Shown: in pieces, positions 1 to 30,081 of the stretch | How the letters are laid out: every line of letters starts with the position of its first letter | Numbering within the stretch: the first letter of the stretch is position 1 | IMG/VR virus record: IMGVR_UViG_3300030101_003487 | Span: 1-30,081 of that record | Length of the DNA: 30,081 nt | Reading direction: 5' to 3' (one strand) | Source of the DNA: a virus | Notes under the pieces: generated by a model | What the model saw: only the letters and a program-made list of their open reading frames with translations | Told to the model about the DNA's origin: nothing | Database searches by the model: none | Position numbers and translations under genes: made by a program

Positions 1-99
1 GACCTTGGTGGGGCTGGTGCTGCCCGTCAGCTTGACCGTGATGCCCTGCACAATGCCGCGGAAATTGCGGCTGAACCGCTGGAAATCAGGAAGGAAGGA
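1..99. repeat. Terminal direct repeat, left copy (circular contig overlap)
   Basis: These 99 bases are identical to the last 99 bases of the window (29983-30081). The length of exactly 99 and the position inside a gene fit an assembler k-mer overlap on a circular or circularly permuted molecule, giving a unique genome of 29,982 bp. A true short direct terminal repeat of a T7-like genome is the alternative, but such repeats are usually longer and lie between genes. Confidence 0.95.
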
Positions 100-204
100 C
101 TGCAGGTCATGGGCATGAACTACACCGGTGTCAAAGCTCGTGAGGATGCTTTGATTCCCTGTGACAGGGCTGTGGTGCAGAAAGTGGGTGATTCGGGTGG
201 GCAT
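1..204 (-). CDS. Junction-spanning structural protein, N-terminal part
   Basis: First 68 codons of a 146-residue protein that continues across the circle junction at 29982 and stops at 29746. The start ATG at 204-202 follows a strong AAGAGGAGGAG Shine-Dalgarno with good spacing. The downstream half is in frame through the 99-bp overlap. I do not recognise the family. The predicted protein is soluble with alternating hydrophobic residues and motifs such as VTIRVCAD and GTLYLFAKV that suggest a beta-sandwich. It lies 47 bp after the large internal virion gene and immediately before the Ser/Gly-rich virion protein, so a minor virion or tail role is inferred from context only. Confidence 0.85.
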   Translation of the reverse strand, partial: MPTRITHFLHHSPVTGNQSILTSFDTGVVHAHDLQSFLPDFQRFSRNFRGIVQGITVKLTGSTSPTKV

Positions 205-251
205 AGCGCTCCTCCTCTTGCTTGGACTGGCTGCGCAGCCCCATCATATCA

Positions 252-3200
252 CTACTGACCCTGCATGACCTCAGAGACTTCCTGCAGCTGCGCGCGTCTG
301 ACGGTCTCCGGGTTTGCTTCCGGTGCCCTGCCCAGGGTGGCATCAAGCACAGCAGCAGCAGGCGAAGCAGGCAGCGCGCGACCCCCGAAGACGGCCGTCG
401 GTTGTGCCTGAGCTGCCACGGGTTCCACAAACCCGGTACCGGCTACGAACGCCTGCTCCAATGCTTTGGGAGATGCTGCCCGCAGCAGGTCCATGGCTGT
501 CTGGCCATCACCCGACATCTTGAGCACCTTGTACAGCGGCAGGCCGGTCTCATCGCGACCCCACAAGACATGAGGCTGCCCCTTGGGCGCTTCTGCCCAA
601 TACTCGGGCATTTGTTCGTTTTTCTTGCCTTCCGGCGGCGGGACCGTCTCGGGCTTGAAGACACGCTCGAACCAGTCCCAAAGGCCCAAGTCTCGGCTGG
701 CGTCCATGCTGTGCGCATACAGGGCAGCAGCCCAAAACATCTTCTCGTCCGTGATGGGGGCGACCCCCTCTGGGCTCACCGGTCCGGCATCCGGCACAGC
801 CTCGAAGCGGTCCCAGGCATCCAGCACAACAGGCAGCGCCACATCCTTGAGGCTCCGGGTGATGGTCTGCGCGCCTTCCACCACTTGGTTGACCTCTGCC
901 CCCACCTGCTCGGCTGCTTGGTTTGCGACCTTAAGGTCTTGAACCAGAAGGTTGCCCTGCCGAGCCATGCCAAGGGCCACATCTGCAGGCGCAAAGATGG
1001 GGACCTCTGGCCCGAAGTAGACATCATTCCCCTCTGTGACAAGCCCCAGGGACTTTAGTGCCTTGTCTCCGTGCAGATTGTACGGGTCCTGTGCCCTCGC
1101 CTTCTGCAGCTGCGCCTTGAGCACCAGGCGCGCCTTGGCTGGGTTGCTCATGACTGCCTTGATGAGTTCAGTGTACAGCTTGGAGTTGCCTGCAGCAGTT
1201 GCGACGAACCGCCCCAGGGTGCTGCGGATGGCTTCGGGTACCTCGGAGTAATCAAAGAAGGCCTGCCGCGCGTACTCGGCTGCCTGGGCCGGTGTGCGTC
1301 CCTTCACAAGTTCCGCCTCGAAGGCGCCCTGTCTCATGGACTTCTCAATCGCCTCAGCAGTTCGGGTATAAAAGGACTTGTCCAGCGGGTTGAATTCTCG
1401 CTTGACCACACCCTCAAGCGGTCCCTCTGCTGCCCGTCGCGCGTCTCGCAGGATATCGTCTGCGATGCTGCCCACCCGCTCGGAGGATACCGTAGTGTAG
1501 CCGAGGCCCAGCTCCTCACCAAGGTCGTGCAGCTGCTTGCCGGTGTAGTAGACCCCATCATTGGTGGTCAGTCCGCCCCCGAAGACGCGCCGACGGATGA
1601 CCCGGTTCACAATGTCTGCAGAGTCTCGCAGTCCAACGGTGAGCAGTGGGGTGATGATTTGCTTGAACAGTGCCATGGGGAAGCCCACAACATTGGGCAG
1701 CACATACCCATAGGTGGCATTTTGTGTGAAGTTGCGGCGCCCTGTACCGGCTGCCAGCTCGAACAGCTCTTTGGCCACTGTGGTCAGGCCTCCGCGCGCC
1801 CTTGGTGCGATGCCTTCGATGAACTCAGCGAACTCCTCCCCGTTCTCGGCCAGGATGCGCTCTGCAATACTTGAGTTGCGGTCGTAGACCCGAGCGCGCA
1901 GCCGGTCCACACTACGGAGCACGGGCAACTCATCGATGACCCCATCCCCCAGCAGCTCAGCCAGGCGCGCCAGGCCTGGAGGCACTTGAGAGGCCTGAGT
2001 GACCTGTGCCTCAATCGCTGAGCCGATGGCCTCGGTGAGCCTGCCACGGGCTGCCAGCCTCTTCTTGGTGCCCTCCTCGACTGCAACCTTGAGGAGCGCT
2101 TTCTGGTAGTCCGGGGCCATGTGCTTGGTGATGGGGTTCGTACCCCGCACACCAATGACCCCCTCCACACCATCATCATACAGGCTTACATCTACGCCGC
2201 GCAGGGTGTCGACGGTAGGCAGCAGCAGGGCGTCCTCTCCGTTGGCGCTCGGGATTAGCCTCTTCTGAATTGCGACAGAATACAGCCGTTGGCCCGCTGC
2301 TTCATCGCCGTAGATGGCGCCCATGACCTTTTGCCATGCCTCGGTGGGGCTGATGGGGCTGGGAGAGGCTGCCAACTCCTCGGCAAACACACTGTCCACT
2401 GCATCATCAGCGTTCCCCAACTCCCTGCTGCGAACTGCCAGCCGCTTGCCGAGGCGCTGCAGCTCGGTAGTGGCTGCCCCTCGGATGGCTTGGCGGGCCT
2501 GCACTACGGCAGCAGTCTCAGCCTGTAGGGGCAGCGCGCGCAGGCGGAGCACAGCCCGAGCCCTGCGCATGGCAGGAGAGTCCAAGCCCTGAGACTTGAG
2601 CAGGCGCTGGGTGAGGCTCTGGTCTGTGGTTCTGAACCACGTCTGTAGGCTGGTAAGGTCTCGCGCAAGGCGCGCCTGCTTGGGTGCCTGGCTGATGGCA
2701 TGCGCATCTTCGAGCACAATCGTGGCCTGCCTGCGCAGGTTGGCGGGCATGTCTCCCCAGTTGTCGAACCTCCCCACCTGCTCGCCGAGCTCACCGGGCA
2801 GCTTGTGGGTGACATCCTTGGGGCTACCGCTGAAAACCTGGCGCCGATACCGGCCGAGGCTCGCGCGCATGCTGTTGGCATGGACCCGTGGTACTCCTAC
2901 ATTGGTGGTAATCATGACCACATCATCAGGGATGTTTTGCACCAGGGCGCGGCCGAAGACTGCAGCACGGTCCCCCAGGATGGGTGCCACGTCTCGCATG
3001 ATGGCCTCTGGCGTTCTGCTCGTCGCCTTGATGGCTGCCTTGGCTCGGGCTGCATCTGCTCTGTCCAACGCTGCCCCATCAAGGACCTGCTCAGCCACGC
3101 GGCGCACTACGCGACCGTCTGAGAGCTTCCCCGGTGTCACTGCTGCTGCTACGTCTGCCACTGGGTTGGCAATAGCCAGGGCTGCTGCCTGGGCCTGCTT

Positions 3201-4595
3201 TGCCAGCCTGCCCGCCGGCCTGCCTTGCTCGATTGCCTCAGCTGCGCGGATGGCGGACCGGCCTGCAGCGTTGACCGCTGCCTTGGTGACCTTGTCTGCC
3301 TTGGTGAGCTTTGCCACACCCTTGGCGCCCTTGGCTGCTGTGCCCGGTCCGGCTGGAATGAACAACTCCAGCAAACTGCCTCCGAAGTAGGCGGCATCCG
3401 GGTTCCCCCAGACCTCTGCATACCAGTCCCGCAGGGCAGGGGTGTCAAGGAACTCATCGCCCATGGTACGGCCTGATGCCACGTTCTGCGAGACGCGGCG
3501 CTGTGTGGCCTCAAGCCAGCCCGAAAAGTCTTCTGTGGGGTTGGGTACTTGCACCTGGCGGACTGTGCGCCTGCCTTCTGGGTCGAATGTGGTGAGCTTT
3601 CGCGTCTGACTCGTCGTAGCTACACCAGGAAGCGGGACAGCGAGCTGCGGCACCGACTTTATCAGCATCTCAAGCTGCTGCTCGGCCTCTTCACTCAGAC
3701 CGCCAACCATGGTTCGGAACGGTTTGCTGACGGCCTGCAGGGGGTACACAACCTCTGGCAGGCCGAGGGCTCTGCGCCCCTGCGCGATGGCAAAGCCGAA
3801 GTCATCCGGGTCTACAGGGATGCCGTTCTTGTCAACCTCATAGCCGAGGCCACGGAAGTAGCCCTCTGCAGCGAGCGCAGACACCCACCCCAGGGTTGAC
3901 CGCAAAGCCGCCCCAAGCTCTGCCTCTACCACTCCGGCGGTCTCGCCCGGTCGGGTCAGGATGCCACCGAGGGCTGCCCCTGCAATCTCGAAGGGGCTTA
4001 CGTCCTCGCCTGCTGCTACCTTACGGTCAATCTCGGCCTGCTCGGCCCTCACCCGCTCGCTGATGACTCGGGCAGACTCAGCCCCAAGGATGGGCTGCAG
4101 CGCGAAGGTTTCGGCTGTCTCCTCGTCTGCAGTCGGTTGCCGAAGACGCCCGTCCTCGCCTACGATGCTGCGCTCGGTCAGAATCTCACCCTCTGGCGTC
4201 ACGGCAGGAATTTCCTGAGTCACAATACGGGTAGGCCTGAACAGCGGGATGCCACCCTCTGCCACCCTCTGCGGTCCCTCCCTGCCCGGCTGTAGCACCT
4301 GGCGGGTCTCCTGTGTCTGCTGTCGCTCTGCACGAGCTGCTACCCGTTCGCGCTCGGTAGAGAACTCTCCTGCTGGGATGTTGCCACCCCTCGGTGCCAT
4401 CTCCTCAGAGATGCGCTGCTCAAGAGCCTCGGCTCGGGCTGTCTCCAACTCAGCGGCAGGGGCTATTTCCGGAATGGGCGTCTGCTCGGCTCGCATGGGG
4501 CGCACAGGCAGGGCCTCGGCCTGCCTACGTGCAAGCTCTCGCCGTGCAAGCTCTCGCCGTGCAAGCTCAATGCGGGCCTCCTCAGCGGTTGCCAC
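252..4595 (-). CDS. Large internal virion protein (T7 gp16-like position)
   Basis: 1447-residue protein, the largest gene. It is third of three consecutive genes (221, 628, 1447 residues) that match T7 gp14-gp15-gp16 in order and relative size, so it is probably the ejectosome protein that leaves the capsid with the DNA and helps form the conduit through the host envelope. The first ~130 residues are charged and Glu/Arg-rich with a short ARREL tandem repeat. The middle is Ala-rich and helical. A hydrophobic stretch occurs near residues 960-985. The C-terminal third contains a pattern (AAEYARQAFFDYSEVP) resembling the C-terminal parts of other large phage internal proteins. I see no lytic transglycosylase motif like that at the N-terminus of T7 gp16. 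The start is GTG, overlapping the TAG stop of the previous gene and preceded by AGGTGA. The family assignment is inferred from synteny and size. Confidence 0.75.
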   Translation of the reverse strand: MATAEEARIELARRELARRELARRQAEALPVRPMRAEQTPIPEIAPAAELETARAEALEQRISEEMAPRGGNIPAGEFSTERERVAARAERQQTQETRQVLQPGREGPQRVAEGGIPLFRPTRIVTQEIPAVTPEGEILTERSIVGEDGRLRQPTADEETAETFALQPILGAESARVISERVRAEQAEIDRKVAAGEDVSPFEIAGAALGGILTRPGETAGVVEAELGAALRSTLGWVSALAAEGYFRGLGYEVDKNGIPVDPDDFGFAIAQGRRALGLPEVVYPLQAVSKPFRTMVGGLSEEAEQQLEMLIKSVPQLAVPLPGVATTSQTRKLTTFDPEGRRTVRQVQVPNPTEDFSGWLEATQRRVSQNVASGRTMGDEFLDTPALRDWYAEVWGNPDAAYFGGSLLELFIPAGPGTAAKGAKGVAKLTKADKVTKAAVNAAGRSAIRAAEAIEQGRPAGRLAKQAQAAALAIANPVADVAAAVTPGKLSDGRVVRRVAEQVLDGAALDRADAARAKAAIKATSRTPEAIMRDVAPILGDRAAVFGRALVQNIPDDVVMITTNVGVPRVHANSMRASLGRYRRQVFSGSPKDVTHKLPGELGEQVGRFDNWGDMPANLRRQATIVLEDAHAISQAPKQARLARDLTSLQTWFRTTDQSLTQRLLKSQGLDSPAMRRARAVLRLRALPLQAETAAVVQARQAIRGAATTELQRLGKRLAVRSRELGNADDAVDSVFAEELAASPSPISPTEAWQKVMGAIYGDEAAGQRLYSVAIQKRLIPSANGEDALLLPTVDTLRGVDVSLYDDGVEGVIGVRGTNPITKHMAPDYQKALLKVAVEEGTKKRLAARGRLTEAIGSAIEAQVTQASQVPPGLARLAELLGDGVIDELPVLRSVDRLRARVYDRNSSIAERILAENGEEFAEFIEGIAPRARGGLTTVAKELFELAAGTGRRNFTQNATYGYVLPNVVGFPMALFKQIITPLLTVGLRDSADIVNRVIRRRVFGGGLTTNDGVYYTGKQLHDLGEELGLGYTTVSSERVGSIADDILRDARRAAEGPLEGVVKREFNPLDKSFYTRTAEAIEKSMRQGAFEAELVKGRTPAQAAEYARQAFFDYSEVPEAIRSTLGRFVATAAGNSKLYTELIKAVMSNPAKARLVLKAQLQKARAQDPYNLHGDKALKSLGLVTEGNDVYFGPEVPIFAPADVALGMARQGNLLVQDLKVANQAAEQVGAEVNQVVEGAQTITRSLKDVALPVVLDAWDRFEAVPDAGPVSPEGVAPITDEKMFWAAALYAHSMDASRDLGLWDWFERVFKPETVPPPEGKKNEQMPEYWAEAPKGQPHVLWGRDETGLPLYKVLKMSGDGQTAMDLLRAASPKALEQAFVAGTGFVEPVAAQAQPTAVFGGRALPASPAAAVLDATLGRAPEANPETVRRAQLQEVSEVMQGQ
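4531..4568. repeat. 15-bp tandem repeat encoding ARREL units
   Basis: GCAAGCTCTCGCCGT occurs twice in tandem (4531-4545, 4546-4560) with a partial third copy. On the coding strand it encodes repeated Ala-Arg-Arg-Glu-Leu near the N-terminus of the large internal virion protein. It is in frame, so copy number can change without breaking the gene. Confidence 0.85.
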
Positions 4596-6481
4596 TATTC
4601 ACCTGCCAGGGCGCGCAGCTCGTCGTCTGTCATGTCTGCGATGCGTTTTCGCATGGGCGCAGGCTCGGCCTCTCCTGCAGGTGCTGCAGGCGCGGCAGGC
4701 GCTACCTCGGCAACCTCGGCCACAACCGGCGCAGGAGTGGGCAGGGGCAGCGGGGCACCGCCTGCTAACACTGACTCGATACTCTGGAAGGCGCGGGTCC
4801 CTGTGGCTGCCAGGGTCGGCTTGGCTTTGCCCTTCTCGAAGACTGCGAAGCCACTCGGAACGCGACGATAGGATAGGCGACTATCATTGGGGTCTGTGAA
4901 GACCTCGGCCACAACCGGCGCAGGAGTAGGCGCAGGGTCTGGGGCGTCGGATGCAGCAGTCTTGAACTCAATCTCGCTCACCTGTCGCTCTGCTGCCTGT
5001 GCTGCCCGAGTTTGCACGCGCGCTGTGTCTTCGGGGGGAACCGTGTCTTTGGGCAGGCGCTGCATAAAGAGGGCCTGCTGGTCAAGCTCTCCCTCCATGG
5101 TGTCGGTGATTTCCTTGTCCAGGGCGCGCGCCTGCTCCTCCTCGGTAGCTGCCCGCTGCTTTGCTGCCCGTTGGAGTTCTCGCTGGCTGGGTGCCTCGAA
5201 GCCGCGCGCGTCGTATTCCTTGGTGGCAAGCGCGAAGGCAAGCGCCTCCTGCAGCTCGTCACCCTTGAGGACCTTCCCGAGCTGCTTCTCCACCTTGGTG
5301 ATGTCGTAGGGCTTGCCCCGTGCATCGAGCTGGCGGATGAGGTCTGCAGCCAGGCGCTGGTTTCTGTTGACCGCTTCGAGCTCCATGTCTGCGCTGATGA
5401 CATCGGTGAGGATGTCGTCTGCCCGAATCATCGCATCATAGTATGGGCTCTGCTGATATTGCAGGTAGCGCCCCCCGTTCTTGTCCGGGTCAAAGCCACG
5501 GGCGATGAGTTCGCGCTTTGCGCGCTCCCTGCCCGGGTCTGTGTACTGGGCACCAGGCGCCTCGGCTCGGGCTGTCTCCAGCTGTGCCACCCGCTGCCGA
5601 GACTTGAGGACTTCCTGCTCAAAGTTGGCGCGCTGGTCGTTTCGGTATGCTCGCTTTGCCTTCGCTTCATCGTACAGCTTCTTTGCGAGCTGGAAGTCTG
5701 CAGCGCTCTCAAACTCGTCTTCTGTGATGGCGCCATCTTGCAGCGCAACAAGGGCAGCATCGAAGGCATCGGCCTCGGTGGCAAAACTCACACCCTCTGG
5801 GGCTGCTGTCTGCTCTCGCCGCTCCACGATGGCCTGCCCGTCGTAGCCTCCCCGGATACCTGCAGGACCGGCAAAGAAAGCCGCCTCAAGCTGCTGCTGC
5901 AGCGCTCGCTCTGCAGCTTGCTCCTCGGGTGTCAGTGCCCGAGCGGCGCCGCTGGGAACCCTGCCACGGGCCACACGGGCTGCCCTGGCTTCTACGGCTT
6001 TGATGGTGCCTGCGTCGATTTCCCCGGCTTGAAGGATGCGCAACACTTCAGCAGTCTGCTGGGGTGTGGAGTCTTCGCGAATCAATGAAAGCGCAAGGTC
6101 TCGCGCTTCTTTCTGGTTGTACTGGGTGCCTGGGGTCACCAAAGTTGTGAGGGCTACTTTCTCCTCGTTTGTGATGTCCGAGGCCTCGGCACGCGCAAGC
6201 CTGCCCGCAGCTGCGCGGCGCCTGGTTTCATCCTCAGAGGCATACTGCTGCTGCAGCAAAGCCTGAGCGCTGCCAAGGTCCTGCGGGCGCACCCGGAAGA
6301 CCTCCTGCAGGTTGGTGAGGTTCTGGTTCTCGGCCACGAGCTGAGAGTCCAACCAGTTGAGGCGGTCCTGCTCAGATTGAATTTCGCGCGTGATGTCTTG
6401 ATACCGCTGGTACGCTGCGACGGTCCGGGCGTACTGCTCTATGAAGTTGGCGCGCTTGCCGGTGAAGCTGGTACTGGGCAT
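4595..6481 (-). CDS. Internal virion protein, coiled-coil rich (T7 gp15-like position)
   Basis: 628-residue protein between the gp14-like and gp16-like genes. The sequence is overwhelmingly helical and rich in Ala, Glu, Gln and Arg, with long heptad-like stretches and no obvious membrane segment. Near the C-terminus a Pro/Ala-rich linker carries two copies of TPAPVVAEV. These flank a short globular stretch (DPNDSRLSYRRVPSGFAVFEKGKAKP) that looks like a small beta domain. T7 gp15 is 747 residues and helical. The role as the middle ejectosome subunit is inferred from gene order, size and composition, not from a recognised motif. The start ATG lacks a clear Shine-Dalgarno. The stop overlaps the GTG start of the next gene by one base. 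Confidence 0.7.
   Translation of the reverse strand: MPSTSFTGKRANFIEQYARTVAAYQRYQDITREIQSEQDRLNWLDSQLVAENQNLTNLQEVFRVRPQDLGSAQALLQQQYASEDETRRRAAAGRLARAEASDITNEEKVALTTLVTPGTQYNQKEARDLALSLIREDSTPQQTAEVLRILQAGEIDAGTIKAVEARAARVARGRVPSGAARALTPEEQAAERALQQQLEAAFFAGPAGIRGGYDGQAIVERREQTAAPEGVSFATEADAFDAALVALQDGAITEDEFESAADFQLAKKLYDEAKAKRAYRNDQRANFEQEVLKSRQRVAQLETARAEAPGAQYTDPGRERAKRELIARGFDPDKNGGRYLQYQQSPYYDAMIRADDILTDVISADMELEAVNRNQRLAADLIRQLDARGKPYDITKVEKQLGKVLKGDELQEALAFALATKEYDARGFEAPSQRELQRAAKQRAATEEEQARALDKEITDTMEGELDQQALFMQRLPKDTVPPEDTARVQTRAAQAAERQVSEIEFKTAASDAPDPAPTPAPVVAEVFTDPNDSRLSYRRVPSGFAVFEKGKAKPTLAATGTRAFQSIESVLAGGAPLPLPTPAPVVAEVAEVAPAAPAAPAGEAEPAPMRKRIADMTDDELRALAGE
4713..4738. repeat. 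26-bp direct repeat, copy 1 (partner 4902-4927)
   Basis: An identical 26-bp segment occurs at 4713-4738 and 4902-4927 (beginning ACCTCGGCCACAACC and ending CAGGAGT). Both encode part of a Pro-rich TPAPVVAEV linker in the 628-residue internal virion protein, in the same frame. This suggests duplication of a linker around a small domain of about 50 residues. Confidence 0.9.
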
Positions 6482-6489
6482 GGCTGGAC

Positions 6490-7155
6490 TCAGAAGGTCA
6501 GGGGGACAAAGTCCCCACCGAAGGTAAACTCATCGGCAGGGCGGGTGGGCTGGTAGCGCAGAAAAACGTCTTGAGTGCTTTGCTTGGGGATTGCTGCCTT
6601 TTGCATCTCCGTCTGGAAGGCCATGCTAGCGCCCTGCATGCCGACATCTCCGGCTGCGCTCAGTCCCCCGGTCAGGAAGGAAAGGTTGGCAGCTTTCATG
6701 GCAGCTGCTGCTGCTGTGGCCTGCCCCTCCAGCTCTGCTATCCTTGCCTCTTCCAGTGCCTTTTCCTGCTGGTTGGCTTCCAGGATTGCCACGTTTTCCT
6801 TTTGAGCGGCGCCGCGTAGAACGTCCTGCTCTGCCTGGGCTTGCAGGAAGATGTCTCTGCCCGTGACTGCCTGTGGTTGCGCTGCCATTTGCTGCAGCTG
6901 CATGTTCTCCAGGTCTCTGGTGACTGCATCCTGCGCGCCCTCGAAGTCACGCCGAATCGCTCGTTCCTCCTGGCCGGTGAGTCCCAGCTCTCCGCGTGCC
7001 TGGCGCGCCTTGAGTCGGGCAAGCTCTGCCTCCTGCTCGGGTGTGAGGCGCATCGCCTTGGCTGCCCGGCGGTTACCGATGCCTGTGGCGATAGCAGAGC
7101 CGACTTTTGCGGCGCCTGCCCCGATTAGCAGGCCTGTGGCTAGTGTGAGTGGCAT
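6490..7155 (-). CDS. Internal virion protein, small (T7 gp14-like position)
   Basis: 221-residue protein, first of the three-gene ejectosome-like block (T7 gp14 is 196 residues). It begins with a Gly/Ala-rich hydrophobic segment (residues ~3-26) that could insert in the outer membrane. A charged coiled-coil follows (residues ~40-150), then another small-residue hydrophobic stretch (~155-185). It resembles the many podovirus small internal proteins with an N-terminal glycine-rich membrane-active segment. The GAGGT ribosome site lies 6 nt before the ATG. Its role in forming the outer-membrane pore for DNA ejection is an inference from synteny. Confidence 0.7.
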   Translation of the reverse strand: MPLTLATGLLIGAGAAKVGSAIATGIGNRRAAKAMRLTPEQEAELARLKARQARGELGLTGQEERAIRRDFEGAQDAVTRDLENMQLQQMAAQPQAVTGRDIFLQAQAEQDVLRGAAQKENVAILEANQQEKALEEARIAELEGQATAAAAAMKAANLSFLTGGLSAAGDVGMQGASMAFQTEMQKAAIPKQSTQDVFLRYQPTRPADEFTFGGDFVPLTF

Positions 7156-7163
7156 GAACTACC

Positions 7164-7874
7164 TCAGAGATAGAAGGATTCGACGGCCACACCCCAGTTA
7201 ACCACAGCCACGCGGTCAATCTGAGAGTGGGAAGCAAGCCCGAAAGTGAAACGACCGTTGGGCGCGCTGTGGACCAGAACACCATCTCGGGACTGATAGG
7301 CTCCTGCTGCAGGGTAGGGAACGGCAGCGCCGATAGGGTCTGTGGTCCTCCACCTTCCCCCTTGCTGGTTCAGGCCCTCCTGGGCATGGGAGCTATATTG
7401 GCTGAACGCTGTGATGGGTTTGTCGACGTAGGGAGCGACCCAGACCTGTCTGGTGTTTGGTGTCGGTTGGCCTGCCCCGGTGCTTTCGTCAGGTCCGCAT
7501 TCAATCTCGAACCAAAAATGAAAGACAGCGGTACATGCCCTGCGACAATCGATTGTGATGGCTGTGCCCGGAATGACCTCGAAGGTGTTCGTATCGGTTC
7601 GTCCTCCCCCGGTGAGGTACTTGGTGCAGAAGGTCAAGCGAACCATGCCCGAGTCGCTGCCTCCTTGATGGCCGGTAACCCCATGTTGGACCCCAGAGAA
7701 TGCCTCGAACTTCGGGGGCTGGATGTGGCGGGTGTCAATCCACTGGGCTGTCTCGATATCACCCGCCACAACTCCACCGTGCAAATACACCCGCAAGGCT
7801 TCGAAGTTGCCTTCAAGGTTGGCAGAGGTCAGGACAGTGCCATCAGAGAAGGTTGTGGGAGGGCTGTAGCTCAT
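7164..7874 (-). CDS. Minor tail protein, third of a related trio
   Basis: 236-residue protein with a short N-terminal segment (TTFSDGTVLTSANLEGNFEA) of the type seen in phage minor structural proteins, where an 'L-x-A-x-L-N-x-x-F' pattern precedes a helix. The rest is beta-rich with many aromatic residues. It overlaps its upstream neighbour by ATGA. Together with the two genes before it (7871-8764 and 8761-9441) it forms a set that shares the N-terminal pattern but not the rest. A knob-like or receptor-contact role at the tail tip is inferred from the position between nozzle and internal virion genes. Confidence 0.65.
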   Translation of the reverse strand: MSYSPPTTFSDGTVLTSANLEGNFEALRVYLHGGVVAGDIETAQWIDTRHIQPPKFEAFSGVQHGVTGHQGGSDSGMVRLTFCTKYLTGGGRTDTNTFEVIPGTAITIDCRRACTAVFHFWFEIECGPDESTGAGQPTPNTRQVWVAPYVDKPITAFSQYSSHAQEGLNQQGGRWRTTDPIGAAVPYPAAGAYQSRDGVLVHSAPNGRFTFGLASHSQIDRVAVVNWGVAVESFYL

Positions 7875-8764
7875 TTGACCCTCTGCTTGAGTACGGACAG
7901 ATTGCCGCCATTGTAAGACAGGCTGGCGCCGTTGCTATAGCCGGTGTCGTGTACGAGGTAGTTGGCTGTGCCTACGCTGTGCGGGTGCATGATGCCCTTG
8001 ATGACTACGCGCAGACCGTAGATTGTTGTCGCGCCTGCTGGAGTGTAGAACCACGCTCCTGAAATTCCGCGCCATGCCTGGGTGCTTTGAACACTCGGAC
8101 GGGGCAGGAGCGCGACACCCGTCGCACCGGTAGGGCGGTCTGCATAGCGCAAGTCGGCAGGCACCACACAAGAGGCCTGAGTGTCTGCAAGTGCTGCCCC
8201 AAACTTTGAGCCGATAGCAGTCCTGAAGTCTGATTGACCCGATACGGGGACGTATGCTGCTCGGGCTGCGCTGGTGATGTCCCACTCAAGATACAGAACC
8301 CAGCATGCGCCCCAGGTGCTGGTTTTTCGAGTGCCAAGGCTGCCATCTGGCAGAGTGTAGAAGCCGAGGCTGGTAGCGCTGTCCCAGTTGCTGCCAGGGT
8401 TGGCAAAGACTGAGAGGTCCCAGTAGGCGCGCAGCAGCTCGTCATTGTCTACGGTCAGGCCTGACCCGAAGCTCATCTCAGACACTGCCCCGGAGCCGTT
8501 GGCCACTGGGCTGCCTACGTGAGGCATTGATGTCATGCCGCTAACAGTGACAAAAGAACCGTGCTTGTAGTCGTTCAGCCCGATGGTTTGGGTCTGTGCA
8601 TGGGTCAGCAAAAACCCCGTAGAAAGCTGGGGCAGGTCATGCGCTGCATCCCGGTGGTTGAACTGGTTGAGGTCCGTTTGATTGTAGGCGCTGAAACGAG
8701 TGTTCAGGCTGGCAGCGTTGAGGTCATCGCCAGGGCTCACCGGGTCTGTGGTAATCCTGCTCAT
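7871..8764 (-). CDS. Minor tail protein, second of a related trio
   Basis: 297-residue protein starting at an ATG that overlaps the previous stop (ATGA) and has GGGAG 6 nt upstream; an ATG two codons earlier (8770) is possible. The N-terminus (SRITTDPVSPGDDLNAASLNTRFSAYN) shares the 'SPG-x-x-LN' pattern with its upstream neighbour. The body is Ser/Gly/Thr-rich and probably beta-sandwich. No enzyme motif is seen. It is probably a tail spike, knob or fibre component; the family is not recognised. Confidence 0.65.
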   Translation of the reverse strand: MSRITTDPVSPGDDLNAASLNTRFSAYNQTDLNQFNHRDAAHDLPQLSTGFLLTHAQTQTIGLNDYKHGSFVTVSGMTSMPHVGSPVANGSGAVSEMSFGSGLTVDNDELLRAYWDLSVFANPGSNWDSATSLGFYTLPDGSLGTRKTSTWGACWVLYLEWDITSAARAAYVPVSGQSDFRTAIGSKFGAALADTQASCVVPADLRYADRPTGATGVALLPRPSVQSTQAWRGISGAWFYTPAGATTIYGLRVVIKGIMHPHSVGTANYLVHDTGYSNGASLSYNGGNLSVLKQRVK

Positions 8765-9441
8765 ACCCATCTCCCAATTGCGAGGTACCGCATGCTGTAG
8801 AGGTGCACCTGGGGGATGCGCTCAGCGCCTGATGATGCCACTATGCTGTTGAAGACAGAATCATCGGAGGATGGTCCCTGAATGCGCCATTGAAAGCGCA
8901 GGGACACGTCACCCTGAGGCACGAGTGACGAACCGATGACCCGGAAAGCCTCATGGTATGCCGGTCCTCGCTTCTCGGCGATGGTTACCCCGTTAGCTGT
9001 GATGCGCAGGTTGACATATCGGGGAGTCTTGGGGAACGGTTGGGTAGCCCCAAAACCAAACCCGCCCATGATGTAGGCATTCCCTGCCCATTCAATGTGC
9101 AGATGCCCACCTTTCCACCCGGTCAGGGTCTCGGCTGCGCCGTCTTTGCAGTTCTGCCAGCCTCCTGGGTAGGCCTGGAAAGTGGCAGCGTTCCACGCAT
9201 TGATTGGAACATGTGTTGTATCGACAACGGTGTTCTGTTGTCCGCCTGTGGGGAAGTCTGCATTTTTGTAGACCCGCATCAAGGCAAAATCTTTGAGACG
9301 GTTGGTCGTGACGTAACCGGCAGGGAGCTGGTCCCGGTCCAAGGTGGTGATGCTGCTTTGCTGTGCCCGCAGCTCGTCATTGAGTGCACCGGGGGAAACA
9401 CTGCCCCCCGTGGTTGCGTCTCGCTGTGTCCACTTCTTCAT
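8761..9441 (-). CDS. Minor tail protein, first of a related trio
   Basis: 226-residue protein immediately after the nozzle gene, with an ATGA overlap that fixes the start at 9441. Its N-terminal 40 residues (GGSVSPGALNDELRAQQSS) resemble those of the next gene, suggesting a common virion-docking segment. The remaining part is beta-rich (GGHLHIEWAG, VNLRITANGVTIAEK, VSLRFQWRI). These alternating patterns fit a jelly-roll-like carbohydrate-binding or head-fibre fold, but no family is recognised. Confidence 0.65.
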   Translation of the reverse strand: MKKWTQRDATTGGSVSPGALNDELRAQQSSITTLDRDQLPAGYVTTNRLKDFALMRVYKNADFPTGGQQNTVVDTTHVPINAWNAATFQAYPGGWQNCKDGAAETLTGWKGGHLHIEWAGNAYIMGGFGFGATQPFPKTPRYVNLRITANGVTIAEKRGPAYHEAFRVIGSSLVPQGDVSLRFQWRIQGPSSDDSVFNSIVASSGAERIPQVHLYSMRYLAIGRWV

Positions 9442-11618
9442 GCCCGCCGCCCCATCACCACCTTGGTGCCCTTGGTCGTAAATTCGTACTCGTGGCCCAC
9501 GAGGATGATGTCTGCTGTCGTCTCCAGCTCGAAGCAGAACCAAGCGGCAGACATGTGCGCCACACTGTACCGCAGGGGCACCAGGCGCTCCTTGATGTAG
9601 GTGCTCTGCCCCAGGATGGTCTTGTCCAGCGTGGGCAGCACAACAGCGTCAGGGGGCTGCGCCAAGTAGGTGCGCTCCACGACGGGTACAAGGTCAAAGT
9701 CTTTGTAGTGCCGCATTGTGATGTTGGCGTCACCTGTGGTCATCACCCAGATGGTGACGTAGGCGACTTGTGTTTGCAGCTGCGGGTCTCCGGCTGCCCA
9801 CCATGCTGAGCGGTAGGTGCTTGTGGGTGGCGGGTCGTCCACCATGGCATTCTCTACGACCGCAGAGCCCATGGCGCGCTTGCCCGAGAGCACAAAGATA
9901 CCGCGCTCGGTTGTCGCGCTGCCTGACTCGTTGCCCGTGTGGTGCCCGAATAGCACGGTACCATCAGCCCGAGTCGCGAGCGCTCCCACAGGGAAACCCC
10001 TGCGCATACTCCACGGACTCAGGCGCCTGGTGTCCACCAGTGACAGCCGGTCAACGTGCAGCACCAGACCTCTGTTGGGGCGGTCCTGCCCATTGGCTGG
10101 AAAGTAAACGTGATACTCGCGGAGCTTTGCCGAGAAGATACCCACAGCCTTGGGCAGGCAGTCGGGCGTCATGCGCTCAATGACCTCGTCCTGCCCCACT
10201 GTCAGGTTGACGGCATCCTGAATGGCGCCACCCTCCAGGCCACCGGTGAGGGCGTAGACGCCGTCAGTGGCCAGGAAGACCACCCCGAGCCCTGGGACGG
10301 CCTGGATGGTGTGGGGGCTCAGGCAGGTGATGGAGTTGCTGATGGTAGTGACTTGGAAGCCTGTGGTATAGGTGCCCGTGACCACATCGATGCCACGTTC
10401 TCGGAAGACCAAGAGGGTGGTGTAGTTGGAAAAGAGGCCCGTGATGGCCCCACCCTCGGCACCCAGTTGGATGTAGTCGGCTGCCCCGAACTGCTCTATC
10501 AGCCCAGGGGCCGAAAAGTACAGCGAGAAACCGTCAGCGATTCCGCCGTCCAGCCACAAACTGCCCTTGAAAAGTGCCGAGAAGCGCGCGCGAGGGGCAG
10601 GGAGTGGACCGGTCGCCAGGTCTGCCTTGGGGAAATTGGCGTTCCTTGGTCTTGTCGCATCGAAGTACAGGTCTTCCGCATTGTTGCGGATGGTTTCCAA
10701 CTGGAAGAGAGTGGTATCTCCTACAGCCTCACCAAAGTCGTCAGACATATTTCGAGTACGGTAGAGACGTCGGGCAACGGTACCTTCTGGCCCGATAGGC
10801 AAGCGCACAGCAACAGCATGCCGTAGCCCCTTGGCGTCTGCGGGGAGTCCCCATGACGTGGTTGCCAGCTCGCTGGCTGGACCTTCGCTGCCCGTGTTTG
10901 AGATGAACGACACAGCGTAGCCGAAAAACGCTTGGAGGTCGCCCGTGTCCCCACCTGTGTTCGTGCCGAACCCGATACCCCAGCGCCCCCCATCGGAAAT
11001 AGCGGACGGATTCGTAGGGCACCAAATGGTGACGCCATTACCCACCACAGGAGGATTGTAAGTTCCGCCAGATTGTGCAGGCATTGGCTCGACGCGCAGA
11101 ACGTCCGGCGCACTCGGAAGCGTGGCAAAGCCAAACGGCCGAATGCAGCGACCGATAGCAGCAGCAGACTCGGACAGGTTGCCCAGGGGCCAGGGGTCGA
11201 CAATGACCGGCCGGTCCACCCCGTTGGTGATGATGGTGCCGTGTGGGGTATCGGTGAACCACGCCCCTGCCTCGGTGGGTGTGGGGATGTGGCGGCCGCT
11301 TGCAAGGGTGCGCAGCGCCGGAACTCCTGCCGCGTCGTAATAATAGTGAAGGTTTCCGTCTGCCTCAAAGAGGACCGCCTGGCGCGCGCCTCCTGCGAGC
11401 TGCTGCGCTACGTGCAGCGCATAGACTGGCCCCACATTCTGGAAGGGCTCCCAGTTCGTGGAGTCGACCCGGTACCGTTCGTAACCGACCCGAGAAGACC
11501 ACCCGCCTGAGACCCTGTCCAGGGTCCAGTTGTCGAGCTTGCCGGCATCCTGTGGATTCTGCGGCAGACGGGTGCCGAGTCCCCCAGCAAGGGGCGTCTG
11601 GTATTGCGACAGGTTCAT
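9438..11618 (-). CDS. Tail nozzle / tubular protein B-like (T7 gp12-like)
   Basis: 726-residue protein, close in size to T7 gp12 (794). The N-terminus (QTPLAGGLGTRLPQ...DNWTLDRVSGGWSSRVGYERY) and the repeated beta patterns ending in Gly/Ala are typical of the propeller-bearing nozzle proteins of podoviruses. Examples include a segment around residues 340-400 (FSALFKGSLWLDGG, DGFSLYFSAPG) and one around residues 400-450 (LLVFRERGIDVVTG). It would sit at the distal end of the short tail and gate DNA exit. It overlaps the upstream tail-tube gene by ATGA, and the gene pair mirrors T7 gp11-gp12. Confidence 0.75.
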   Translation of the reverse strand: MNLSQYQTPLAGGLGTRLPQNPQDAGKLDNWTLDRVSGGWSSRVGYERYRVDSTNWEPFQNVGPVYALHVAQQLAGGARQAVLFEADGNLHYYYDAAGVPALRTLASGRHIPTPTEAGAWFTDTPHGTIITNGVDRPVIVDPWPLGNLSESAAAIGRCIRPFGFATLPSAPDVLRVEPMPAQSGGTYNPPVVGNGVTIWCPTNPSAISDGGRWGIGFGTNTGGDTGDLQAFFGYAVSFISNTGSEGPASELATTSWGLPADAKGLRHAVAVRLPIGPEGTVARRLYRTRNMSDDFGEAVGDTTLFQLETIRNNAEDLYFDATRPRNANFPKADLATGPLPAPRARFSALFKGSLWLDGGIADGFSLYFSAPGLIEQFGAADYIQLGAEGGAITGLFSNYTTLLVFRERGIDVVTGTYTTGFQVTTISNSITCLSPHTIQAVPGLGVVFLATDGVYALTGGLEGGAIQDAVNLTVGQDEVIERMTPDCLPKAVGIFSAKLREYHVYFPANGQDRPNRGLVLHVDRLSLVDTRRLSPWSMRRGFPVGALATRADGTVLFGHHTGNESGSATTERGIFVLSGKRAMGSAVVENAMVDDPPPTSTYRSAWWAAGDPQLQTQVAYVTIWVMTTGDANITMRHYKDFDLVPVVERTYLAQPPDAVVLPTLDKTILGQSTYIKERLVPLRYSVAHMSAAWFCFELETTADIILVGHEYEFTTKGTKVVMGRRA

Positions 11619-12982
11619 GAGAAGCGCAGGGGGCCGAAGGGATTGCGCACAAAACGATACCCAGCGGTCGGTGTGCCCTTGATGATGCGGCGCGGCACTT
11701 CCTTGAGATAGCGCTGCTCCATCGCCTTATAGAGAACTTCCTTCTTTCGCTGGTAGACCTGGCTGAGGGCAGCGTTGTCCACCTTGAGGCTCAGGGCTTC
11801 CAGTGTGGCGTAGGCGATAACCTGAGCGTAGGCAGCAGGTACGAGAGGCACGTCTTGGTCTTCCTGCATCCGGGTGGGTGCGATGACCTGGCGCACATTG
11901 ACGTCTTGGTCTCCACTCGGGTGAGGGTACAGCTGCACCGACTGGTACACCGCTGCCTGATTGAAGCGGTACCGGATGGCGCGCGCCTGGAAGCCTTGGC
12001 TGGTGAGCTTGGTGAGGCTGAGGTCAGGCTTGAGGGTGATGCCGCCTGTGGGCGCTACCGTGTCCGCCCCTACCGCAAGAGCGTCCTCCCCGTTTGCGTG
12101 CCGGATGCGGACCGGTGCCAGGATGTTGGCCTCTGGACAGGTGAAGTAGTACCGGCGGTACAAGCCTGTGGCGTTCGGGATGGTCTCGGGCGTCATCGTC
12201 AGCGTTTGGGTATCGCTGAGGTTGAAGGTCGCCACCTTGGAGAAGGTCGACTCAAAGCCGCTGGAGACATCCGGCCGGTAGGTGGGGAAGTTCTGCGCAG
12301 CCGGTCCCTCTACGTTGACCATATAGAGGTTGATGGTGCGGACGCCCTGCCCCACCCCTGCGACCGTAGCCACACCCCTGGGGACCTGGGGCGCAGGGAT
12401 GCGCCGACCCTCAGAGGGCAGGTAGGCCTCAATGGTGCCCAACAGCTCCGGGTCAAGGTTGGCGTCTTCCCGTTCCCACTTGGACAGGAATAGCGCTTTG
12501 GCTGGGATGCCCACCTTGGGGTCGCTGAGGTTCTGCAGGGTCATGCAGTCCGAGGGCAGATAGACCTCTCGGCGCTTGATGCTGGCTGTATAGGTTCCGG
12601 TGACCCCTTCGAAGGCCCGGTCAAGGTAGAGCCTGGTGGTGAGCTCCACCCATTTTATGACGTAGTTCTGCACCGTCCCCGCGGAGTCTGTGACCTCCAG
12701 CTCAGCCCCTGCCAAGGCGCTGCCTGGGGTGACCGGGTCAGGCGATACGGGCAAGGCTGCCCCTGTGACCTGTGCCTGCCCGTTGGTGAAGCCGAGGGTC
12801 AGGGTGGTGTCTGTGAAGACGCGAAGCTTTCGGTCCCGTGAGGCGAAGGCCCAGGGGCGGTCTGTGAGCGTCCGCGTCTGCGCATCGTTCAGCAGGCTCA
12901 CGAGCTGCGAACGGTATGTGTCATTGCTCGGGTCGTAGTCCAGCAGGTTGCCGCAGAAGTCGAGCAGTTCACCGAGATTCAT
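11615..12982 (-). CDS. Tail tubular protein A-like / head-tail adaptor
   Basis: 455-residue protein. The N-terminal 60 residues (LLDFCGNLLDYDPSNDTYRSQLVSLLNDAQ followed by RPWAF) match the usual opening of podovirus gp11-like adaptors, where short helices contact the portal. It is more than twice as long as T7 gp11 (196), with a large central beta-rich part (residues ~90-330), so it probably carries an inserted or added domain. The C-terminal helices (residues ~355-430) return to the adaptor-like pattern. An AGGGAAG site precedes the ATG. The next gene is the nozzle, matching the T7 pair. Confidence 0.7.
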   Translation of the reverse strand: MNLGELLDFCGNLLDYDPSNDTYRSQLVSLLNDAQTRTLTDRPWAFASRDRKLRVFTDTTLTLGFTNGQAQVTGAALPVSPDPVTPGSALAGAELEVTDSAGTVQNYVIKWVELTTRLYLDRAFEGVTGTYTASIKRREVYLPSDCMTLQNLSDPKVGIPAKALFLSKWEREDANLDPELLGTIEAYLPSEGRRIPAPQVPRGVATVAGVGQGVRTINLYMVNVEGPAAQNFPTYRPDVSSGFESTFSKVATFNLSDTQTLTMTPETIPNATGLYRRYYFTCPEANILAPVRIRHANGEDALAVGADTVAPTGGITLKPDLSLTKLTSQGFQARAIRYRFNQAAVYQSVQLYPHPSGDQDVNVRQVIAPTRMQEDQDVPLVPAAYAQVIAYATLEALSLKVDNAALSQVYQRKKEVLYKAMEQRYLKEVPRRIIKGTPTAGYRFVRNPFGPLRFS

Positions 12983-13043
12983 GGGCTTCCCTTGGACTCA
13001 TGGAAAGGTGCCCCACCGGCCCGAGCAGGTAACCGATGGGGCA

Positions 13044-13082
13044 GGGTGGCAGGCTCAAGAGGACATGAGAGCGCTGCCACCC
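13044..13082 (-). terminator. Strong hairpin after the decoration gene (terminator or processing element)
   Basis: GGGTGGCAG at 13044-13052 pairs perfectly with CTGCCACCC at 13074-13082. The inner GCTC (13053-13056) pairs with GAGC (13069-13072), giving about 13 bp with one bulged base. It lies in the 109-bp gap between the decoration-protein stop and the tail-tube start. No U-run follows on the minus strand, so it is not a canonical intrinsic terminator. It may be an attenuator or an mRNA 3'-end stabiliser below the abundant capsid genes. Confidence 0.55.
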
Positions 13083-13091
13083 GGGGGGGAC

Positions 13092-13565
13092 TCAGAAGCG
13101 CTTGAGGATGTGGATGGCGACCTTGTTGGCAGTCGTTGCACCCTTCGCCTCAAGGGCAACAGCAAAGAGGCCAGCGGTGTCACTGGCTGCAGCTGTGTCG
13201 ACTTCCCCAGCCGCTGTCTTCCCTGCGGAAAGAGCAGCGCCGATGAGGATGGTACCGTTCTGGCAGTCGACGCCCTCAACGTAGCCGGACACCACAACAC
13301 GCACCTGCTCACCAGCTGCAGCTGCAGCATTGAGAGCCACGCCAATGGCCAGCGGATTGCCGGTTCCGACGTTGGCGCATTGCTTGATGTAGAGCGCGCG
13401 GTCTGCGCCGGTCTTGCTCGTGTCGAGCATGACCACATCACCCGCAGTGATTGCGGCGCCGCTGATGAAGGTCTCCACCTGGCGGCGGTTGGAAGTGTCG
13501 GCGCCTGCCCCGGTCGGGGTGGTGATGCCGTCACCGAGGAACTGAACGAGAGTGGAAGTAGCCAT
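13092..13565 (-). CDS. Head decoration protein-like
   Basis: 157-residue protein directly after the major capsid gene (3-bp gap). Its opening (ATSTLVQFLGDGITTPTG) and repeated small-residue beta patterns (AITAGDVVMLD, VRVVVSGYVEGVDC, GALNAAAAAG-type turns) resemble the small beta-barrel capsid cement proteins often encoded next to the capsid gene. It ends in KVAIHILKRF. It would trimerise on the outside of the capsid. GAGG lies 8 nt before the ATG. The assignment rests on composition, size and position. Confidence 0.6.
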   Translation of the reverse strand: MATSTLVQFLGDGITTPTGAGADTSNRRQVETFISGAAITAGDVVMLDTSKTGADRALYIKQCANVGTGNPLAIGVALNAAAAAGEQVRVVVSGYVEGVDCQNGTILIGAALSAGKTAAGEVDTAAASDTAGLFAVALEAKGATTANKVAIHILKRF

Positions 13566-13568
13566 GAC

Positions 13569-14591
13569 TCAGGCCTCCGCGTTGAGAAGAACGCCATGAC
13601 TGGCGAGATGGCCCGTCACCAACTGCATGCGACAGAAAACCATCGCAGCTTCGGTAGCGGTACCGGGAACGGGCATCATGTCGCCGACTTCAAAGAAGCC
13701 GTCATTGTCCGCATACAGCTGGAAGTTGCTGCTGCTCAGGACGTAGGCCGAGACGGGCAGGGCAGGGCTCTGCGCGGTGAAACCGAGGTTCGGGTCCACG
13801 TAGATGCGCGCGCCGCGCCACATGGCGACCATGTCGCGGTCAAGGCTCTCGCGGTCGCCTGCGCTCACGTAGTTGACAAAGCTCTGCTGCTTGGCCTGGA
13901 AGGCGGCGAAGCACTTGGGCGACATGAGGATGATGTCGGGGAACTCGCCCGAGGGGTTCCGAATCTGGCAATCAATCATGAGCTGGTCGAGATGCGACAG
14001 GTCAAAGTTGGCGCCAGAGTTGAAGAACTGGTTGAACCAGTTCTGAGCCTGGTACGTGGCCTTCGAGAGTCCGCCCACGGTGTTCTGCTGGCTCGCAGCA
14101 GCGACACCTTCGAGCCAGCCGGTGCCGGCTGCAGTCGTCATGCCGTTGAGGGTCTGCAGGGTGGTCAGCGTAGTCGAGCTGCCTGCGATGACCTGCTTGG
14201 AGACTTCCTTCTTCAGGCCCAGCATGACGTTCTTCATCTTCGATTCGAGGATGTTTACGACTGCGAGGTCACCCTTGTTGGCTGCCTTCTCGACGGCGGA
14301 AAGGATGATGGGCTGGGTGAAATTTGCGTATTCAAATTTCGCTGACTGAAATGGGTCAGTGACAGCCATCGAGACTGGCTCAAACCCGTTACTCAGTTCG
14401 GTGATGCTGGAGTGCTCGCCGAAGATGACAGGCTGCTCCACTCGAAGGCCACCGGAGACCTTGACGAGGTTGCCGGCCTGCTCGATGGCGCGGAAGAGGG
14501 GATGTGCGAGAAAGCTGTTGTCGACGAGCTTATCGCGCAACAGCTGCAGCGTAGTGCTGATAACTGACTGGGGAGCCACGTTGGCCTCCAT
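13569..14591 (-). CDS. Major capsid protein
   Basis: 340-residue protein located directly after a scaffold-like gene and before a decoration-like gene, the standard head-gene order. It contains an N-terminal helix (TTLQLLRDKLVDNSFLAHPLFRAIEQAG) and a middle part with 'SKATYQAQNW' and 'DQLMIDCQIRNPSGEFPDIILMSP' that resembles HK97-fold capsid proteins. A later segment (GARIYVDPNLGF) and a C-terminal 'DMMPVPGTATEAAMVFCRMQL' fit the P-domain pattern. The ATG at 14591 has no Shine-Dalgarno. A GTG at 14579 has GGAGG 5 nt upstream and would give a 336-residue product beginning MAPQSVIS, so the true start is uncertain. The start lies in an inverted repeat (see 14588-14663). Confidence 0.85.
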   Translation of the reverse strand: MEANVAPQSVISTTLQLLRDKLVDNSFLAHPLFRAIEQAGNLVKVSGGLRVEQPVIFGEHSSITELSNGFEPVSMAVTDPFQSAKFEYANFTQPIILSAVEKAANKGDLAVVNILESKMKNVMLGLKKEVSKQVIAGSSTTLTTLQTLNGMTTAAGTGWLEGVAAASQQNTVGGLSKATYQAQNWFNQFFNSGANFDLSHLDQLMIDCQIRNPSGEFPDIILMSPKCFAAFQAKQQSFVNYVSAGDRESLDRDMVAMWRGARIYVDPNLGFTAQSPALPVSAYVLSSSNFQLYADNDGFFEVGDMMPVPGTATEAAMVFCRMQLVTGHLASHGVLLNAEA

Positions 14592-14663
14592 TGTGGATTG
14601 ATGCTTGCGGGATGGGGCGTGCTGTGGTCGTCACAGTGCCAAACGCGCAAGGCTCCACAATGG
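14588..14663 (-). promoter_or_regulatory. Inverted repeat sequestering the capsid gene start
   Basis: CCATTGTGGA at 14588-14597 and TCCACAATGG at 14654-14663 are perfect 10-bp complements. In the minus-strand mRNA the downstream arm contains the ATG at 14591 and the first bases of the GGAGG that would serve the alternative GTG start. The 56-nt loop contains a smaller CTGTG/CACAG hairpin. Folding would hide the capsid start until ribosomes, a protein or an RNA change opens it. Function is inferred. Confidence 0.5.
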
Positions 14664-14696
14664 GGTGGCCTCACATGGGGGGACTATATCACGGCC

Positions 14697-15515
14697 CTAC
14701 TTGCGGTGCATAGCCTGAGCCACTGCCAGGATGTCTGCCGCTGACATGCTCTTGAGGTCCTTTCGTCCTGGCACCCTGCCCGCTCCTCCGCGCCTCGGTG
14801 TCCCGGTGCCCTTGAGGGCTGCCTCCTGGCGAGCCTTGCGCCTGGCGCTCCGTGTCTCTTTGGCCTGCGCCGCTTCTGCCCTCGCCTTCTTTCCACGAGC
14901 TGCCCAATAGGCGGTCTCAAGGTCCAGTGACTCATTGGCCTCAAGCAGGCTCTGCACTTCGGAGCGCAGGCCCGTGTCGGTCTCGAACTCGGGATGTTCC
15001 TGCAGAAAGGCTTTGTAGCTATCCTGCGCTGCCATCTGCTCATACTCGGCTTGCATGGGCTCAAGCACCTGCTGCAGCCTCTTGGCAACCTCTGCCTCAA
15101 TGCGCGCGTTGATGGTGGCCTCATCGAACGGGTCGTACTCGGGCAGCTCGGCAGGCGCTTCGATGGCTGCTTTACCCTTCATCAGGGCTTCACGTTCCCG
15201 AATGAAGTCTTTTCGCTGCTCGCTGAGTTCTTGCGTCTTTCGAGTGTAGTCGGCCTGCATGCTGCGCATCAGCTTGGCGATGTCCGGGGGCACAGACTTG
15301 ACGGCCTGCTCCCAGGATAGCCCGCGCTTCTTCGGGGCCTCTCCCTCGGCCTGCTCCTCAATCTCCACCTCTGGCCCGTCCTCGGCCATGGCGTCTGCCA
15401 TCGCCTGCACTTCGGGGCTGACCTCTGGGGCCTCGGCCTGGGGGGCTTCTGCTGTCTCGGGATGGGCTTCCTGCACTTGTGCAAGCACCTGCTCGGCTAC
15501 GCTTTCATGACTCAT
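14697..15515 (-). CDS. Scaffolding protein-like
   Basis: 272-residue acidic, helical protein immediately upstream of the capsid gene. The first ~80 residues are Glu/Pro/Ala-rich (EAHPETAEAPQAEAPEVSPEV). A long coiled-coil follows at residues ~95-190 (MRSMQADYTRKTQELSEQRKD; AEVAKRLQQVLEPMQAEYEQMAAQ). The C-terminus is basic (ETRSARRKARQEA, PGRKDLKSMS), as in scaffolds that bind the capsid interior by a basic C-terminal helix. The AGAGGACACAC site precedes the ATG. It would be transient in procapsid assembly. Confidence 0.75.
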   Translation of the reverse strand: MSHESVAEQVLAQVQEAHPETAEAPQAEAPEVSPEVQAMADAMAEDGPEVEIEEQAEGEAPKKRGLSWEQAVKSVPPDIAKLMRSMQADYTRKTQELSEQRKDFIREREALMKGKAAIEAPAELPEYDPFDEATINARIEAEVAKRLQQVLEPMQAEYEQMAAQDSYKAFLQEHPEFETDTGLRSEVQSLLEANESLDLETAYWAARGKKARAEAAQAKETRSARRKARQEAALKGTGTPRRGGAGRVPGRKDLKSMSAADILAVAQAMHRK

Positions 15516-15524
15516 GTGTGTCCT

Positions 15525-16001
15525 CTATTCCAAGAGCTTGATGGGTTGACCCACTCGCCGATACCAGCTGGGGTTCCAACCTGGCGCAGTCACAAAGCGC
15601 ACAGGCCGGCCAAAGAAGGATGAGCCAAGCTCCAACACGCTCACCCCTTGGATTCGATTGACGAGGAAGGTACGCCACCCAGGCAGGCCGCCTGTGGCTG
15701 TGGCGCTCTGCGGGTCTACATACAGGTGCAGATAGGTGCGCCCGTTTGTGCCGCGCCAGATGGCGTGTGGGTTACCCACTCGCTGCCCGAGTGCTCCGGG
15801 TGTGCCTTCCGGCTGCCACTTGTCCTTGTAGAAGAAGGTCACTGGCTGCTTGCTTTCGATGGCTCGCACCAGGTTGCCCATGACCCCACCCTCATAGGAG
15901 CGGTAGTAGGCCTGCGCCCTTGACTTGGGGATGACTGTCTTCGGGCGCTTGCCAAACCCGAAAAGCTGCGCCAGGCGCGCCCTGATGCTGGAGAATGCCA
16001 T
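15525..16001 (-). CDS. WYL-like domain protein
   Basis: 158-residue basic protein. Residues ~40-120 follow the pattern of WYL domains: LVRAIESKQPVTFFYKDKW, then a Pro/Ala-led strand (GNPHAIWRGTNG), RTYLHLYVDP, then an Arg-Phe-x-Arg-Ile-like segment (WRTFLVNRIQGVSVLE). WYL domains are ligand- or nucleic-acid-binding regulators in many bacterial and CRISPR/defence systems, where they are usually fused to a helix-turn-helix. Here the N-terminus (~35 residues, Arg/Lys-rich) has no clear helix-turn-helix. It sits between an acidic protein and the scaffold inside the head operon, with a TGATG overlap upstream. The function is unknown, and a virion or late regulatory role is only a guess. Confidence 0.6.
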   Translation of the reverse strand: MAFSSIRARLAQLFGFGKRPKTVIPKSRAQAYYRSYEGGVMGNLVRAIESKQPVTFFYKDKWQPEGTPGALGQRVGNPHAIWRGTNGRTYLHLYVDPQSATATGGLPGWRTFLVNRIQGVSVLELGSSFFGRPVRFVTAPGWNPSWYRRVGQPIKLLE

Positions 16002-16516
16002 CAGCGGCGCCGCATACGCTTGCCGAAGTCAAAGACCTCTTCTTCTTCTTCTTCCATCTCACCGTCTGGCATCATGGTCTCTTCTTCGATGACCTCGGAG
16101 GGCTCTGCAGGGGCATCAAGGAACTCAGCGAATGCCCTGTCTTTGCCGAGGGCCAGCAGGGCAGCAGTGATGGCGGTGAGCTCGCTGTCTCCCTTGATTT
16201 CAGACAGCTCCACCGGGAAGGGCTTACCGTAGTCCTCGGCAGCTGCTGCCATCATGGCCAGGAAGCGCGCGATATCGGCGTCCATTTCTTCCACAGGCCC
16301 GCTGTACGTTTCAGCGGTCAGTTCCAGCCCCATGACCTTGGCTGCCTTGGCGATGGCCTTGGCAAGCGCTGTGTACACCTTGGCGCTGTAGGGGCGTTCG
16401 GGCCGAGGCACGAGGGCAGCCATTTCATCACCGATGACGGCATCCTGCTCCTCTGCAAGGGCTGCGAGGTCTCCGGGCATGCCCTGGGGGGCTTCTGTTG
16501 CAATCACGAGGGGCAT
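16001..16516 (-). CDS. Hypothetical acidic protein between portal and WYL-like gene
   Basis: 171-residue protein not recognised. The start at 16516 is one base after the portal stop (TGACATG). A longer reading frame from 16645 would overlap the portal by 128 bp and is rejected. Residues ~40-90 are helical (YTALAKAIAKAAKVMG, DADIARFLAMMAAAAEDYG). The C-terminus is a run of glutamates followed by FDFGKRMRRR, encoded by a (CTT)-like low-complexity stretch near 16036-16060. The acidic, helical character and position are consistent with a head-assembly factor or a second scaffold, but this is inference. Confidence 0.7.
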   Translation of the reverse strand: MPLVIATEAPQGMPGDLAALAEEQDAVIGDEMAALVPRPERPYSAKVYTALAKAIAKAAKVMGLELTAETYSGPVEEMDADIARFLAMMAAAAEDYGKPFPVELSEIKGDSELTAITAALLALGKDRAFAEFLDAPAEPSEVIEEETMMPDGEMEEEEEEVFDFGKRMRRR

Positions 16517-16517
16517 G

Positions 16518-18215
16518 TCACAGGTCTCCTGGGGGGATGCCCCCCGCTGATGGGAACGGAAGGGGGGCAGGCTGCTCGGCCAGTGGCTCAGGCTCTGCAA
16601 CCTGGGCAAACGACTCGGGCAGCTGGTAGGTGCGCACAATCTCACCGAGCACCTGCGCAGGGTCTGCGCCGAGCTGCACGAGCAGCGGAGTCAAGCGCTC
16701 AAGGGCCTGCTGCTTTGTGAGGTCGCTCATGGGTGTGGTGCCTGCATCGATGGCCCAGTAGGAAAAGTCCCCGGTGAGGTCATCGGCTGACAGGATGGTG
16801 GGGCCTACCGGGTTGGGCAGGCTCAGTGGCTCGGCCTCTTCACCCAGGACCACAGACAGCATGATGTTGAAGGTGCGAGCAATGGACGTAATGACCCCAT
16901 CACGGGTGCGCGCCATCCTGCCCACTTCGCTGCTGGTGTACGCCGCGAGGAGCTGCTGCTCTGTGGCTGTGGACTTGGTGACCTCTCCACGAGTGAAGGG
17001 CGCCAGGAGTCCGGCTTGGTCAATGTCTGACTGCACGGTCTGCGCGTAGATTGTGATGTCTGCAGGGATGGGCGCTTGAGGTACGGGCAGCATGTTGCCC
17101 TCAAGGGGGGCGCCTGGTTGCAGGTCCACTTCGATGAACTCCCCGTCCATGCCTTGCGCCACCTTGGCGGCTGCATCCTCGGACAGGAACCCAGCCCGAA
17201 CCATCCACTGCCGGGCCATGCGCCGCACTCCGTTGGCTTGGTAGCTGCGCAACTGGTTCAGCTCGATGAACTGGTCCTGTGACCGTCGAATCAGCGAGTA
17301 GCCGCGCAGAGGGGTGTCCGGGTCCCGCGAGAAATACAGCGGGATGATGGGAACCACAGGCCTGCCGTTGGCGGTCTTGTAGGGAATACCGGTCGTCTCG
17401 TGCTCGGTCTCGGCATCTGGGCGCTCTTGGTCTGCAGCGGCATCCGGGTCAAGAGCACCCACTTGAACTTTCACCCCAGTGAAAAGATGCTCCTGCCCGT
17501 CTGCATAGTCTGGCGACCACACCACCAAGGCATCATCCAGAAGGTCGTATAGCTCCACCACCCTGACCCACTGCTCCTCGGGTGGGGTCTGTGTGGGGTC
17601 ACCGAGGCCCAGAATCTGGTCCTTTCCTGCGATGCCTGTGCTCTCAATCCACTTGGAGTAGGAGCGCGCGCGCAGCTCGTCAACGGACTTTTCATAGCGT
17701 TGCGAGGCTTCGAGCAGGGGCATGAGGTAGACGTGCCCCACGTATCGCTGCTGCTCCCAGCTGCTGGACGTGGCGTCTACGATGACTTCCCATGGGGGCA
17801 GCGCTGCACAGCTCACCCGCTTGAGGGGGTCCGCAGACATCACAGGCGCCAGCTTGATGAAGCCTGCCGGGTAGATGAGCGCCAGGCGGGTAGCGTCTTC
17901 GAGCTGCTCTCGGATGGTGAGCAGGTAGGTATTGGCTGTGGCCTCGGCTACCTCCGGGTTGCCTCTGCCCCGGATGTCTGCCTGCACTTCCACGCTGGGG
18001 TTCTTTGCGTAGAGGGAGCCGAGGTAGCTCTCCACTACGGCGTAAGCCTTCGGGACCTCGGTACGCATCAGGCCGTCCATCACCGGCTGGTCGTTCTTGA
18101 AGAACCGAGTCATGTAGAGATTGCGCAGCATACGCAGCTCGTCGCGCCTGCCGTCCCAGTAGAGGTCGTGCTGGTTGCAGATACTTTGACACTGCTCAGG
18201 GGTCAGCATGGGCAC
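16518..18215 (-). CDS. Portal protein
   Basis: 565-residue protein between large terminase and head genes. It has the typical portal opening: helices around residues 10-40 (CQSICNQHDLYWDGRRDELRMLRNLYMTRFF), a 'PKAYAVVESYLGSLYAKNPSV' segment, and acidic loops. A long helical stem and crown region follows (DRRSQDQF-type helix near residues 310-340; EQQLLAAYTSSEVGRMARTRDGVITSIARTF near 405-440). The C-terminus is Pro/Leu-rich. The length is close to T7 gp8 (536). It would form the dodecameric vertex through which DNA is packaged. It starts 2 bp after the terminase stop. Confidence 0.85.
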   Translation of the reverse strand: MPMLTPEQCQSICNQHDLYWDGRRDELRMLRNLYMTRFFKNDQPVMDGLMRTEVPKAYAVVESYLGSLYAKNPSVEVQADIRGRGNPEVAEATANTYLLTIREQLEDATRLALIYPAGFIKLAPVMSADPLKRVSCAALPPWEVIVDATSSSWEQQRYVGHVYLMPLLEASQRYEKSVDELRARSYSKWIESTGIAGKDQILGLGDPTQTPPEEQWVRVVELYDLLDDALVVWSPDYADGQEHLFTGVKVQVGALDPDAAADQERPDAETEHETTGIPYKTANGRPVVPIIPLYFSRDPDTPLRGYSLIRRSQDQFIELNQLRSYQANGVRRMARQWMVRAGFLSEDAAAKVAQGMDGEFIEVDLQPGAPLEGNMLPVPQAPIPADITIYAQTVQSDIDQAGLLAPFTRGEVTKSTATEQQLLAAYTSSEVGRMARTRDGVITSIARTFNIMLSVVLGEEAEPLSLPNPVGPTILSADDLTGDFSYWAIDAGTTPMSDLTKQQALERLTPLLVQLGADPAQVLGEIVRTYQLPESFAQVAEPEPLAEQPAPLPFPSAGGIPPGDL

Positions 18216-18217
18216 TC

Positions 18218-19768
18218 TCAGAATGGCAGGTTGTGGGACCGGATGCGCCTGGCTCGGCTTGCCTGGATAAGGTCATCGATGCGAGTTCTGCCCGATTGTA
18301 GCGCATGTGTGCGCCAGGAGGACGGAATATCGCGGATGCAGCGGTACCCTAACGCCATGGCCATGGCGCTGTCATCATGGCCGCCTTTCGGGGCCTCTGG
18401 TGCGACCTTCCCTGGGGGGATGGTGAGGCTGCGCAGCTCCATCCATGTCACCCGGTCCATGACCTTGACCACCTGCAGGGACTCGCGCAGGGTATCGAAG
18501 GCGTCAAGCTTGGACTGCAGCGAGGTTACCCAGGGCTTGCCCTGTGGGTTTCGCCACTGCTCCCGATAGCCACAGTGCGAGACCTCCAGAAGGAAGGCAT
18601 GCCCGTGGTTATTGCTCTCGGCGAGCATCAGCGCCTTGTTGTACCGACTTGCCACCTGTATGCAGCGGTGCGCCCAGGCTGCTGGGGTGACTCGGTTGCT
18701 GCGCTCGGTGTAGACCGGCTGCATCGTGGATACCGATATGACACAGAGGGCTGAGTAGTCACCGCCCACACCCCCGCCGATGTCCACACCCATGACGTAT
18801 CGGTCATGCGGGTGGGGCGCCTCAATCTCTCGGCCATGCTTCTTCCCGTGCAGCTCGTGGTCTATGACGTGAATGTCTTGTAGGACCTCCTCCCCGTAAT
18901 ATCCACCCTCTCGGCCGAGGAAGCAATCGTCAAGGCAGGCCGGGTATTCCCGTCGAAACTTGTAGGGGCCGAGGGTAGCCAGGTAGCGCCTGCGCCATGC
19001 GAGCTGCCCATCTGTCACCCGGTGCTCTTTGACGAGCTGCGCCTCTCCCTCTGTGTGCTCGAAGTGCTCCGGGTCCGCGTCTGTGTAGCGGGGCTCCTCG
19101 TGCCACCAGTGGGTGATAAGGTGCCAGCCGTTCTCTGGGGCGCCTGCGATGAGCTCGCTGAACCGGTCCCCTGGGTTGTTCGCTGTCGACTCAATCATGA
19201 GCAGCCCATCACCCACAGCAGACAGCGCCTGCGCAAGTAGCTCCTCCTGGTCAAGCGCGAAGGCGAACTCAGACAGCAGCACAGCGGCAGGGGAGAAGCT
19301 GCGCAGGCCTGTAGAGCTTCTGCTCGTGAAAGCCTTGAGGCTTGCCCCAGTGTCTGCCAGGCGCAGCTCGCCTTTAGCGCGCGTGTCAAGCTGGCGCTGC
19401 AGGATGGCAGGCGGGTGGTGTAGCCATCGGCGGTTGTCATCGAGCAGGGCCGTGGCAGACTCGGCCCGTAGTGACACGAGGGCGTACAGGGCAGCCGAGG
19501 GGGTCGACATCCACTGCTGATGCAGCACCATCTTGCAGGCCGTCGTAGCTGCTACCTGCCTGGCTTTGATGCAGAGGATGCGGTTGTGCCCTCGCTTGAC
19601 CGCGTTGAATATCTTTGTCTGCATCGGCAGCGGGGCGAACGGTATCTCTCGCTTGCTGTCCTTGTCCTGCACGCGGTGAAGCCTGCAGAACTCGGAAGGG
19701 TCACCCACCAGGCCGATGACCTTGGGGTGCAGACGCTCGGGGATGCTCGGGGGGATGTAGATGCTCAT
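18218..19768 (-). CDS. terL: Terminase large subunit
   Basis: 516-residue packaging ATPase/nuclease. The adenine-binding region precedes a Walker-A-like KARQVAATT (residues 68-76), which lacks the usual glycine before the Lys/Ser-Thr position. Walker B is VLLSEFAF (163-170), with Ser where Asp is usual before the catalytic Glu. The coupling motif is ESTAN (193-197). The RNase-H-fold nuclease has GVDIGGGVGGDYSAL (Asp329), a second acidic site LAESNNHG (Glu384), and GHDDSAMAMALG (Asp465/466). The ATG follows AGAGGACCCC. It pumps DNA through the portal and cuts it. The substitutions at both Walker motifs are within the range of divergent terminases but are unusual. Confidence 0.9.
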   Translation of the reverse strand: MSIYIPPSIPERLHPKVIGLVGDPSEFCRLHRVQDKDSKREIPFAPLPMQTKIFNAVKRGHNRILCIKARQVAATTACKMVLHQQWMSTPSAALYALVSLRAESATALLDDNRRWLHHPPAILQRQLDTRAKGELRLADTGASLKAFTSRSSTGLRSFSPAAVLLSEFAFALDQEELLAQALSAVGDGLLMIESTANNPGDRFSELIAGAPENGWHLITHWWHEEPRYTDADPEHFEHTEGEAQLVKEHRVTDGQLAWRRRYLATLGPYKFRREYPACLDDCFLGREGGYYGEEVLQDIHVIDHELHGKKHGREIEAPHPHDRYVMGVDIGGGVGGDYSALCVISVSTMQPVYTERSNRVTPAAWAHRCIQVASRYNKALMLAESNNHGHAFLLEVSHCGYREQWRNPQGKPWVTSLQSKLDAFDTLRESLQVVKVMDRVTWMELRSLTIPPGKVAPEAPKGGHDDSAMAMALGYRCIRDIPSSWRTHALQSGRTRIDDLIQASRARRIRSHNLPF

Positions 19769-19795
19769 GGGGTCCTCTGCCCCTCAATCTATCAC

Positions 19796-19826
19796 TGTCC
19801 CACAGTGTCCCACACTTGTCCTACAG
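19796..19826. repeat. Three helically phased 10-bp repeats between terminase genes
   Basis: TGTCCCACAG (19796-19805), TGTCCCACAC (19806-19815) and TGTCCTACAG (19817-19826) are spaced 10 and 11 bp apart. The first copy is also part of a perfect CACTGT-CCC-ACAGTG inverted repeat (19793-19807). The array fills the 60-bp gap between the small and large terminase genes. This is a plausible small-terminase binding (pac) site or an operator. Function is inferred. Confidence 0.6.
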
Positions 19827-19828
19827 TC

Positions 19829-20080
19829 TCACCACTCCCCAACGAGGCTGAGCACGTTCTCCAGCTCCTTGACGTCGGGGCTTGTTTCCTCGCTCTCTGC
19901 CCGTGCTGCTGCTGCTGCTTTGCTCCAGTCCAGTACGCGCCAGGCGCAGTCGGCCTGCGCCTTGTTTGGCCTGACGCTGCCCTGGAGGGTGCGCTCAATG
20001 CAGCTGATGGCCTCTGGGGCGAGCTTCGCCACAGCCTCAAGGAGCTGCTGCTCTGTCATGGTCCCGCTGGTCTTTGGCAT
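19829..20080 (-). CDS. terS: Terminase small subunit candidate
   Basis: 83-residue protein, first gene of the leftward unit and immediately upstream of terL. The sequence is helical: residues ~8-28 (TEQQLLEAVAKLAPEAISC), then a helix with an AWRVLDWSKAA pattern typical of small terminases of environmental podoviruses, and an acidic C-terminus (SPDVKELENVLSLVGEW). It would recognise the packaging site and regulate TerL. AAGGGG is placed 8 nt before the ATG. The assignment depends mainly on size and position. Confidence 0.6.
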   Translation of the reverse strand: MPKTSGTMTEQQLLEAVAKLAPEAISCIERTLQGSVRPNKAQADCAWRVLDWSKAAAAARAESEETSPDVKELENVLSLVGEW

Positions 20081-20100
20081 ACGTAATACCCCTTATAGAG

Positions 20101-20127
20101 CAAAGTCTTGACGATACAACCCGTCCC
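20101..20127 (+). repeat. Outer inverted repeat, left arm
   Basis: CAAAGTCTTGAC, four non-conserved bases (GATA), then CAACCCGTCCC. It matches the complement of 20281-20307 at 23 of 27 positions. The TTGACG inside (20109-20114) could serve as a -35 for a rightward promoter, but the -10 at 17 bp spacing (CATTGT) is weak. Confidence 0.9.
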
Positions 20128-20132
20128 TATCC

Positions 20133-20162
20133 ATTGTACCCTATCCATGGGCTTCTCAACAA
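20133..20162 (-). promoter_or_regulatory. Candidate leftward (late) promoter
   Basis: On the minus strand TTGTTG (20157-20162) is followed after 18 bp by TACAAT (20133-20138), a reasonable sigma-70-like pair. The predicted transcript start near 20126 lies inside the outer ACCCGTCCC motif, and the inner motif abuts the -35. This is the layout of a repressed or activated promoter. A second pair, TTGTAT (20114-20119) and TATAAG (20092-20097), lies nearer the small terminase gene. Confidence 0.4.
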
Positions 20163-20246
20163 AGGGACGGGTCTTGGTGAGATTCTACTGGAGTGAAAAA
20201 CCAAGCAAATTTGGGAAAGTCTCTGGAAGCCCTAACCCGTCCCTTT
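20161..20246. repeat. Inner inverted repeat pair
   Basis: AAAGGGACGGGT (20161-20172) and ACCCGTCCCTTT (20235-20246) are perfect 12-bp inverted copies around the AT-rich centre of the control region. They share the ACCCGTCCC core with the outer pair. Confidence 0.9.
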
Positions 20247-20280
20247 TGCTACGAACCCCACTATAGGCGGTTCTTGAATG

Positions 20281-20307
20281 GGGACGGGTTGGAGGGTCAA
20301 GACTTTG
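20281..20307 (-). repeat. Outer inverted repeat, right arm
   Basis: GGGACGGGTTG, four non-conserved bases (GAGG), then GTCAAGACTTTG: the inverted partner of 20101-20127. On the minus strand a TATAGT (20260-20265) lies downstream, with the ACCCGTCCC motif occupying the region where a -35 would be, as at an activator-dependent promoter. Confidence 0.9.
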
Positions 20308-20474
20308 GGCAATTTGGGGGCCTGTGACACAACTATGACATAGATGGGTCCATTGGACCCCTTGCGCCCATTGGCTCCACTGGGTACATGTAGCGTCCAC
20401 CCCGGGGCACCACCCCACCCTTTCAACCTGTCACGCTTTGCAGGTGCTCCGGGGCACTTTCCAGAGAGGACACC

Positions 20475-20552
20475 ATGACCCGTCAGAACCTCGAAGAGTT
20501 CGCCGCTGTTGTCTCCATCTTCATCTGCATGACCCTGTGGATGTTCGCATGA
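20475..20552 (+). CDS. 25-residue membrane microprotein, first gene of the rightward unit
   Basis: A 25-codon frame with a strong AGAGGACA site 2-9 nt upstream of the ATG and an ATGA overlap with the next gene. The N-terminus is charged (MTRQNLEEFAA), followed by about 13 hydrophobic residues (VVSIFICMTLWMF). This predicts a short single-pass membrane peptide. The strong ribosome site and tight coupling argue that it is translated. It may act on the host membrane early, or it may serve only as a leader peptide for coupling. No family is recognised. Confidence 0.6.
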   Translation: MTRQNLEEFAAVVSIFICMTLWMFA

Positions 20553-20968
20553 GACCAAGCAAGGACACGGGCTGCGCGTTCTGTGGCCGCAGTTGCGGAG
20601 CTCGGGGAGAGTGGGACCACTTCCCAGTACCCCGCAGGAGGGGCGGACAGGATGTGCAAGCATTGTGCATCAACTGCCACGACTTGAAAGACCGGTACAA
20701 CCTGCTGAGCTGGCCCGAGTCCACACTGGCAGAAGCTCAGGCCCAGCTGCACCCATTCTTTGAGGCCAACCTCAAGCAGGTGGCCGAGTGGCACGAGTCG
20801 GTTGCTCAGCAGTCAGCATTCAAAGAGCAGTGGCCGTCTGTTGTGCTCTTTGAGATGGTGGGCCAATGGTGGCCTGACCTCGGGTTCGCAGGTCGAGCAC
20901 TCATCGCCAAGATGATGCAGGTCGCAGATGACAAGATTGAGCCGTACCGCAAAGAGGGTGCAGTATGA
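20549..20968 (+). CDS. HNH endonuclease
   Basis: 139-residue protein. The start is set by ATGA overlap with the microprotein; a longer frame from 20438 lacks support. It has a zinc-ribbon HNH core in the first 50 residues: CAFC (Cys9, Cys12), EWDHFPVPRRRGG (Asp23-His24), CINCHDLK (Cys40, Cys43, His44). The rest is helical, with a Trp-rich segment near residues 90-110. HNH nucleases next to terminase genes often take part in packaging, but this one lies in the early unit, away from terL. Host DNA attack, homing or recombination is therefore possible. Confidence 0.8.
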   Translation: MRPSKDTGCAFCGRSCGARGEWDHFPVPRRRGGQDVQALCINCHDLKDRYNLLSWPESTLAEAQAQLHPFFEANLKQVAEWHESVAQQSAFKEQWPSVVLFEMVGQWWPDLGFAGRALIAKMMQVADDKIEPYRKEGAV

Positions 20969-21174
20969 CCGACGAACCGAGCGCAGACATCCACAGCGAC
21001 ATCATCCAGCAACTGCAGCGCCTTGAGCAGCGCCTCGGCATGCTGGCTGGTTGCGCCTTTGGCCTTACCCATGCGCAGTTGTGCAAGCGCATCAACACTC
21101 TTGAGCTGCAGGTTGCACACCTGGTCCCGCAGCTCGTGGACGCCATCACCCAACTATCAGAGGACAAGTCATGA
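20965..21174 (+). CDS. Hypothetical coiled-coil protein, 69 residues
   Basis: Small protein with an ATGA overlap upstream. Residues 10-30 (DIIQQLQRLEQRLGMLAG) and 40-65 (LCKRINTLELQVAHLVPQLVDAITQL) show leucine heptads, so it is probably an oligomer with two helical segments. No family or function is recognised. The next gene begins 4 bp before its stop. Confidence 0.65.
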   Translation: MTDEPSADIHSDIIQQLQRLEQRLGMLAGCAFGLTHAQLCKRINTLELQVAHLVPQLVDAITQLSEDKS

Positions 21175-21386
21175 CTGGTATCGAGCAACTTATCCGTGGG
21201 GCACTCTCCTCCCTTGACAGCCCAGAGGTACGCATCTCCTGGGTGCGACGGAAGCAAGAGTACAGCTGCCGCATCTACGCAAGCAACCGCACCAAGACCG
21301 GACACGGCACGGGGGCAACAGTCGCAGAAGCCGTCGAGGCTGCTGTGGCGTCTCGCATGGGGGCCGATGATGTCGCAACTCACTGA
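21171..21386 (+). CDS. Hypothetical protein, 71 residues
   Basis: Small protein preceded by AGAGGACAAGTC directly before the ATG. The middle (RISWVRRKQEYSCRIYASNR followed by a GTGATVAEAVEAAVASR helix) has two short beta strands followed by a helix, a layout seen in small single- or double-strand nucleic-acid-binding domains, but I cannot name a family. Confidence 0.65.
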   Translation: MTGIEQLIRGALSSLDSPEVRISWVRRKQEYSCRIYASNRTKTGHGTGATVAEAVEAAVASRMGADDVATH

Positions 21387-21567
21387 GCCCTACCGCCCCC
21401 GACTCAGCCCGAGCTTGGCGGCAGACCTCCGGGTAGCTGCAGGCCTCGCAGGCATGACCGTCCCCGAGTACCTTGAGGATGTGGTTGCCCCGTTCGTCTC
21501 TACTGACCTGCAGCGGCGCATTGAGCGCAAGCACCTGCAGCGCCTCGCAGGGGTGACCGATGGGTGA
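21367..21567 (+). CDS. Ribbon-helix-helix-like small DNA-binding protein candidate
   Basis: 65-66 residues (start at the tandem ATGs 21367/21370), overlapping the previous gene by 17-20 bp. The core reads PYRPRLSPSLAADLRVAAGL then AGMTVPEYLEDVVAPFV. This is the strand, helix, turn, helix order of Arc/MetJ/CopG-type RHH proteins ('R-L-x-x-x-L-A-x-x-L-R ... G-x-T-x-x-E-Y-L'). RHH proteins bind short inverted repeats as dimers of dimers, so it is a candidate ligand for the ACCCGTCCC repeats in the control region. This link is inference. Confidence 0.6.
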   Translation: MMSQLTEPYRPRLSPSLAADLRVAAGLAGMTVPEYLEDVVAPFVSTDLQRRIERKHLQRLAGVTDG

Positions 21568-21829
21568 GGCACTAAGCTGTTCGTTCCTTGAGAAGCAAAG
21601 CGATGGAAAGGAGAAGGCTAAGCCCGGCATCATCCTGCATGCTGTTGGTGAATACATGATTGTAGCCGACCAAGAGGGCTACATGCATAAGGTGCATTTT
21701 GCCCGCATCAAGCTGTTCCTGAACAAGAAGCAGGAAATGCGAATGGCTCAGGCGCGCATGCTCCTCCGTGAGTGGCGCGAAGAGCTGGCTTGTCAGGCTG
21801 CAGCCGGTACTGAGGTGACCGATGGTTGA
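21560..21829 (+). CDS. Hypothetical protein, 89 residues
   Basis: Starts inside the RHH-like gene using GGTGACCGATGG as coupled ribosome site and start. The N-terminal half has beta strands with hydrophobic alternation (GIILHAVGEYMIVADQEGYMHKVHF). The C-terminal half is a basic-charged helix (KKQEMRMAQARMLLREWREEL). No family is recognised. Confidence 0.65.
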   Translation: MGEALSCSFLEKQSDGKEKAKPGIILHAVGEYMIVADQEGYMHKVHFARIKLFLNKKQEMRMAQARMLLREWREELACQAAAGTEVTDG

Positions 21830-22055
21830 CCGATGGACAAGTGTGCGCGGTGCCCTGTCTCGCGCGGACTCCGATGCCTACCACGCCTCCGAGGACATCA
21901 AGCGAGCGCTCAGCCTGCTGGAAAGAGCCAAGGAGGACCTGCAGCAGGCACAGCTGAATCTCGCGGTAGCCAAGGCGCGCATGCAGAGACTTGCTAAGCT
22001 CGCAGCCGAGCATGGGGAGGAGCATTGTGTGCGCTTCCCCTACGGGGACCAATGA
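21822..22055 (+). CDS. Hypothetical coiled-coil protein, 77 residues
   Basis: Starts at the second copy of GGTGACCGATGG, overlapping the previous stop. Residues ~15-60 form one long predicted coiled-coil (DIKRALSLLERAKEDLQQAQ followed by LNLAVAKARMQRLAKL). No function is recognised. The primase gene begins at its stop (ATGA). Confidence 0.65.
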   Translation: MVDRWTSVRGALSRADSDAYHASEDIKRALSLLERAKEDLQQAQLNLAVAKARMQRLAKLAAEHGEEHCVRFPYGDQ

Positions 22056-24322
22056 CAATGAACGCGCAGCACCCTGACACCCGTGTCCGTTCCGTATGGC
22101 CTACGCCCCCAGAGGGCTGCTGCTACGTGGAGCAGTCCCTCAAGGGTGGGGACTACATCAGCACCGGATACTTCCACCGAGGCGCCGTAGACAATCGGGG
22201 CAGGGGTCGCAGCGTCGAGAACTGCAAGGGGGTCACCTCCCTCTTCTTTGACCTTGACCTTCTCGGCCTGGTCGACTCGGCACGGCTGGCTCGGGGGCAG
22301 GCGCTGCCCGACCGAGCGCAGGACCGCAAAGCCCACATGTATCAGATGCCCGAGGAGCAGCGGCAGGCCTTCCTTGACCTGCTTCTGCAGGATGTGGGTG
22401 GCATCCTCGAATCTGTGATGGGCGCACCGCCGACCCTGACCATCTGCAGCGGGTGGGGCTTCCACTTCCACTATGCTGTCTCGGAGCCCATGCGGACCGA
22501 GAAGGGCGCTCTCACCGAGCTGCATGCCGCAGTTGTGGACGAGTGCAACCGCCAGGCAGCCGAGATGGCGCAGGGCTTCCACCCACCCCTGACCACCTAC
22601 CACAAAGCATACGACCGGACGCACGATGTAGGGGCGCGCCTTGCTCGCGCACCGGGTAGCCAGAACACCAAGTGCAGCTGGCGCATGCAGTCCGTGGATG
22701 TGGTCGGCGCCTCCGATACGCTGCTGGACTCGGACACCGTAGGGCGCCTGCGCGAGCAGTGGAGAAGGCAGGGGCAGCTCACAGCCAACGACAAGGCGAA
22801 GGTCAAGCCCAGCCCCGTGCCGAGCCGGAAGCGACCGAGACAGGCAAAGAGTGTAGACGTAGACTTTCGGTCTCAGCGCCTTGCAGACGGCAGAGCATGG
22901 CAGCAGCTTGCCGATGCCCTCGCACCGGGGGAACGGCTCAAGGTCATCTGCCCGTTCGGTGGTACCTCGGTGGGGTCGGGCTTCTTCCACAGGGAACCAG
23001 ACGGGCGCGCCAGGTACTACAGCGCCCCACAGGCAACCACCTACTGGAATAGCTACCGACCGAGCTCGACTCCGGGCCTGGTTGACCTGCACCGAGCCCC
23101 CCCGAAGAGGGACGGCACAGCGGGCAAGATTCTCAACACAGTGACAAACCTCCACACCATGCTCACCCATGACGGAGCCTTCAACCTGTGGTTTGACGAG
23201 TTCCGACAGCGAGAAATGGACGGACATGAACCCGTAGAAGACACCATCTGGGTGCGGGTGGTGACTCACATGGAAGCGGCCTATGACTGGCAGTGGCGCC
23301 TTGGCAAAGACCTCCTTTTCTCCTCGGTGGAGTTCGTCGCCAAGCAAAACGCCAGGAACCCCGTGCAGGAGTACGTCAAGAGCCTGGAGTGGGACGGCTG
23401 CCCTCGGATTGACCGTTGGCTGATGGAGGTCTGTCACACCGAAGACCTGCCCATCTACCGGGTGTATAGCGCCAAGTGGGTCATCGGCCTGATGGCGCGC
23501 CTCTTCTCGCCTGGGTGCCAGCTTCACACCTGCGCCTTGCTAATCGGGCCACAGGGGTGGGGGAAGTCAAGCGTGTGGCGGGAGTGGGCCAATTGGCCAG
23601 GTCAGGAGGAGCTGTACTCAGACACCCGCTTTAACATCAAGGACAAGGACTGCTATCTGCAGCTCTATGGCGCTCTCATCTACGAGGATGCCGAGATGGC
23701 TGGCAGCAGCACAGCCGACCAGGAGACCCGGAAGGCCTTCATCACCTCGGCTGTGGACCGCTTCCGTCCCCCGTTTGGCCGGAAGATGCGCACCTACCGC
23801 CGCCACACGGTCATCACCATGAGCAGCAACGAGCAGGACGTCCTCAGAGACCGAACGGGCAGCCGTAGGTACTGGGTCATCCAGTGCGCAGGAGAGCGCG
23901 CAGACCTCGCATGGCTCGGGAAGTACCGAGACCAGATGCTTGCCGAGGCATATCACTACTTCCAGCAGGGGCAGGAGTGGTGGCTTGACGCTCAAGAAAG
24001 CGCCTGGCAGCGGAAGGCCAATGGTGAGTTCCAGTACCTCGACTGGTTCACTCAGTGCGCGCAGACGGCCTACGATGCAAACAGGGGGGGCAAGCGCAAC
24101 CGATTTACGGTGGGGGAGTTCGCTGCAGCCATTGACCACAATCTGTCCGCCCAGAGATTCGGCTTGAGCTTAGCTTCTGCCCTGCACTCGGTCGGTTTCG
24201 TTCGGTACCGCTCTGGCGGTGCGAAGCACTACTACAAGCCCGGTGAGCCAGAAGGCGCGGACACTGGAATGCTTGCCATCAAGCGCCTGACCCGTTCCGA
24301 CTTCGAGCAGAACTTTCAATGA
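22052..24322 (+). CDS. Primase-polymerase (AEP) fused to VirE-type helicase
   Basis: 756-residue replication protein. The ATGA overlap sets the start; an ATG 9 codons earlier has no support. The N-terminal archaeo-eukaryotic primase domain shows LFFDLDLL (Asp67, Asp69), SGWGFHFHY (Ser133-His138) and an APGSQNTK motif (Gly202-Asn205) as in PrimPol-type enzymes. The C-terminal part is a VirE-like (PF05272-type) P-loop helicase: NPVQEYVKSLEWDG precursor segment, Walker A GPQGWGKS (499-506), Walker B LIYEDAE (542-548) and the motif-C-like MSSNEQDVLRD with an RDRTGSRRYW sensor region. The middle (~residues 260-330) is a linker with ribbon-like strands. It is the only candidate replicase on the genome, so it probably primes and perhaps extends DNA while unwinding the origin. 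Confidence 0.85.
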   Translation: MTMNAQHPDTRVRSVWPTPPEGCCYVEQSLKGGDYISTGYFHRGAVDNRGRGRSVENCKGVTSLFFDLDLLGLVDSARLARGQALPDRAQDRKAHMYQMPEEQRQAFLDLLLQDVGGILESVMGAPPTLTICSGWGFHFHYAVSEPMRTEKGALTELHAAVVDECNRQAAEMAQGFHPPLTTYHKAYDRTHDVGARLARAPGSQNTKCSWRMQSVDVVGASDTLLDSDTVGRLREQWRRQGQLTANDKAKVKPSPVPSRKRPRQAKSVDVDFRSQRLADGRAWQQLADALAPGERLKVICPFGGTSVGSGFFHREPDGRARYYSAPQATTYWNSYRPSSTPGLVDLHRAPPKRDGTAGKILNTVTNLHTMLTHDGAFNLWFDEFRQREMDGHEPVEDTIWVRVVTHMEAAYDWQWRLGKDLLFSSVEFVAKQNARNPVQEYVKSLEWDGCPRIDRWLMEVCHTEDLPIYRVYSAKWVIGLMARLFSPGCQLHTCALLIGPQGWGKSSVWREWANWPGQEELYSDTRFNIKDKDCYLQLYGALIYEDAEMAGSSTADQETRKAFITSAVDRFRPPFGRKMRTYRRHTVITMSSNEQDVLRDRTGSRRYWVIQCAGERADLAWLGKYRDQMLAEAYHYFQQGQEWWLDAQESAWQRKANGEFQYLDWFTQCAQTAYDANRGGKRNRFTVGEFAAAIDHNLSAQRFGLSLASALHSVGFVRYRSGGAKHYYKPGEPEGADTGMLAIKRLTRSDFEQNFQ

Positions 24323-24339
24323 CACAGAGGACACAAGAC

Positions 24340-25026
24340 ATGCAGTACACCATCACCGACGACACCAAGCAGCTGTTTGCCGCTCTGTGCAAGGCACAGG
24401 CCTCCATGGGGGCAGCGGTCAAGGACAGCAAGAACCCGCATTACCGCAGCAGCTACGCCAGCCTGACCGCTGTGCTTGATGCTGTGGTCCCTGTGCTCAA
24501 TGCGCAGGGCATCACCGTCTTGCAGCTGCCCCACCTTGAGGGCTCCCATGTGGAGCTCACCACTGTGCTGGGCCACACTTCGGGCCAGATGCTCAGCAGC
24601 ACTGTGGCAGCGCCCATGGGCAAGAAGCAGGATGCGCAGGCTGTAGGGTCGGCCATCACCTACCTGCGCCGCTATGCCCTGCAGTCTATCATGGGGCTGC
24701 CCGTGGAAGACGACGATGGCAACGCTGCCAGCCGACGCGCCCCACAGCAGCAGCGGCGCCAGGTGCCCGAGACATCCATCCCAACCGCTGCAGAGCGGGC
24801 CTTCGCCTCGGTGTCATTCGTGGCGGGCAAAGACTGGTCTGCACTGATTGCAGACGAGCTGCAGAGCGCAGGCCTGACCGTCGAGAACTTCAACGCATGG
24901 GCAGACAAGAGCAAGCGCCCCCGGCTTGGGGGCATGACGCCCGAGCAGCGCAGCCGGTGCCATGACTGGCTTGCGCACAGCAACGGCCTCAAGGTCATCA
25001 AGGCAACCATCACCGAGCAGGTGTAG
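24340..25026 (+). CDS. erf: ERF-family single-strand annealing protein
   Basis: 228 residues from the ATG at 24340, which has AGAGGACA upstream; an ATG at 24319 overlapping the primase stop is less likely. The ERF signature is clear: LFAALCKAQASMGAAVKDSKNPHYRSSYASL, VLDAVVPVLNAQGI, and near residue 100 AQAVGSAITYLRRYALQSIMGL. The C-terminal half (MTPEQRSRCHDWLAHS) is a variable helical tail. ERF proteins anneal complementary single strands in phage recombination and concatemer or circle formation. Its neighbours (resolvase, exonuclease, SSB) make a complete recombination module. Confidence 0.9.
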   Translation: MQYTITDDTKQLFAALCKAQASMGAAVKDSKNPHYRSSYASLTAVLDAVVPVLNAQGITVLQLPHLEGSHVELTTVLGHTSGQMLSSTVAAPMGKKQDAQAVGSAITYLRRYALQSIMGLPVEDDDGNAASRRAPQQQRRQVPETSIPTAAERAFASVSFVAGKDWSALIADELQSAGLTVENFNAWADKSKRPRLGGMTPEQRSRCHDWLAHSNGLKVIKATITEQV

Positions 25027-25028
25027 CG

Positions 25029-25523
25029 ATGGCCGACCCCTACAAAGACGCCAGCATCTACATCGGCATTGACCCTGGCCCCAAGTCTCTCGGCCTGGTG
25101 GTCTACTGTGTGCCGAGGGGAAAGGATGTTGGAGTGGTTGCGCTGGCAGACGGCAAAGCCTCCCCCACCCGAGCCCGGTACACAATCGCAGCGCTGGCCA
25201 ATGACCATCCCATCGTAGTGCTTGAGCACACCCACCCAGGGCCGGCCAGCTGGTCTGTGATTCACACCACAGTCATGCTGGGCCGCATCTGGGAATACGC
25301 CAGCATCCACGAGCTGCAGGTCCATGCAGCGCACCGAAAGGACGTCAAGAAGCTGCTGGGCAAGTCAGACAGCGCCATCAGGCGCCGCGTCTGTGAGCTG
25401 CACGGCATTGACCCGGACAAACACCACCACACCCATGAAGGACCTTTGTGGGGCGTCACTACCCACGCATGGCAAGCCCTTGCTGCCGTGCTTCACCACA
25501 TCCACCAAGAGAGGACAGCATGA
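25029..25523 (+). CDS. RuvC-like Holliday junction resolvase
   Basis: 164 residues of RNase-H-like fold. The first acidic motif is YIGIDPGPKSLG (Asp15). The second is VVLEHTHPGP (Glu66). The C-terminal motif THAWQALAAVL (His146...Gln149) has Gln where the fourth acid of RuvC usually lies, so the canonical third and fourth acids are replaced by His and Gln. LLGKSDSAIRRRV (109-121) is a typical phage RuvC-like helix. It would resolve replication or recombination intermediates before packaging. The Gln149 substitution makes catalysis uncertain. Confidence 0.75.
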   Translation: MADPYKDASIYIGIDPGPKSLGLVVYCVPRGKDVGVVALADGKASPTRARYTIAALANDHPIVVLEHTHPGPASWSVIHTTVMLGRIWEYASIHELQVHAAHRKDVKKLLGKSDSAIRRRVCELHGIDPDKHHHTHEGPLWGVTTHAWQALAAVLHHIHQERTA

Positions 25524-26350
25524 CCATCCCGAGCCACGAGCAGACAGCCCTCTGGACTGATGCCGACTACTTCGCGTTCCCTGCCATGAACGCCACAGCG
25601 CTCAAGGAGCTTGCCAAGAGCCCCATGCAGTACCGCTACCACTTGGCAAACCCACCCAAACAGACCGCAGCCATGACCCTGGGCTCGGCCATCCACTGCT
25701 TGACCTTCGAGGCTGAGCAGTTCACCGAGCGCTATGCCGTCTGGGAGGGACCGGGCAACCGTCGAACCAAGGCATTCAAGGAGTGGGCAGCCGAGCAGGC
25801 AGACCGTGACATTCTGACTGCAGAAGAACATGGCCGCGCCTTGGCGGTCGCTGCGTTCGCTACGCGCCATCCCCTGCTGCAGAAGCTGCTCGGGCATCCT
25901 GGTACCCAGGTGGAGCGCGCAATCGTCTGGCAGGGCCTCTACGGCCCCTGCAAAGCCAAGCTGGACCTGCTGCACTACTCCGATGAGCATGGGCTCATCA
26001 TCGTGGACCTCAAGACCACAAGCAGCGAACTTGACGAGCACAGCATCACCCACACCATTGGCCGGTACCGGGTGCACCTGCAGCTCTATCACTACCTGCA
26101 GGCAGCCTGGTCCATGTACGCGCCGATGGGGCGCAACCAGGTGCAGCTCATCGCGCTGTACGCCCGGACCGCTGCCCCCCATGACGTGGTTGCCTGCGAG
26201 CTCGGCCCGAACACCATCATGGAGACCGCTGCACTGTATCGAGACCTCGCAGACCTGTACGACGGTTGTATGACCATGGGCCACTGGCCCGGCTACCAGA
26301 AGCGGCGCATCATTGAGGTGCCCGATTATTACACTCACCCCAAGACCTGA
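25520..26350 (+). CDS. PD-(D/E)XK exonuclease (RecE / DUF3799-like)
   Basis: 276 residues, with the start fixed at the ATGACC after AGAGGACAGC. The motifs follow the RecE/exodeoxyribonuclease VIII type: N-terminal MNATALKELAKSPMQYRYHL, GSAIHCLTFE (His59), QVERAIVW (Glu132), AKLDLLHY (Asp149), VDLKTTS (Asp163, Lys165) and a RVHLQLYHYLQ helix (Gln188, Tyr190). It would resect 5' ends to yield the single strands that ERF anneals, as RecE does for RecT. The coding order ERF, RuvC, exonuclease, SSB is tight, with ATGA overlaps. Confidence 0.85.
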   Translation: MTIPSHEQTALWTDADYFAFPAMNATALKELAKSPMQYRYHLANPPKQTAAMTLGSAIHCLTFEAEQFTERYAVWEGPGNRRTKAFKEWAAEQADRDILTAEEHGRALAVAAFATRHPLLQKLLGHPGTQVERAIVWQGLYGPCKAKLDLLHYSDEHGLIIVDLKTTSSELDEHSITHTIGRYRVHLQLYHYLQAAWSMYAPMGRNQVQLIALYARTAAPHDVVACELGPNTIMETAALYRDLADLYDGCMTMGHWPGYQKRRIIEVPDYYTHPKT

Positions 26351-26361
26351 AAGAGGACATC

Positions 26362-26727
26362 ATGCCAGCATACATCACAATCACAGCGCGCCTGGCGCGC
26401 CCCCCCGAAGTGCGCGAAACCCACAGCGGGACCACCATCTGCAACCTGACCCTGCCCAATGACACGGGCTGGGGAGACAATAAGCAGACGAGCTGGTGGA
26501 CCTGCACTCTGTTTGGCAAGCGTGCCGAGGCTGCTGCCAAGCATCTGGACAAGGGCAAGTGGGTGACCGTCAACGGCGAACCCAGCCTCCGCACCTACGA
26601 GAAGCGAGACGGCAGTACCGGCTTCTCCCTGGAGGTCAAGGTCTCAGACTGGGCTTTCTGCGGTCCGAAAGAAGCAGCACCGGACCGGCCTGCAGCCTCA
26701 CACAGTGCAGACGACTACCCGTTCTAG
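26362..26727 (+). CDS. ssb: Single-stranded DNA-binding protein
   Basis: 121 residues, last gene of the rightward unit. The OB-fold pattern is clear: ITITARLARPPEVRETHSGT, ICNLTLPND, TSWWTCTLFGKRAEAAAKHL, KGKWVTVNGEPSLRTYEKRDG, LEVKVSDWAF. It ends in DDYPF, the acidic, Phe-ending tail through which SSBs recruit partners. It is shorter than E. coli SSB (178) because the linker is short. AGAGGACATC precedes the ATG. Its stop codon (TAG, 26725-26727) overlaps the stop of the opposite-strand gene. Confidence 0.9.
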   Translation: MPAYITITARLARPPEVRETHSGTTICNLTLPNDTGWGDNKQTSWWTCTLFGKRAEAAAKHLDKGKWVTVNGEPSLRTYEKRDGSTGFSLEVKVSDWAFCGPKEAAPDRPAASHSADDYPF

Positions 26728-26876
26728 TAGCTCGGGGTCTTCTTCTTCGGTCGCGACTTGCCCGCCTTGTTTAGGGCAATCGCGACCGATTGCCTCTTGG
26801 ACTTGCCCTCCTTGCGCAGCTTTGCGATGTTCTTGGCGACGGTCGTCTTGGACTTCCCAGGCTTGAGCGGCATCAT
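26724..26876 (-). CDS. Small basic protein, 50 residues (KAG-rich phage family)
   Basis: Last gene of the leftward unit. It reads MMPLKPGKSKTTVAKNIAKL, then RKEGKSKRQSVAIALNKAGKS, ending RPKKKTPSY, and is strongly basic. I recognise it as the 'PLKPGKSK...NI-KL...EG...KQAVAIAL-KAG' type of small phage protein (DUF6496-like). The function is unknown, possibly nucleic-acid binding. The start at 26876 forms ATGA with the upstream stop; 26873 is also possible and better spaced from GGAGGG. Its TAG stop overlaps the ssb stop across the two strands (CTAG). Confidence 0.75.
   Translation of the reverse strand: MMPLKPGKSKTTVAKNIAKLRKEGKSKRQSVAIALNKAGKSRPKKKTPSY
26748..26788. terminator. 15-bp-stem hairpin at the convergence of both units
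   Basis: CGGTCGCGA (26748-26756) pairs with TCGCGACCG (26780-26788). After one bulged C, TTGCCC (26758-26763) pairs with GGGCAA (26774-26779). That is 15 paired bases with a 10-nt loop, 20 bp downstream of the ssb stop and inside the 50-residue gene. No T-run follows on either strand, so it would be a non-canonical or Rho-assisted bidirectional terminator. Confidence 0.5.
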
Positions 26877-27097
26877 CCCTCCAGTTGGTCAAGGGCCTCA
26901 CGGACCCCCTCGACTACATCACCGCGCCCCTCAATCAGGGCGTCCACGACGTAGCCAATGGCCAGGTCGCTGATACGTTCCCACATCAGGCTCTTGGGCT
27001 CAATGACTGCATCCAGGACAGACACAATGGTCTGACGGTTTCCGACCACCAGGGCGCGCCCCAGTCTTCTCAGCTGCTCTCTTCTTTTCGGCTTCAT
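26873..27097 (-). CDS. Hypothetical protein, 74 residues
   Basis: Small helical protein with a basic N-terminus (MKPKRREQLRRLGRAL), then VVGNRQTIVSVLDAVIEPKS and an acidic helical C-terminus (ALIEGRGDVVEGVREALDQL). No family is recognised. It is coupled to the next small basic gene by ATGA. Confidence 0.65.
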   Translation of the reverse strand: MKPKRREQLRRLGRALVVGNRQTIVSVLDAVIEPKSLMWERISDLAIGYVVDALIEGRGDVVEGVREALDQLEG

Positions 27098-27099
27098 GA

Positions 27100-27447
27100 C
27101 TACCTCTTGGGTGTGCGTTTGGACTTGGCGCGCTTGCCTGACCGTTTGGCAAACAGGGCGTCTTGTACGTCTTTTTTTGACGCTCTCGTGTTGGGAGTCT
27201 TCTTCTTGCTGACCACTTTGGTGGGGCGGCAGTATTGACTCTTAGAGTCTCCAGAGTGGCCGCAAGGCTTGCCGGTCTTCTTGTCGACCCACTTCTCCCG
27301 CGCCCACCTGCGCAGGCTTGCGCCCTTCTTTCCCTTTCTGACCTGGCCTTTCCGCTTGCGACACTTTGCCACAGCCTGCGAGGCCCGAGCCGATGGCCAG
27401 ACCTTAAATTGGGCTTTCACTTCCTTGGTGCATGCGTCGTCTGCCAT
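27100..27447 (-). CDS. DUF5872-like small basic protein
   Basis: 115 residues, Lys/Arg-rich. The pattern AQFKVWPSARASQAVAKC, RRWAREKWVDKKTGKPCGHS and SKSQYCRPTKVVSKKKTP matches a family of small phage proteins (DUF5872) with conserved Trp, Cys and 'CRP' motifs, perhaps a zinc-binding or nucleic-acid-binding unit. The function is unknown. It sits after the endolysin in the distal module. Confidence 0.65.
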   Translation of the reverse strand: MADDACTKEVKAQFKVWPSARASQAVAKCRKRKGQVRKGKKGASLRRWAREKWVDKKTGKPCGHSGDSKSQYCRPTKVVSKKKTPNTRASKKDVQDALFAKRSGKRAKSKRTPKR

Positions 27448-27449
27448 GG

Positions 27450-27863
27450 CTATGCGCTCACAAGTTGCCAGTGTGGTCCGTCAGCAAATGAGGTCCAGTC
27501 CCCACCCCACTCCAGTCTAAGGCCTGCACTCACGCGGCCATCGGACTGCAAGCGAGCCCAAACTGCCTTGATGTGAGCTGCGAGCGGGTGGTAATACTTC
27601 CAGTCCCAAGTAATCCCGCCGACGTAGGGCGCGACATCCACAGCCATGCTCGGCTGTCTGTTGTGGAAGCTCCTGGGGTACTTGAGCTGGCTCTTGCCCT
27701 CTGCCACCATCTGGTTCTGCCGCTCCTCCCCTCGGTAGCCTTCGAGCACACTGATATCAGACGGGCAGGCAGGGTCAGACAGGGCCTCAGTCATCAGCAG
27801 GACCAGGTCAGGGTGGCAGGTGTTCAGGCGCTGCATGCTGCGCGATGAGAAAGCCCAAGTCAT
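27450..27863 (-). CDS. M15-type peptidase endolysin
   Basis: 137 residues from the ATG that overlaps the previous stop (ATGA); a longer form from 27896 is unlikely. It begins FSSRSMQRLNTCHPDLVLLM, the usual opening of L-alanyl-D-glutamate/VanY-like endolysins. Zinc ligands appear as RSFHNRQPSMAVDVAP (His67, Asp76) and DGPHWQL (His131), with EWGGDW before the last. It would cut peptidoglycan cross-links or stem peptides at lysis. There is no signal peptide, so the upstream holin-like protein would release it. Confidence 0.85.
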   Translation of the reverse strand: MTWAFSSRSMQRLNTCHPDLVLLMTEALSDPACPSDISVLEGYRGEERQNQMVAEGKSQLKYPRSFHNRQPSMAVDVAPYVGGITWDWKYYHPLAAHIKAVWARLQSDGRVSAGLRLEWGGDWTSFADGPHWQLVSA

Positions 27864-28114
27864 TTGGCTATCTTGCTCACCGGCTTGGAGCTCCACATCT
27901 TGCAGCTGTGAAATCGAGCCTTGTTGGGCGGCCCAGGGTCGCTGCAGTTGTGGCGGTCTCGGAAGGCCTTCCGCTTCTTTGGGTTGTCCCGCTGGATTTC
28001 CATGTCAGGGTCTCCAAACCGGACGGTGTATTTTTTCCCCTGATACGTGCCTGTGGCTACGAACTTCTTGCGGCCAAAGCCGGTCTCGCCCTTCTTGATA
28101 CGACGAGCTGGCAT
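27860..28114 (-). CDS. DUF5754-like small protein
   Basis: 84 residues. KKYTVRFGDPDMEIQRDN, KRKAFRDRHNC, then NKARFHSCKMWSSKPVSKIAK match the DUF5754-type phage proteins, in which 'RFGD', 'R..F..RH' and 'W..p' motifs recur. Two or three Cys/His residues could bind zinc. The function is unknown. It overlaps the previous stop as TGATG and lies between the holin-like gene and the endolysin. Confidence 0.65.
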   Translation of the reverse strand: MPARRIKKGETGFGRKKFVATGTYQGKKYTVRFGDPDMEIQRDNPKKRKAFRDRHNCSDPGPPNKARFHSCKMWSSKPVSKIAK

Positions 28115-28404
28115 CAGCCTGCATCCTTGAGCGCATCGATGCGCCCATAGAGGCCGCCCACCTTCCGCTCAATGCGGTCAGACTGCTCTCTGCAGTCCTT
28201 CATTGACTGCAGCCACGCTTCTCTGTCCTTCCCGTGCTCGTCAATCAGGCGGTCCACCTGCGCCAGGTGGCTATCTACCCAACGAGTAGCGGCAGGTATG
28301 ACCGTCTGAGTCATGAACCGCCACAGCCCGAGCGCCATGCCGAGCAGCAGAATCAAGCTCGAAGTGGGGCCGGTGGCGAGGGTGAGTAGGGTGCCATCAT
28401 CCAT
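28114..28404 (-). CDS. Holin-like membrane protein
   Basis: 96 residues. The start at 28404 is one base after the previous stop (TGACATG). One transmembrane segment at residues ~14-36 (TSSLILLLGMALGLWRFMTQ) is followed by a charged coiled-coil (residues ~50-96, VDRLIDEHGKDREAWLQSM). One membrane span plus a cytoplasmic coiled-coil, next to an endolysin, fits a holin or spanin-like lysis protein. No family is certain. Confidence 0.6.
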   Translation of the reverse strand: MDDGTLLTLATGPTSSLILLLGMALGLWRFMTQTVIPAATRWVDSHLAQVDRLIDEHGKDREAWLQSMKDCREQSDRIERKVGGLYGRIDALKDAG

Positions 28405-28405
28405 G

Positions 28406-28696
28406 TCAGTCCCTTGTGGCCCAGGCCAGCAGCGCAGCCCGGTAGCCCATGGCATCCAGATGGGAAGCGAGGACTGGGGTGCTTTCACCGTTGGCAACTC
28501 GGTCCTGGATGTCTGCTTTGACTGCTTCCGCATCAGGGGGGGGAGTTCGAGAAGAGATAACCACAGAGCCGTCGGACAGCTCGATGTCAGAGGTCTCATC
28601 ATCTGCGCGCCAGTAGGCCAAGACCTCATCGCAGGGGATGTCAACAGCCCCACCATCCAGAACCCAGGGCTGCACTTCTGTGGGGGCGTGACTCAT
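28406..28696 (-). CDS. Hypothetical acidic protein, 96 residues
   Basis: Starts by ATGA overlap with the Ser/Gly-rich virion gene. It is acidic (CDEVLAYWRADDETSDIELS) with a C-terminal helical half (DAEAVKADIQDRVANGEST). It may be a chaperone or anchor for its upstream neighbour, but no family is recognised. Confidence 0.65.
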   Translation of the reverse strand: MSHAPTEVQPWVLDGGAVDIPCDEVLAYWRADDETSDIELSDGSVVISSRTPPPDAEAVKADIQDRVANGESTPVLASHLDAMGYRAALLAWATRD

Positions 28697-29742
28697 TTGA
28701 ACTCCAAGGTGCGGACGTTTTCAATCAATCCCTTACTGCCAGCGTTCTGATTGAAGACACCAGCCAGCGCAGTGGCGGGCAGGTAGGCCGCTGTGCCGAG
28801 TGCTGAGTAGGCATTCACACCAACAACCCAGGTGAATGCGTCCGGGGTCAGCAGGTCCTCCAGGCTGGTCGGCACGTCTACCGTCTTACTAATCCAAACG
28901 TAGTACGTGCCTCGCACCATCGCGATGTAGGAGTACCATGTGAGCACCGCCCCGTCGCCAGTGTGGTCGTAGCTGCCGCCGCTGGTCGAAAATGACCCGC
29001 TGCTGCCCGCATACCGAGGCTGCCACTGTGCTTGAAATCGGAGGTTACCGCTGTTTGGGTAATACCGAGTCTGCGCCGCTGGCCCGGTTCCTGATGTGTC
29101 GGTGAAGAAGCGGCCGCGCACAGCGTGCCCGGTGCCAGTTCCGCCCCATGCCGCATTGACAATTTTGATTTCGACCAGCCGGGGATTTTCGCCCGAGAAG
29201 AACGAACTCACATCCAAATAAGATGCATCGCTTGCTGCTGCCGTCAGGCCTGCGCCGCCCCCTACGGTCTCTCCTGCGCTGTCACACACCAGGGTCACAC
29301 CTGACACCACCTGCGAGCCAGCATTGAGGGTGGTGCTGGGCAGAGCTGTGAGGTCAGTGTCCGAGGTCACCACCCAGGACGGCCCTGCAGGGCTTGCCCG
29401 GTCGTAGCTGTGCACCGCTGTGGCCAGGACCTGCCCCGTGGCAGATAGTGCGTTCAGGCTCAAGGTCCCCGAGTCACCATCCGACGAGCTGGGCGTATAG
29501 GCCCCGAGCCCACTGCCCGACCAGCTTGCTGAGCCTGTGGCTGTGGTTGTCACCGCCGAGTACGAATTGATGACACCGCCTGGGTCTGTGAAGCTGCCGA
29601 AGGTCTTTGCGGTCAGGGCTGCCCCTGCTGCCTTGCTCTCACTGGTGGGGCTGGGTGGCGTGACTGCTGCTGCAGCTCCGCCGCCCCCACTGGCACCGCC
29701 TGACGCCCCTGTGGTGGGGTCAAAGCACGGAGTGATTGGCAT
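28693..29742 (-). CDS. Ser/Gly/Thr-rich virion protein (possible fibre or lectin-like)
   Basis: 349 residues. A low-complexity Gly/Ala/Pro linker (TTGASGGASGGGGAAAA) opens the protein. It continues with beta-rich segments (SYSAVTTTATGSASWSGSG, TLSLNALSATGQVLATAV). The C-terminal half has strands such as RLVEIKIVNAAWGGTG, VLTWYSYIAMVRGTYYVWIS and FTWVVGVNAYSALG, consistent with a jelly-roll or concanavalin-like fold. No enzyme motif is seen. A receptor-binding or decorating fibre role is inferred. GGAG lies 6 nt before the ATG. Confidence 0.65.
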   Translation of the reverse strand: MPITPCFDPTTGASGGASGGGGAAAAVTPPSPTSESKAAGAALTAKTFGSFTDPGGVINSYSAVTTTATGSASWSGSGLGAYTPSSSDGDSGTLSLNALSATGQVLATAVHSYDRASPAGPSWVVTSDTDLTALPSTTLNAGSQVVSGVTLVCDSAGETVGGGAGLTAAASDASYLDVSSFFSGENPRLVEIKIVNAAWGGTGTGHAVRGRFFTDTSGTGPAAQTRYYPNSGNLRFQAQWQPRYAGSSGSFSTSGGSYDHTGDGAVLTWYSYIAMVRGTYYVWISKTVDVPTSLEDLLTPDAFTWVVGVNAYSALGTAAYLPATALAGVFNQNAGSKGLIENVRTLEFK

Positions 29743-29745
29743 GGG

Positions 29746-30081
29746 TCACTCCTGCCAGAAGATGTCTGTGGCTGCGAGCTTGGGCGTGCCTGTCGCGTTG
29801 TCCACCTTGGCAAACAGGTACAGGGTACCGTTGCCCGGTCCACCTTGGTCCTGCCAGAGCGGAAGGTCTACCCGGAAGGTAGCGCTCTTGGTGCCCGCAG
29901 TGGTCACCCCTGCCACCAGGTCTGCCTCGGTGTCAGGCACAAGGACCTCATCACCGGCTGCATCTGCACAGACCCGGATGGTGACCTTGGTGGGGCTGGT
30001 GCTGCCCGTCAGCTTGACCGTGATGCCCTGCACAATGCCGCGGAAATTGCGGCTGAACCGCTGGAAATCAGGAAGGAAGGA
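29746..30081 (-). CDS. Junction-spanning structural protein, C-terminal part
   Basis: Continuation of the gene that begins at 204-202 (minus) and crosses the circle junction; together they code for 146 residues ending at 29746. The last codons (WQE, TGA) lie in the ribosome site of the 349-residue virion gene (CAGGAGTGA), coupling the two. Confidence 0.85.
   Translation of the reverse strand, partial: SFLPDFQRFSRNFRGIVQGITVKLTGSTSPTKVTIRVCADAAGDEVLVPDTEADLVAGVTTAGTKSATFRVDLPLWQDQGGPGNGTLYLFAKVDNATGTPKLAATDIFWQE
29983..30081. repeat. Terminal direct repeat, right copy (circular contig overlap)
   Basis: Second copy of the 99-bp repeat at 1-99. Reading through the junction joins the two parts of one minus-strand gene in frame, which supports circularity. 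Confidence 0.95.

What the first reader, a model, noticed from the sequence alone, without database searches (positions are those of the whole stretch)
20101..20307. Dyad-symmetric nested repeats around an AT-rich centre: origin or master operator
Four ACCCGTCCC cores lie in the order plus, minus, AT-rich centre, plus, minus with spacings 45, 71 and 46 bp. Outer arms are a 27-bp interrupted inverted repeat, inner arms a 12-bp one, and both pairs are centred near 20204. This is the only long non-coding region and the divide between the transcription units. The symmetry suggests a protein assembling two identical complexes that face each other, as at a bidirectional origin, or controlling both arms.
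Basis: partly seen in the sequence, partly recalled or inferred. Interest (0 to 1): 0.85.

Follow-up and report, generated by a model that had tools for sequence, protein, structure and literature searches.

The report
Phage replication origin with switchable code
A gap between two sets of phage genes carries four mirror-arranged copies of a short DNA word that most likely marks where the phage starts copying its genome, and relatives keep the layout while changing the word together with one residue of the protein that probably reads it.

Summary
In detail: ACCCGTCCC occurs exactly four times in the record (20119+, 20164-, 20235+, 20281-), as +,-,AT-richer centre,+,- around 20204, far beyond shuffles (score 60; 200 shuffles mean 45.9, max 52).

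Relatives from viral contigs keep the plan and a frame of about 160 bp but change the word: ACCCGTCCC (class A), ACCCTGCAC (B, ancestral, down to about 52% initiator identity), CCCCCCMCT (C), ACCCCACAC (D), TTTACAATGTAAA (remote). Within a genome the copies generally match. Pairing alone would not require that; one sequence reader would.

The likeliest reader is the PrimPol-VirE helicase encoded 1.8 kb away. Its helicase matches SaPI5 PriRep1 (E 2.8e-36), and its C-terminus is a predicted winged helix. Only one of its 756 columns is invariant in class B and changed in both A and C: wing residue 725 (T; K in A; N in C). Eight other phage proteins show no comparable column. Relatives with a similar terminase but no detected PrimPol lack the array.

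I read it as an origin of the SaPI Rep / P4 alpha kind, possibly also an autoregulatory operator. Nothing was measured, and the residue association rests on two evolutionary switches. Verdict: new variant of a known kind.

The parts
20119..20127 (+). core 1 (outer left), ACCCGTCCC
   Evidence: exact match; same position in relatives
20164..20172 (-). core 2 (inner left), ACCCGTCCC on the minus strand
   Evidence: exact match
20235..20243 (+). core 3 (inner right), ACCCGTCCC
   Evidence: exact match
20281..20289 (-). core 4 (outer right), ACCCGTCCC on the minus strand
   Evidence: exact match
20089..20133 (+). outer arm, left (pairs with 20275-20319; holds TTGAC at about 20109 and core 1)
   Evidence: inverted repeat I1, 45 nt, 78% complementary
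20275..20319 (-). outer arm, right (holds core 4 and TTGAC on the minus strand)
   Evidence: inverted repeat I1; TTGAC flanks outer but not inner cores
20161..20172 (-). inner arm, left
   Evidence: inverted repeat I6, 12 nt, 100%
20235..20246 (+). inner arm, right
   Evidence: inverted repeat I6, 12 nt, 100%
20173..20234 (.). AT-richer centre, presumed unwinding element
   Evidence: 56% AT; only 0.09% of 62-bp windows in the record are as AT-rich. The unwinding role is inferred.
22052..24322 (+). PrimPol-VirE (VapE) initiator-helicase, 756 aa; presumed reader of the cores
   Evidence: Pfam VapE-like 1.3e-60; SaPI5 PriRep1 7pds 2.8e-36; AF2 model
24044..24292 (+). C-terminal winged-helix domain (residues 665-747); wing residue K725 is codon 24224-24226
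   Evidence: AF2 models, winged-helix structural matches, class-specific residue
21373..21567 (+). RHH-like protein (judged by eye; no Pfam match), considered and disfavoured as reader of the cores
   Evidence: presumed contact strand YRPRL/FRPRL unchanged across core classes; no Pfam hit
19829..20080 (-). p83, small protein before the large terminase (possible small terminase), considered and disfavoured as reader
   Evidence: no class-specific column
20320..20341 (+). adjacent module TGTGACACAACTATGACA with 11-bp-spaced repeats, kept across most core classes; candidate RHH operator
   Evidence: alignment of relatives

Best explanation
The region is the phage's replication origin. Four iterons, two inverted pairs facing each other around an AT-richer centre in a frame of about 160 bp, are bound by the C-terminal winged helix of the phage's own PrimPol-VirE protein. 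That protein is a self-loading initiator helicase related to SaPI5 PriRep1; it would assemble on the two inverted pairs, open the centre, load as helicases and prime both strands. Because the outer cores also sit just inside TTGAC boxes, binding may in addition repress the divergent genes. Shown: the array, conservation of its plan with change of its word, the homology of the helicase, the predicted winged helix, and the co-change of residue 725 with the core. Inferred: binding, opening, loading as two rings, bidirectional replication and autoregulation.
For: Array present with the same plan in close relatives holding the region and with B-type cores in relatives at about 52-55% initiator identity. 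Copies within a genome share one word although the word differs between lineages. Two independent core switches: A is nested in B and C is a separate branch (tree), each accompanied by a fixed change at wing residue 725 (T to K, T to N). It is the only shared change among 229 PrimPol columns invariant across all class B members; A changed 4 and C changed 8 of these, so 0.14 shared changes expected. Class A's other winged-helix change, S708A, lies in recognition helix 704-714, as does C's H712T. Helicase homology to SaPI5 PriRep1. [quoted passage not shown] TerL relatives with 7 kb of sequence and no detected PrimPol have no convincing array. Recombination and replication genes (ERF, RuvC-like, PD-(D/E)XK, SSB) follow PrimPol-VirE.
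Against: No binding, opening or replication was measured. The residue-725 association has two events, with a chance of about 0.13 that any changed column would be shared, and residue 725 is not sufficient: L113 keeps T with a different core, at 38% identity. In SaPIs the origin lies just downstream of rep; here it lies 1.8 kb upstream, between divergent operons. GC skew peaks near the array in only some genomes and with the sign opposite to the bacterial norm. For L148 and L152, which have PrimPol, no clear array was found. The AF2 full-length model is weak in the helicase.
Confidence: 0.72

Rival explanations
1. Master operator: a phage repressor (RHH-like protein or another) binds the four cores and controls the two divergent operons; no replication role.
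For: Divergent intergenic position; TTGAC boxes flank outer but never inner cores, so outer cores would lie in promoter spacers.
Against: No complete sigma-70-like promoter in the region. The RHH protein keeps its presumed contact strand where the core changes, e.g. L023/L027 versus window, and no RHH column tracks the core. A separate repeat module kept across classes (20320-20341) suits the RHH protein better.
Confidence: 0.15
2. Both at once (a special case of the best explanation, not exclusive of it): the same initiator sites act as origin and as autoregulatory operator, as with many plasmid Rep proteins.
For: Same as best explanation plus outer-only TTGAC boxes.
Against: Promoters not demonstrated; TTGAC missing on one or both sides in several relatives.
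Confidence: 0.4
3. Packaging site (pac/cos) recognised by the small protein p83 before the large terminase.
For: Lies next to p83 and the terminase genes.
Against: No p83 column tracks the core; L113/L115 have a four-copy array without a detected p83, and TerL relatives without PrimPol lack a convincing array. Contig ends fall at varied places and the record has a 99-bp terminal overlap, so there is no fixed end here.
Confidence: 0.07
4. The repeats act as RNA (two hairpins, or one long nested hairpin) in the leader transcripts.
For: The strand folds far better than shuffles, z -6.9 for the whole and about -4 to -5 for single pairs, which any inverted repeat would give.
Against: Pairing needs left and right hairpins, or outer and inner pairs, to match only themselves; instead the copies of a genome share one word through changes of the word.
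Confidence: 0.05

Closest known systems
SaPI Rep / SaPI5 PriRep1 initiator and its iteron origin (staphylococcal pathogenicity islands)
   Same: VapE-type AAA+ helicase homologous by sequence and fold (7pds), primase fused in SaPI5, C-terminal domain recognising short repeats (PMC7581432)
   Different: here a phage genome of about 30 kb with no cultured close relative; origin upstream of the gene between divergent operons; four copies as two inverted pairs in a near-constant frame; core switches between lineages
Phage P4 alpha protein and its origin
   Same: winged-helix origin-binding domain (PMC10516667); primase-helicase fusion that initiates replication (PMC7145576)
   Different: no sequence or fold match to P4 alpha was obtained; the P4 repeat layout was not compared here
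SCCmec Cch2 and its putative origin
   Same: helicase whose isolated C-terminal domain binds repeats of a putative origin (PMC7581432)
   Different: Cch2 needs direct repeats (three iterons), not the inverted ones, and has its primase-polymerase on separate proteins

Membership tests
SaPI Rep / PriRep-type self-loading initiator with iteron origin | VapE/SF3-like AAA+ helicase homologous to SaPI Rep | tested here: met
   Pfam VapE-like 1.3e-60; 7pds_A 2.8e-36; Foldseek best six matches all 7pds
SaPI Rep / PriRep-type self-loading initiator with iteron origin | C-terminal winged-helix DNA-binding domain | tested here: met
   by prediction only: AF2 helices and wing with pLDDT about 90 over the domain; many of the best structural matches are winged-helix proteins, Z up to 6.0
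SaPI Rep / PriRep-type self-loading initiator with iteron origin | Fused primase (AEP) domain, as in SaPI5 PriRep1 | tested here: inconclusive
   N-terminus confident in AF2 but no Pfam match and only weak Prim-Pol fold matches, E 0.3-1
SaPI Rep / PriRep-type self-loading initiator with iteron origin | Repeated short sites around an AT-richer stretch near the gene | tested here: met
   four cores, AT-richer centre, 1.8 kb from the gene
SaPI Rep / PriRep-type self-loading initiator with iteron origin | Initiator binds its own iterons and drives replication | not testable with these tools
   only indirect: co-change of core and residue 725
Operator of the RHH-like protein | DNA-contact residues of the protein change when the site changes | tested here: not met
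pac/cos packaging site | Virion DNA ends at or near the site | tested here: inconclusive
   contig ends vary and the record overlaps itself by 99 bp, but virion ends are not known

The most novel reading that the evidence does not exclude
One wing position of the initiator (residue 725) is the main switch of origin specificity, and lineages have changed all four iterons and this residue together at least twice, creating mutually incompatible origin types among related phages, a phage counterpart of plasmid incompatibility groups.
Probability: 0.3. Interest if true: 0.72.

Novelty: new variant of a known kind. Interest (0 to 1): 0.56.

Why it matters
How an initiator and several copies of its site can change together without losing replication is a long-standing question. 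This uncultivated phage group offers natural before-and-after sets: an ancestral word kept across large divergence and two switches with few amino-acid changes. It makes the question directly testable with a 117-residue domain and short DNA duplexes.

Tried and rejected
BLASTN against phages found nothing. The exact paired-core pattern in IMG/VR gave 14 stretches, of which L003 and L010 were true relatives with two pairs each; the single-pair matches were not pursued. The PrimPol alignment found no relative in bacterial genomes; TerL found two at 61-66% in MAGs, without a convincing array. GC skew was tried as a test of origin position: maximum near the array in several genomes but not all, opposite sign, so not used as proof. 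Helical phasing of same-strand cores was tested: mean close to whole turns but p about 0.01-0.02 on related genomes, so only a hint. L109 scores 57 from a CAG-type repeat whose unit is itself palindromic, judged spurious. Structure search with the winged helix alone gave no match below E 0.1, and no named origin-binding domain was singled out. The SaPI structure and origin papers themselves were not held.

Full report
What is there. The core ACCCGTCCC occurs four times in the record and nowhere else in it, as +,-,+,- at 20119, 20164, 20235 and 20281. Outer and inner inverted repeats share a centre near 20204. The four-copy score of 60 lies far above 200 dinucleotide shuffles (mean 45.9, max 52), and the centre is 56% AT in a 38% AT genome. 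The array occupies the divide between the minus-strand set (p83, large terminase, portal, head) and the plus-strand set (small ORFs, RHH-like protein, PrimPol-VirE, ERF, RuvC-like, PD-(D/E)XK, SSB). The record is an IMG/VR virus of 30,081 bases with an exact 99-bp terminal repeat, and an ORF homologous to a continuous gene in six relatives runs across the joint, so the map is closed; unique length is 29,982 bp.

Relatives. The large terminase brought 50 loci, an alignment of it 80, and PrimPol-VirE alignments further ones. In the close relatives that hold the region the same +,-,centre,+,- plan recurs, but the word differs: ACCCGTCCC in L003/L015, L010 and, with two degenerate copies, L017 (class A); ACCCTGCAC in the largest group (class B); runs of C ending CCCCCC(A/C)CT in L036, L037, L039-L041, L044, L056 (class C); ACCCCACAC-like in L038 (class D). 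A loose common frame ACCCNNCMCT fits these (my reading). Distance from first to last core is about 157-170 bp in the close group and 152-176 overall, while inner positions shift symmetrically in most. B cores persist in L126/L129, L150, L156 and L151, and shortened as TGCACTGT in L143, L149, L146 and L153, all at about 52-55% initiator identity. L150, L156 and L157 have extra copies. L113/L115, at 38%, have four perfect copies of TTTACAATGTAAA at 53/46/53 with direct repeats between. In 13 of 14 B-type records searched, CCCTGCACT is concentrated in this one place, with at most one copy elsewhere.

Why a protein reads it. An RNA hairpin model needs only that paired arms match each other. Here outer and inner, left and right copies share one word in each genome, through several changes of the word. 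Strong folding of the strand is what any inverted repeat gives.

Which protein. Scanning nine proteins for columns invariant in class B and fixed differently in A and in C gave one column of 756 in PrimPol-VirE (residue 725: K in A, T in B, N in C), none in RHH, p83, TerL, ERF, RuvC or SSB, one in portal where A and C share the same residue, and one in PD-(D/E)XK without outgroup data. With more distant class B members added, T725 is still invariant; A changed 4 and C changed 8 of 229 invariant columns, and 725 is the only shared one (0.14 expected). Residue 725 lies on the wing (strand 724-728) of a predicted winged helix, and class A's second change there, S708A, and C's H712T lie on recognition helix 704-714. 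The tree places A inside B and C on its own branch, so the switches are independent, but there are only two. L023, which joins L081 by an exact 114-bp overlap, has a B core, T725 and an RHH protein 87% identical to the window's. So the RHH protein stayed nearly the same while core and wing residue differ. I treat this as good but not conclusive evidence.

Presence and absence. TerL relatives with no detected PrimPol and 7 kb of sequence (L110, L118, L128, L133, L142) give no array clearly above background, and L109 only a repeat with a palindromic unit; L141, with a partial 31% PrimPol match, has none either. L113 and L126, with PrimPol, do. L148 and L152 have PrimPol but no array that I could recognise.

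Mechanism. The helicase is homologous to SaPI5 PriRep1, solved with DNA as 7pds. [quoted passage not shown] P4 alpha has a winged-helix origin-binding domain (PMC10516667). I therefore propose binding of the four cores by the C-terminal winged helix, opening of the centre and loading of two helicases. Everything after the co-change of core and residue 725 is inferred. TTGAC boxes flank the outer cores in many relatives and never the inner ones, so autoregulation is plausible, but no full promoter match exists.

Skew. Detrended cumulative GC skew peaks within about 0.6 kb of the array in three of seven genomes (window, G003, G004), within about 3-4 kb in three more and elsewhere in G014; minima lie 10-16 kb away round the circle. 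The sign is opposite to the usual leading-strand G excess. This is compatible with an origin but not proof.

Standing. No cultured phage is close: the terminase is at most 26% identical to isolates, and PrimPol-VirE below 32% among the rows shown. The kind of origin is known; the lineage, the strict mirrored plan and the natural switches of the word are the new part.

Noticed in passing
window 1-99 and 29983-30081: Exact 99-bp terminal repeat; the record is a closed map although nothing labelled it circular.
   Followed up: yes
window 20320-20390: TGTGACACAACTATGACA with 11-bp-spaced repeats, followed by CCATTGG/GGTACC-type repeats, kept across most core classes; candidate operator of the RHH-like protein.
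   Followed up: partly
window 20125-20148: CCCTATCCAT twice, 14 bp apart, between cores 1 and 2; CTATYCAT or its complement sits at a similar offset in several relatives. Role unknown.
   Followed up: partly
L010, L015, L042 and other relatives, upstream of TerL: Extra sequence, which by eye reads in part like a C5 DNA methyltransferase gene, lies between p83 and TerL in several relatives (seen).
   Followed up: no
L113 and L115, between the four TTTACAATGTAAA sites: Three direct repeats of about 33 bp (CGACTTAGTGG...GTTTTGGT) alternate with four near-palindromes.
   Followed up: no
L150, L156, L157: Seven to eight copies of the B core in L150 and L156 instead of four, and an extended array in L157.
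   Followed up: no
window 20475-20552: A 25-codon ORF for a membrane-like peptide opens the plus-strand set; similar short ORFs appear in relatives.
   Followed up: no
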